Shown piece after piece: positions 1 through 45,714 of a stretch of DNA of 45,714 nt. This DNA comes from Armatimonadota bacterium. GTDB taxonomy: Bacteria > Armatimonadota > Fimbriimonadia > Fimbriimonadales > Fimbriimonadaceae. Where the stretch lies: the NCBI GenBank assembly GCA_025360125.1, contig JANYCU010000054.1, positions 1 to 45,714 of the forward strand, written 5' to 3'. The notes below the pieces were generated by a model. It was given only the letters and a program-made list of their open reading frames with translations. It had not been told where the DNA came from and made no database searches. Numbering within the stretch: the first letter of the stretch is position 1; every line of letters begins with the position of its first letter. The translations under genes were made by a program, and so were the position numbers.

Positions 1-475
<475 letters not shown>

Positions 476-553
476 TTCCCAAAAATCCACTGGCTTCTCC
501 CAGCGTCACTTCGTTCAACGCAGAGGTCGGAGCCAGTGCCACAACATGTATTC

Positions 554-2866
554 CTATTTCGCCTTCACAAGTCGCATGCCAGATACTGAGGCGCCCCCTT
601 TGCCAGTATTGGTTTGGATTCGGATCGTGATGGTTGACTTCCCTTTGGTCAGTTCGGCGGGGATTGGGTAGGTCACGTCAAAGAATGCGTTCATCGGTTT
701 GCCCGTCAGCTTTTCGGAAGCGATGGGTTTGCCGTCAACCAGGATGGTGAAGTCTGGTCTCATTCGCTCGTTGCCCCAATACGTCATGACCAACTCGGTC
801 GCGACTTCGGGGTCGCATTTCATTTCAAGTTGGAACCAACCGTCTGTCATTGGCGACCGGAAATTTTTGCCATCGGTTCCCCTTACATCGTTCTTGTCTG
901 ACGTCAATTTGTGGTCTCGTTCGGGTTGCATTTCGCCGATTCGAGCGTTGTCGATCGTTCTGTCCAGCAGGTCCTTGCGTCGGGCTTCTTCTTCCCGGTA
1001 CTTTGACTCGGCGGTCTTCCATTCGGCGTCGGTAAATTCGTCCATGTAGACCATGTATCGTTGCCGATTCATTTGGTAAAACGGCTTGAAGACGACATCG
1101 CTTGGACGGGCGACGCCTTGGGTTCTGAATTCGAGTTTGGTCGGATCTTTGGACAGCCAAGACGCCACTGGTTTGTTGTCGGTTACCAAAATCGGGAATC
1201 GCTCGACGTCGGTTTGTTCGCGGCGCGAGCCGCCGGTTGTCCCGAGGTCAGCTGCCAATACCAGCGGTCCGTACATCATCGCGGCTCGCTTAGGGTTATC
1301 GGGCATAGCCTCGGTGTGAAGCGACATGGGGAGCGTAAATTCGACCTTGTCGCCCGTCTTCCAGGTTCGCTTGGTGACGATGTAACTGGATGGCTTAAGT
1401 GATCGAGCGACGACTTTACCGTTCACCTTAAGTTCGACCAAACCGTTGGCCCAACCAGGATGGCGAATGGCCATTTCGTACGGTTTGGATGAGCCAGATT
1501 TAATCTCCATCTCGACTTTTCCGTCATTGGGGAAATTGGTGTTCATCGACAGTTTTTGACCCTGATAGTTCAGGTTGCTGGCGATGAAGAGGTTCACGTA
1601 GAGACGCTTGTTGCCCTCGTGGAAGTAGATGCTGTCGGCGTGTTTGGTATGGTTTTCCATTCCTGAGCCGTGGCAACAGGTGAAGTCGTTGAAAGCGTTG
1701 CTGTAGTTTCGACGTGAGCCCGGTCCGAGCGGCATGAAGTAGGTCACGCCGCCGGTTTTGGGGTCTTGCGAGGCCAAAATGTGGTTCAGGTGGGCTCGCT
1801 CGTAGTAGTCAAAGTATTCCGCCTTGGGATCCCACTCGAAGAGGTGGCGGGTCAGTTTGAGCATGTTGTAGGTGTTGCAGGTCTCGCAGGTGTTGCTGGA
1901 GAGGCGGTCGCTCAGTTCGTCGGGCTTGCCGAGGTACTCGTGGTTGCTGTTTCCTCCGATTGCGTAAGTGTGGTGATGCACGACGGTCTCCCAAAAGAAC
2001 TTCGCCGCTTTCGCATCGGTTTCGTTGGGTGAGACCTCGGAGAGGCGGGCCAGACCGATGATTTTGGGAATCTGGGTGTTTGAATGTTTGCCGGGCAAAT
2101 CGTCTTGCCCCTTGGTGAGCGGGTCCAGGACGCGATGGTCGTAAAACTTCTTGGCAAGGTCGAGGTAGGTAGCCTTGTTGGTGATCGAATACATTTCGGC
2201 GAGGGCGTCATTCATTCCGCCGTACTCGCAGCCGAGCATTTTTTCCCATTGATCTGGGGTGAGGCCTTTGGTTTCGTCGATCATCCAACCCGTAAATTTT
2301 TCGGCGACCTGGAGGGCCATTTTATTGTTCGTGAGCCGATAAGCATCGATGAGGCCGATGAGGACTTTGTGGTGGGTGTACCACGGGGACCAGAGGCCGT
2401 TGAGGTCGAAACCGTGGCTTCGGATGTCACCTTTTTTGACCTCCGCCCAGACACGGTCGCCGTCGGGCATGGCCGCGATGTATCCGTCGGGTCGGTTGGT
2501 TTGGCAGGCGGCGAGTTCGCTAACGATGTAGTCAACCTTCTGTTTCAGCTTCGGATTTTTGCTGCTGGCGAATTCTTGGGCGCACGCGGTGAGATAGTGG
2601 CCGAGCGAGTGTCCAGCGAGGCCAGAATTCTCCCAACCGCCATAGATTTTTCCTTTGGGTTCGAGTCCGGAATTCTTGCGAAAGCTGCTGAGGAGTCGAT
2701 CAGGATCGACGGTTTCGAGGTAGTTGATGCAGATTCGGTTAGCATCGGCGAACGGTCCGGCAAGGAGTTGGACGTCGGAAAGAGGAAAGGGTTCAACGTG
2801 CATGGTGGCGGTTTGTGGAGTCGCGATGGAAGTGGCCAAGAGGGCGATGAGCGACCAGGAGATCAT
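554..2866 (-). CDS. GH127-family (DUF1680) beta-L-arabinofuranosidase-like glycoside hydrolase, secreted
   Basis: This 770-aa protein has an N-terminal hydrophobic stretch (SWSLIALLATSIA) that looks like a Sec signal. The catalytic part resembles glycoside hydrolase family 127. It shows GGWENSGLAGHSLGHYL near 76-92, Glu310 in GGNSNHEYLG, Cys327 and Cys330 in the block before NTYNMLKLTR, and the Cys397-Cys398 pair in FTCCHGSGMENH. In characterised GH127 enzymes a Glu and three Cys of this kind bind zinc, and one Cys is the nucleophile that releases L-arabinofuranose. The last ~90 residues form a separate beta-rich domain usual in the family. The gene stands alone, with no sugar transporter or regulator beside it, so the true substrate is uncertain. 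The family call is firm. Confidence 0.92.
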   Translation of the reverse strand: MISWSLIALLATSIATPQTATMHVEPFPLSDVQLLAGPFADANRICINYLETVDPDRLLSSFRKNSGLEPKGKIYGGWENSGLAGHSLGHYLTACAQEFASSKNPKLKQKVDYIVSELAACQTNRPDGYIAAMPDGDRVWAEVKKGDIRSHGFDLNGLWSPWYTHHKVLIGLIDAYRLTNNKMALQVAEKFTGWMIDETKGLTPDQWEKMLGCEYGGMNDALAEMYSITNKATYLDLAKKFYDHRVLDPLTKGQDDLPGKHSNTQIPKIIGLARLSEVSPNETDAKAAKFFWETVVHHHTYAIGGNSNHEYLGKPDELSDRLSSNTCETCNTYNMLKLTRHLFEWDPKAEYFDYYERAHLNHILASQDPKTGGVTYFMPLGPGSRRNYSNAFNDFTCCHGSGMENHTKHADSIYFHEGNKRLYVNLFIASNLNYQGQKLSMNTNFPNDGKVEMEIKSGSSKPYEMAIRHPGWANGLVELKVNGKVVARSLKPSSYIVTKRTWKTGDKVEFTLPMSLHTEAMPDNPKRAAMMYGPLVLAADLGTTGGSRREQTDVERFPILVTDNKPVASWLSKDPTKLEFRTQGVARPSDVVFKPFYQMNRQRYMVYMDEFTDAEWKTAESKYREEEARRKDLLDRTIDNARIGEMQPERDHKLTSDKNDVRGTDGKNFRSPMTDGWFQLEMKCDPEVATELVMTYWGNERMRPDFTILVDGKPIASEKLTGKPMNAFFDVTYPIPAELTKGKSTITIRIQTNTGKGGASVSGMRLVKAK

Positions 2867-2993
2867 GCTCTGATGATACCGAGCTTTATGTCACAAGAGA
2901 ATAATCATTCCGAGATGCAAAAGTTTTCGACTTTGTAGTACGTCACCCTTTGATGTCGGAGGTTTCAACCGAGTATTATTATTAGGACTAACT

Positions 2994-3081
2994 GGAGAGA
3001 TGGCGGAGTGGTCGATCGCGCTTGTCTTGAAAACAAGAAACCTGCAAGGGTTCAGGAGTTCGAATCTCCTTCTCTCCTCCA
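2994..3081 (+). tRNA. tRNA-Ser(UGA)
   Basis: The acceptor arms GGAGAGA (2994-3000) and TCTCTCC (3071-3077) pair perfectly and a CCA end is encoded (3079-3081). The anticodon loop reads CT-TGA-AA, giving anticodon UGA for UCA serine codons. There is a long variable arm (CCTGCAAGGGTTCAGG), as expected of class II tRNA-Ser, and a T arm AGGAG-TTCGAAT-CTCCT. The discriminator base at 3078 is T rather than the G usual in bacterial tRNA-Ser, a minor oddity. Confidence 0.95.
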
Positions 3082-3127
3082 CTTTTTTCCGCGATCGTTT
3101 GCATGATTCTTCGTGTACGATTGATTC

Positions 3128-3679
3128 ATGATCCAAATTGGGCTTTTGTTGCTGGGTCCGCAAATTGCGTCTGAGCCGATTAGTCGGATCACTTCGGTTC
3201 AAATCCACTATAAACGAGTCGGGGATGGTAACTCGGCTACGGCGACCGTGACCACTCGGTCAATTAAAGGTCATGGTTTCAAGCACGATTGTCAGCTTGA
3301 TATCTATCCGGGCGGAGCGGGCAATTCAAAACCGATCATTATGGATCATGGCAAGGTCGCGATTTTTACCCGCCACGAGATGTCTCGGTTCAATGTAATC
3401 GTAGGTCTGACGGTAAATAACGTGGAGATCAAGGTCGACGAGAGTTATAACGAGAAGCTATTCGCCGCCATTCCCACAATGGTTCGCGCGAGGGCAAAGC
3501 TAATTCCAGACAATGCTCAAATTAAGCGGGTATCCAAGGGGCTAGTTTTAGTTGATTTCGAGAATCGCGATGACAAAGATGGCGTTAACGCTACGTTTCG
3601 AGTTAAGAATGGCAAGTGGACTTGCTTGTCCGCCAAGTACTGGCGAGATAAAGGTTGGGACGGAATTCGTCGGTTCTGA
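3128..3679 (+). CDS. Hypothetical secreted protein, 183 aa
   Basis: I do not recognise a family. The ATG at 3128 starts a short hydrophobic N-terminus (IQIGLLLLGPQIA) that may be a weak signal peptide. The rest is beta-rich with alternating polar and hydrophobic residues and ends in a compact segment (VKNGKWTCLSAKYWRDKGW). It has two cysteines, at about residues 56 and 168. It is transcribed in the same direction as the tRNA-Ser 46 bp upstream and is followed by a structured intergenic repeat. The frame is long, open and has codon use like its neighbours, so it is likely real. Confidence 0.6.
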   Translation: MIQIGLLLLGPQIASEPISRITSVQIHYKRVGDGNSATATVTTRSIKGHGFKHDCQLDIYPGGAGNSKPIIMDHGKVAIFTRHEMSRFNVIVGLTVNNVEIKVDESYNEKLFAAIPTMVRARAKLIPDNAQIKRVSKGLVLVDFENRDDKDGVNATFRVKNGKWTCLSAKYWRDKGWDGIRRF

Positions 3680-3710
3680 GTATGCCCGGGGGGTTCTTTA
3701 ACGTCCAGGA

Positions 3711-3806
3711 AATTGAGGCGAACCTTCAGCCCGCGAAGACCCTAAACCCTTACCCAGCGCTTCGCACTGGGCTAACTTGAACTGCCCCGTTGGGGCAAAA
3801 GAATTG
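3711..3806 (+). repeat. Three-hairpin dispersed repeat, copy 1
   Basis: This 96-bp intergenic element starts AATTGAGGCGAA and ends GAATTG. It holds three potential hairpins: CTTC...GAAG, CCCAG-x-GC-TTC-GC-x-CTGGG, and GCCCC-GTT-GGGGC. A second copy lies in the same orientation at 45416-45512. The third stem differs in sequence between the copies but still pairs, as does the first. It separates two convergent genes and could also act in 3'-end formation. Confidence 0.75.
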
Positions 3807-3820
3807 CAGCAGAGAAGCCG

Positions 3821-4372
3821 TTAATGGTCGGATTTTTGGTTCAAAAACTGTTTGAAAGCATCCAGCTGCTTGCTCTTCGTAATCTCATCCATTTTCGCCT
3901 TATAGGCTTTACTCACCTTGTCGCTGTTTTCGAGAAGTGAGTCGATGTAGCCTGCGATTTGCTTCTGTCCGGAATAAAAGGCCTTGTAACCTTCAAGCAG
4001 TTTGCCTTCGGTTTCGTGTTCTTGTTTTTGCCACTCGACAAATGTTTTGTGAGCATCTTCATATTTCTTGGGAACATCGAGGGCTTGCAGATCGGCGAGA
4101 TACTTATCCTTGTCTTCATAGGCTTTCGATAGAGCTTGGGTGAGTTCACGAGCGGAGCCCGGGGTCTTGGCGGGTTGAGCCAAAATCTTGCCATTCACGT
4201 CTTTGACGTTTTGTTCGATCGCCTGATATCGGTTGGTTAGCTCAGACATTTTTTGAGTGTATTGCTGCTCTTGGTTTGCGGCGTCGCCAGCTTTTTTGGT
4301 GTTCACCAAGTACCGGATTCCGACGATTGCCACGACAACCACCACAAACCGCAAAATCATTCGTCTGATCAT
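3821..4372 (-). CDS. Membrane-anchored coiled-coil protein, unknown function
   Basis: This 183-aa protein has one N-terminal transmembrane helix (MILRFVVVVVAIVGIRYLV) followed by a soluble, highly charged, helix-forming region rich in Lys, Gln and Glu. Heptad-like spacing in residues ~35-180 suggests a coiled coil. The likely topology is N-in with the coiled coil in the periplasm, although a cytoplasmic tail is equally possible. No catalytic motif is visible. It is convergent with the gene at 3128 and divergent from the dioxygenase gene at 4470, so it is probably a single-gene unit. Confidence 0.6.
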   Translation of the reverse strand: MIRRMILRFVVVVVAIVGIRYLVNTKKAGDAANQEQQYTQKMSELTNRYQAIEQNVKDVNGKILAQPAKTPGSARELTQALSKAYEDKDKYLADLQALDVPKKYEDAHKTFVEWQKQEHETEGKLLEGYKAFYSGQKQIAGYIDSLLENSDKVSKAYKAKMDEITKSKQLDAFKQFLNQKSDH

Positions 4373-4469
4373 TTCCCTTTCTTATACACTAATCAGCCCC
4401 GGTTCGGTTGCGGATGTTCGGTTCAGGTAGTTGGTTGTCATGGCAGTTGTTTGAGATATAGTTACTGAA

Positions 4470-5441
4470 TTGATGGTTCCTGAATTGAGCATGAATTCGC
4501 TGGCCGAGGCCAAACAGCTCCCAGCTTGGGACTCTCGGGGCGTCGAAAACCCAACGCCTTACTTCCGCCTTCCGATGACGGAAGCAGCAACTCAGTTTTA
4601 CGCCGAGCATGGGTTTCTGGTCATTGAGGACGCATTTTCGCTAGAATCCATCGAGGCTTTGCGACACGAAGCCACGACGATTTGTCGCGGCGACCGCGGA
4701 GCGCTAAAAGGTATTCCGCCGTGGACGGGGACGGAGACGGACGTTGAAATCTTGCGCCAAATCCTGTGCATTCACTTTCCGCACAAGATTAGCGACTTGA
4801 TGTTTGCGACGCTTAAAGCAAATCCATTTGTAGAAGTTTTGACCAATATTATTGGACCGAACGTGAAGTGCATGCAGTCGATGCTGTTCATCAAAGCTGC
4901 CGGAAAACCGGGTCAGGCTTGGCACCAAGACGAGGTTTATATTCCGACCCGCGACCGAACGCTTTGCGGCGGATGGATCGCAATGGACGACGCAACGGTC
5001 GAAAATGGGTGCCTTTGGGTGATTCCTGGCTCGCATAGAACAGGCACGATGTACTTTCAGGAGTGGCACGGCGATGAACGGTTTGATTGCGCGCTTGAGG
5101 CTCAGGGCTTTCCTTATTCGAACGACGACGCGGTTCCGGTCGAAGTTCGAGCGGGTTCGATCGTTTTCTTTAATGGGTATTTGCTCCATCGTTCGTTGCC
5201 GAATTACGCAGAATCGGGCTTTCGTAGGAGCCTCGTGAATCATTACATGAGTGCGGAGTCGCTGCTCCCTTGGATCAACCCGGCTGGACCTTTTTCGGTT
5301 GCGACTCTCAACCACAGGGATATCGTTATGATTGCGGGCGAGGATCCGTATGCTTTCCAGGGAATGGTTGATGTTCATGGACCTCACGTTCGTCCGGACG
5401 GGAAGGGCGGGTGTGGAAGCAATGAGTACAACGAGAAATAG
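4470..5441 (+). CDS. Phytanoyl-CoA dioxygenase (PhyH) family Fe(II)/2-oxoglutarate oxygenase
   Basis: This 323-aa protein has the PhyH double-stranded beta-helix signature. The facial triad is His152 and Asp154 (AWHQDEVY) with His240 (GYLLHRSLPN), and an arginine at 252/253 (GFRRSLVNHY) would hold the 2-oxoglutarate carboxylate. The segments GCLWVIPGSHRTG and VRAGSIVFFNG are also classic for the family. Such enzymes hydroxylate small lipids, amino acids or secondary metabolites using O2 and 2-oxoglutarate. The substrate cannot be read from the sequence or the neighbours. The start is TTG at 4470 or the adjacent ATG at 4473; neither has a strong ribosome-binding site. Confidence 0.9.
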   Translation: MMVPELSMNSLAEAKQLPAWDSRGVENPTPYFRLPMTEAATQFYAEHGFLVIEDAFSLESIEALRHEATTICRGDRGALKGIPPWTGTETDVEILRQILCIHFPHKISDLMFATLKANPFVEVLTNIIGPNVKCMQSMLFIKAAGKPGQAWHQDEVYIPTRDRTLCGGWIAMDDATVENGCLWVIPGSHRTGTMYFQEWHGDERFDCALEAQGFPYSNDDAVPVEVRAGSIVFFNGYLLHRSLPNYAESGFRRSLVNHYMSAESLLPWINPAGPFSVATLNHRDIVMIAGEDPYAFQGMVDVHGPHVRPDGKGGCGSNEYNEK

Positions 5442-5450
5442 GTTTCAAGG

Positions 5451-5520
5451 GCCAGGGCGAGGGCGATCGCAATGGCGATGGCGATGGCGAGGGCGAGGGA
5501 GAGGGAGATCGCAATGGCGT
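5451..5520 (+). repeat. Hexanucleotide array (GGCGAG / GGCGAT / GCAATG type)
   Basis: Imperfect tandem units of GGCGAG and GGCGAT fill the gap between the dioxygenase and the four-helix-bundle gene. Twice they are interrupted by the 9-mer ATCGCAATG. Similar arrays occur at 5974-6000 (opposite orientation), 14350-14420 and 29610-29630. They are all intergenic and rich in RGC-GRG steps on one strand. Confidence 0.85.
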
Positions 5521-5544
5521 TGGAAGTCGGATGAACGATGAGAA

Positions 5545-5901
5545 TTAAGTCATTGGATTCTGTTTCTTAAGCGATTTGCTCAACCCATAAAGAATTCTAG
5601 CTATCTCCTCAGCTTTTGCAATGAGGTCTTGTGCACTTCCATAGCTAAGCATTTCACAAAGTTCAAGCTGAGTTTGCAATTCTCGCGTCGATCCAAGAGC
5701 AATGTCGACGAACCTTGCGTAATCAAGTTTGGTAGATCGACCATAACCTTCTGCAATATTCGACGGTATCGCGGTTACAGATCGCTGTATTTGCGGCAAA
5801 AGAACGTACCTTTGGGATCTCGGCAGGCACTCACTGAACTTATAAACGTCCACCACCAATTTCATCCCTTTGTCCCAAGCAATATTTTCTCGATAACTCA
5901 T
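5545..5901 (-). CDS. Four-helix-bundle protein, 23S rRNA intervening-sequence protein (IVP/S23) family
   Basis: This 118-aa all-helical protein matches the 23S-IVP family pattern. It has WDKGMKLVVDVYKFSECLP in helix 1, the hallmark RSVTAIPSNIAEGYGR after it, then FVDIALGSTRELQTQLELC and a short C-terminal helix. The family includes proteins first found inside 23S rRNA intervening sequences; it is related to the Avd accessory proteins of diversity-generating retroelements. Most chromosomal members have no known function, form pentamers and are basic. No 23S rRNA gene or DGR is in this window. The gene sits between inverted hexamer arrays, suggesting it may have arrived as a cassette. Confidence 0.88.
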   Translation of the reverse strand: MSYRENIAWDKGMKLVVDVYKFSECLPRSQRYVLLPQIQRSVTAIPSNIAEGYGRSTKLDYARFVDIALGSTRELQTQLELCEMLSYGSAQDLIAKAEEIARILYGLSKSLKKQNPMT

Positions 5902-5973
5902 GTTGAAGCGTTTTTACCCTTTCAGCCCTCCACTACTTTGGTTTTATAGTCCTGAGATATCCCTTCTTCCCTT

Positions 5974-6000
5974 CGCGATCGCGATTGCCCTCGCCCTTTT
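5974..6000 (-). repeat. Hexanucleotide array, inverted relative to 5451-5520
   Basis: Read on the minus strand this is AAAAGGGCGAGGGCAATCGC followed by GATCGCG. It uses the same GGCGAG and GCAATCGC words as the array on the other side of the four-helix-bundle gene. The two arrays therefore form an inverted pair around that gene. Confidence 0.7.
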
Positions 6001-6027
6001 GTCCCCCGAGGTAATCTAACCTTGAAG

Positions 6028-7332
6028 ATGATCGATCGCTATACCACCCCCGCCATGAACCATATTTGGTCCCGACAAGACAAATATGAGTTGTGGAAAG
6101 AGGTTGAAATTGCGATCTGTATGGGCTGGGCTGAAGCGGGAGTTATTCCTCAATCCGACCTCGAGGAGATTTGCGCAAAGTCCAAATTTACGCTTGAGCG
6201 ATGCGACGAACTCGAGCTTGAAACGCGCCACGATTTGGTCGCGTTTGTCCGCTGCCTCGAAGAGAACGTCGGTGCCGCCGGACGTTGGATTCACTACGGC
6301 GTCACCAGCTACGACGTCATTGATACCGCCTTGGCGATGATGTTACGAGACTCATGCGACGTTCTCATTGCTTCTGCTTCCGAGCTTCGAAAGGTCATCA
6401 ATGACCTCGCCGAAAAGCATATTAACACTCCTGAAATTGGGCGAACCCACGGAATTCATGCCGAGCCAATCACCTTTGGTTTTAAGGTCTCGAACTGGAT
6501 GGCCGAGCTTGACCGAAATATCGTTCGCCTGAGGACGTGCCGAGCCGAGCTTCGATACGGAAAAATCAGCGGTGCGGTGGGAATCCATGCGGTGGTTGAC
6601 CCACCGATGGAGAAATCTGTATTGGCGAAGTTGGACCTCGAGGCCGAGCCAGCTTCGACCCAAATCATCAACCGCGACAAGCACGCCAACTTCCTCAACA
6701 CATTGGCCTTGCTTGGTGCGGGCTTAGAGCGAATTGCGACCGAACTGCGCAACCTTCAGCGAACCGAGATTTTGGAAGTTCAGGAGGCTTTTGCGGCCGG
6801 GCAAACGGGCTCTAGTGCGATGCCACACAAGCGAAACCCTTGGAACAGTGAAACCGTTTGCGGATTGGCTCGATTACTCCGGGGAAATGCGCACGCCATG
6901 CTCGAAAGCGTCGCCACGTGGCACGAGCGAGACCTGACCAACTCATCGCTTGAGCGAATTATTTTCCCCGATTCTTGCCATTTGGCTGACTTCATGCTGA
7001 ACCGAATGACGAGAATCTTGAGTGGACTTGGCGTGTTTGAGGACACGATGAGCGCAAACCTTCGCAAGATGGGCGACCTCGTGTTTAGTGAGCATTTGAT
7101 GGTGGCGCTGGTTGGCAAGGGCCTCAGCCGTGCGTCGGCTTACAAAGTCGCTCAGCGCAACGCCGCGAAGGCATGGGAGGGTCACGACTTTAAGACGTCG
7201 GTTGCCGAGGACGAGGATGTTTTAGCGAACTTGTCGACCGAAGAGGTCGAGCATATCTTCTCGCTGGAGCATCACTTGCGGAATGCGCGGTTTACATTGG
7301 ATGCGGTCCGACAGGCGGAGCTGCCTCACTGA
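6028..7332 (+). CDS. purB: Adenylosuccinate lyase
   Basis: PurB carries out two beta-eliminations in purine synthesis: SAICAR to AICAR plus fumarate, and adenylosuccinate to AMP plus fumarate. The fumarase/aspartase-superfamily signature GSSAMPHKRNP is present near residues 261-271. GRTHGIHAEPITFG (from ~138) and HYGVTSYDVIDTA (from ~89) supply the substrate-binding and acid/base regions. I chose the ATG at 6028, giving MIDRYTTPAM, because this is the canonical PurB N-terminus; an in-frame TTG at 6022 adds only two residues. At 434 aa the length is normal. The gene is monocistronic here, cytoplasmic, and followed by a long repeat-rich gap. Confidence 0.97.
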   Translation: MIDRYTTPAMNHIWSRQDKYELWKEVEIAICMGWAEAGVIPQSDLEEICAKSKFTLERCDELELETRHDLVAFVRCLEENVGAAGRWIHYGVTSYDVIDTALAMMLRDSCDVLIASASELRKVINDLAEKHINTPEIGRTHGIHAEPITFGFKVSNWMAELDRNIVRLRTCRAELRYGKISGAVGIHAVVDPPMEKSVLAKLDLEAEPASTQIINRDKHANFLNTLALLGAGLERIATELRNLQRTEILEVQEAFAAGQTGSSAMPHKRNPWNSETVCGLARLLRGNAHAMLESVATWHERDLTNSSLERIIFPDSCHLADFMLNRMTRILSGLGVFEDTMSANLRKMGDLVFSEHLMVALVGKGLSRASAYKVAQRNAAKAWEGHDFKTSVAEDEDVLANLSTEEVEHIFSLEHHLRNARFTLDAVRQAELPH

Positions 7333-7454
7333 CGGTTATTTGCCGTTGCAAAGGCCTTTGCCAAGTTCTCATTTCTAGTTGCGGCTGTAACAGCCGGGAT
7401 CGCTTATCGATTATTTTAAAATTCGAAAGTATGTCAGGGCGATCTTGGAATAGG

Positions 7455-7588
7455 GACAGTTTCAATCTTTCCAGGGGTCTTCGCTCCTTCGTCGCTACGT
7501 TGGTTGCTTCGCAACTCCCCTGGCTACTATCTTTGACCCTCCGGGTCAGGTTTGTCAATTCCAGAAGTTGGTCAGTGCAAAGCCGAGA
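7455..7588 (+). repeat. Degenerate hairpin repeat, unit A
   Basis: The unit begins ATCTTTCCAGGGGTCTTCGC and ends TCAATTC...GTGCAAAGCCGAG. It contains an inverted pair CCAGGGG / CCCCTGG and the perfect stem-loop TGACCC-TC-CGGGTCA. Unit B is nearly the same sequence with a shorter centre. Confidence 0.75.
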
Positions 7589-7610
7589 AAGCAAAAAATG
7601 AAGGCAAGTT

Positions 7611-7728
7611 GTTCGATCTTTCCAGGAGTCTTCGCTCCTTCGTCGCTACGACCACCTGGCTACTATCTTTGACCCTCCGGGTCAGGTTAGTCAATTCTTA
7701 ACATTGATCATTGCAAAGCCGAGAAGGC
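7611..7728 (+). repeat. Degenerate hairpin repeat, unit B
   Basis: This shares ATCTTTCCAGGAGTCTTCGC, the TTCGTCGCTACG block and TTTGACCCTCCGGGTCAGGT with unit A. It lacks the ~15-bp insert of unit A and has CCAGG / CCTGG as its outer inverted pair. It ends ATTGCAAAGCCGAGAAGG. Confidence 0.75.
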
Positions 7729-7921
7729 CGTTGAATCCAAGTTTGAAAGGGCGAGCAGCCTCATTGACTGCTATTTGTCGTCGGTTTCGCTCGAATAGTC
7801 GTTCGTAGTCAGTCGAATTGAATGTATAGGGACTATTTGAGGCTCTTTGCGGGCTTTGCCCGGGGTCGCTCGCATGGTATTGAATTCACTTATCGGCAAA
7901 AAGCGACCATGGACTTAAGAC

Positions 7922-8034
7922 AGATTCGACACTTTCCGGGGGTCTGCGGTTACATTTGTGTGACCACTTCGTGGTCGGTTTGTCAATTCTAAAGTTGATC
8001 AGTGCACGGCCAATTGGTCGGAAGGCAAATTGAA
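7922..8034 (+). repeat. Degenerate hairpin repeat, unit C (diverged)
   Basis: Only the ends resemble A and B: TTCGACACTTTCCGGGGGTC at the left, and GGTTTGTCAATTCTAAAGTT then GATCAGTGCACGGCC at the right. The centre is replaced by another stem-loop, GACCAC-TTC-GTGGTC, so the hairpin is kept while the sequence has changed. Confidence 0.6.
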
Positions 8035-8072
8035 TTCAAAATAATAGGAAGGTAAAGCATCCTCGCTGACGG

Positions 8073-8309
8073 TCATTTGTCGTCGGCTACGCCGGAGCCA
8101 ATTGAAGAAACTATCTTAACCTGAGTACCAAATGCAGTTAGGAAAAGTGATCCCAAGAAGAATAAGGTTAAGACGCCTACACTCAAATTTGAAAGTCCAT
8201 TCTTACGCTTAGTTCGCCAGATCAAGAATGTAAAGCAACTTAGACATCCCAAGGCACCGATTCCGATGAGGGTCAAGGCAAAGGAGTTAAATACATCTGA
8301 CGGATACAT
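8073..8309 (-). CDS. Small membrane protein, two transmembrane helices
   Basis: From the ATG at 8309 the frame gives 78 residues with two hydrophobic helices: SFALTLIGIGALGCLSCFTFLIW, then a basic turn RTKRKNG, then VGVLTLFFLGSLFLTAFGTQV. By the positive-inside rule the turn is cytoplasmic. No family is recognised. The frame is open further upstream, but that part is antisense to the start region of the divergent gene at 8404, so I use the internal ATG. The last five codons (VADDK) and the stop lie inside a repeat motif found twice more upstream, so the C-terminus may be repeat-derived. Confidence 0.5.
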   Translation of the reverse strand: MYPSDVFNSFALTLIGIGALGCLSCFTFLIWRTKRKNGLSNLSVGVLTLFFLGSLFLTAFGTQVKIVSSIGSGVADDK

Positions 8310-8403
8310 ATTCTCATTATAAGTGAACAATGGAATAATAGTTTGGAGAGTCAAAAGTCCCAATTCGGGAAACCTTTCAAGCTCACATGAGGTCAGATTA
8401 ACC

Positions 8404-9291
8404 GTGCGATCAGTTCTAACTGTCATCGCTATTGCGCTCGGGGGAGTAGCAGTAGCCCAGACCCCAATGAACGACAGTAGTTGTCGGGATAATTTGCAGT
8501 CTGCATTTAACGGCCTTCGGGTCATTGATGCAAGCCATTTGTCCGCGTATTCCTACGTCCTTCGCCTTGACACGACCGAGACGTTGAACGGCAACACAAT
8601 CACGTATGCGGGCGGATTGAGACTTTACGATGACAACGTATCGGCCGGAGAGTTGATCCGATCCGAGCTTACGCTTTACCGCGGCACAACCTTGATTCAA
8701 CGCACCGTCGCCGATGGTCGCCGAGTTTGGTCTTACGACCCCGCTCAGAACGCTTATAGCGCGAACGCCTACAACACCGACCAAGGCGCGAACACGGCGA
8801 ATTACCGCACTAATTTCACGAACACATTTAAGGAGACGGCAACTGGCGCTCCCCTCACGCTGATTACGTTAATGGATCAAGCGAGCATCACGGGAACGGC
8901 CCGAGTCAAGGATTGGCTCGGTGGAATTCAATTCCAAGGATTGAACTGGACCAAGCCTGGCGACCCATTGAACCTTGACGGGGCCGGAAATCCGATTATT
9001 CCTCCGCCTCACCAATACGACACGGTTTGGCAGAAGCTGCCCGACAGTTCACGATTTGTGCAATTCGAAACGGAGACTTTTGATGCGGGCGTTACCTGGA
9101 ACCTCGACTCGGTCCAGATTCATAAGCAAGACAAGCTTGGTGCTTCGACGAAGGTTTCGGACACGTATTTGACGGTGCCGAAAGACAAGTTTGGTAATCC
9201 TATGGTTGAAGCTCGCAATAGCACGGCTTTCGTTTTTGTCCCGCCAAACCAATCGAAGGTTCTTTCGTCGCCCAGAACGATTAAGTTTTAA
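8404..9291 (+). CDS. Hypothetical exported protein, 295 aa
   Basis: I place the start at the GTG at 8404. A GAGGT ribosome-binding site lies at 8389-8393, and translation then begins MRSVLTVIAIALGGVAVAQ, a good Sec signal peptide with probable cleavage after AVAQ or VAVA. The mature part alternates strands (YVLRLDTTETLNG, TYAGGLRLYDDN, ELTLYRGTTLIQRTVADGRRVWSYD). This pattern recalls the LolA/DUF-type periplasmic lipid-carrier fold that scores a measured property per row, but the similarity is only general. It overlaps the convergent gene at 9281 by 11 bp. The function is unknown. Confidence 0.65.
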   Translation: MRSVLTVIAIALGGVAVAQTPMNDSSCRDNLQSAFNGLRVIDASHLSAYSYVLRLDTTETLNGNTITYAGGLRLYDDNVSAGELIRSELTLYRGTTLIQRTVADGRRVWSYDPAQNAYSANAYNTDQGANTANYRTNFTNTFKETATGAPLTLITLMDQASITGTARVKDWLGGIQFQGLNWTKPGDPLNLDGAGNPIIPPPHQYDTVWQKLPDSSRFVQFETETFDAGVTWNLDSVQIHKQDKLGASTKVSDTYLTVPKDKFGNPMVEARNSTAFVFVPPNQSKVLSSPRTIKF

Positions 9292-9709
9292 GTCGCCATT
9301 CGCGGCTAAATTCCTCCCAGGCATCTTCGGTGGGAGGACCAACCATGATGATGGAGATTCTTCCGTTGTCGATCATGACGGCAAAACCTCGCTGTTCTGA
9401 GTCTGGCTGGATTATGTTTCGCCATTGGTGATCTGTATCGTCGTATAGTTGGACTTGGTCGGCCTCGCTTCGCGGGACCAAGCTCATCGCGAGTTGTTCG
9501 GCTTCAGCGGTCACCTGTTCGACGAAGAAGATACGTTTAGTTCGGAGGTCGCCGGGAAAGTCAGATTGAAACAACTTCCACCAAATGCCTTGGTCGGCGA
9601 TCGCGGCGAAACCAAATCCGCATATCCAAACTTCAGGACCCTGTGTTGTCGGGCTAGGGCACGGCAAATCACGCATGATCCGCGTGGTATAGGATTGTCG
9701 CCAAAGCAT
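9281..9709 (-). CDS. Hypothetical protein, possibly thioredoxin-fold, downstream of tlpA-like gene
   Basis: This 142-aa protein begins 4 bp after the stop of the thioredoxin-like lipoprotein gene, so the two are very likely co-transcribed. Residues ~55-135 show a strand-helix-strand pattern (RIFFVEQVTAEAEQLAMSLV, later FAVMIDNGRISIIMVGPP) reminiscent of a thioredoxin fold. There is no CxxC, so it would not be redox active. It could be a partner or a decayed second domain. The family is not recognised, and the fold suggestion is inference. Confidence 0.55.
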   Translation of the reverse strand: MLWRQSYTTRIMRDLPCPSPTTQGPEVWICGFGFAAIADQGIWWKLFQSDFPGDLRTKRIFFVEQVTAEAEQLAMSLVPRSEADQVQLYDDTDHQWRNIIQPDSEQRGFAVMIDNGRISIIMVGPPTEDAWEEFSREWRLKT

Positions 9710-9713
9710 TTGG

Positions 9714-10190
9714 TTAAAGCAAGCTGTCGAGAGCCGTGGTCATTTCTGACTCGGTTGTCCCACCAACCCCGATGGAATTCCACACGATCTCGTGATTCTT
9801 GTTGAGCAAGACGATGGTTGGCAATGAATTGGCCTTGAGTACTTCCTGGGCCGATGAAAGGCTATCGACCAAGACGGTCATTTTGTGCGGGTTCTTGGCT
9901 TCAGATGCTTGAATTTCATTTGGCTTTTCGCCGGAAATAGCGAGGAACGTGATTCCCTTCGGCTGGTACTTGTCCGCAATCTTGTTGAGTGTTGGCTCAA
10001 ATTCCTTGCAAGGGCCACACCAGGTTGCCCACATGTAAATCAGGACTGGCTTGTCCTTATAATTTCTCGAAAGTTTAATCTCTTCTCCTGGAGTGAGTGG
10101 TGAAACCAAGAAATCGATCTTAGATTCAGATTGGCAACCGGACATTCCAAATCCAATCAAAAGAGCCGGAATCACCAAACGAAATTTCAT
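9714..10190 (-). CDS. TlpA/ResA-like thioredoxin lipoprotein
   Basis: Starting at the ATG at 10190 gives 158 aa. The lipoprotein signal is KFRLVIPALLIGFGMSGC, with the lipidated Cys19. A thioredoxin fold follows, with its active site Trp57-Cys58-Gly-Pro-Cys61 in YMWATWCGPCKEF. The cis-proline segment is SLPTIVLLNKN. Proteins of this type reduce disulfides outside the cytoplasm, for example during cytochrome c maturation. The upstream in-frame extension to 10424 is antisense to the MATE gene start and has no support. It heads a two-gene unit with 9281-9709. Confidence 0.9.
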   Translation of the reverse strand: MKFRLVIPALLIGFGMSGCQSESKIDFLVSPLTPGEEIKLSRNYKDKPVLIYMWATWCGPCKEFEPTLNKIADKYQPKGITFLAISGEKPNEIQASEAKNPHKMTVLVDSLSSAQEVLKANSLPTIVLLNKNHEIVWNSIGVGGTTESEMTTALDSLL

Positions 10191-10242
10191 ATACATAAGT
10201 TGTACCGTCATTTTGGTCATTTTCGAGGTAGCTTTAGTAAAG

Positions 10243-11658
10243 ATGGATTCTGAATCGGAGATAGAGCAGCCCAAACTTTCGCTCGTTTCCGAACTGTGGC
10301 ACATGGCCTGGCCGGTGGTCTCGCTCAACCTACTGCAGGTAGTAAATGGCCTCCTTGACCGATATTTTATTGGCCACCTTCCCGAAGCCGCGATGAGTGG
10401 GCACGGTGCTTCTATGAGCTTCATCTTTTTGCTCTTCTCGTTGGCAATTGCGATTTCGATCGGGGCGGGAGCGATCGTCGCCCGGGCTTATGGTGCGAAG
10501 CATATTCACGAGTTTCGAGCTGGCTCACAGCAAGCTTTGCAGGTGGCCATTTATGTTGGGGCGGCCCTCGGAGTGCTTTCGTATCTAGGGGCACCGATTG
10601 CGGCGCGAATGGTTTTTAAGTCAGGTGATACCGCGGACATCTACTACATCACCCAGTTCCTCCACGCTTACTCGATAGGCGTTCCTGCTATTTGCATCAT
10701 CCAGGTAATTGCCGCCTGTCTGAGGAGCATTGGTGACACCAAGAGTCCGATGGTCCTTTCGGGAATTCAGATCCTGCTTCATATCGTGCTCAATTACATT
10801 TTCATCTTCCCGCCTCGGGGATCGATGCCGGGTTTAAACCTGGGCCTTTATGGCGCAGGATTGGCGTTATCGACCAGTGCTTGGGTTTCAGCGATCATGT
10901 ACATTTGGCACGTTCGCTCGACCGATCTTAAGGTTCATTTTTCGTTGTCGCTGCCTCAGAAATTGTGGTTTGCGAGGATTTTCAAGATCGCGGTTCCTTC
11001 GGCCGCTCAGGCGGTCTTACGGACTGCTTCGTTGACGGCATTTACGCTGATTTTGAGCAACGTTCCTGATCATGGAGCGGCGATCGCAGGAATGGGAACT
11101 TCGTTTGCGGTTGAATCGGTGATGTTCGCCCAGGCGTTTGGGTTTATGGCGGCGACAAGTGCACTGGTGGGACAAAATCTTGGGGCGAAGAATCCGATTC
11201 GGGCCGAGCATATTGGCTGGTTGGCGTCGGGGGTTGCGTTTACGGCAGCAGTTATTATCGCGGTTCCGGTGTACCTGTTTGTGCCCCATTTTGCGCCCGC
11301 GTTGGCGGGACACAAGGATGCGGTCGTGGACCAGATTGTTTCGTTGGTTCGGATGCTATGCGTTACTGAGCCCCTGTTCTGTTTGGCGATGGTTCTGATG
11401 GGTGGGATGCAGGGCGCGGGCGATACCAAGCGACCTCTCTGGATCGGCATCTTCTGTCTTTGGGGACTGAGAGTGCCTCTTGCTTTGATATTGGCCCTTC
11501 CGACTCATGCCAATGTGATTTTTGGGTTAGGCCTGCCGTTTGGAATGGCGATGGGGGCGCAGGGAGCATGGATTGCGATGGCAAGTACACAGGGAGTTCA
11601 AGGCCTCTTTGCCGTTGCTGCGTGGAATCGTGGAAAATGGAAGACGATTCGAGTGTAG
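10243..11658 (+). CDS. MATE-family multidrug/cation exporter (NorM-like)
   Basis: From ATG 10243 the protein is 471 aa with about 12 hydrophobic helices arranged as two similar halves. Family features include WPVVSLNLLQVVNGLLDRYFIG at the start, GAGAIVARAYGA in helix 3, LRSIGDTKSPM and its second-half counterpart MQGAGDTKRP. MATE transporters expel drugs or cationic metabolites in exchange for Na+ or H+. A weak GAGGT at 10225-10229 lies a little far upstream. The frame is open back to 10093, but that part overlaps the divergent lipoprotein gene. The substrate is unknown. Confidence 0.92.
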   Translation: MDSESEIEQPKLSLVSELWHMAWPVVSLNLLQVVNGLLDRYFIGHLPEAAMSGHGASMSFIFLLFSLAIAISIGAGAIVARAYGAKHIHEFRAGSQQALQVAIYVGAALGVLSYLGAPIAARMVFKSGDTADIYYITQFLHAYSIGVPAICIIQVIAACLRSIGDTKSPMVLSGIQILLHIVLNYIFIFPPRGSMPGLNLGLYGAGLALSTSAWVSAIMYIWHVRSTDLKVHFSLSLPQKLWFARIFKIAVPSAAQAVLRTASLTAFTLILSNVPDHGAAIAGMGTSFAVESVMFAQAFGFMAATSALVGQNLGAKNPIRAEHIGWLASGVAFTAAVIIAVPVYLFVPHFAPALAGHKDAVVDQIVSLVRMLCVTEPLFCLAMVLMGGMQGAGDTKRPLWIGIFCLWGLRVPLALILALPTHANVIFGLGLPFGMAMGAQGAWIAMASTQGVQGLFAVAAWNRGKWKTIRV

Positions 11659-11700
11659 GACCTTGCAACCCCTTTCAGGTTGGTGTCGTAAACTGGGGTA

Positions 11701-12195
11701 GTGGAAATCGTGCGATACAAGCCAGGCGAAGCAATTAAGTGGTTACAGACCGAAGCAGGTCGATTGAAGTCGGATGCCAAAGCTAGTGGTCGCGCGGCAA
11801 CCGAGCCGAACGCGGTGGACATGCAAGGCATCACCGAAACGGTCCGAAATGCCGCCAGCGCGGTTTTTAACATGGGGCGTAGTGCCTACGCCGAAATGGC
11901 CCACCTTCGCGCCAACGCGAGCGAATTCGTTTTGATGGAAGACCGGATGGATATTGTCTCGGGTTCGTCGATCAAGGCGGTGCCTTATGCCAACGTGAAG
12001 AAGATCACGTTGAAAGGCGACCGGGCTCAGCTGATTTTGGAGAAGGGGACTTTTGTGATTAAGCCGTTTGCGTACATCGTGGCGGGTCCGCTGAAGGTTC
12101 CGATTGGGTGGGAGAGAAACGGACTGGAGACGCCATATCATCTGATCATCGAAGAGCTCGCGGCTCGGTGCAATAAGGAAGTTGAGCTTTTATAG
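11701..12195 (+). CDS. Hypothetical protein, possible PH-like domain
   Basis: This 164-aa protein begins with GTG at 11701, 42 bp after the MATE gene, and may be co-transcribed with it. The N-terminal half is helical and Ala-rich. The second half (from ~78) reads FVLMEDRMDIVSGSSIKAV, then PYANVKKITLKGDRAQLILEKGTFVIKP. This resembles the strand order of bacterial PH-like or GRAM-type domains that convert a set point into a beta sandwich. There is no signal peptide or membrane helix. The domain suggestion is weak. Confidence 0.6.
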   Translation: MEIVRYKPGEAIKWLQTEAGRLKSDAKASGRAATEPNAVDMQGITETVRNAASAVFNMGRSAYAEMAHLRANASEFVLMEDRMDIVSGSSIKAVPYANVKKITLKGDRAQLILEKGTFVIKPFAYIVAGPLKVPIGWERNGLETPYHLIIEELAARCNKEVELL

Positions 12196-12220
12196 CTGTT
12201 AGCCAAGAAACGGTAAGCCT

Positions 12221-12748
12221 TCAGCTGTCAGAAGTGGGCTTTGCCAACCTCATGAATTGTTGGGCGGTGTAGCCGCGCTCGGTTTTAAAGTAGCCTTCCA
12301 TCAGTCCGTACGGTTTGAATCCAAGGGACTCGTAGACTCTCACTGCGGCTTTGTTGGAATCAACGACTTCGAGGTTGAGGATTTCTAGACCGGGTTGGGA
12401 GAAGGCGTGATCGATCAGGTCGCGCAAGAGTTTCTTGGCGATTCCCTGGCCGCGGTGGCTTGGGGCGACGTAGACTTGGGTCACTTTCCCTCGGTGTTGA
12501 AGTTTGCGTCGTTCCTCGCGGAAGTAGGCCATGATTCCGATGAGTTCTGGGCCGTCGAACGCGCCGAAGACGACGTGGATAGGGGATTGTTGCTCAATTG
12601 GGTCTTCGGACACCAGCTTTGGCTTTGCTGACTCTTCTTCGAAGGTGGAGCCGTAGTTTTCCGGTTCGGCCTTCAGGGCTTCGAGACGCACCCGTCGATA
12701 GTCGGCAACGTCAGCTGGAGCGAGGCGACGAATAGCGATTTCTGGCAC
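12221..12748 (-). CDS. GNAT-family N-acetyltransferase
   Basis: This 175-aa protein has the full GNAT core. Motif A is VTQVYVAPSHRGQGIAKKLL, whose R-x2-G-x-A loop binds the acetyl-CoA pyrophosphate. Motif B is EILNLEVVDSNKAAVRVYES followed by LGFKPYG. The N-terminus IRRLAPADVADYRRVRLEAL is a typical start. The acceptor is unknown; relatives acetylate amines, protein N-termini or antibiotics. It is transcribed as a probable single gene, convergent with 11701-12195. Confidence 0.92.
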   Translation of the reverse strand: MPEIAIRRLAPADVADYRRVRLEALKAEPENYGSTFEEESAKPKLVSEDPIEQQSPIHVVFGAFDGPELIGIMAYFREERRKLQHRGKVTQVYVAPSHRGQGIAKKLLRDLIDHAFSQPGLEILNLEVVDSNKAAVRVYESLGFKPYGLMEGYFKTERGYTAQQFMRLAKPTSDS

Positions 12749-12787
12749 GTCTTTGATTTTGGCATGGAATCAAGACGGAACCACCTG

Positions 12788-13114
12788 TCATGAATTGAGA
12801 CGATTCGAGACATCCATGGCCGAGTGAAGGATTCGCAGAATGTAGATTCCATCAGCTTCGTATTCGAAAATAATAAAGTGACCATATCGAGCATTGGGCC
12901 ATTTGACAAAGGCGGCATAGACTCCAATTGTGCCTTCGACTGGCCTTGAAAGCGTAGACTTCTCAACCACCAGTAAAGCGGTGTCGGCCAAAAGCTGAGC
13001 GTAGTCTTCAGCTTGTTCTACACCCCAATGGTGGACAGTGTAGCTGTAAATTTCCTCACGATCTTGCGCCGCAAGCTCACTATAAATGACTAAGCGCTTT
13101 TCGTCGGAAGCCAT
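12788..13114 (-). CDS. ParE/RelE-superfamily toxin
   Basis: This 108-aa protein has the compact ParE layout. Strand 1 is RLVIYSELAAQDREEIYSY, two helices run through WGVEQAEDYAQLLADTALLV, and the sheet contains GHFIIFEYEADGIYILRILH, ending in the family's basic ILRILHSAMD segment. ParE toxins poison DNA gyrase and RelE toxins cut mRNA on the ribosome; which applies cannot be told. It overlaps the 61-aa gene upstream by 25 bp, the usual antitoxin-toxin arrangement, so translation is probably coupled. Confidence 0.85.
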   Translation of the reverse strand: MASDEKRLVIYSELAAQDREEIYSYTVHHWGVEQAEDYAQLLADTALLVVEKSTLSRPVEGTIGVYAAFVKWPNARYGHFIIFEYEADGIYILRILHSAMDVSNRLNS

Positions 13115-13275
13115 GCTCGCACCTTCGCTCTACTTCGTTCAAGAACTTCGGCCTCGGTAAAAGTAGGTGCTCCAGCAGCCTTCGCCCTTTGCGCATCAAT
13201 GACCATCTTCAATTGCTCAGGGCTGAGTTGCACTTGGTCATCTCCGTCAATTTTGACGTTATTTTCCTCTGACAT
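13090..13275 (-). CDS. Type II antitoxin, partner of ParE-like toxin
   Basis: This 61-aa, small, charged protein is mostly helical (SPEQLKMVIDAQRAKAAGAP, then FTEAEVLERSRAKVRAWL). It overlaps the toxin gene by 25 bp and lies upstream of it. I infer the antitoxin role from position and size. No clear ribbon-helix-helix or HTH DNA-binding motif is visible, so autoregulation is uncertain. Antitoxins of this kind wrap around the toxin with the C-terminal helix. Confidence 0.7.
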   Translation of the reverse strand: MSEENNVKIDGDDQVQLSPEQLKMVIDAQRAKAAGAPTFTEAEVLERSRAKVRAWLPTKSA

Positions 13276-13390
13276 CGTTTGGGACCTTTAGTGTAATTAT
13301 ACGCTCGCGTAGACTTTTTCACCTATTCGAGTACAAATTCGTGAAGCTTTGCCGACTTATTCACGCCTCGCAAGTTGCTTAAAGCTGAAT

Positions 13391-14320
13391 TTAAGCCGTC
13401 CAAACGAACGGATCGGCGTCGGTAAGGATGCGTCCGCTGGTTTTTTGAGCTTCGATAAGATATTCCGGCAGCGTAAAGCAAGCATTGTGGAATCGGCCAG
13501 TGTAGTATCGATTCTTCACTCCACGAGCGGCAAATCGCTTCTCGATCTCTTCTGCAGTTAGGGCCATAGGATCGTGCTTTTTGGATGCCAAAACGAATCC
13601 CCATGGCTGGAAAAATGTGGTCACGATTCCGAAATAGCCGTAAACATAGGGAAAGACTTCCTTCATGCTCTCGAGCGTCTCGATGCACGAGACCATACAT
13701 TCGGGATAGTTCTCGTTCGCCGAGCCAGCCTGCATCGCAAACACTCCGTCATCGCTCATTGCGTCGGCGGCGATTTGGAAATATTCTTTGGTGAACAAAA
13801 ACTGCCCCGGGCCGTCTTCATGCGGGTTAGGCAAGTCGCTAAGAATAACGTCAAATTCGGCGCCTTTATTGTCAACCAGCCACTGACGGGCATCGCAGTG
13901 TAAAAGCTCGGTACGGGGGTCTTCAAAGGCTCCTTGGTGCCACTCCGGCATGTGAACCTTCACCATATCGACGAGTTCTTCGTCGATGTCGACCATGACG
14001 GCTCGATCAACTGTGTTGTGCTTGAGGGCTTCTCTCAAGGTCGCGCCTTCGCCGCCGCCACAGACCACGACTGACTTCGGGTTCGGGTGCAGTGTCATGG
14101 CGGGTTGGCTCATGCACTCGTGAAAAACATATTCATCCAAAATTGAGGTTTGGATGTTGTAGTCCAGGAAGAGTGATTTCCCGAATCGAGGAATGTCGCA
14201 AATCTGATAGGTTTGATACTCAGTTTTGCCTTCGAGGATCATCCGCTCGACGCGGTACTGCCAAATTGCGGCAGAAGTATGAGTCTCGTTTATGAAAATT
14301 CCGGTTGCGTCGCTCGACAT
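13391..14320 (-). CDS. Polyamine aminopropyltransferase (spermidine/thermospermine synthase family)
   Basis: This enzyme transfers an aminopropyl group from decarboxylated S-adenosylmethionine to a diamine or polyamine. From the ATG at 14320 it is 309 aa, with the cofactor loop VVVCGGGEGATLREALKH (84-101), acidic VDIDEELVDMV, and Tyr/Asp pockets. The active-site stretch is DVILSDLPNPHEDGPGQFLF rather than the spermidine-synthase DSSDPxGPA. Together with WGFVLAS near the C-terminus it resembles ACL5-type thermospermine synthases (GDLxDPxxxGPxxxLYT). The product is therefore open. The frame is open for another 34 codons through a hexamer array, which would give an Ala-Leu/Ala-Ile tail, so I reject that start. 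S-adenosylmethionine decarboxylase lies 5.6 kb away. Confidence 0.88.
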   Translation of the reverse strand: MSSDATGIFINETHTSAAIWQYRVERMILEGKTEYQTYQICDIPRFGKSLFLDYNIQTSILDEYVFHECMSQPAMTLHPNPKSVVVCGGGEGATLREALKHNTVDRAVMVDIDEELVDMVKVHMPEWHQGAFEDPRTELLHCDARQWLVDNKGAEFDVILSDLPNPHEDGPGQFLFTKEYFQIAADAMSDDGVFAMQAGSANENYPECMVSCIETLESMKEVFPYVYGYFGIVTTFFQPWGFVLASKKHDPMALTAEEIEKRFAARGVKNRYYTGRFHNACFTLPEYLIEAQKTSGRILTDADPFVWTA

Positions 14321-14349
14321 TTTAACTCGGTTATTGTGACATATTTTCA

Positions 14350-14420
14350 GGGCGAGGGCGAGGGCGAGGGCAATGGCAATGGCAATGGCAATGGCGAGTG
14401 CAAGTGCGAGGGCGAGGGCC
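14350..14420 (+). repeat. Hexanucleotide array upstream of the aminopropyltransferase gene
   Basis: Tandem GGCGAG units are followed by four GGCAAT units, then GGCGAGTGCAAGTGCGAG and more GGCGAG. On the minus strand it lies ~30 bp before the start codon at 14320, in the 5' leader. Changes in unit number would alter leader length but, since the unit is six bases, not the frame. Confidence 0.85.
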
Positions 14421-14435
14421 AAGTTTGATTAGACT

Positions 14436-15548
14436 CTATGGGAGTTTGAGGTTCTTGGTCGCGTTTTCTAGTGCTTTGAATAGAACATCGTTGTCCACGG
14501 CATTGTTGCCTCGGCGATAGTTGATGCTGGCGGCAAATACGAGGGAGTTCTTATGCACTTTCATGACGGTTACGGCTCCGGTGTAGCTACCAAACAAGGT
14601 GAAATTGTAACCCAGGCCAGGGAACTCTTTGCTGAAGAGTTCCGCGACGCCGTCGACGGGTGCCACCCAGCCACCAGCTCCAGCGCAGATGTCCCACCGA
14701 AAGGCGTCCCACGTCTTCATGGTTTCCGTCGAATAGTAGTTGGCTTCGTTAGGATGGTGGTCCTTTCGCTGCGCGGTCGTGACGAACCAGCGGCTCGAAT
14801 CGGTTCGGGGCGCAAGAACTTGAGTCTTGACGAAAGATTCGAATGATTGCCCCGACACGATTTCGACGATTTTGCCAAGGAGCGAATACCCAAAATTTGA
14901 GTACATCGCCGATGAGCCAGGGTCAGAATTGAGCGGTAGTCCGAGGATGTACCTGAGGGCATCGTTCTGTGATATCGGCCTTTTGAAACCCATTTTCTTG
15001 ATGACCTCATCCGACATACATTGGGAAATGTCGAGGCCAGCATCGATTCCTGATTTATGGTCGATAAGATCTTGAATCGTGATTGCCTCAATGCGTGGAT
15101 CTGTTTTCCCACCAATGGGCTTCACCCCGCCTTTCGCTAGAATCTCGACCGCCTTCGAGGTGGCATTCAGTTTTCCAAGCTCGATCAGGCGGTTGATTGC
15201 TCGTTGAGTCAAGTACTTTGAAAGGCTCGAAATACGAGTGGGAGTCAAGGCGGTGAACTTTCGCTTGGCGTCTAGGTCGGCATATCCAAAGCCTTTGGCG
15301 TACACCCGTTTGCCTTTGTAAAACACCGTAAGGGCTCCTCCTGGCGCGCCAACTTCTCGCAAATACTTAGTAATCGCCTGGTCGAAGGCCAGATATCGAA
15401 CGTCACCGCTACCACTGATGGGAATCTTTGTGGTCTTCCACTGAATTTTCCCAATCAACTCAGGAGCCAGCCGCTTGGACTTTGGAACCTGAGGCGATTG
15501 GAATCCCAAGGTTAACATCCCGAGAGACAGGAAAATTGGAACACTCAC
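14436..15548 (-). CDS. Serine hydrolase, beta-lactamase class C / PBP4* family, secreted
   Basis: This 370-aa protein starts with GTG 15548 and a signal-like N-terminus (SVPIFLSLGMLTLGF). The penicillin-binding fold shows the catalytic tetrad Ser108-x-x-Lys111 (ISSLSKYL), Tyr216-Ser-Asn218 (MYSNFGYSLLG) and the LIDHKSGI segment. Family members are esterases, D-amino-acid peptidases or beta-lactamases acting outside the cytoplasm. The third KTG-like box is not obvious, which argues against a true beta-lactamase. The gene begins 17 bp after the phosphoesterase gene and probably shares its transcript. Confidence 0.88.
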   Translation of the reverse strand: MSVPIFLSLGMLTLGFQSPQVPKSKRLAPELIGKIQWKTTKIPISGSGDVRYLAFDQAITKYLREVGAPGGALTVFYKGKRVYAKGFGYADLDAKRKFTALTPTRISSLSKYLTQRAINRLIELGKLNATSKAVEILAKGGVKPIGGKTDPRIEAITIQDLIDHKSGIDAGLDISQCMSDEVIKKMGFKRPISQNDALRYILGLPLNSDPGSSAMYSNFGYSLLGKIVEIVSGQSFESFVKTQVLAPRTDSSRWFVTTAQRKDHHPNEANYYSTETMKTWDAFRWDICAGAGGWVAPVDGVAELFSKEFPGLGYNFTLFGSYTGAVTVMKVHKNSLVFAASINYRRGNNAVDNDVLFKALENATKNLKLP

Positions 15549-15565
15549 GAACTTAATTTACCGCG

Positions 15566-18172
15566 TTATTTGCCGTGGCCATCCCGCTGTTTTTCGAGCC
15601 ATTCAAACCACTCCTTGCTGTCCATCTTCACGCTAGCCATCGTTCGCCGCTTCTTGAAGTTAGGATCGGTTGGGTCGAACGTTTCCTCGGGTCGGAAGAC
15701 ACGTCGGTCGGCGGGGACGCAGGTGTAAGGCGTAAAGTCTGGTTTATCCGTAAACATATCGTCCAATGGTGAGGCGACCGCGTCAAACATATTGTTTGGT
15801 CCGAGGCCAAAGATGCCGTAGATCGAACGAATAATACTCATGATGCTTGTGTGGACATGAGACACATAGTTGTGCTTTGCGTAAGGGCTGATGCACAGAA
15901 CGAAGCTGCGATGACGATCGACATGGTCGCTATCGCCGCCAGCGTCATCTTGGGTGACGAAGATCGCGGTGCTTTTCCACTCTGGCGTGTGGGAAAGATA
16001 GTCAACGATCTGCCCCAGAGCCATGTCGTTGTCAGCCAAGAAACTGCTCGAAGAATGATAGCCAAACAGGGGTTTAGGGCTTGATCCATGATCGTTGCAG
16101 ATGGCGATGTTCATGAATTGTGGCAACGGCTTCTTTTTCGCACGAAAATTCTTTTCGATGTCTTCCTTGAACCAATCGGCCCGGGCAATATCGGGGATAT
16201 TCATGTTGAATATCGGGAATTCTCGACACGTATTGTCGTACAAAATTTTTGGCATTGGGAAGTTGACAATTTCCCCTGCTCCGGACCTTGAGAATGGTGT
16301 GTTTTCATCCACATCGGCAAACTCAAACCCTTCGCCGTAGTTTCGAAAATTCACGTTGCTTCGTCCGAGATGCTCCCACATCGAACCGTTTTCCAGGTAG
16401 TCCTCTGGAATCTGACTACCGTTCGAGCCAAAGCTGACGAGACGCCCTTTCGCGTCGTTATTGGGTTTGAAGTTCCAACCAGAGTAATAGACTCGCGATG
16501 TCCATAGACTGGCATAAACGCCGACTAGCCATCGATGGCCCGCCCCTGACGCACCAACTTCCATATAAAAGTTATCCGAGATTCCGAATTGCTCGGCCAG
16601 TTTGATATGGTTTGGCATGATCGGCATTCGGTCATCTTTTTTGCCATCGACCCAGCCATTGAGACCATGTTGCGCGTATTCAGGTTCGGCGTTGGCCCCC
16701 TTGAGATCGCCAAAAATGCCATCGAAGCTATGGTTTTCTTTCGTGATGAAAACGACATGCTTTATTTCTTTTGGAAAGTGAACCGTTCGCGTGGTCGGGA
16801 TTAAGCCATTGTTTCGCAAAACTTGCTGGGTTGTTTCCTTGAGGTTTCTTGGAACCTTGACCTGGCTAATGATGCTTGGCATTCCGGAGAGGTTATAGCG
16901 CTCATCATCTGGAGTTCGGGGGTTCTTGGCCCCTCGGGGACCAATGCCGATTCCGTAGCTGTTAGCAATGAATAAGGTTCCATCTTTGCGAACCGCCGAC
17001 GCGATCGGCCACCAGGCGGTGGGGAAATACCCGTCAACCTTATAAGTTGAGGCATCGACAACTGCCATGGCGTTGATCCCGGTCGCACAGACATAAACTT
17101 TGTTATTTTTGGAATCAAACGAAATTCCTGTCGGCATGACGCCCCTCATTTTGCTCAGCAAAGGTTGCGGGGCAAATTTGATGGTCTTGAGGAGTTTGCA
17201 GCCGGCGTCGAAGACCTGTAGTGAGTCATTGTTGGCATTGGTCACCAAAAGCTGACCGTTGACGAATGCGAGGGCATTGGGCGCACTACCGCCGACTGCT
17301 TTTCCGCTATCGGCTTGGGCGTGAATGAGAATTCCCGTTTTGACTTTTCGATCTACCGTCGGCTTATTAGGCGCACTGAGATCATAGCGCCAAATAGATT
17401 GCGCATCTGGCGCTTGGGGGCTGCCGAGGCCATCGACATCACGGCCTTCAGTCCTGGTTCCTTTTTCGGCCTCTTGGCTTGGGAATGCAAACGGCGGGAA
17501 AGAGAGACCCCGAACATTGCCTTTGCCCGCCTCGGGCTTTTTGATCATTGAATAGTCAAAGATGCCAATGTTGGCCACGTAGAGACTTTTCTCGTCGGGA
17601 CTGAGCAGAACTGCGTACGGTTGACGACCTGCTTTTTGGGTATCCAACACTTTGTTCAATTTCAGGTCAATCGTGACTACTCTTTGGTGGGCAATGTCGA
17701 GAGCATAGACTCGCTGACCATTTTTTGTGATTGCTAAATCAATCACAAAGGGATCTTTGTTGGCCGAATCTTTGATTGAAATTCGATCTTTGATTTCCCA
17801 GGTGGTAGTGTCGTAAACGACGATATCACCCGTTTCACCGCCACCCATGACGAACTTTGTGCCGTCTGCAGTGAATGCACCACAAATCGAACCATCTTTA
17901 TAGGCGATGGCCCTTTGTTTTGGGTTTTCTTTGGTGAGATCAAAAATGCTTAGTCCACCGTCGAATAGTCCGACGGCAGTCTTTTGGTCGGGAGAAAGTG
18001 TCACTCGCCAGAGGTTGTCGTTCGAATAAAGTCGCTTGCCGAGGGGAGTTAGCAAGCGACCGTTCGGTAGCACTGTTTCGCCGTTGTAGGCGATTTGGGC
18101 AAATCGGCTGCCAGCTGGAGCTTCGAATGTTTGGCCCTGTAGGCCGAGAAGTGCACAAAATGTGGCGATCAC
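15566..18172 (-). CDS. Beta-propeller / phosphoesterase (PF04185-type) fusion protein
   Basis: This 868-aa protein has two parts. Residues ~30-440 hold repeated YVTN/WD-like blades (for example LWRVTLSPDQKTAVGLFDGG, KVYVCATGINAMAVVDAST). The rest is an alkaline-phosphatase-superfamily phosphoesterase with KHVVFITKENHSFDGIFGD, GISDNFYMEVGASGAGHRWL, and the metal-binding end IFVTQDDAGGDSDHVDRHRS. Phospholipase C and acid phosphatases of this family cleave phosphate esters. A short N-terminal hydrophobic segment suggests export. It is followed in the same direction by a serine hydrolase. The architecture is common in soil bacteria; the natural substrate is unknown. Confidence 0.88.
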   Translation of the reverse strand: MIATFCALLGLQGQTFEAPAGSRFAQIAYNGETVLPNGRLLTPLGKRLYSNDNLWRVTLSPDQKTAVGLFDGGLSIFDLTKENPKQRAIAYKDGSICGAFTADGTKFVMGGGETGDIVVYDTTTWEIKDRISIKDSANKDPFVIDLAITKNGQRVYALDIAHQRVVTIDLKLNKVLDTQKAGRQPYAVLLSPDEKSLYVANIGIFDYSMIKKPEAGKGNVRGLSFPPFAFPSQEAEKGTRTEGRDVDGLGSPQAPDAQSIWRYDLSAPNKPTVDRKVKTGILIHAQADSGKAVGGSAPNALAFVNGQLLVTNANNDSLQVFDAGCKLLKTIKFAPQPLLSKMRGVMPTGISFDSKNNKVYVCATGINAMAVVDASTYKVDGYFPTAWWPIASAVRKDGTLFIANSYGIGIGPRGAKNPRTPDDERYNLSGMPSIISQVKVPRNLKETTQQVLRNNGLIPTTRTVHFPKEIKHVVFITKENHSFDGIFGDLKGANAEPEYAQHGLNGWVDGKKDDRMPIMPNHIKLAEQFGISDNFYMEVGASGAGHRWLVGVYASLWTSRVYYSGWNFKPNNDAKGRLVSFGSNGSQIPEDYLENGSMWEHLGRSNVNFRNYGEGFEFADVDENTPFSRSGAGEIVNFPMPKILYDNTCREFPIFNMNIPDIARADWFKEDIEKNFRAKKKPLPQFMNIAICNDHGSSPKPLFGYHSSSSFLADNDMALGQIVDYLSHTPEWKSTAIFVTQDDAGGDSDHVDRHRSFVLCISPYAKHNYVSHVHTSIMSIIRSIYGIFGLGPNNMFDAVASPLDDMFTDKPDFTPYTCVPADRRVFRPEETFDPTDPNFKKRRTMASVKMDSKEWFEWLEKQRDGHGK

Positions 18173-18244
18173 GCTAAAAGGTTAGTTGATTTCCACTTGT
18201 TGACTTCTCAATCAAAAAGATAATTATTAGAATCTTAAACATCG

Positions 18245-18274
18245 AAAAAATGGCCCCTCGGAAAATGAGGAGCC
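18245..18274 (-). terminator. Rho-independent terminator after the small lipoprotein gene
   Basis: On the minus strand the sequence GGCTCCTC-ATTTTCC-GAGGGGCC forms an 8-bp stem with one mismatch, followed by ATTTTTTCG. It lies between the lipoprotein gene (stop 18316) and the phosphoesterase gene (start 18172), separating the two units. Confidence 0.75.
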
Positions 18275-18315
18275 AATATATTGCATTGGTTCGAAAAGCC
18301 GTCAATAAGCTTAGA

Positions 18316-18546
18316 TTATTTTTGGGGACCTGCAGGAGTAGCTTGCGTTCCGTTCGAAAGTTCGTCGGCACCAGACCGGGCCTCTTTGTGAGCCTTTTGG
18401 AATGCCGCAATTTTTTCGTTATCCCATGCTGCCTTCGACTGGGCGATTTCCGCTTTCTCTCCGTCTGTCGTTGCCGTTGTCACTTCCTTGCTGCCGCAGC
18501 CAACGAGGGCTGCGGCAACAATCAGGGCAAGGACTAGTCTGTCCAC
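18316..18546 (-). CDS. Small lipoprotein linked to pseudopilin gene
   Basis: This 76-aa protein has a lipoprotein signal, LVLALIVAAALVGCGSK, with the lipidated Cys at about residue 17. A charged Ala/Lys/Glu tail follows. I prefer the GTG at 18546: an AGGAG site sits 7 bases upstream, whereas the TTG at 18549 would be too close. The gene overlaps the end of the pseudopilin gene, so translation is coupled. Small lipoproteins of this sort often follow such pseudopilin genes in Armatimonadota. Its role is unknown. Confidence 0.7.
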   Translation of the reverse strand: MDRLVLALIVAAALVGCGSKEVTTATTDGEKAEIAQSKAAWDNEKIAAFQKAHKEARSGADELSNGTQATPAGPQK

Positions 18547-19400
18547 CAAACAACTCCTGCCGCTTCCGGATAGGCCAAAAAGTCTTTACACTTCATAGAA
18601 CCCATTGGGAATCCTGACCGTGGGAATGGGTTAATTGTCGCTTCTGGATCTGCGCAGTATCCGTTCACTCGGGAGTCGAAGTTCTTAGGTGAAGCGATCC
18701 ATGTTCCACCAGATCCGCCAATGAATCCGCCCTTGTAGGGCACCGTTTTGGCGTGGCCGTCAGCATACGACGTAACGATGTTGCTTGTGAAATAGATGTT
18801 GTTGTTTCGTGCGCCACCAGGGAAACTGTCGAAGAACCAATCGATTCCACCCATTGTTTGGCGAGGCGTATCATAGGTGTTTCCAAAGGCAAATAACTGA
18901 GATGGGTTTGCCATCGAGGAGTTTGATTTGCCGGAGTTATATCGTTTTCCACCTCGTCCACCGCAACCTACAACGAGGCCACCATCGGAGCACTTCTCTT
19001 CATTGATCATTGCCTCGGCGCCGCGGATCTCGTAGCCCCAGTTGTAGCCAAAATCGTTCTTGTCGTAGAAGACGGTCCCGTCTGGGTTCAAACCAGTCTT
19101 ATCAAAATTCTGGCGATATTTCGACCAGATTTCCATATTTTTGATGTATGGCTGCAGGGTAGCGATTGGATCACCACCGTGATTTTGCGAATTTCCACCA
19201 TCGTAAACCGATGGGAAAAGGTCGTCGTTGTCGGTCGAATAGATCATGGATGCAGTTCCAATGTTCTTCGAGTTGCTGAGAGCGGCGGTCTTTTTTGCCG
19301 CGGCTTTTGCCTGGGCAAAAACTGGGAACAAGATGGCCGCAAGAATGGCGATGATTGCGATGACTACTAGTAGTTCGATTAGTGTAAATGCTTTGCGCAT
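18534..19400 (-). CDS. Type II secretion-like pseudopilin with Armatimonadota signature
   Basis: This 288-aa protein has the prepilin leader MRKAFTLIELLVVIAIIAIL, cleaved by prepilin peptidase before Phe5, with Glu9 of the mature assembly helix. The following FPVFAQAKAAAKKT and NSKNIGTASMIYSTDNDDLFP are characteristic of the pseudopilins greatly expanded in Armatimonadota. The C-terminal ADGHAKTVPYKG is the H-x-DG-like box of the group. A GGAG site lies 7 bases before the ATG. Such proteins may decorate the cell surface or a secretion pseudopilus. The gene is translated together with the lipoprotein gene downstream. Confidence 0.93.
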   Translation of the reverse strand: MRKAFTLIELLVVIAIIAILAAILFPVFAQAKAAAKKTAALSNSKNIGTASMIYSTDNDDLFPSVYDGGNSQNHGGDPIATLQPYIKNMEIWSKYRQNFDKTGLNPDGTVFYDKNDFGYNWGYEIRGAEAMINEEKCSDGGLVVGCGGRGGKRYNSGKSNSSMANPSQLFAFGNTYDTPRQTMGGIDWFFDSFPGGARNNNIYFTSNIVTSYADGHAKTVPYKGGFIGGSGGTWIASPKNFDSRVNGYCADPEATINPFPRSGFPMGSMKCKDFLAYPEAAGVVWWTD

Positions 19401-19895
19401 GGGGTTACTCCATCCACCATGATAAGGGGTGCAAGATTAACGGACCGTTATCGAAGGGTTATCGTTTTGTATTTAACTTGGTTAATGACAATTGCCGAAT
19501 CTAAATTATTAATGGTCTAAAGTTAACGGAATATCCGGTCAACTAGACCGTCTGAGACCGAGTTGGCTGGCCCTTGAGTCTGGTTCGCAATCAACACCGC
19601 TAGAGGTATTGGCGATCCCATAAAACTAATTTACCGCGATGTTATATTTGCAGAGAAGAAACAGGCGAGGACCCAGCCTTCGCCAAGACACTTCATCGGG
19701 CAGGCGGCCCATGCTTCGACGAGCAACTGAAAGCCGAAATTCAAGTACAACAGTAACTCTTACCCACGGGAATGTCGGATCTTGGGGTTAGCGTTCGTGA
19801 GCTTGCTGTGATTCGATCCTTGGATTCCCGTGGGAGCCCTTGAACCTGCCGTTTGCCGAGAGGGAGAAAACAGGCGAAGTGCCAGGGGAGTAAAC
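19401..19895. other. Intergenic region, promoter side of the pseudopilin gene
   Basis: About 500 bp without a credible gene. The part next to 19400 (to ~19560) is AT-rich, with repeated GGTTAAT / ATTAAC words, and probably carries the pseudopilin promoter on the minus strand. The remainder, toward the terminator at 19896, shows no recognisable structure beyond short palindromes. Confidence 0.5.
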
Positions 19896-19925
19896 AAAAA
19901 AGCCCAACTCCGATGAGTTGGGCTT
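19896..19925 (-). terminator. Rho-independent terminator after the AdoMet decarboxylase gene
   Basis: The stem AGCCCAACTC / GAGTTGGGCT with a 4-base loop is followed on the minus strand by a T run (TTTTTTGTTT). It lies 20 bp past the stop of the decarboxylase gene. The + strand side has only a short T-poor tail. Confidence 0.9.
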
Positions 19926-19945
19926 CTTGGCATGTAAGCTAAGGC

Positions 19946-20566
19946 CTATCTTTCGACTTCGCTTCGGCTGCCTCGTCGGACGACAAGGAATTTGATTCGT
20001 CTTGGCTCGAATCGCTCTTTGAGCAATTCAACCGCTCGACGGACTTTGACGGTGCCACCGCAGTAGAACAGGTCTACGGCCGCGTAGCCGTGCTCTGGCC
20101 ACGTGTGAATGGTGTAATGCGATTCTTGGATAATGACCGCTCCACTGACGCCGTAGGGCTTAAATTCTTTAAAGCACTCAGCAACGATGGTGGCCTCGGA
20201 GACTCGGGCTGCGTCGACCATAGCATGACCAACGGTCGTGTCTTTCTCAAGGGTTGAGCCTTTACATCCGAAAAGTTCGATGAGGAGGTGGGAACCAAGG
20301 GAAGGCTCTTCGCCGACTCGGAATGGGAGACCTTCAGTGTCTTTGTCGAGCCATTCGTTAAATGCGCCTTCATCGTCACAGTGGATCATCGTCCAACCGT
20401 CTTCATTGATGATTCGCGGTGGGGCCATCACGAGTGATGGTTCGATCCTTTTTGGCTTGGTTTCGAACAATTGTCGTAACCAGCCCATCAAGCCCAGTTT
20501 GTCTGGGTCAGCAGCGAGTGAAGCGACGCAAAGTCCGCTAGCCAAAATTATGAATAAGTTTGTCAA
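19946..20566 (-). CDS. speH: S-adenosylmethionine decarboxylase with N-terminal extension
   Basis: The enzyme makes decarboxylated AdoMet, the aminopropyl donor for polyamines. The core begins at ~91 (GSHLLIELFGCKG). Self-cleavage would occur between Glu148 and Ser149 in QESHYTIHTWPEHGYAAVDL, making the pyruvoyl group; His154 and Cys169 match processing residues of class 1B enzymes. At 206 aa it is ~80 residues longer than usual. The extra N-terminus begins like a signal peptide (FIILASGLCVASLA). The TTG start at 20566 is supported by an AGAGG site nine bases upstream, and other nearby starts hit stops at once, so the extension is probably made. The 268-bp leader has a CAAGA-GCAA-TCTTG hairpin. 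It supplies the aminopropyltransferase at 13391. Confidence 0.9.
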   Translation of the reverse strand: MTNLFIILASGLCVASLAADPDKLGLMGWLRQLFETKPKRIEPSLVMAPPRIINEDGWTMIHCDDEGAFNEWLDKDTEGLPFRVGEEPSLGSHLLIELFGCKGSTLEKDTTVGHAMVDAARVSEATIVAECFKEFKPYGVSGAVIIQESHYTIHTWPEHGYAAVDLFYCGGTVKVRRAVELLKERFEPRRIKFLVVRRGSRSEVER

Positions 20567-20834
20567 TCACACATTCCTCTTTTTACTTACCGTGCGCAGA
20601 CACAAGATTGCTCTTGCGCGGAAAACCTGACGAGATTGGGGACGATTCGAATCGAGCGACCTTATGCAGCTGGTTTAAGCACTCCGTTGAGCTACCCCGA
20701 TTGCAATTCGTCAGTCTCATCTCTTCGTCTAAGTTTTCGCCTTTTGTGGATTCGGTCCACAGAAGCCACTCGGTTACCCGTGTGACGCAATTCAGAAATA
20801 TACCACTTTTCCACAGGTTGTCAAGCAATGACAC

Positions 20835-21476
20835 CTACATTCCAGCAATAGTTCCGTTACTGATGACCAATGTTCGATCCGCTTTTTCAATCATCGTCGG
20901 GTCATGGGTCACCATCACGAGCGAGCCATTTTTCCGGTGACGATTGAGCATTTCTACGACATGAATGCCGTTATCGTGATCAAGGGCGGCAGTTGGCTCG
21001 TCAGCAAATATGACCTCAGGGCTGTTTATTAGTGCCCGGGCGACACACACTCGCTGACGTTCGCCCCCGCTCAATTCGTGCGGATGTCGATTCATTTTCT
21101 CGCTTAATCCCAGATCATCGAGGAGCGACTTGGCGCGGTCAATGAGCTTTGGATTAACGGTGAGAACATTTTCGATGGCGGAGAGGTAGCCGAGCAGATA
21201 GGGCTGTTGGAACACGAATCCGAATTTTTGGATTCTCATCGATGCCCGCTCAACGTCGCTCAAGTTGCCCAGCAGAGTTCCGTTGATTCGGATCTCGCCT
21301 AGGGTTGGATTTTTGAGCCCGCTCAGCAAGTACAACAGGGAGCTCTTTCCCGATCCGCTAGGGCCAAGGATTCCAACAAACTCTCCTTCTTTGATCTCAA
21401 TGTTGATGTCGCGGCAGGCAAAGACTTCTCGCTCGTGATCGTGATAGATTAATGAAACATCGGTGGCTTTGACCAC
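20835..21476 (-). CDS. ABC transporter ATP-binding protein (LolD/MacB type)
   Basis: This 213-aa nucleotide-binding subunit has Walker A GPSGSGKSS (38-46), Q-loop FVFQQPYLLGYL, signature LSGGERQRVCVARAL and Walker B VIFADEPTAALDHD. The small size and the FVFQQ segment place it in the LolD/MacB/FtsE group. It overlaps the permease gene at one base, so the pair forms one transporter, most likely for lipoprotein or peptide extrusion. Confidence 0.93.
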   Translation of the reverse strand: MVKATDVSLIYHDHEREVFACRDINIEIKEGEFVGILGPSGSGKSSLLYLLSGLKNPTLGEIRINGTLLGNLSDVERASMRIQKFGFVFQQPYLLGYLSAIENVLTVNPKLIDRAKSLLDDLGLSEKMNRHPHELSGGERQRVCVARALINSPEVIFADEPTAALDHDNGIHVVEMLNRHRKNGSLVMVTHDPTMIEKADRTLVISNGTIAGM

Positions 21477-22636
21477 TAAACGATCCTCCTTTCAACCACG
21501 GCAACCGGGTCAAACTTTCTGAAGCGAAGCCAAATTGTCCCAAAAGCAATGAGCAAAATTGAAATAGGCACGGGCGCGGTGTAAGACATGGCCATCGGGT
21601 CGCCAACATCCAGGGCAAACCCCTGCGGGTCCATCAACTGAGCCTTAAGCAGCATTAGCATCAGTCGGGCAAAAATGAGGCCGAAAAACCACCCGCCGAC
21701 AATGACGATGACTGACTCGCTCAGCACCCGTTTGAACAGCTGCCGTTTGGTATGACCGATTGCCTGAAGTAATCCAAACTCAACTAGGCGTTGGCTCTGG
21801 TAAATGTTCATCAGCATGCCCATCATGATCGAGATGACGATGACTAATATGCCAATGACTGCGTCAATAATCTTATACAAAACCTCAAACATTTGTTTGC
21901 TTTCTTTTTCGATTTCAGAGTATGAAAAGAGCTGGGCAAACTTCCCTTTCATTTTCTTTTTTGCCCAGATGTCGTACTTGGTTTGCTCGGTCGGATTCTT
22001 CGCAAAGATGAGGGCAAAATCAATGGGGATCGGCTGAGTATTCGCAAAATACTTCTTGTTTGAAACCATCATCCATCGGTCACATTGGATGATGCCGACC
22101 AGCTTGACTGGATGGCGAGAGAAGTTGTCCGTATCGTCCGGTTTGAGCAGAATATCGCCGATTTGGACATGCAGGTTTTTCGCGACGGGGGTGCTGACCA
22201 TCATCTCGGGTTCGCCATCAATTGGGCGGCGACCGATGATTCCCTTATAGCCTTGTCGTTTCAAATAGTATTCAAGATCGTCTTTTTCGAAGCCCATGAC
22301 GGCGAACGGCCACTTTCCGACGATGCTCTTGACCTGCGCTCCGCTGCCGCGGCAGAGGATGACTCGTTCGAGTTCGACGGGCGGATTCGTTGTGAGGTCT
22401 TTGACAAAGACGGCCGTTAAGGTTGGATCGAGCCTGGGAGACACGCCTAAAAACCGGTCGGTATACCTATATATCGTCTGGATACTTAGGGGAATAGAAT
22501 TGATGAGGGCGATGATGCTTTGCACTAGCATCACGGCAAGGGAAATCACCGCGATGAGTGGAACGGTTTTGCCTGCATTGCGCCGAAGGAATACGGTTGG
22601 CGACAAAGGATGGGCAAATCGTGGCATTCCTACCAT
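21476..22636 (-). CDS. ABC transporter permease, FtsX/MacB-like
   Basis: This 386-aa protein has four transmembrane helices: one near the N-terminus (LIAVISLAVMLVQSIIALIN), then after a ~200-residue extracytoplasmic domain three more (VIGILVIVISIMMGMLMNIY, VIVIVGGWFFGLIFARLMLM and VPISILLIAFGTIWL). The coupling motif GLLQAIGHTKRQL before helix 3 is a hallmark of FtsX-type permeases. It is the partner of the downstream ATPase. The divergent pseudopilin gene starts 24 bp away, so the two promoters overlap. The substrate is unknown. Confidence 0.9.
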   Translation of the reverse strand: MVGMPRFAHPLSPTVFLRRNAGKTVPLIAVISLAVMLVQSIIALINSIPLSIQTIYRYTDRFLGVSPRLDPTLTAVFVKDLTTNPPVELERVILCRGSGAQVKSIVGKWPFAVMGFEKDDLEYYLKRQGYKGIIGRRPIDGEPEMMVSTPVAKNLHVQIGDILLKPDDTDNFSRHPVKLVGIIQCDRWMMVSNKKYFANTQPIPIDFALIFAKNPTEQTKYDIWAKKKMKGKFAQLFSYSEIEKESKQMFEVLYKIIDAVIGILVIVISIMMGMLMNIYQSQRLVEFGLLQAIGHTKRQLFKRVLSESVIVIVGGWFFGLIFARLMLMLLKAQLMDPQGFALDVGDPMAMSYTAPVPISILLIAFGTIWLRFRKFDPVAVVERRIV

Positions 22637-22660
22637 GCTACTACGTTAAGGGGGTGAGAT

Positions 22661-23107
22661 TTGAAGCAGAGAAAACGATTGGGCTTTACGCTTGTTGAAC
22701 TTCTGATTGTGATCATCATCATTGCCGTCCTCGCCTCGGTGGCCGTCCCCAAGTTCAATTCTGCTTGGAAAAGTGGTTCTGAGTCGAGGCTTCGCCAGAA
22801 TTTGAAAGAGTATCGCGGGGCGATTGAGCGTTTCCATAGCGACACTGGGCTTTATCCCGCAACGATGGCGGATATTCGTCGCCAAAGTGCCCCAGCAACA
22901 GGATTAGACGCAGCGGGAACCTCACAGCCAATTCCCGACGGATCTTGGGGTGGTCCTTATGTGAAGCTGTATCCAAATACATCGTCGTATCATCCCGATG
23001 TTCGGACGATAGGTTACGCATACAGCGTCTCCGGAGCGACCGTTGGGAAACTCATGGTCAATTCTTCGGCATTTGACTTGAACGGCGTGCCATACAGTAC
23101 TTGGTAG
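22661..23107 (+). CDS. GspG/PilA-like type II pseudopilin
   Basis: This 148-aa protein starts with TTG 22661 behind a GGGGGTGAG site. The class III prepilin signal KQRKRLGFTLVELLIVIIII is cleaved before Phe, and mature Glu5 is present. The body (PKFNSAWKSGSESRLRQNL, HSDTGLYPATMADI, DGSWGGPYVKLYP) is typical of the major pseudopilin GspG, including the WGGPY segment. It would polymerise into a type II secretion pseudopilus or pilus. No other secretion gene is near. Confidence 0.92.
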   Translation: MKQRKRLGFTLVELLIVIIIIAVLASVAVPKFNSAWKSGSESRLRQNLKEYRGAIERFHSDTGLYPATMADIRRQSAPATGLDAAGTSQPIPDGSWGGPYVKLYPNTSSYHPDVRTIGYAYSVSGATVGKLMVNSSAFDLNGVPYSTW

Positions 23108-23113
23108 CAAAAG

Positions 23114-24367
23114 CTATTTCTGGTATCGAAGGAAAATTTCGTCGCCGATCGTTTTGCTGCTCACCAGATTGAAGCGCTGGACGTCGCCCCTAGCGAGGGG
23201 ATTACCGCCCGCGATGGTCGGAGTATGGTCGCCAAGTTTGATCTTTGGCGCAATCGTAAGGAAGATCTCGTCGATGAATTCGAGTTCAAAAAGCTGGCCA
23301 TTGATCTCGCTGCCTCCTAGCACATTGACGATTTCGATTCCGAGTTTATGAATTTCGCTCAGGGCCAGTTCCCAGTCAAGCTCGCTCTTCCCGGCGCGGA
23401 TGGTGAGGACTCCTTTGCGGTCAGGAATATTTGAGTCTTCGGTGGTCAGCACGATCGGATTCCCGTTGGTCAAAAATTTTGATTCCCACGGGACATTTCC
23501 TGACTTGGTGACGACGATTCGTGCGTGGGCCTCGGGGTTCCAGTTATTGCCGGAGGCGCGCAGGCTATTGGCCCCAACGAGAACGGCATCGGCTTTTGAC
23601 TCCAATCGACGCATGAGAAAATGGTCGGTGTCGGAACCGAGGTCGGAAACGGATTCGTTTCGGTCGCCCGTGACGATTTTTCCATCGATTGTTGAGACCA
23701 TGTTGACGAAGGTAAAGGGACGGTTCTGGTGGGGATTTTCGTATTCAATTTCCGAATAGTGGTTTGTTTCTGGCTCGCCGCCAGCGAACTCAACCATCGC
23801 TTTTCGGATTGCAGTGTAGGGCTGCTCGGCCAACCGCTTTTCACCGATGAAGAAAGTCGGCACGTTATACACGCCTTTCGCGTGGGCGTCATCGTCGAAA
23901 TCAACAACCTTTATGCCAAATTGATCGGTAAGAATCGCCTCCTTCATGGCATCGATATCGGTCACGATGCCTTTCGCGATTTCGCACAACACTTCCACTT
24001 TGTTGATATTTTTGCCTTCCTCCCAAAAAGCACGGTAGATGGCCTCGACCAGGGCATCTTGAACTCCCTCGGTCTTCGCATATTCAGTCGCTTGGTGCGC
24101 ATTAAATGACCGTACGTCGGGCAGTTTTGGAACAAGCGGAAGGACCATTCCTTCGGCGGCCATGAGTAATGCAAATCGAGACAGTGTCGGCGGTCGGTTT
24201 GGCGGGTCGGGTACCTTGGCCGATGACGCATAAGGCATATGCTCGGGTAACAATTCGTACGCGATCCAATCGATCGTAACCCCAAATTCTCGTTGCAATT
24301 TTTGGGCCTGAAAAAGTCCAACCCAGCACCAGGGGCATATGTAATCGTGGGCGACAGGAATTTTCAT
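23114..24367 (-). CDS. Fusion of DsbA/FrnE-like oxidoreductase and RibD C-terminal-type reductase
   Basis: This 417-aa protein joins two domains in one open frame. Residues 1-~200 are DsbA/FrnE-like, with Cys11-Pro-Trp-Cys14 (DYICPWCWVG) and a cis-proline segment NVPTFFIGEKRL near 169. Residues ~216-417 are a RibD C-terminal/dihydrofolate-reductase-like NADPH domain with RPFTFVNMVSTIDGKIV and RRLESKADAVLVGANSLRAS, and a strand-rich end (EIFLTIAPKI). There is no deaminase domain, so it is not standard RibD. No signal peptide is present, so it works in the cytoplasm, perhaps as an NADPH-linked thiol or pterin-like reductase. The combination is unusual. Confidence 0.88.
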   Translation of the reverse strand: MKIPVAHDYICPWCWVGLFQAQKLQREFGVTIDWIAYELLPEHMPYASSAKVPDPPNRPPTLSRFALLMAAEGMVLPLVPKLPDVRSFNAHQATEYAKTEGVQDALVEAIYRAFWEEGKNINKVEVLCEIAKGIVTDIDAMKEAILTDQFGIKVVDFDDDAHAKGVYNVPTFFIGEKRLAEQPYTAIRKAMVEFAGGEPETNHYSEIEYENPHQNRPFTFVNMVSTIDGKIVTGDRNESVSDLGSDTDHFLMRRLESKADAVLVGANSLRASGNNWNPEAHARIVVTKSGNVPWESKFLTNGNPIVLTTEDSNIPDRKGVLTIRAGKSELDWELALSEIHKLGIEIVNVLGGSEINGQLFELEFIDEIFLTIAPKIKLGDHTPTIAGGNPLARGDVQRFNLVSSKTIGDEIFLRYQK

Positions 24368-24387
24368 TAATATTTTGGGGTCAGCGA

Positions 24388-25404
24388 TTAGAGTGTTGAC
24401 CCGACTGGTTGTTTTGATTTCAGGGATTCGTACGCCCGAAGAGGGACAGAAACAGCGGCTAGACCGTGTTCGAGCGTGACGGGCACATGTTCATCGTCCA
24501 AGCAAACGCGAATGAATGCGTCGACCATAGCCCGGTCGAGGTCGCTTCCGTAGCCGAGTGACACATGGCTAAGAGTTCCCTCGTTTCGATAGTGGTCCAA
24601 TCCCTGGCCAAACATATCGAGGTTGATGACGCCTTTATCGCCCACGACTTTGATCATGACATCGCCCCAGGTCTTGTATGACTTTGGCCGGGACCATGAG
24701 CTATCGATGGTAGCGAACGCACCACAAGGGTATTCCAGCGTGACCATTGCCGTATCTTCCCAGGTTTGACCGTAGATGTTGTTTCCGGTTTGGGCATAAA
24801 CCGTATCTGGCTCTTCGTCCAAAAGATCCCTCAGAAGATCGGCGACATGGACTACATGGTCGATCATCGCTCCGCCTCCGCTGAGGGCTGGGTCGATGAA
24901 CCAGGACCATGGGCAGCTCCCGCGATTGGTAGCATGGATCGCCTTGATGTTGCCGATATCGCCGTGTAGCACGCGAGCCTTGAGGGTTTGCCATGCCGAC
25001 GAGAATCGACAAGGAAACGCCGTCATGAACTTGATTCCATTTGACGCCACAACGGTGCGCACGGTATCGAATTCTTCGAACTTGGCGACGACTGGCTTTT
25101 CGCAAAGAATATGTTTACGTGCTGTAGCGCATCGCTCGATATGGCGAGCGTGGTTGTTGTTTTCGCTCGCGATTCCGACGGCGTCGGATTGAGCGAGCAA
25201 GTCATCGAGATTATCGAAATAGGTTAGTCCTCGGTCGGCGGCGAACTTTTTGCCGCGCTCGACGTCTTCGTCCCATACTCCAGCCACGGTTGTCCTTGCA
25301 TGGTGGGCAAAATGGTGCGCATAGCTCGCGCAATGCATGTGGGCAGTGCTGACGATACCAACTCTTAGCTTCTTTTCAGAATTGGTGGTCGCGGATGGGG
25401 TCAT
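24388..25404 (-). CDS. Gfo/Idh/MocA-family oxidoreductase
   Basis: This 338-aa protein has an N-terminal NAD(P)-binding Rossmann fold (LRVGIVSTAHMHCASYAHHF, without the classic GxGxxG). The conserved Glu102-Lys-Pro (CEKPVVAKF) carries the lysine that positions substrate and cofactor. A C-terminal alpha/beta domain includes GGGAMIDHVVHVADLLRDLL, with the family's catalytic H-x3-D region. Family members oxidise or reduce sugars, inositols and related alcohols. It overlaps tsaE by 4 bp (ATGA), the end of a three-gene operon. Confidence 0.92.
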   Translation of the reverse strand: MTPSATTNSEKKLRVGIVSTAHMHCASYAHHFAHHARTTVAGVWDEDVERGKKFAADRGLTYFDNLDDLLAQSDAVGIASENNNHARHIERCATARKHILCEKPVVAKFEEFDTVRTVVASNGIKFMTAFPCRFSSAWQTLKARVLHGDIGNIKAIHATNRGSCPWSWFIDPALSGGGAMIDHVVHVADLLRDLLDEEPDTVYAQTGNNIYGQTWEDTAMVTLEYPCGAFATIDSSWSRPKSYKTWGDVMIKVVGDKGVINLDMFGQGLDHYRNEGTLSHVSLGYGSDLDRAMVDAFIRVCLDDEHVPVTLEHGLAAVSVPLRAYESLKSKQPVGSTL

Positions 25405-25811
25405 AGGGAAATGTTACTCAGTTGGACCCGTCTTCCGTCGCCATCAAATTCAATATCGATCCGTTTTGCCGACAGAAAGTCGATCAGGTCCCGGAGGGCA
25501 TTGGGCCATTCGACCAGACAAAGATGGGTATCAAAATAGTCTTCAACGCCCGTTCCTTGAGTGTTCGTGATTCGGTAAAAATCGGCATGTAAAACTGGCG
25601 GATTGGTATCGTAAACGGCAAAAAGGTTGTAGGTTGGCGAGCGAACCGCATCCATCCAACCGAGCTCATGCATCATGCCGCGGATGAGGGTGGTTTTACC
25701 TGCCCCAAGTTCGCCACTGACAAGAACGATGTCCCCGACGGAAAATGCCCGAACTAGGCGAGCGCCAAGTTCGAGCATTTTTGATTCATTTTCAACCGTA
25801 ATTTCGGTCAT
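25401..25811 (-). CDS. tsaE: tRNA threonylcarbamoyladenosine biosynthesis ATPase TsaE
   Basis: TsaE is the ATPase of the TsaBDE complex that adds the t6A modification at position 37 of ANN-decoding tRNAs. The 136-aa protein has Walker A GELGAGKTT (33-41), the switch segment RSPTYNLFAVYD, HADFYRI, and LVEWPNAL. These are diagnostic for the YjeE/TsaE family. It overlaps both neighbours by 4 bp. Confidence 0.95.
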   Translation of the reverse strand: MTEITVENESKMLELGARLVRAFSVGDIVLVSGELGAGKTTLIRGMMHELGWMDAVRSPTYNLFAVYDTNPPVLHADFYRITNTQGTGVEDYFDTHLCLVEWPNALRDLIDFLSAKRIDIEFDGDGRRVQLSNISL

Positions 25812-26509
25812 TCAGTGACTTGATCCGGCGCCAAAACATAGTCATACAACAAGACTGCGATGACTCCGCCAACAATTGGACCCGTGATGTAAATCGCGGC
25901 GTTGCCTAAGTCCTTCATGGTTACCAATGCAGGCCCAAGCCATCGTGCTGGATTCATCGCACCTCCGGTCAATGGACCAATGGCGAGAATACTGATGGTA
26001 ACTGAAAGACCGATGAAGAGCCCGCCCATTTTAGGGGCGCGCTTATCGACAGCGGTTGTCATTACGGTCATCACGAGGAAGAACGTACAAATGGCTTCCG
26101 CGATGATCGCGCTGACCATGGAGACACCTTCGGCTGGGATTGGCGTTCCAGACAAGACGACATCTTTTCCGAGGCCACAAGCCATTACAGCTAGGCCTGC
26201 TAAGCCTCCACCAATGATCTGGGCAACGATATAGGCAAGTCCAAGTCCTGGTTTGATCCGCTTGGAAATAATCATCGCAGTGGTTACGGCCGGATTCAGA
26301 TGTCCTCCGCTTATAGCGGCAAAGGCGGTGATGAAGATGGCAAGAATGAGCCCATGCGCGAGGGCGGGGATGAGCAAGCTGCCACCCATGGTGGGAGAGA
26401 CTGAATTATGAATTGAGAGAATTCCTCCAAAGCAAAGTGCGAACGTCCCCACAATTTCGGCGGTGATGGCTTTTTGGTCCATACAAAAAAGGACGAAGCC
26501 AACCTGCAT
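25808..26509 (-). CDS. Aquaporin / MIP-family channel
   Basis: This 233-aa protein has six transmembrane helices and two half-helices with the NPA boxes: Asn72-Pro-Ala74 (GGHLNPAVTTAM) and Asn186-Pro-Ala188 (GGAMNPARWLGP). The residues around the second box (AMNPARWLGP) are typical of water-selective aquaporins rather than glycerol facilitators, but selectivity is inferred. The ATG at 26509 has a GGGG five bases upstream; an ATG nine codons later (26482) is an alternative. It is the first gene of an operon with tsaE and the oxidoreductase. Confidence 0.93.
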   Translation of the reverse strand: MQVGFVLFCMDQKAITAEIVGTFALCFGGILSIHNSVSPTMGGSLLIPALAHGLILAIFITAFAAISGGHLNPAVTTAMIISKRIKPGLGLAYIVAQIIGGGLAGLAVMACGLGKDVVLSGTPIPAEGVSMVSAIIAEAICTFFLVMTVMTTAVDKRAPKMGGLFIGLSVTISILAIGPLTGGAMNPARWLGPALVTMKDLGNAAIYITGPIVGGVIAVLLYDYVLAPDQVTE

Positions 26510-26663
26510 AAAGACCCCAGATCACCGAAAATTCTTGTAGTCGCCCGTTTTCTCGCAACATTTCAAGAAAATTGACGTCGAAAAATTAGCATTGGAAATC
26601 CGAGCCGAAAGTAACGTATAATTTCCCTCGGCACCGAAGCCAATAAGGAGAACACGAACAACG

Positions 26664-26966
26664 ATGTTTAGAAAACTCTACTGGGTAAGCGAACAAGTCT
26701 ATATTGACGGCACATCATCTGTAAATGGGGTTTACACCTCAATTCCTGACTTAGTCCACTACGGACTCCGATTTCCCGAGAAGGGCCAATTACGGCTAAC
26801 TCTGACGAAGCTCGACTCGAATCAACAGCCATTGGGTTGCTGGCTTTCGCCTAACTTTGATGGTTTGGAAGCGGCAATGGGGCCGTACTTAATGACCGAA
26901 GAATTTACGAACGACCACGTGAAGCTCTTGGTCAACAGTGTCAAAGACTCGACCGTCGCGGCGTAG
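26664..26966 (+). CDS. Hypothetical small protein, 100 aa
   Basis: A strong AAGGAG site (26645-26650) precedes the ATG at 26664. The product is a compact soluble protein with a pattern of strands and one helix (KLYWVSEQVYIDG, LRFPEKGQLRLTLTKLD) and a single Cys (GCWLSPN). There is no signal or membrane segment. It is followed directly by a strong bidirectional terminator. The family is not recognised; its isolation and good expression signals suggest a real, stably expressed gene. Confidence 0.7.
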   Translation: MFRKLYWVSEQVYIDGTSSVNGVYTSIPDLVHYGLRFPEKGQLRLTLTKLDSNQQPLGCWLSPNFDGLEAAMGPYLMTEEFTNDHVKLLVNSVKDSTVAA

Positions 26967-26980
26967 CAAACAAAAAATAA

Positions 26981-27005
26981 AAGCCCATCCGATGTGGATG
27001 GGCTT
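26981..27005. terminator. Bidirectional Rho-independent terminator
   Basis: AAGCCCATCC and GGATGGGCTT pair perfectly around a 5-base loop (GATGT). The + strand continues TTTTTCA and the minus strand continues TTTTATTTTTTG. It serves both the hypothetical gene ending at 26966 and the lipoprotein gene ending at 27028. Confidence 0.93.
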
Positions 27006-27027
27006 TTTCATGCCTGGTTAAAGGTGC

Positions 27028-28038
27028 CTAGTTTGGCTTTGGATCCGGTTTCTTGGCGTTGCCCGTAGTGTCTTTCATGTCGGCTTCTTTGAGCGACTTG
27101 GAGAGGGCGTCAAATTTCTCCTTAAGGCCTGGCTTGGTGATGGTTATTGTAGCGGCTTTTCGTGTGTTCAACAATCGTTTGTCGATATCTAGCGCAGCGC
27201 TGCCTTTTTGCTCGGCCAAGAGTCGCTTGACTTCTTCTTTCATCCAAGGTTTGATTGCAAGTGGGGTTGCGGCTACCTTCTTTTCTAGATGAATTTTGAC
27301 GAAATTAGCACCATCTTGGAGCCAGTCGCTTGTTCCACCCTCTTGAAGCTTGTCGACGACGTCCTTCATTCGTTTTGGGAACTTGTCATATTCGGTGCTT
27401 GAATACTTCTCTCCGCCTGGATCAATCGTATATTGGCGAGCCACGATACCGAAAGTTTGGCCAGTCTTTAGGTCCGAATCTACCTTTGCCTTTTCAGTTT
27501 CTTTGACAACAACCCAGGTTAAGCTTGCTTGAGCATGGTTTTCAAACTCTTTTGGATTGTCTTTGATGTACGCGTCGACTTGTTGCTCGCTGATCGTAAT
27601 ACCTTTGCTGAGGAGCTTATGTCGGGCGAGTGAAATCATCAATTCGCCTTTGATATCGGCAACCGTTAGTCCCTGGGCGAGCAGGGCCACGACGAAGTCA
27701 GCTCGCTTGGAGATTTGATAATTCAATTCCGCGTTTACGTCGGCCTCGGTTGGCAAAACGTTTTCGTCTTTTGCCATTTGCAGTAACAGTTTCTGGTTGA
27801 CCAAATCGTTGAGGGCTTGGAAGTTCAATGGTTGAGCAACGTTGGCCTGGACAGGGCCTTTTGTACCCATGACCAAGACTTGGACTTTTCGTTCGAGGTG
27901 AGAAATATATTCATCCTTCGAGATCGATACGCCATTGACCGTGGCAACACTATCTCCGCCGCCACCGCTACTTTTGCAGCCAACAAGAAAAAGTGCAAGA
28001 CCAAGAATAGAAATTGTTGTGATAAGGGGTTTTTGCAT
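27028..28038 (-). CDS. SurA/PrsA-like peptidyl-prolyl isomerase lipoprotein
   Basis: This 336-aa protein begins with a lipoprotein signal, TTISILGLALFLVGCKSS, followed by a Gly-rich linker (SSGGGGDS). A SurA-N-type domain follows (VATVNGVSISKDEYISHLE; NDLVNQKLLLQMAKDENVLP). Then comes a parvulin-like region (ASLTWVVVKETEKAK; FGIVARQYTIDPGGEKYSST) with the typical WLQDG-like turn. It would be a lipid-anchored folding factor for exported proteins. Parvulin catalytic residues are not all clear, so it may be chiefly a chaperone. Confidence 0.87.
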   Translation of the reverse strand: MQKPLITTISILGLALFLVGCKSSGGGGDSVATVNGVSISKDEYISHLERKVQVLVMGTKGPVQANVAQPLNFQALNDLVNQKLLLQMAKDENVLPTEADVNAELNYQISKRADFVVALLAQGLTVADIKGELMISLARHKLLSKGITISEQQVDAYIKDNPKEFENHAQASLTWVVVKETEKAKVDSDLKTGQTFGIVARQYTIDPGGEKYSSTEYDKFPKRMKDVVDKLQEGGTSDWLQDGANFVKIHLEKKVAATPLAIKPWMKEEVKRLLAEQKGSAALDIDKRLLNTRKAATITITKPGLKEKFDALSKSLKEADMKDTTGNAKKPDPKPN

Positions 28039-28154
28039 TGAAAGTAATTCCGTTTCCTAGTAAAAATACTGTATCCATGGTACCCGCAGGTTCCAGATAC
28101 ACGTGTTCCTTAGATAGAACATGGGAGTTACATGAATCGTGCCAAAAAACTGGA

Positions 28155-28385
28155 TTACGCGCTTAAATCCAGGTGATTTGACGGTTCGATGTCCAAATGG
28201 ACAACGGTTGGACTGTTGGTGTCCACAGATTCTTCGTGCAATTCGAGGGCATCATCTTGATGCGGATTTTCGTCGTCGTGCTGATGCTTTTTTTGTTGGC
28301 GATCTTTGAAATTCGCAATGCGTGCCCCGAGGTCACTTCCTAAGGAAGCCCCTAAACTTGCCCGAATGCGTTCAACTTCGCCCAC
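28155..28385 (-). CDS. Hypothetical protein downstream of sigma factor gene
   Basis: This 76-aa protein starts with GTG 28385, 4 bp after the sigma factor stop, which suggests co-transcription. The first 25 residues form an amphipathic helix (EVERIRASLGASLGSDLG), then the sequence becomes His/Asp/Glu-rich and probably disordered (KKHQHDDENPHQDDALELHE). No family is recognised. A regulator of the sigma factor is one possibility from position alone. Confidence 0.55.
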   Translation of the reverse strand: MGEVERIRASLGASLGSDLGARIANFKDRQQKKHQHDDENPHQDDALELHEESVDTNSPTVVHLDIEPSNHLDLSA

Positions 28386-28389
28386 GTCA

Positions 28390-29169
28390 TCACCGGATTT
28401 GAATACCGCCTTCTTGTCGCATGAAGTTGCGAAGACGATTCATTGCTTGAGTGTGGAGTTGATAGACTCGGCTTTCGCTGACGCTCAACACTCGGCCAAT
28501 TTCTTTAAACGTTAGTCCTTCGAAGTAATAGAGGGCAATAACCAATCGCTCTCTTTCAGGAAGGTGGTCCACTCCTGAAGTGAGAATGCGTCGGATTTCT
28601 TTGCCTTCAACTTCGCCCGATGTGTTGCTGTCCTCATCAGCGAGAAGTTCGAGGAAGGAGACATGCTCTTCGCCATCGCTAGTTCCGAGGATGTCGTCGA
28701 GGCTGTAAATGTTGGTTCGGCCCATTCGGACCATCAATTCGCTGACTTCCTCTTTGCTGACTTCCATCTTTTCAGCAACTTCGTGTGGAGTGGCAGGTCG
28801 ACCAAAACTGGTTTCAAGGGACATCATCGTTCGGTCGAGGGCTTTTAGCTTTTCTCGGATTGAACGAGGGACCCAGTCTTCGTCGCGGAGCATTTCGAGG
28901 ATCGCGCCTCGGATCAATGCAATTGCATAGGTTTCAAATTTAACGTCTCGGGTTGGGTCAAATTGGTCAACCGATTTGATGAGCCCAATTACGCCTGCGC
29001 CGACAAGATCTTCTCGATCGAGGCCACCGGGGAGACTGGTCACCAGTCGTCCGGCCGTAATCTTTACAAGGTAGGAGAAGTGGTTGATGATCTCGGCACG
29101 GGCATCGGGATCCTTAAAAACTTTGAAGTTCTTCCACGCTTTTTGGAGTTGATCTGGCGTAAGTGGCAT
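28390..29169 (-). CDS. Sigma-28-class RNA polymerase sigma factor (FliA/WhiG-like)
   Basis: This 259-aa group 3 sigma factor has region 2 in LVGAGVIGLIKSVDQFDPTR and FETYAIALIRGAILEMLRDE, where -10 melting and recognition residues lie. Region 3 is SLETSFGRPATPHEVAEKME. Region 4, with the -35 helix-turn-helix, is LTFKEIGRVLSVSESRVYQL. The WVPRSIREK segment is characteristic of FliA/WhiG. Such factors drive flagellar or developmental regulons, but no flagellar gene is nearby. It lies in a three-gene unit with small genes on each side. Confidence 0.93.
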   Translation of the reverse strand: MPLTPDQLQKAWKNFKVFKDPDARAEIINHFSYLVKITAGRLVTSLPGGLDREDLVGAGVIGLIKSVDQFDPTRDVKFETYAIALIRGAILEMLRDEDWVPRSIREKLKALDRTMMSLETSFGRPATPHEVAEKMEVSKEEVSELMVRMGRTNIYSLDDILGTSDGEEHVSFLELLADEDSNTSGEVEGKEIRRILTSGVDHLPERERLVIALYYFEGLTFKEIGRVLSVSESRVYQLHTQAMNRLRNFMRQEGGIQIR

Positions 29170-29189
29170 CTATTTCATCCCTGTTTGTC

Positions 29190-29423
29190 TTATGCAGCGT
29201 TCGCGTCGTCCCTTTCCTTAGGCTTGAGCGGTTCGTTTTGGCTTCGCTGTACAACTGTTAGTTGTACCGGATTTCCACCCATTGCTTGCCAAAATGCCCC
29301 CAAACACCATCCAATAATTATTGAGATCAACGCTCGCTGCAGACACAAACTTGGTTCGACGTTTCCGAAAATTCCTGCTGCTAGCGCTATAAGACCCGCG
29401 ATACATGCAATAAGCTTCGGCAT
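29190..29423 (-). CDS. Small membrane protein upstream of sigma factor
   Basis: This 77-aa protein contains two hydrophobic helices, KLIACIAGLIALAAGIFGNV and ALISIIIGWCLGAFWQAMGG, with a polar, charged tail (QRSQNEPLKPKERDD) probably in the cytoplasm. It lies 20 bp upstream of the sigma factor gene in the same direction. The family is not known. A membrane anti-sigma role is conceivable but unsupported by motif. Confidence 0.6.
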   Translation of the reverse strand: MPKLIACIAGLIALAAGIFGNVEPSLCLQRALISIIIGWCLGAFWQAMGGNPVQLTVVQRSQNEPLKPKERDDANAA

Positions 29424-29582
29424 TCAAACTAACCTCGTGAGCCTACTCGCTCACTGTTATATTGACCAGGTTTCCATGTTCTCATTAGGGCAAACCTAGC
29501 ATTTTTGTCAGGTTTTATTCGAAAAAACCTGAAGTAGTCGCGGATGGACTGGGGAAGCGGGAAATGGGTCGGTGAGTGATAT

Positions 29583-29736
29583 TGAAAAAAAATGTTCCTA
29601 AAATTTGGGAAGGGCGAGGGCGAGGGCAAGTTGAAAAGCGGGGGTGTTGAAAAAAAGTACCCTAAGTTTTTGAGAGCGAGGAGAAAGAAATTCCGGGGCA
29701 GAAAAAAAACGTACCCAAAGAAATTGAGGGCGATGG
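29583..29736 (+). repeat. Three tandem purine-rich imperfect repeats
   Basis: The 527-bp gap between 29424 and 29950 has no convincing gene. Its centre holds three ~35-45-bp units of the form GAAAAAAA, then GT-x-CCyAAA, then TTGRGRGCGAGG, starting near 29583, 29648 and 29699. The first ends in a GGGCGAGGGCGAGGGCAAG array like those at 5.4 and 14.4 kb. The opposite-strand frame here is Phe/Pro-rich low complexity and is not accepted as a gene. Confidence 0.65.
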
Positions 29737-29950
29737 GGATAGAAAGTGGACTATTCATTGGACTTTGGCTAGGGAGGGGTGGTCTCCCGCAAAAGTGGGA
29801 CAGTGAACGGCCGTGAGAAAATTCCTTCCTAAAGCCACCAAACTGACCAAATCGAGCTAGTGATTGGTTTTGGAATTTTAGCCGTGGCATACTTCTTTAG
29901 ACGTCCACATAGTAGACGATGTTCTACTTGTTCGCAAAATATTTGAGAAA

Positions 29951-30517
29951 TTATCGAAAGACAACGCCGAAGCCGGTCCAGTGCATTTGGGGGAGTTCGA
30001 GTTTGTTTTCCTCTAAGCTATCCCACCAGGCAGACATACCTGGGTTGATTCGGATGTCATCGAAGAAGATGAGTCCGCCAGGACGGACGAGGGGACCAAA
30101 CAGGGCCAATTCTACAGTTACTTGCTCAGCGGTATGGTCGGTGTCGATGAAGAGAAGATCGATTGGGCCACGTTTGGCGACTTCAGCAGCAAGCGCAGGG
30201 TCTCGAGTGTCGCCTTGCCGGAGTTCGATGTTGTCGAATGCGAGGAGGCGGTTTGTGGCATCGGGCCGTATTTCGATGTCAATGGAAAGGACTTTGCCCC
30301 CTGTGCCAGCCGCGAAATGAGAAGTGCTTCCGCCCGTACACGTGCCAAGTTCGACGACTAGGTTTGGTTGACGTTCCTTGGCGACAGAGTAGAGGAGGTT
30401 GTAGTATGGGTTCGAGCCGTCGAATCCGAAACTTCGAGGGTCAGGGCACTGTGAAGGATTCTCAAACTGGCGGAGAAATTCCTTTCCTCGATCGCTCATT
30501 GTTGTCACAGACTTCAT
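29951..30517 (-). CDS. Class I SAM-dependent methyltransferase
   Basis: This 188-aa protein has the glycine loop VVELGTCTGGSTSHFAAG (motif I) and acidic KVLSIDIE at the end of strand 2. Motif IV is PIDLLFIDTDHTAEQV, and motif V is LVRPGGLIFFDDI. The DTDHT and FFDDI residues resemble the O-methyltransferase/cephalosporin hydroxylase group that binds a divalent metal. The substrate is unknown. It starts at ATG 30517, although ATG 30499 is nearly as good; neither has a clear ribosome-binding site. Confidence 0.85.
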   Translation of the reverse strand: MKSVTTMSDRGKEFLRQFENPSQCPDPRSFGFDGSNPYYNLLYSVAKERQPNLVVELGTCTGGSTSHFAAGTGGKVLSIDIEIRPDATNRLLAFDNIELRQGDTRDPALAAEVAKRGPIDLLFIDTDHTAEQVTVELALFGPLVRPGGLIFFDDIRINPGMSAWWDSLEENKLELPQMHWTGFGVVFR

Positions 30518-30683
30518 CGATTTTGTTCATCGCCACAGTATTTCAGGGTTAACTCTCAGATTCGCAGGGGTCGCTAACCGTGCCACCAGGTTTAGACTAT
30601 CATTACTCAAAAACTACCCCGCTCACGCCAGAGACTTGTCGCTCACAGCATTGGTTGGCCAACTTTGAAACGTCAAAACTGAG

Positions 30684-30845
30684 CTATCTAGCTAAATTAT
30701 TAACAAAAATCTGGAATAGTGTAAATATAACGTATACCACCCAAAACCCAATCAATAATTTAGTCAAGTTCGGTTTGCCTTTATTCTTGTAGTAAATCCA
30801 CAGACTTAGTAAAACCCAAATTAGTAGCGTAGTAATTATCCACAT
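30684..30845 (-). CDS. 53-aa two-helix membrane protein, candidate RHS-associated immunity protein
   Basis: An ATG at 30845 opens a 53-codon frame ending TAG at 30684, 16 bp after the RHS C-terminal frame and on the same strand. It encodes two hydrophobic segments, IITTLLIWVLLSLWIYY and LLIGFWVVYVIFTLFQIFV, joined by the basic turn KNKGKPNLTK. Codon use is AT-rich like the RHS tip. RHS-type toxins are normally followed at once by a small immunity gene, so I infer that role. The ribosome-binding site is weak, and a chance frame cannot be excluded. Confidence 0.45.
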   Translation of the reverse strand: MWIITTLLIWVLLSLWIYYKNKGKPNLTKLLIGFWVVYVIFTLFQIFVNNLAR

Positions 30846-30861
30846 AGTTCAATTAACCAGT

Positions 30862-31662
30862 TCAGAGAGCATCCCTAACATTATTTTTTAAGATACCGTT
30901 GGCTTCCGCCAAACAAGTAAAATATATACCGTCGCAATCGTTACGCCATTGCTCGCGCAATTCGTTGCATGCATTTAGACACAGAAGTTCAACCCCAGCA
31001 AAGTATGCCACGCATCCACTAATACATAAAAAGATTAAAGGAGGCGCTTCAATAAGTAAATTGCATCGAGCAGTGCAAATTGCTAAACCAGCCACCGCAG
31101 ATTTGTTGCACACATCTCGACAAAAAGTATAATCATGTTCTCTTGCATCCCTACATTCATCTAGCGCGTCCTTGCAAGTTGGTGCCGGCTGAGGCGGTAA
31201 CTTCGGTTTTTGCTTAGGCTTCCCCTTCGGATCGAATTGTGGTCCGAATACTTGCCCCGGATTTGACGATCCACCACAAACCATACCTGTTGGATCGATA
31301 AATAGTACTGGTAACCCACGAACATAATCATATGCAAGTTCACGGGGCCACAATGGATCAACGTTCAACCATCTTGCGAATTTCGTCATCAAGTACCTGG
31401 CCCGAACATAGAGCATCGTGGCTGAATCAATTAGATAACCGAGCAATCCAACGTAGCCCCATGAACTTGGGTTTGTACCCGTCGAAGTTTGCAATTCGCC
31501 ATAGGGCCAATACTGTGCATCATACGTTTTCGTCCCCGAGGAATTCCTCGATTGAACAAGACTCCCGAGCGAATCGGACACATATTCCGTCTCAACCCCG
31601 CCTCGATCCTCGTGAACCAACATGCCGTTGATCGTGGTAAAAGATGTTACAACTGTTGCCAT
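30862..31662 (-). CDS. RHS-repeat core end and cysteine-rich C-terminal tip
   Basis: This 266-aa frame continues the RHS protein after a break in frame. Residues ~1-125 hold the end of the RHS cage: YVSDSLGSLVQSRN, ARYLMTKFARWLNVDPLWPR (the RYYDP-like core) and YVRGLPVLFIDPTG. After the PTG boundary come a Pro/Lys linker and a tip with 12 Cys in a regular pattern: Cx6C, four CxxxC pairs (CRDVC, CTARC, CISGC, CLNAC) and Cx6C. In RHS systems the region after this boundary is the variable toxin or effector. The ATG overlaps the upstream stop as TAATG, so translation may be coupled, or it may be a frameshifted remnant. Confidence 0.75.
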   Translation of the reverse strand: MATVVTSFTTINGMLVHEDRGGVETEYVSDSLGSLVQSRNSSGTKTYDAQYWPYGELQTSTGTNPSSWGYVGLLGYLIDSATMLYVRARYLMTKFARWLNVDPLWPRELAYDYVRGLPVLFIDPTGMVCGGSSNPGQVFGPQFDPKGKPKQKPKLPPQPAPTCKDALDECRDAREHDYTFCRDVCNKSAVAGLAICTARCNLLIEAPPLIFLCISGCVAYFAGVELLCLNACNELREQWRNDCDGIYFTCLAEANGILKNNVRDAL

Positions 31663-33338
31663 TAGCTAGTCTGCTCCTGAAGGTAGTCCGTTTTGTCCCA
31701 AATGTAAGTTGTCAGTTTGCCTACCGCTTGTTTCGTCCGTCGAAGGCCATTGCCAGCATACGTCATGGTTGATAGTACGCCAACATCGTTTAGGACGTTT
31801 AGCCTATTCTCCCGATCGTAACTATAGGTACTGAAAACTCCACCTCGATTTTCCAACGTCAAATTTCCGTTGCCGTCGTAGGTCTGAGTAACCATTGTTG
31901 GTCCGTCTTGAATCGTCGTTATTCGACTCGCTGCATCGTATGTCATTGTGATCGGTTGACCGCCTTGATGCCATTTAGTCAGAACGTTTCCAACCGAGTC
32001 CATCGTGAAAGTTGCAAACGCGCCTGCCTTTTGTTGGCCAGTCAGGCGATTAATATCGTCGTACGTATAAGTGGTTGGATCCCCATCTCGGACTTGCTTG
32101 GTCTTTCGCCCCACCGCATCATAGGTGTCCACAATTGTCATGATTGGGACACTTGTCGCGTCAAGTTCAACTTCCTGATTGACTCTGCCTACTGCGTCAA
32201 AGGTCTGTACTTTAGTTCTGCCGAAACCCATGCTTAACGTGGTCATTTGACTGTTTGCATCGTAGGCGCAGGTGTAGATTCGATTCTTAGGATTGCTTTG
32301 GCTTTTGAGACGATTATCAGCATCATAAGTGTATGTGTACCGTCCACCGCTTGGGTCAACCATCAAGGATCGATGACTCACCGCATCGTATTGATAGGTT
32401 ATCATTTGGCTGCTCGGTAGGGTCACTCCTGAAAGTTCGTTTCGATTGGTGAACGCATAAGTAGTTATTCCGCCAGAATCCTGCATCTGGGTTGGATTGC
32501 CAACCGAATCGTACGCAAGGGTAACAAACGTACCGTCGCCATATTGAGTCAACGTCTGACGGTTTGCCGCGTCGTAGGTCATCGTCTTTGACCAGCCATT
32601 GGCGTCGAGCAGATTAATCGCTCTACCGTCGGCGTCAAACGTTGTGGTTGCAATCCCACCAATCTCATTCTGGACCGTAATTTGCCGACCAGCATTGTCA
32701 TAGGTTTTCGTGATGAAATTCCCACGAGCATCTTGGGACGCAATAATTTGTCCGGCGACATTATAGATGAAGCTGTAAACAAAGCCGAAAGCATCCATTT
32801 TCGATGAAACTCGGTTTGAGGTTGTTTGATAGGTTGTTGTCGAGACATGGTAGAGCGCGTCTTGGACACTAACTTGGGCACTATTCGGATTGTAAGACAA
32901 TGTGGTGCGGTTACCGAGCGGATCGACAACCGCGATCACTTGGTTCGCAACGTCGTAGACAGTCGTATTGATGAAGCCCATCGGCGATGTCGAGGCGGTT
33001 CGCCGACTGATCGTGTCAAAAGTCTGAGTGGTTCGGTTTCCGAGTGCATCTTGCGAGGCGACGGCATCACGTGCGTCATAAATGGTCGTGGTTCGGTTTC
33101 CAAGAGCATCTTGGACTGCGTTCGGACGTCCTGAGGTGTCGTAAGCATAACTGGTGAAATAACCGAGAGTATCTTGGCGGGCGATGAGCTGCTTAGCCGC
33201 GTTGTAGACCATCGTATTGATCCTGCCGAGCGGGTCGGTGCTCGCCGTTTGGTAGCCCGCGTTGTCGTAAGTTTGGGTCCAGATATTATCCAGCGGGTCT
33301 TGGGTTGTGAGCACGTTGCTGAACCGACCGAAAGTCAT
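31662..33338 (-). CDS. RHS/YD-repeat protein, 5'-truncated fragment
   Basis: More than 20 YD repeats fill this frame (for example YDNAGYQTASTDPLGRINTM, TYDAANRQTLTQYGDGT, YSYDRENRLNVLNDVG), forming the shell of an RHS/Tc-toxin-like cage. It ends with TYIWDKTDYLQEQTS, where RHS proteins normally continue into the core, and the next frame supplies that continuation. The N-terminal secretion and plug domains are absent. The frame stays open to 33563, but that part is the RAYT element's left repeat and coding end, so I start at ATG 33338. It is most likely a remnant cut by the RAYT element. Confidence 0.75.
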   Translation of the reverse strand: MTFGRFSNVLTTQDPLDNIWTQTYDNAGYQTASTDPLGRINTMVYNAAKQLIARQDTLGYFTSYAYDTSGRPNAVQDALGNRTTTIYDARDAVASQDALGNRTTQTFDTISRRTASTSPMGFINTTVYDVANQVIAVVDPLGNRTTLSYNPNSAQVSVQDALYHVSTTTYQTTSNRVSSKMDAFGFVYSFIYNVAGQIIASQDARGNFITKTYDNAGRQITVQNEIGGIATTTFDADGRAINLLDANGWSKTMTYDAANRQTLTQYGDGTFVTLAYDSVGNPTQMQDSGGITTYAFTNRNELSGVTLPSSQMITYQYDAVSHRSLMVDPSGGRYTYTYDADNRLKSQSNPKNRIYTCAYDANSQMTTLSMGFGRTKVQTFDAVGRVNQEVELDATSVPIMTIVDTYDAVGRKTKQVRDGDPTTYTYDDINRLTGQQKAGAFATFTMDSVGNVLTKWHQGGQPITMTYDAASRITTIQDGPTMVTQTYDGNGNLTLENRGGVFSTYSYDRENRLNVLNDVGVLSTMTYAGNGLRRTKQAVGKLTTYIWDKTDYLQEQTS

Positions 33339-33397
33339 CGTCGTTCGGAAGCCCAGCGGCGAGCCACTGCGTGGGCGGGGTAAAAAGTGTGCTTGGG

Positions 33398-33449
33398 GGT
33401 GGCCTGTATAAGCGACCATGTGCGAAGCTCCGAGCTTATGCAGGGACAA
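33398..33449 (-). repeat. REP, left flank of RAYT element (inverted relative to right flank)
   Basis: This 52-bp sequence has its right-hand partner at 34043-34094 in inverted orientation; 44 of 52 positions are identical. It can fold with the stem ATAAGC / GCTTAT around a loop holding the AGCTTCGCA core. Four of the eight differences from the right copy fall in this stem and preserve pairing. Confidence 0.85.
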
Positions 33450-33487
33450 ACGACGAGTTGGTGCCACACTGCCATTGTAACACGCCT

Positions 33488-33997
33488 TTACTCTAGGCTG
33501 GCATAGTGTCGACATTTGACCGCACCTTCCTCTTCTGTGAAGTACCAGTTGGCCGAAGACCAAAAGTAATCGACGGAGGATTCCACAAGATTCTTGACCA
33601 CGGCATTTTGGTGAATGTATGTAATGGCGTTCTTTCGGGCCTTTGGCGTGAAGATGTTTCGATCATAGCCCCCTCCAACTTCCCACAGGTCGCTTGGTAT
33701 CCATCCCCGGGACTTGGCCCTGTTTGATACGCCTTGTTTTATTGCCTTAGCGATGACCTCCATCGAGTAGATCTCGTCGAGAGGATGGATGAGCAGGTGA
33801 ATATGGTCGGGCATGAACACATAGGCGAGAATGACGAAGTTGTGCTTAAGGGCGGCTTTGTTAATGCGATCGGCAAGCGCCTGGCAGACCCGCTCGTCCT
33901 TAAGGAACGGTTTTCTGCAGTCAGTAGAGGTTGTGTAGTAGTGAGAATGTCCAGGCGTGTTGCGGAACTTGCGCTTGATTTTTCCTGGTGGTTTCAC
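33488..33997 (-). CDS. REP-associated tyrosine transposase (RAYT), Y1/HUH family
   Basis: This 169-aa protein belongs to the IS200/IS605-related Y1 transposases. The HUH metal-binding motif is His-Ile-His in FMPDHIHLLIHP (near 65-76). The catalytic Tyr lies in the following helix, with NAITYIHQNAVVKNLVE and SSVDYFWSSANWY near the C-terminus being characteristic of RAYTs. The protein cuts single-stranded DNA at REP hairpins. REP-like repeats occur immediately on both sides. The start is ATG 33997. Confidence 0.92.
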   Translation of the reverse strand: MKPPGKIKRKFRNTPGHSHYYTTSTDCRKPFLKDERVCQALADRINKAALKHNFVILAYVFMPDHIHLLIHPLDEIYSMEVIAKAIKQGVSNRAKSRGWIPSDLWEVGGGYDRNIFTPKARKNAITYIHQNAVVKNLVESSVDYFWSSANWYFTEEEGAVKCRHYASLE

Positions 33998-34042
33998 ATT
34001 TGGATTTTTACCTCAGAGCGAGGGCACCCTGTGATTGTTATG

Positions 34043-34094
34043 TTGTCCCTGCTTAACCTTGCAGCTTCGCAGATGGGCGGTTAAACAGGCCACC
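34043..34094 (+). repeat. REP, right flank of RAYT element
   Basis: TTGTCCCTGC, then the stem TTAACC / GGTTAA around a loop with AGCTTCGCAG, then ACAGGCCACC. It is the inverted partner of 33398-33449. The stem bases differ from the left copy in compensating pairs. Confidence 0.85.
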
Positions 34095-34139
34095 CCTTAC
34101 TTAATATTTCTACCCAGCTCCCGCAAGTGGCTCACCCCT

Positions 34140-34622
34140 TCATTGCTGTTCAAGCATCTTAATTTGGTTTCGGACGTACCAGAGGGGGACTATTCCAACC
34201 ACGCCAAATGAGCAATCGATCAGCCGCCAGCCAAAGGGAATTCCCCTGATGGGCCCTGCGATCAAGGCTAAAAATGGCACCGCAATACAGGCGATCATGC
34301 CCCATTCGATGATCCATTTATTGCGCACCGGATCTTTGAGGGGACCGATGAATGCGGAGGCGATGACAAGGTGTCCGAATGCGAGCCAGTCGGTTCCGTA
34401 AGCAATGAAAGGATATTTGGCGTCGGTTTCGACGAGACCTGTTTGAACTGTCCTGAGCCAGGATGCCAGCATGCCGTCGCCCTGGCCAAAGTTACGAACG
34501 AGGACTCCGAGTTCCCACGTGAGCGGGAACGCAGTAATGCCCGAAAGAGCAAGGCCAACGATGAATCCGACGATCAAGATGCGGATTCGCTTGAGTCTGG
34601 CGGCATCGCTTATTTCAGCCAT
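34140..34622 (-). CDS. Multi-pass membrane protein, unknown
   Basis: This 160-aa protein has about four transmembrane helices: RILIVGFIVGLALSGITAF, FGHLVIASAFIGPL, WGMIACIAVPFLALIAGPI and CSFGVVGIVPLWYV. The N-terminus is charged (MAEISDAARLKRIR), and loops such as KDPVRNKW fit the cytoplasmic side. No family is recognised with confidence. Its start lies 13 bp inside the DinB-family gene, so the two are translated together. Confidence 0.7.
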   Translation of the reverse strand: MAEISDAARLKRIRILIVGFIVGLALSGITAFPLTWELGVLVRNFGQGDGMLASWLRTVQTGLVETDAKYPFIAYGTDWLAFGHLVIASAFIGPLKDPVRNKWIIEWGMIACIAVPFLALIAGPIRGIPFGWRLIDCSFGVVGIVPLWYVRNQIKMLEQQ

Positions 34623-35083
34623 GTTGATGGTACATGAAACTCGTGATCTCCGTTGAGAATCTGAATGAAATTGATTTGACCGGAATGATAGGCCATGTTT
34701 CGGTATGCGCCCATCAGGAGGATATTGCCCGTTAGAGGTCCTCGGCTCCAGTGCATGAACTCCTGATCCAGCGCGGAGTCGGCGGTTTGTTTGATGGCAT
34801 CAGCGAGAACGTTGGCCGAGGCCATGATCTCGTCTCGGGCATCTTCAGAATCGGTGAACGTTTGAATAGCGGGCTGGCCGGGAGTTCCCCCGTTCAGCAG
34901 CGCCGCAAAATAGCGGTTTGCGGATGCGCATTCGGCGACCATTTCGAGAACCGACCGTGCGGGGATGTCGCTCTTGGTGGGAAGATTTTGGCTTAAAAGC
35001 TCGGGGTCGGTGCTGGCGATGAAATGAGCCATCGATAAGCCCATTCGCTCAACGTGCTCGGCCATAAATGCTTGCGCGGTCAT
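34610..35083 (-). CDS. DinB-family protein
   Basis: This 157-aa four-helix-bundle protein of the DinB/YfiT superfamily has the metal-binding pattern His-x3-Asp/Asn-like in HVERMGLSMAHFI and the characteristic end NMAYHSGQINFIQIL. Family members are often thiol-dependent S-transferases or have unknown function. It overlaps the next gene downstream by 13 bp, forming a two-gene unit. Confidence 0.85.
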   Translation of the reverse strand: MTAQAFMAEHVERMGLSMAHFIASTDPELLSQNLPTKSDIPARSVLEMVAECASANRYFAALLNGGTPGQPAIQTFTDSEDARDEIMASANVLADAIKQTADSALDQEFMHWSRGPLTGNILLMGAYRNMAYHSGQINFIQILNGDHEFHVPSTWLK

Positions 35084-35092
35084 GGCTTCAGT

Positions 35093-35386
35093 TTAGCGTT
35101 TTCGTCGCCATCCCATGCTAAAAGCGAATAGCCAAATTGCCAATACGCCAATAACAAGTCCTAGACCGCAAAAAAGTGGGAGCATCCACACGATGCTAGG
35201 GTCATTCGTGATTTCGCCGTGAGGACCATGAGGACCCTCGGCGAGGATTTGCGCGCCCCCGCAAGTGCAGCTTAACGCCGCCATCGCGAAGAGTGCGACT
35301 GACGCTCCGCATCCGAGCCAATTCTTACCCGGAGTTGGCGACGGCTCGCTGCGCGGATACTCGGCGACAACGGACGGCTCGTTCAT
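35093..35386 (-). CDS. Membrane protein with two helices
   Basis: From the ATG at 35386 this is a 97-aa protein with helix 1 (LGCGASVALFAMAALSCTCG), a polar loop (GPHGPHGEITNDPS), and helix 2 (MLPLFCGLGLVIGVLAIWLF), ending in a basic tail (RRKR). The start I use avoids a longer frame that overlaps the gene upstream. That gene ends at 35394, only 7 bp before this start, so the pair is probably co-transcribed. No family is recognised. Confidence 0.6.
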   Translation of the reverse strand: MNEPSVVAEYPRSEPSPTPGKNWLGCGASVALFAMAALSCTCGGAQILAEGPHGPHGEITNDPSIVWMLPLFCGLGLVIGVLAIWLFAFSMGWRRKR

Positions 35387-35393
35387 AGATCGG

Positions 35394-35666
35394 CTACCGG
35401 ACTTCCCGCCGCATCTTGGCACCCCACACCAAGCAAAAAATTCCTGCACAGATCAGCAACGTTCCGGGCGAATAACAAAAGAACAAACCGAGTAGGGTTC
35501 GTCCTTCAGCTTCCATAGTAATCAAACTCGCGAATCCAATGAGTGGTATGCCTAACAGAATCGTTACTATTGAACACCCAATATTCACCCCCCGGTGAAG
35601 GAATGAACTTCTGATGTCGTTGCGAATTTCACTGAGGTCAGTATCGATGTGGGGCAGTTTGCCCAT
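35394..35666 (-). CDS. Small membrane protein, 90 aa
   Basis: Two transmembrane helices are seen (IGCSIVTILLGIPLIGFASL and GLFFCYSPGTLLICAGIFCL), with a charged N-terminus of about 25 residues (DTDLSEIRNDIRSSF) and a basic C-terminus (KMRREVR), both likely cytoplasmic. It shares the unit with the gene at 35093 and is preceded 10 bp upstream by the 52-aa gene. It looks like a member of the many small hypothetical membrane proteins of this phylum. Confidence 0.6.
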   Translation of the reverse strand: MGKLPHIDTDLSEIRNDIRSSFLHRGVNIGCSIVTILLGIPLIGFASLITMEAEGRTLLGLFFCYSPGTLLICAGIFCLVWGAKMRREVR

Positions 35667-35676
35667 GAAGGAATCC

Positions 35677-35835
35677 TTAGATCTTCGGTCGGTACGATTT
35701 GCCGGTTACGGCACCGTGCATCGTTTTGGCGGCTTGGTTTTTGCCACCTGTTGCTACCGTTTTATCATCAGGACCTTTTGGCCCTCTCAGCTCTTCGAGT
35801 GCTTTCTTGATTTCAGCTTTACTTTTGCGTTGCAT
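35677..35835 (-). CDS. Small basic protein, 52 aa
   Basis: ATG 35835 is preceded by a good GAGGT site five bases upstream, giving MQRKSKAEIKKALEELRGPK. The longer frame to 35859 adds a start with no ribosome-binding site. The product is a charged helix followed by a Gly/Lys-rich tail (TGGKNQAAKTMHGAVTGKSY), probably nucleic-acid- or protein-binding, but no function is known. It is the first of three small genes in one run. Confidence 0.6.
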   Translation of the reverse strand: MQRKSKAEIKKALEELRGPKGPDDKTVATGGKNQAAKTMHGAVTGKSYRPKI

Positions 35836-35938
35836 GGTGACCTCTTTTTCAGTATACAAGAGGTCTTCGTTGTTTCCTTGAGGCTCAATTTGAATTCATC
35901 GGTCGAAAAATGGCCCCGATCAACTAAAATAAGAGCAT

Positions 35939-36352
35939 ATGAAGTCTTGGATTCTTCTTGGTTCGGCGGCTTTAGTGGCGGTTGCCGTGGCCCAGTTGAC
36001 CGTTTCCCAGGTGACGGGTGATTGGGAAGGTGACTCAAAATGCGTGAACCTTAACGCGATGCCTGGTTGTAAGGATGAGCATGTCGTCTATCATATTATT
36101 CCGATCCATAGGAACTCGAATCAGGTGCTGATCAATGCAGACAGAGTGGTCGACAAAAAGCCAATCTCAATGGGAGAAATCCTCTTCACAATCGATGGAA
36201 AAGGATCGGCGATCAACAACGAAATGATGATCAACGGCAGCAAACACTATTGGAACTTTGTCATCAAGGGCGACAAGATGACGGGCACCCTGAAGAATAA
36301 GGACAAGGTTGTGCTCCGCCAGATCACGCTGAAGGCCCAGAAGAAAGCTTAG
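35939..36352 (+). CDS. Hypothetical exported protein, 137 aa
   Basis: The signal peptide (MKSWILLGSAALVAVAVAQ) is clear. The mature part is beta-rich, with two Cys (SKCVNLNAMPGCKDEH) that could form a disulfide, and repeated strands such as HVVYHIIPIHRN and FTIDGKGSAINNEMMING. It overlaps the convergent pirin gene by 4 bp. No family is recognised; the shape suggests a small secreted beta protein. Confidence 0.65.
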   Translation: MKSWILLGSAALVAVAVAQLTVSQVTGDWEGDSKCVNLNAMPGCKDEHVVYHIIPIHRNSNQVLINADRVVDKKPISMGEILFTIDGKGSAINNEMMINGSKHYWNFVIKGDKMTGTLKNKDKVVLRQITLKAQKKA

Positions 36353-37179
36353 GTTGCAAACGTCTCGGCGTGGATCATGTCGGTGGTTTCTTTGATGTCG
36401 TCGACGGTGTTCATCACGAATGAACGGTACTGGACGATTGGCTCGTGCAGGGGCTTTGCCGAGACATAGAACACTCGGGCACCTTGGGGTCCGGCGGTTA
36501 GCGAAACGTAATCTCCATCGCCAAAAACGATCTGTTCGGGCGCGCTGACGGTTCGCCTCGTCGTCGTCACTTTGCCGCGGATCACGTAGGCAAAAGTGGC
36601 ATGGCCGTGATCGGCGGGAATCTCAAGGGTGGCGTTGTCGTGAAGGGTGATGTCGAGTATCGTCGGATTTACCGCGATTCCTTTGAATATCCCTTCGGTT
36701 CCTTCGAATGAACCAGCGACGATTCGGACGACGGCGCTCGCCTTCGTTACTTCGGGAACCTCTTCGGCTGGTCCACCTTGGTAGGCTGCTGGAATCCGCT
36801 TTTTGTTACGCGGAAGGCTGAACCACAGCTGGAGCATTTCGGCACCTTCGGGGCCTGGTTTCATCATCTCTTCGTGCCAAATGCCGTTTCCGGCGGTCAT
36901 CCATTGAGTGCCGCCGGGGCCGACGATGCCTTCGTTTCCGTTGGAGTCTTTGTGTCCGACTTCGCCGGAGATGACATAGCTGACGGTTTCGATTCCACGG
37001 TGGGGGTGGCGAGGGAAACCGACGATGTCGGATTCGGCGGAGATCGACGCGTGGTCGAGGAGCATGATTGGGTCGAGGATCGCCATCCGCTCCCCACCGA
37101 TCACTCGGTTAATCGTTACCCCTTTGGCTTCTTCAACCTTGGTAGGAGCGTAAAAAATGGCAGCTAGCGACTCAATCAT
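36349..37179 (-). CDS. Pirin-family protein
   Basis: This 276-aa bicupin has the metal site of pirins: His58 and His60 (FPRHPHRGIETVSY), His102 and Glu104 (NGIWHEEMM). Pirins are iron-binding proteins; some act as quercetin dioxygenases, others as redox-sensing transcription cofactors. The first cupin is well kept, and the second (from ~165) is more diverged, as usual. The protein is cytoplasmic. It is a single gene, its upstream side filled by a hairpin array. Confidence 0.9.
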   Translation of the reverse strand: MIESLAAIFYAPTKVEEAKGVTINRVIGGERMAILDPIMLLDHASISAESDIVGFPRHPHRGIETVSYVISGEVGHKDSNGNEGIVGPGGTQWMTAGNGIWHEEMMKPGPEGAEMLQLWFSLPRNKKRIPAAYQGGPAEEVPEVTKASAVVRIVAGSFEGTEGIFKGIAVNPTILDITLHDNATLEIPADHGHATFAYVIRGKVTTTRRTVSAPEQIVFGDGDYVSLTAGPQGARVFYVSAKPLHEPIVQYRSFVMNTVDDIKETTDMIHAETFAT

Positions 37180-37251
37180 AAGCCAATTCTACGCCGCTTG
37201 TTGGGAGGATTTTGTATCGACAAGTACATGGTTCAAATTTTGGTGGGCCCT

Positions 37252-37365
37252 TTGGAGTGCGCGGACTTGTCCGCGCATTGGCCTGCGAAGCTTGCTTCGC
37301 TGCTAATCACCATCGCAGCGAGACAAGTCTCGCAGTTGAAAGCGCCAACAAGTTGGCGCACTCCA
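37252..37365. repeat. Hairpin array with ACTTGT/ACAAGT loops and terminal inverted repeats
   Basis: The ends TGGAGTGCGC (37253) and GCGCACTCCA (to 37365) are perfect inverted repeats. Inside are four stems: GCGCGG-ACTTGT-CCGCGC, GCGAAG-CTTG-CTTCGC, GCGAG-ACAAGT-CTCGC and GCGCCA-ACAAGT-TGGCGC. Three share the same 6-base loop, read on one strand or the other. This is a REP-type or MITE-like unit between pirin and the DAHP synthase gene. Confidence 0.8.
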
Positions 37366-37373
37366 CATTGCGA

Positions 37374-38411
37374 CTAATTGACCGCTGCCGCTAATTGCTC
37401 CAACAATCCAACCGTGTCCTCGAACGAGATGCAGGCGTCGGTGACGCTCTGGCCGTAAACCATGTTATCGGAGATGTTTTGCTTGCCTTCGATGAGGTTG
37501 CTCTCGATCATTACGCCCATGATGCCGTGGTTTCCGGCCGCCATTTGCTTGCAGATGTCGGCGATAACGACGCTTTGGTTTCGGTGGTCTTTGTTGCTGT
37601 TGCCGTGGCTGCAGTCGATCATCACCTTCGCGGGAAGGTCATGCTTCTTGAGCATTTCAACTGCTTCTTGAACGTGCGGCATTCCGTAGTTCGCCCCAGT
37701 TTGGGTTCCACCGCGAAGGATGATGTGGCAATCCTCGTTTCCGCGGGTTTTGAAGAGTGAGGAGACGCCTTGCTTGGTAATTGATGGGAACCAGTGCGAT
37801 TGTCCGGCGGCGATAACGGCTTCGACGGCGCGCAGAACGTTGCCTTCGGTGGTGTTTTTGAAACCGACGGGCATCGAGAGGCCGCTTGCGAGTTCTCGGT
37901 GCACTTGGCTTTCGGTTGTTCGGGCACCAATTGCGACCCAACTGGTGATGTCGGCGACGTGCTGAGGAATTTGAAGGTCAAGGAATTCTGATCCGGTCGG
38001 GAGGCCCAGTTCGTTGATCTCGATCAGGAGCTTTCGCGCGCCGCGCAAGCCTTTGTTGATGTGGTAGCTCTCGTTCAAATCAGGGTCGTTGATGTACCCT
38101 TTCCATCCAACGCTGGTTCGCGGTTTTTCGAAATAGGCGCGCATGACGATGACGAGTTTGCTTTCGAGACGCTTGGCTACGGGTGCGAGCTTTCGGGCGT
38201 ATTCGAGCGCACCTATAGGGTCATGAACCGAACACGGTCCGACGACGACGACGAGGCGAGGGTCGCGGCCGTGGAGAACTTCGGAGATTGCGTGTCGAGC
38301 TTTGTCCACCACTTCGGACACTTCGTCGGAGAGGGGATGCTCCTCGTGCAGGATCGCCGGCGGAATCATTGGCCGGGCATCGGTAATTCGTAAGTCGTCC
38401 GTTAAGCGCAT
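37374..38411 (-). CDS. aroG: 3-deoxy-7-phosphoheptulonate (DAHP) synthase, type I
   Basis: This catalyses the first shikimate step: phosphoenolpyruvate plus erythrose 4-phosphate to DAHP. From the ATG at 38411 it gives 345 aa, normal for AroF/G/H, beginning MRLTDDLRITDARPMIPPAI. Key segments are VVVVGPCSVHDP, RAYFEKPRTSVGWKGYINDP, ATGAR-like AIGARTTESQVHRELASGLS, and DCSHGNSNKDHRNQ with metal-binding His/Glu. The frame remains open upstream to 38636 but lacks similarity and a ribosome site. It is a single gene; feedback residues for Phe, Tyr or Trp cannot be assigned from the sequence alone. Confidence 0.95.
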   Translation of the reverse strand: MRLTDDLRITDARPMIPPAILHEEHPLSDEVSEVVDKARHAISEVLHGRDPRLVVVVGPCSVHDPIGALEYARKLAPVAKRLESKLVIVMRAYFEKPRTSVGWKGYINDPDLNESYHINKGLRGARKLLIEINELGLPTGSEFLDLQIPQHVADITSWVAIGARTTESQVHRELASGLSMPVGFKNTTEGNVLRAVEAVIAAGQSHWFPSITKQGVSSLFKTRGNEDCHIILRGGTQTGANYGMPHVQEAVEMLKKHDLPAKVMIDCSHGNSNKDHRNQSVVIADICKQMAAGNHGIMGVMIESNLIEGKQNISDNMVYGQSVTDACISFEDTVGLLEQLAAAVN

Positions 38412-38813
38412 GGGGGTTGGATTTGCGCGGACGGCGTTGTTCGCTGTTGTTAGTATATCTTGCTTCGCTAGGGTGCCTCGCAGGGCATGCTTCGCAGGGG
38501 CAATGAGCATAAACTCAAACTTGCTCAATCTACTCCCACGGTTCGCCTGACTAGAACCACCTTTATTCAGAAGAGCAGGTTCACCGATCCCTCTTTTCAA
38601 AAAGGGATATCTCGCTTGGGACAGACAGGGATGCAATTCTTCTGGTTCTGATGGCGAAGGATGCGAGCGATGGGATCGAGCCTATCCAGACGCCGAAAAT
38701 CATCACAAATCTTTAATTGAACCTGCGGGAAAAGGACGTTTGAACTCGGACGGATAACCTGTGGAAAAGGATGCGCATAAAATGGGACAAATCGTGGTAA
38801 AAATAGTACTGTA
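38412..38813. other. Intergenic region upstream of nrdR
   Basis: No gene is evident. The left half contains GC-rich, CGAAGC-containing words (GCATGCTTCGCAGGGGC) like those in the REPs elsewhere. There is also a short palindrome, ATCCCTC-TTTTCAAAAA-GGGAT. The right half becomes more AT-rich toward the nrdR promoter. Confidence 0.5.
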
Positions 38814-38861
38814 CATCTATGGGTTGTGGTGGCATAATCATACAGCCCCTATATGTAGTGG
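38814..38861 (+). promoter_or_regulatory. Paired candidate NrdR boxes upstream of nrdR-nrdJ
   Basis: CCCCTATATGTAGTGG (38846-38861) matches the NrdR-box consensus ACACTATATGTAGTGT at 13 of 16 positions. A weaker site, CATCTATGGGTTGTGG (38814-38829), lies exactly 32 bp upstream, three helical turns. Paired boxes are the standard arrangement for NrdR repression. The regulator would be the product of the next gene, so the operon probably represses itself when dATP is high. Confidence 0.65.
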
Positions 38862-38877
38862 TGAAACGACCAATAAT

Positions 38878-39375
38878 ATGCTCTGTCCATTCTGCGGAAA
38901 TGATGACTTAAAGGTACTGGATTCACGTCCAGGGCCGGATGGTGAGTCGATTCGGCGAAGGAGAGAATGTGTGAAGTGCGTCAAGCGATTTACTACATGG
39001 GAGCGGTTCGAACGAGCTCGACTTTTCGTCATTAAACGCGACGGAAGCCGATGCGACTTCAACCGGGAGAAGGTCTTCGACTCCATGCGCCTTGCCTGTG
39101 GCAAACGACCCGTTTCGGTCGAAACGATGGCTCAGGCAGCAAGCCGCATTGAAGACGAACTTTACGCAAAATTCGACGACGAGGTCAGCACAAAGCAGAT
39201 CGGCATGAGTGTCATGCGCGAACTGGCTTCGATTGACACCGTAGCCTACGTCCGTTTCGCATCGGTCTATCAAGAATTTGAAACCGTTGCGGACTTCGCC
39301 GAGATGGTTGAACGAGTGCAGACCGAAGAAGCCCTCACGCCATTTAGGCACCTACAAAAAGAACTTATATCATAA
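38878..39375 (+). CDS. nrdR: Transcriptional repressor NrdR
   Basis: NrdR represses ribonucleotide reductase genes when ATP/dATP signals enough dNTP. From ATG 38878 it is 165 aa. It has a zinc ribbon MLCPFCGNDDLKVLDSRP with the second Cys pair in RRRRECVKCVKRFTTWER, then an ATP-cone domain (VIKRDGSRCDFNREKVFDSM, CGKRPVSVETMAQAASRIE). The longer frame from 38761 lies across the candidate boxes and has no similarity. The gene is 24 bp ahead of nrdJ and most likely co-transcribed. Confidence 0.95.
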   Translation: MLCPFCGNDDLKVLDSRPGPDGESIRRRRECVKCVKRFTTWERFERARLFVIKRDGSRCDFNREKVFDSMRLACGKRPVSVETMAQAASRIEDELYAKFDDEVSTKQIGMSVMRELASIDTVAYVRFASVYQEFETVADFAEMVERVQTEEALTPFRHLQKELIS

Positions 39376-39399
39376 CAAAAGGGGAACTCAGGAAGAGAA

Positions 39400-42300
39400 A
39401 TGAAAATTCGACGCTACTTTACACAATCAGGGAAGAACCCTTACGCCGGAATCGATTTCGAGGCGCGTAAGAGTGAAATTCGCAACCCAGACGGCTCCAC
39501 CGTTTTCTTGATGGAAAACGTCATGGTTCCGTCGCAGTGGAGCCAGGTTGCCACCGACATTCTTGCGCAGAAGTATTTCCGCAAGGCCGGACTAACGCCG
39601 GGCAAAATCGGCGGAGCCGACTACAGTCCGATGAACGAAGAGTTCATTACACCGTCGGAAACGCGAGAAAGCGACTCCCGCCAAGTCTTCCACCGACTCG
39701 CAGGATGTTGGCGACACTGGGGCGAAGAGTTCGGCTACTTCGATTCTAAAGAAGATGCGTCGGCGTTTTACGATGAATTGGTCTACATGCTCGCCAAGCA
39801 GGTCTCCGCACCAAATTCCCCACAATGGTTTAACACTGGTCTTCACTTTGCCTACAACATCACCGGCTCCCCGCAGGGCCACTACTATGTTGACCCTAAG
39901 ACATCCCAACTCAGCCTTTCGAAAAACGCCTACGAGCGACCCCAGCCTCACGCGTGCTTCATCCTGAGCGTCAAAGATGATCTCGTCAACGAAGGCGGGA
40001 TCATGGACCTTTGGACTCGGGAAGCCCGAATCTTTAAATATGGTTCTGGCGTCGGCACCAACTTCTCCCAGATCCGCGGCGAAACGGAAAAATTGAGCGG
40101 CGGCGGACGATCGTCCGGTCTCATGAGCTTCCTCCGCGTTGGCGACCGAAGCGCAGGCGCGATCAAATCGGGTGGCACTACCCGACGGGCGGCCAAGATG
40201 GTCTGCCTAGACATCAACCACCCTGATATCGAGGAATTCATCAACTGGAAAGTGAAAGAAGAGCAGAAAGTTGCCTCGTTGGTGACCGGATCGAAGCTCA
40301 ATCAGCGACACATCAACAACGTGATGAAGGCTGCCTATGTGGATGGCACGGTCAACGCTAACCCTCGATCGAACCGCGCGCTCTGGACCGCGATTGCCGA
40401 AGCGAAGATGGACGAGATTCCGACGAACTACATTCAGCGAGCGATCCAGTTTGCCGAGCAAGGGTTTACGAGCATCGACTTCCCTACGTACGACACGGGC
40501 TATGAGTCCGAGGCGTACCTGACGGTTTCCGGTCAGAACTCGAACAACTCGATCCGGGTCAGCAACGAGTTCTTTAAGGCAGTCGAAGAGGACGCCCAAT
40601 GGGACCTTACGGCGCGAACCACGGGCAAGACTTTGAAGTCGATTTCGGCGAAAGGACTTTGGAACGACCTGTGCGAAGCCGCATGGAACTGCGCCGACCC
40701 CGGCCTGCAGTACGATACGACGATCAACGAGTGGCACACTTGCCCAGCCAACGGACGGATCAATGCTTCGAACCCATGTTCTGAGTACATGTTCCTCGAC
40801 GACACGGCTTGCAATCTCGCGTCGATCAACCTCGCCCAGCTTTACAGCCAAGAAACCGGAGTCTTCGACCTCGAAGGCTATACCCACGCGATCAACGTCT
40901 GGACGATGGTCCTCGAAATCTCGGTCTTGATGGCTCAGTTCCCGAGCAAGGAAATTGCTCAGCTCAGCTACGACTTCCGAACCCTCGGACTCGGATACGC
41001 CAACCTCGGCGCGCTTTTGATGCAGATGGGTTACGCCTACGACAGTCCAGACGGACTGGCGATTGCGGGTGCGCTCACGAGCATTCTCGGCGGCGAATCG
41101 TACGCTACCAGCGCCGAAATGGCCAAGCAGCACGGCCCGTTTGCGAAGTACCACGCCAACCGCGATCACATGCTTCGCGTTATCCGAAACCACCGACGAG
41201 CAGCTTATAACGCCTCGGCCGACGAGTATGAAGGATTGTCGATTTTGCCCGTCGGAATTGATCAAGAAGTTTGCCCGGCAAACATGCTTAAGGCCGCCCA
41301 CAAGGCGTGGGATCGAGCGCTGGAGATTGGCGAGCGGCAAGGCTTCCGCAATGCGCAGACGACGGTTTTGGCTCCGACCGGAACCATTGGCCTGATCATG
41401 GATTGCGACACGACCGGAATTGAGCCAGACTTCGCGCTGGTGAAGTTCAAGAAGCTTTCGGGTGGCGGCTACTTCAAGATCATCAACCAGAGCATTCCTC
41501 CTTCCCTCAAGAAATTGGGCTACTCGCAAGAGCAGATCGAGGACATTATTGGCTATGCAACGGGTTACAAGACCTTGGCGACTGCGCCTCACATCAATCA
41601 CGTTTCGTTGAAAGCCAAGGGCTTTACCGACGAGATTTTGATGACGATCGAGAAGGCGCTGGAGTCGGCTTTCGAGCTGAAGTTTGTTTTCAATAAGTTC
41701 AACGTTGATGAGCAATTCTGTATCAATACGCTCGGAATCAGTGCGGATGAATTGAACGATTGGTCGTTCGATATGCTGACGCATCTTGGCTTTACTCGGG
41801 ATCAAATTGAGTCAGCGAATGAGTACGTTTGCGGTTCGATGACGGTCGAGGGCGCCCCGCACCTTAAGGACGAGCACCTTCCGATTTTTGACTGCGCCAA
41901 CAAGTGCGGCAAGAAGGGCAAGCGATTTATCCTTGCCGCTGGGCATATCCGCATGATGGGTGCGGCTCAGCCGTTCCTTTCGGGGGCGATCAGCAAGACA
42001 ATCAACCTTCCGTCCGAGGCATCGGTTCAGGAAGTTCACGACGCCTATTGGATGTCGTGGAAGCTTGGCCTCAAGGCTAACGCGCTTTACCGAGACGGCT
42101 CGAAGCTTAGCCAACCGTTGAGCTCGTCAAGCAGCGACGCGGCCGCGGCGATTTTGGAAGCTTCGCTTGATTTTGACATGGAGCCAGTTGCCGCTTCGGC
42201 TTCTTCAGCTCCAGCTAATCGGGAAATGATTGGCGAGGAGTTGCCATTGGTTACGGCTTCACAGCACGATGAGATTGAGCGAATGGCGACCAAGCTCGTC

Positions 42301-43224
42301 TACCGCTACATCAGTAAGCGACGCGTTATGCCCGGCCGACGCCGAGGCTATACCCAAAAGGCGCGAGTGGGCGGACACAAGATCTACCTGCGAACCGGCG
42401 AATTCGAGGACGGCACTCTCGGCGAGATCTTCGTCGATATGCACCGCGAAGGCGCGGCGTTCCGATCGCTGATGAACTGCTTTGCGATTGCGATCTCGCT
42501 TGGTTTGCAGTATGGAGTTCCGCTTGAAGAGTTTGTCGAAGCGTTCGTTTTCACTCGATTCGAGCCAAACGGAATGGTCAATGGTCACGACAACATCAAG
42601 ATGTCGACCTCGGTCATCGACTACATCTTCCGCGAACTTGCGATGTCCTACCTCGGACGCAATGAGCTCGTGCAAGTCAAGCCAGAAGACCTTCGCAACG
42701 ACACGGTGGGATCGCCTGACCAGGCGCCCGACTTTGACGACGAAGAGGAAATGCACGATCTGGACGACCAGGAAGTCGCACCGGGCTTTGCATCGATCGA
42801 CCACTCTTCAAAGGGCTATGGGGCTAATCGAGAGCAGATAGCGCTCCCTTTTGATGGGACGCCGGAGGCGTTGGGGTCTCCGACCGAGTCTCTGACTCGG
42901 AACCAGCAAGGCACTCCGGCTCAGTTTGAAGAGCGAATGGTCAGCGGCAACGGCGCGAACGGCGTGGCCCTGATGGAAGTCGCGGCTCGCGAACTCGTCG
43001 ACCGGGCTTACTTGGCACCATCGGCGAAGGCTCCGGAAGTAAAGGATGCTCCGAAGGTTAAAACTGCGCCGAAGGTTGAGTCTGAGCACTCGGAAAAGAT
43101 CCGAGTGGCGAAACTTCAGGGATACGAAGGCGACCCATGCGGCAACTGCGGAGCGTTTACGCTGGTGCGGAACGGCGTGTGTCTGAAGTGCCAGAGCTGC
43201 GGGGAGACCAGCGGGTGCTCTTAG
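39400..43224 (+). CDS. nrdJ: Vitamin B12-dependent (class II) ribonucleotide reductase
   Basis: This enzyme reduces ribonucleotides to deoxyribonucleotides using adenosylcobalamin. The 1274-aa protein is of the long NrdJ type. It begins with [13 protein letters not shown], and has [16 protein letters not shown], the active-site region [35 protein letters not shown] and the loop [19 protein letters not shown]. The C-terminal tail has six Cys ([21 protein letters not shown]) that pass electrons to the active site and resemble a zinc ribbon. AGGA precedes the ATG at 39400. The RT gene begins 10 bp later, with its ribosome site over this stop. Confidence 0.97.
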
Positions 43225-43234
43225 GAAGTTTTAG

Positions 43235-44794
43235 ATGATTACGGAATCAGCCTGGTTGACAACTCAGGAAGATTTGGCAAAGGCCAAGCACATAGGAGCA
43301 TCGCCGGCTGGACGAGTTATATCCACCTTAAAATTCGATGATCTTGAAACGATGGAACTCCTAAATTGGTCGGCCAATTCGGGGCAGACTTCAAGATTTA
43401 TAAATTTGCCAAAGCATGCTGCCTGTAATAACAGTGGTATAAGCTGCAAATGCCGTTACTATCATTTGCCAGCCATCCATACCCATGTCAAAATAAACCA
43501 AATCAGTGAAGAGCTTCACCATATCTTTGAAGAGCTAGTGATTCAATGCCAAAGTGAAAAGGAAGTTTTCAACGCCAAAATTGGATTTGGTTCTAATGGC
43601 TCGATTGCAAGACTTTACTATACAAGTGATTTTACTGGCTGGCTAAATCGATCTAAGGACCTTTATAACGAAGGGTATCAGTTCGTTGCAAAACTAGATA
43701 TTAAGAACTTCTTCCCAAACCTAACAAGCACTTTTTTCGAGGGCCTTTTCTCAAAATTGCCCTGTTTAATTCCGCAGAGCTTGCAACTGGACTTAGTTTT
43801 ACTTCTGACAGAAATCAGAAAGGGATTGCCTATAAGTTGCACTGGCTCACAATTCTTGGCAAGATTGGCACTCATTCCACTCGATTTGGCATTGCGCGCC
43901 CATGATGTTAAATTTGTTCGATATCAAGATGATCTCTGGATTCATTGCCGGTCAGACAATGATATGAATACCTCGTTCGCATTAGCGAATCGAGTTTTAA
44001 CCTCCATTGGGCTATCTTGCACAGATTATAAAACGGAGCTACTTAGACCTGAAAGATCCCGATTCTTGCGTCATGGGCTAATGCCAAATCATACGCCATT
44101 AGAGCATTTCTTTAGATTTGATCAAGACGAGGATAAGTTTTCGCAAGACTCTCCAGACGAGGGAAAGGATAACAGTAAAGACGGAGGTTACAATGATAAT
44201 GGAAGTAGTTTGAATCGGAAGAAACTATTTACGATTGACAATCCAAACCTTTACAGAGACTATCTGGCGCCGGGACGAACCAATCGCTCCCAATCCATAC
44301 AGAAGTTTGTGTTCGCTAATGCCCGTCAGTTTGATGTGCCAGTCTCAAATGAATCTTACGATGACGCAGGCGACATCTTGAGGTTACGACCCGCTGATCT
44401 CAATGCGATCGTTGAGAACTTCCCAGATAGCCAAGTCTTTAGTGAATTCAATGAGCAAATCATGGATTTGCAACATCCAGCTAAAGAAGGATTCATCCTC
44501 GAATATGTTGGCGCAATGAGACAAGGAATTAGGCAGAAGACGTGGGATAGGCTTGAGGATCAAGTGTCGAAAGATCAGTCTTTAGCCACATTGGTACTTT
44601 TCAGAAGTCAAGCTGGTGTCATCAAAATCAACCGTGAAAGATTTGAATCCACCAGATCTTCGTCAATTCATCATGTAGCATCCGATGCCCAGTATCTTTT
44701 ACGTCAAGATGACAATAAGGATGCGATTGCGTTGCTCAAAGACGGTCATGCAGTCGGCGGTTTGGTAGTTGAGACGCTTGAGTCAATGCTTTAG
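43235..44794 (+). CDS. Reverse transcriptase of the unknown-group/defence type, coupled to nrdJ
   Basis: This 519-aa protein has the RT palm motifs. Motif A is Asp155 (VAKLDIKNFFPN), the RT4 segment is GLPISCTGSQFLARLALIPL (197-216), motif C is Tyr-Gln-Asp-Asp (230-233 in KFVRYQDDLWIH), and motif D is a KTE (Lys266) in TDYKTELL. Residues 295-330 form an acidic, low-complexity linker, and the last ~160 residues look like helical repeats, as in Abi and UG RTs. No HNH or maturase domain is visible. The ribosome site AGGAAG (43223-43228) overlaps the nrdJ stop, so it is expressed from the same message. Its base and codon use is visibly more AT-rich than nrdJ, suggesting acquisition. The exact RT class cannot be set without a tree. 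Confidence 0.85.
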   Translation: MITESAWLTTQEDLAKAKHIGASPAGRVISTLKFDDLETMELLNWSANSGQTSRFINLPKHAACNNSGISCKCRYYHLPAIHTHVKINQISEELHHIFEELVIQCQSEKEVFNAKIGFGSNGSIARLYYTSDFTGWLNRSKDLYNEGYQFVAKLDIKNFFPNLTSTFFEGLFSKLPCLIPQSLQLDLVLLLTEIRKGLPISCTGSQFLARLALIPLDLALRAHDVKFVRYQDDLWIHCRSDNDMNTSFALANRVLTSIGLSCTDYKTELLRPERSRFLRHGLMPNHTPLEHFFRFDQDEDKFSQDSPDEGKDNSKDGGYNDNGSSLNRKKLFTIDNPNLYRDYLAPGRTNRSQSIQKFVFANARQFDVPVSNESYDDAGDILRLRPADLNAIVENFPDSQVFSEFNEQIMDLQHPAKEGFILEYVGAMRQGIRQKTWDRLEDQVSKDQSLATLVLFRSQAGVIKINRERFESTRSSSIHHVASDAQYLLRQDDNKDAIALLKDGHAVGGLVVETLESML

Positions 44795-44829
44795 ATCGAT
44801 CGCCCACTTCGTGGCAGGACCACTGTCAT

Positions 44830-44875
44830 AGCATGCTTAGCCGACCACCTGCGAAGCTGAGAGTCTAAGCATGCT
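44830..44875 (+). repeat. 11-bp inverted repeat with GCGAAGCT loop downstream of RT
   Basis: AGCATGCTTAG (44830-44840) and CTAAGCATGCT (44865-44875) pair perfectly around a 24-base loop containing CCTGCGAAGCTGAG. A related sequence, GCGAAGTTGGGAGTCTAAGC on the minus strand, is found at 45225-45256. The hairpin may end the RT transcript, be a REP, or be an RNA partner of the RT. Confidence 0.75.
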
Positions 44876-44978
44876 TCTAATCGCAGAGATACATGCTTTA
44901 CTTCAGCAAAAAGGAACAAAGCCATCAAATGTTGATGAATTGCAATGCCGCATTCGTACAGTTCGACTTTGGTCAGGC

Positions 44979-45188
44979 CTACTGTTTTGAGAAGATCAGT
45001 TGGACCATCGTCTCATATGTTACAGGCGAAGTGCCGTTAGCTGAATTGCCCTCAATTAGTCCAACATAGGTATATCCGCCAGCCTGCGCTTTGGTAAAAG
45101 CATCCTGAACTTTAGTGTGGAAAGTTACATTAGGAGTAGGCGATACATTCTTCGGTACCTCAATAATCAAATATGTCGGACTCGTCAT
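44979..45188 (-). CDS. Hypothetical small protein, 69 aa
   Basis: The frame gives MTSPTYLIIEVPKNVSPTPN, then VTFHTKVQDAFTKAQAGGYT and a strand-rich end (PVTYETMVQLIFSKQ). I start at ATG 45188; the frame also opens at GTG 45194. It is a soluble, strand-helix protein of unknown role. It lies between two inverted copies of the CGAAGCT-type hairpin repeat. No family is recognised. Confidence 0.5.
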   Translation of the reverse strand: MTSPTYLIIEVPKNVSPTPNVTFHTKVQDAFTKAQAGGYTYVGLIEGNSANGTSPVTYETMVQLIFSKQ

Positions 45189-45194
45189 GGGCAC

Positions 45195-45415
45195 ATTCTA
45201 CCATCTGGGCAGAACCACTAGCGTTGCATGCTTAGACTCCCAACTTCGCAGGCATCGGCAAACCACTGACGTGGGCGGGGATATCTTGTGTGGCACTTGC
45301 TCCGACCCCTTCGTCGAACGGAGTGACGTCCCGATGCGCTGGAAGCTTTCGGGACGTCGCCGAGACGAAGTTGGAGAAGCCAGTGTTTGATTCATCCTTA
45401 GCGCATAGGTTCTTG
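45195..45415. other. Intergenic region with palindromes
   Basis: There is no gene. It holds the inverted relative of the hairpin at 44830 (45225-45256) and a 10-bp inverted repeat, GACGTCCCGA / TCGGGACGTC (45325-45334, 45349-45358), that can form a strong hairpin. The sequence then leads into the three-hairpin repeat. Confidence 0.6.
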
Positions 45416-45512
45416 AATTGAGGCGAACTTTCAGCTCGCAAAGACTTCCAATTCCTGTCCCAGAGCTTCGCACTGGGCTAATTTGAACGAGCCCTTCAGG
45501 CTCAAAGAATTG
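45416..45512 (+). repeat. Three-hairpin dispersed repeat, copy 2
   Basis: This matches 3711-3806 along its whole length (AATTGAGGCGAAC at the start, AGAATTG at the end). The stems are CTTT / AAAG, CCCAGAGC-TTC-GCACTGGG and GAGCC-CTTCA-GGCTC. The first and third differ from copy 1 with pairing kept. Confidence 0.75.
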
Positions 45513-45515
45513 GAC

Positions 45516-45713
45516 TTAATTCTTCCGGAAGATTTTCGAGAGGAATCCGCCCTGCTTGGTCGAAGTTGAAGAGGTTTCTCCGCTATCTAGTCGGTAAGTC
45601 GCATTGCCGAGTCGCCAAAAGACGATTAGGTTGTCGTAGACAAACAGAGTGGGTTCTAGTCCGTGCTCCGCGCATTTGGTTCGAACTTCATCCAGATCGA
45701 AAACATTGTCGAA
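45516..45713 (-). CDS. Hypothetical protein, C-terminal part (5' end outside window)
   Basis: An open frame enters from the right edge and ends TAA at 45516-45518, giving 65 residues. The sequence FDNVFDLDEVRTKCAEHGLE followed by TLFVYDNLIVFWRLGNATYR is a helix followed by strands, with a basic Ser/Thr-rich tail (FLSKIFRKN). The stop lies just beyond the repeat at 45416-45512. Family and function cannot be judged from the fragment. Confidence 0.65.
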   Translation of the reverse strand, partial: FDNVFDLDEVRTKCAEHGLEPTLFVYDNLIVFWRLGNATYRLDSGETSSTSTKQGGFLSKIFRKN

Positions 45714-45714
45714 C

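Follow-up and report, generated by a model that had tools for sequence, protein, structure and literature searches.

The window, by which we mean the whole stretch of DNA analysed, is 45,714 nucleotides long and makes up one whole contig (JANYCU010000054.1) of a bacterium of the Fimbriimonadaceae (Armatimonadota). In it nrdR lies directly upstream of nrdJ, the gene for a class II ribonucleotide reductase, and nrdJ is followed by a frame of 519 amino acids with an ATG start that encodes a reverse transcriptase (RT); the contig ends 920 nt past the RT gene, so that the downstream side is only partly visible (Table 1). The upstream synteny of a DAHP synthase gene and nrdJ is common to the window and a related genome (G002; G, C and L numbers denote genomes, contigs and loci), whose downstream side differs. 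The RT gene begins 10 nt after nrdJ, with a spacer of 6 nt between AGGAAG and the ATG at 43235, and no promoter- or terminator-like site was found on the + strand between the two genes. A first-pass annotation of this DNA had already described the spacing and the overlap of AGGAAG with the nrdJ stop, both of which are plainly read in the sequence, and had placed nrdR upstream, which its Pfam domains confirm; of the two NrdR boxes proposed at the same time, one was recovered as a weak match and the second was not found.

Table 1. Features of the nrdR-nrdJ-RT locus and the remainder of the contig (positions in the window)
Feature	Position	Strand	Basis or remark
Weak candidate NrdR box	38846..38861	-	3 mismatches to consensus; chance mean 0.68 per window
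nrdR, Zn ribbon and ATP cone repressor	38878..39375	+	Pfam Zn_ribbon_NrdR 2e-21, ATP-cone 3e-20
nrdJ, class II (B12-dependent) ribonucleotide reductase, C-terminal Cys-rich tail	39400..43224	+	NCBIfam NF005736/PRK07562, 1918 bits, full length
nrdJ 3' end, apparent recurrent insertion point	43129..43224	+	equivalent ~96 nt duplicated in G134, ~56 nt in G030
GGGTG in last nrdJ codons	43213..43217	+	enriched in cargo-bearing nrdJ genes
AGGAAG, predicted ribosome-binding site	43223..43228	+	overlaps nrdJ stop TAG (43222-43224)
Divergent RT, probable cargo gene	43235..44794	+	519 aa; RT profiles and alignment
Catalytic Asp155 codon (LDIKNFFP)	43697..43699	+	invariant alignment column
Catalytic YQDD (residues 230-233)	43922..43933	+	Y, D, D invariant in alignment
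Acidic low-complexity linker and ~190-aa C-terminal part	44129..44791	+	outside RT profile matches
Dispersed REP/MITE-like repeat (CATGCTTAG..CTAAGCATG)	44814..44878	+	43 genome matches, copies aligned; not cargo-specific
Same repeat, second inverted copy	45226..45252	-	genome repeat matches
Open-ended ORF at contig end	45516..45713	-	weak match in G002, 2.5 kb past nrdJ (36% over 41 aa, E 5e-4)

The repeat just past the RT gene was considered as a cassette site and rejected as dispersed, and a 70-nt repeat of G136 and G035 was rejected likewise. This dispersed REP/MITE-like repeat (GTGGCATGCTTAGCCGACC..GAGAGTCTAAGCATG), the one at 44814-44878 and 45226-45252, is also found at 33402-33442 and 34050-34090 of the window, and several of its genome copies lie near contig starts. 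The frame open at the contig end possibly marks a return of synteny with G002, going by a weak match. Farther upstream, an RHS/YD-repeat-like protein is split over two ORFs of 266 and 633 aa (30862-33563, - strand).

The reverse transcriptase and its class

The 519-aa frame is a real reverse transcriptase with its RT residues intact: D155, G197, P199, R229, Y230, D232 and D233 are invariant in an alignment with seven other RTs, and the block 'GLPISCTGSQFLARLALIPLD' and KTE, 3' of YQDD, align as well, in agreement with the residues picked out in the first-pass annotation. RVT_1 matches it with an E value of 1e-6 and 29.1 bits, just below the Pfam cut-off of 29.6, and at E ≤ 1 it is hit by 74 PADLOC profiles. 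RT profiles cover only residues ~130-285, the best of them stopping at residues 257-303; the N- and C-terminal parts matched no profile, and a search for a relative of the C-terminal part found none. The gene looks acquired, as had been suggested from its AT-rich composition: its GC content is 0.425 and its GC3 0.415, as compared to 0.519 ± 0.023 and 0.586 for 22 other genes of the window.

The highest PADLOC scores are those of UG21 (66 bits), Drt8 (60) and Drt9 (46). The UG21 match is confined to residues 134-277, and other RTs of the phylum, of group II type or fused to Cas1, score 80-121 bits against this profile, above the window RT. Because only the RT domain matches, with scores far below those of full-length members (385 bits for UG21, 361 for UG19), the RT is not a member of UG21, DRT8 or another PADLOC DRT group. 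The best PDB match is a DRT9 polymerase entry (E 3e-6). In DRT9 a noncoding RNA lies upstream of the RT gene and two conserved tyrosines of the C-terminal tail serve as primers (PMC12483538); the 10 nt between nrdJ and the RT gene leave no space for a noncoding RNA upstream, and the last 30 residues of the protein, ending in LVVETLESML, include no tyrosine. The likeness to DRT9 is thus one of analogy, and DRT9 membership is rejected.

Retrons and group II introns were rejected in turn. Retron St85 scores 38 bits against a cut-off of 235, and the group II maturase profile TIGR04416 scores 41 bits against a cut-off of 300; no Rfam match was obtained, and the first-pass annotation proved right that there is no upstream space for an msr-msd RNA and no maturase domain. 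A DGR-like 'GLPI...SQ' resemblance is seen by eye, and the nearest rows of the RT tree carry the motif; no template/variable repeat pair was found within 30000-45714, on a contig that ends 920 nt past the RT. The placement among UG/DRT, Abi, retron, DGR and group II RTs that had been called for came to nothing, as the RT sits on a branch of 3.7 changes per column and its position in the tree is meaningless; an AlphaFold2 model from the single sequence (pLDDT 32) was set aside. Searches of 291 genomes of the phylum and of plasmid and phage sets found no close relative, and neither did pattern-based scans of GTDB and IMG/VR; these scans depend on an exact match to a short peptide, so that more distant relatives could have escaped them. 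By its sequence the RT appears to lie outside the UG/DRT, retron, DGR and group II classes known so far and would represent an unclassified lineage, among the most isolated prokaryotic RTs in the collections searched. In having a long additional C-terminal part and standing as a single gene, it is more like the UG/Abi enzymes than the RTs of introns or retrons.

Genes adjoining nrdJ in related genomes

While nrdJ is present in 20 of 20 genomes of the genus, the RT gene stands behind it in the window genome alone, and no second case was found in the 291 genomes of the phylum. In several Fimbriimonadaceae relatives, unrelated single genes on the same strand adjoin the nrdJ stop. Among them are a DUF4062 gene whose ATG overlaps that stop (TGATG, G018), a 415-aa gene joined through TAATG that is a singleton in the phylum (G015), a TIR-like/nucleoside deoxyribosyltransferase-like gene (G009), a TIR_2 gene (G128), a Fic gene (G134), and genes without a family match in G025, G032, G035, G126, G135 and G156; orphan cargo ranges from 122 to 575 aa, and joins such as TGATG and TAATG are tighter than that between nrdJ and the RT gene. 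Looser cases of similar flavour involve PIN_8 (G007), HNH (G001), Mrr about 750 nt on (G011) and a VapBC-like pair (G017). By eye only, a HEPN motif was read in G015 and a PD-(D/E)xK motif in G032. Most cargo genes, the RT gene included, are lower in GC than their surroundings, and the content downstream of nrdJ is variable even at loci without an abutting gene. A defence hotspot at a core gene is recognised by varied defence-type cargo at a single conserved position in related genomes, and the nrdJ loci bear this mark.

Of the 64 nrdJ loci in Fimbriimonadaceae, 15 bear cargo when counted by hand. At DAHP synthase, which served as the control gene, orphan defence-type cargo was found in none of 40 family genomes, the abutting genes being conserved among relatives or, by their look, of ordinary metabolism or signalling. 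Outside the family, cargo follows nrdJ at 1 of ~93 loci: the single case is an HNH gene in a genome of the same order (G042), so that the count is 1 of 20 for these loci of the phylum and 0 of ~73 for other phyla, where neighbours are conserved (e.g., RidA in SAR116). Fisher tests on these two comparisons gave p = 3e-4 and 5e-6, respectively, values that depend on a hand-picked cargo set. A mechanical rule (an ORF of at least 100 aa starting between -5 and +30) selects 24 of 64 loci, evident false ORFs included, at a random-window rate of 22%. The motif GGGTG is found in the nrdJ tail at 14 of 15 cargo loci vs 10 of 49 others (Fisher p 5e-7, kinship of the genomes being ignored), and, with the same proviso, the association is significant both within the genus and outside it. 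Either the tail arrived with the cargo, or GGG is the ribosome site of the coupled gene.

The HNH cargo was examined as an nrdJ-specific family and rejected: of six further copies at other places, five abut genes other than nrdJ, and no duplicated tails accompany them. By names assigned by eye, HNH relatives adjoin the 3' ends of rho-like, HsdS-like, YqeG-like, TPM-like and alcohol dehydrogenase genes (L290, L291, L292, L294 and L295), often with stop-start overlap. Since they adjoin rho-like and alcohol dehydrogenase genes too, nrdJ is not the sole address of HNH-type cargo; orphan genes of these bacteria may commonly live next to a stop codon, and nrdJ would be one of their favoured addresses.

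Other observations at nrdJ concern its surroundings and its coding frame. A gene resembling, by eye, a RAYT/REP transposase lies downstream of nrdJ in G002, G018, G009 and G036 (L081, L082, L099, L103). nrdJ reading frames of 1575-1708 aa in which the match is interrupted (G007:C1:4207770-4212782, and in G152, G153 and G159) suggest inteins, and G036 has stand-alone ORFs of ~245 aa homologous to the C-terminal TSCPD region of NrdJ (G036:C11:6263-6670, G036:C20:371-814), apart from its full nrdJ.

Displaced nrdJ tails and a probable route of insertion

In two genomes nrdJ is followed by cargo, then by a copy of its own 3' end, then by a further gene. The order in G134 is nrdJ, the Fic gene, a 96-nt nrdJ 3' copy (89 of 96 nt identical, with an in-frame stop) and, about 30 nt on, a 467-aa gene; in G030 it is nrdJ, a gene for a 177-aa lipoprotein-like product, a 56-nt nrdJ 3' copy with its stop, and a 567-aa gene. 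In a set of loci that did not include G134, a scan with a weight matrix of nrdJ tails found no further tail copies, and none is visible in the 920 nt between the RT gene and the contig end. Each duplicated interval holds one cargo gene and no recombinase, the G030 cassette measuring ~0.68 kb. The sole relative of the 567-aa gene among the 291 genomes is the 575-aa gene of G025, a member of a different genus, in which it stands directly behind nrdJ; this cargo family thus has two members in the phylum, each directly after an nrdJ tail. From the position of the G025 relative, G030 probably once had the order nrdJ and 567-aa gene, the lipoprotein-like gene having come later. The copies begin at differing positions of nrdJ (-96 in G134, -56 in G030), so a fixed att core was rejected; the pattern suggests instead that recombination used the homology within nrdJ and that the far end was joined illegitimately. 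On this sequence evidence, we take the displaced tails to be the footprint of repeated insertion at the nrdJ 3' end.

We consider it likely, taking the explanation as a whole, that the nrdJ 3' end is a recurrent insertion site in Fimbriimonadaceae and that the RT gene is its present occupant. Single genes, often of defence type and apparently promoterless, would insert directly after the nrdJ stop codon, and each re-insertion would push older cargo downstream along with a copy of the nrdJ tail. The probable route is homologous recombination in the conserved nrdJ 3' end with an illegitimate join at the opposite end, though a recombinase supplied in trans could also be responsible. Cargo would then be expressed as the last gene of nrdR-nrdJ, through transcriptional read-through and re-initiation at the coupled stop and start. 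Judged by sequence, the RT gene is best taken as AT-rich, probably promoterless cargo of this kind. By analogy, its product would most likely be an immune polymerase of DRT/Abi-like type that makes DNA on infection; a defence role, which the first-pass annotation had raised as an idea, is likely from the company of defence-like cargo at the same site.

Alternatively, one could envision a classical integrative element, with a tyrosine or serine integrase and the nrdJ 3' end as attB, that carried the RT gene as cargo and whose integrase has been lost or lies past the contig end. Such elements commonly attach at the 3' end of a conserved gene, nrdJ tail copies lie downstream in G030 and G134, and a phage tyrosine integrase gene is found ~5.3 kb downstream of nrdJ in G015 (L084:5446-6642), past an M48-peptidase-like gene shared with G001. 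However, the two tail copies do not start at one core, and the short duplicated intervals consist of a single cargo gene with no integrase, so we judge such an element fairly unlikely. Ordinary drift, in which nrdJ merely ends its operon and any gene may follow at no special site, would suit the variable downstream content at loci without abutting genes and the orphan HNH genes next to other host genes, but it does not account for the duplicated tails, for a cargo family seen only behind nrdJ tails or for the zero count at the control gene, and we think it unlikely.

The first-pass annotation had instead suggested that a consumer of dNTPs is coupled to their producer. The RT would then have been recruited behind nrdJ through a need for, or sensing of, dNTPs, as in DRT9, which is triggered when a phage ribonucleotide reductase raises dATP; DRT9 escape mutations map to phage nrdA/nrdB, i.e., to that enzyme (PMC12483538). 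The tight join with its overlapping ribosome site is in keeping with this idea, as is DRT9 being the best PDB match, but the match to Drt9 covers no more than the RT domain, a noncoding RNA upstream would have no space, and the pair occurs in one genome only; its absence from relatives had been named beforehand as refuting the idea, and it is absent from all congeners and from the rest of the phylum. Because relatives have Fic, TIR and DUF4062 genes, as well as orphan genes, in this slot, position behind nrdJ is by itself no argument for dNTP sensing. We regard this coupling as quite improbable; what ties the RT to nrdJ is probably its place and the expression gained there, not the supply of dNTPs. 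Chance landing of an RT from a retron, DGR or group II-like element, for which the low group II and retron scores and the DGR-like motif could be cited, is very improbable given that no repeat pair was found within 30000-45714 and that maturase, Rfam match, msr-msd space and any full-length family match are missing.

Comparison with known systems and significance

The RT is like the UG/Abi and DRT enzymes, of which UG21, DRT8 and DRT9 are nearest by profile, in its palm motifs (D..YxDD), its length of about 500 aa, its single gene, its non-RT C-terminal part and its AT-rich, acquired DNA; it differs in matching them over the RT domain only, with at most 66 bits as compared to 360-385 for true members, and from DRT9 also in its lack of upstream noncoding RNA space and of the C-terminal tyrosine pair. 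As to the site, Rhs/CDI toxin loci carry displaced orphan modules, older modules moved downstream behind a copy of the 3' end of the host gene. The displaced nrdJ tails are alike, but here the host is a metabolic enzyme whose protein is unchanged and the cargo is a separate gene. Integrative elements that insert into the 3' end of a conserved gene, such as a tRNA gene or, for SCC, rlmH, keep the frame and form tandem arrays. The nrdJ site shares both traits; its cassettes, by contrast, are without a recombinase, and no fixed core was seen. In the core defence hotspots of E. coli (PMC10121019) and P. aeruginosa (PMC10250203), variable defence cargo lies beside a conserved core gene, as at nrdJ, and cDHS1 of P. 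aeruginosa has no obvious tie to one class of mobile element (PMC10250203). At nrdJ, by contrast, single genes are joined to the stop codon and apparently co-expressed with the host gene. The main texts of both reports make no mention of nrd genes or ribonucleotide reductase, and in our literature search no paper connected nrdJ with either RTs or defence sites. As a cargo site, the nrdJ 3' end is new and well supported.

A bolder version, in which the nrdJ 3' end is a dedicated address where Fimbriimonadaceae exchange promoterless single-gene immune effectors that carry their own tail copies and are expressed in step with dNTP synthesis, with the RT as founding member of a novel immune RT class at this address, is offered tentatively, as a possibility that we ourselves doubt. 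Regardless of that version, a comparative reading now replaces the account of an RT and a ribonucleotide reductase in one genome: the stop codon of a conserved metabolic gene would be the landing and expression site for unrelated defence-like genes, with no visible mobility genes. The displaced nrdJ tail copies make this insertion process directly testable and, if it is confirmed, new immune genes could be found behind nrdJ, where several cargo genes match no known family.
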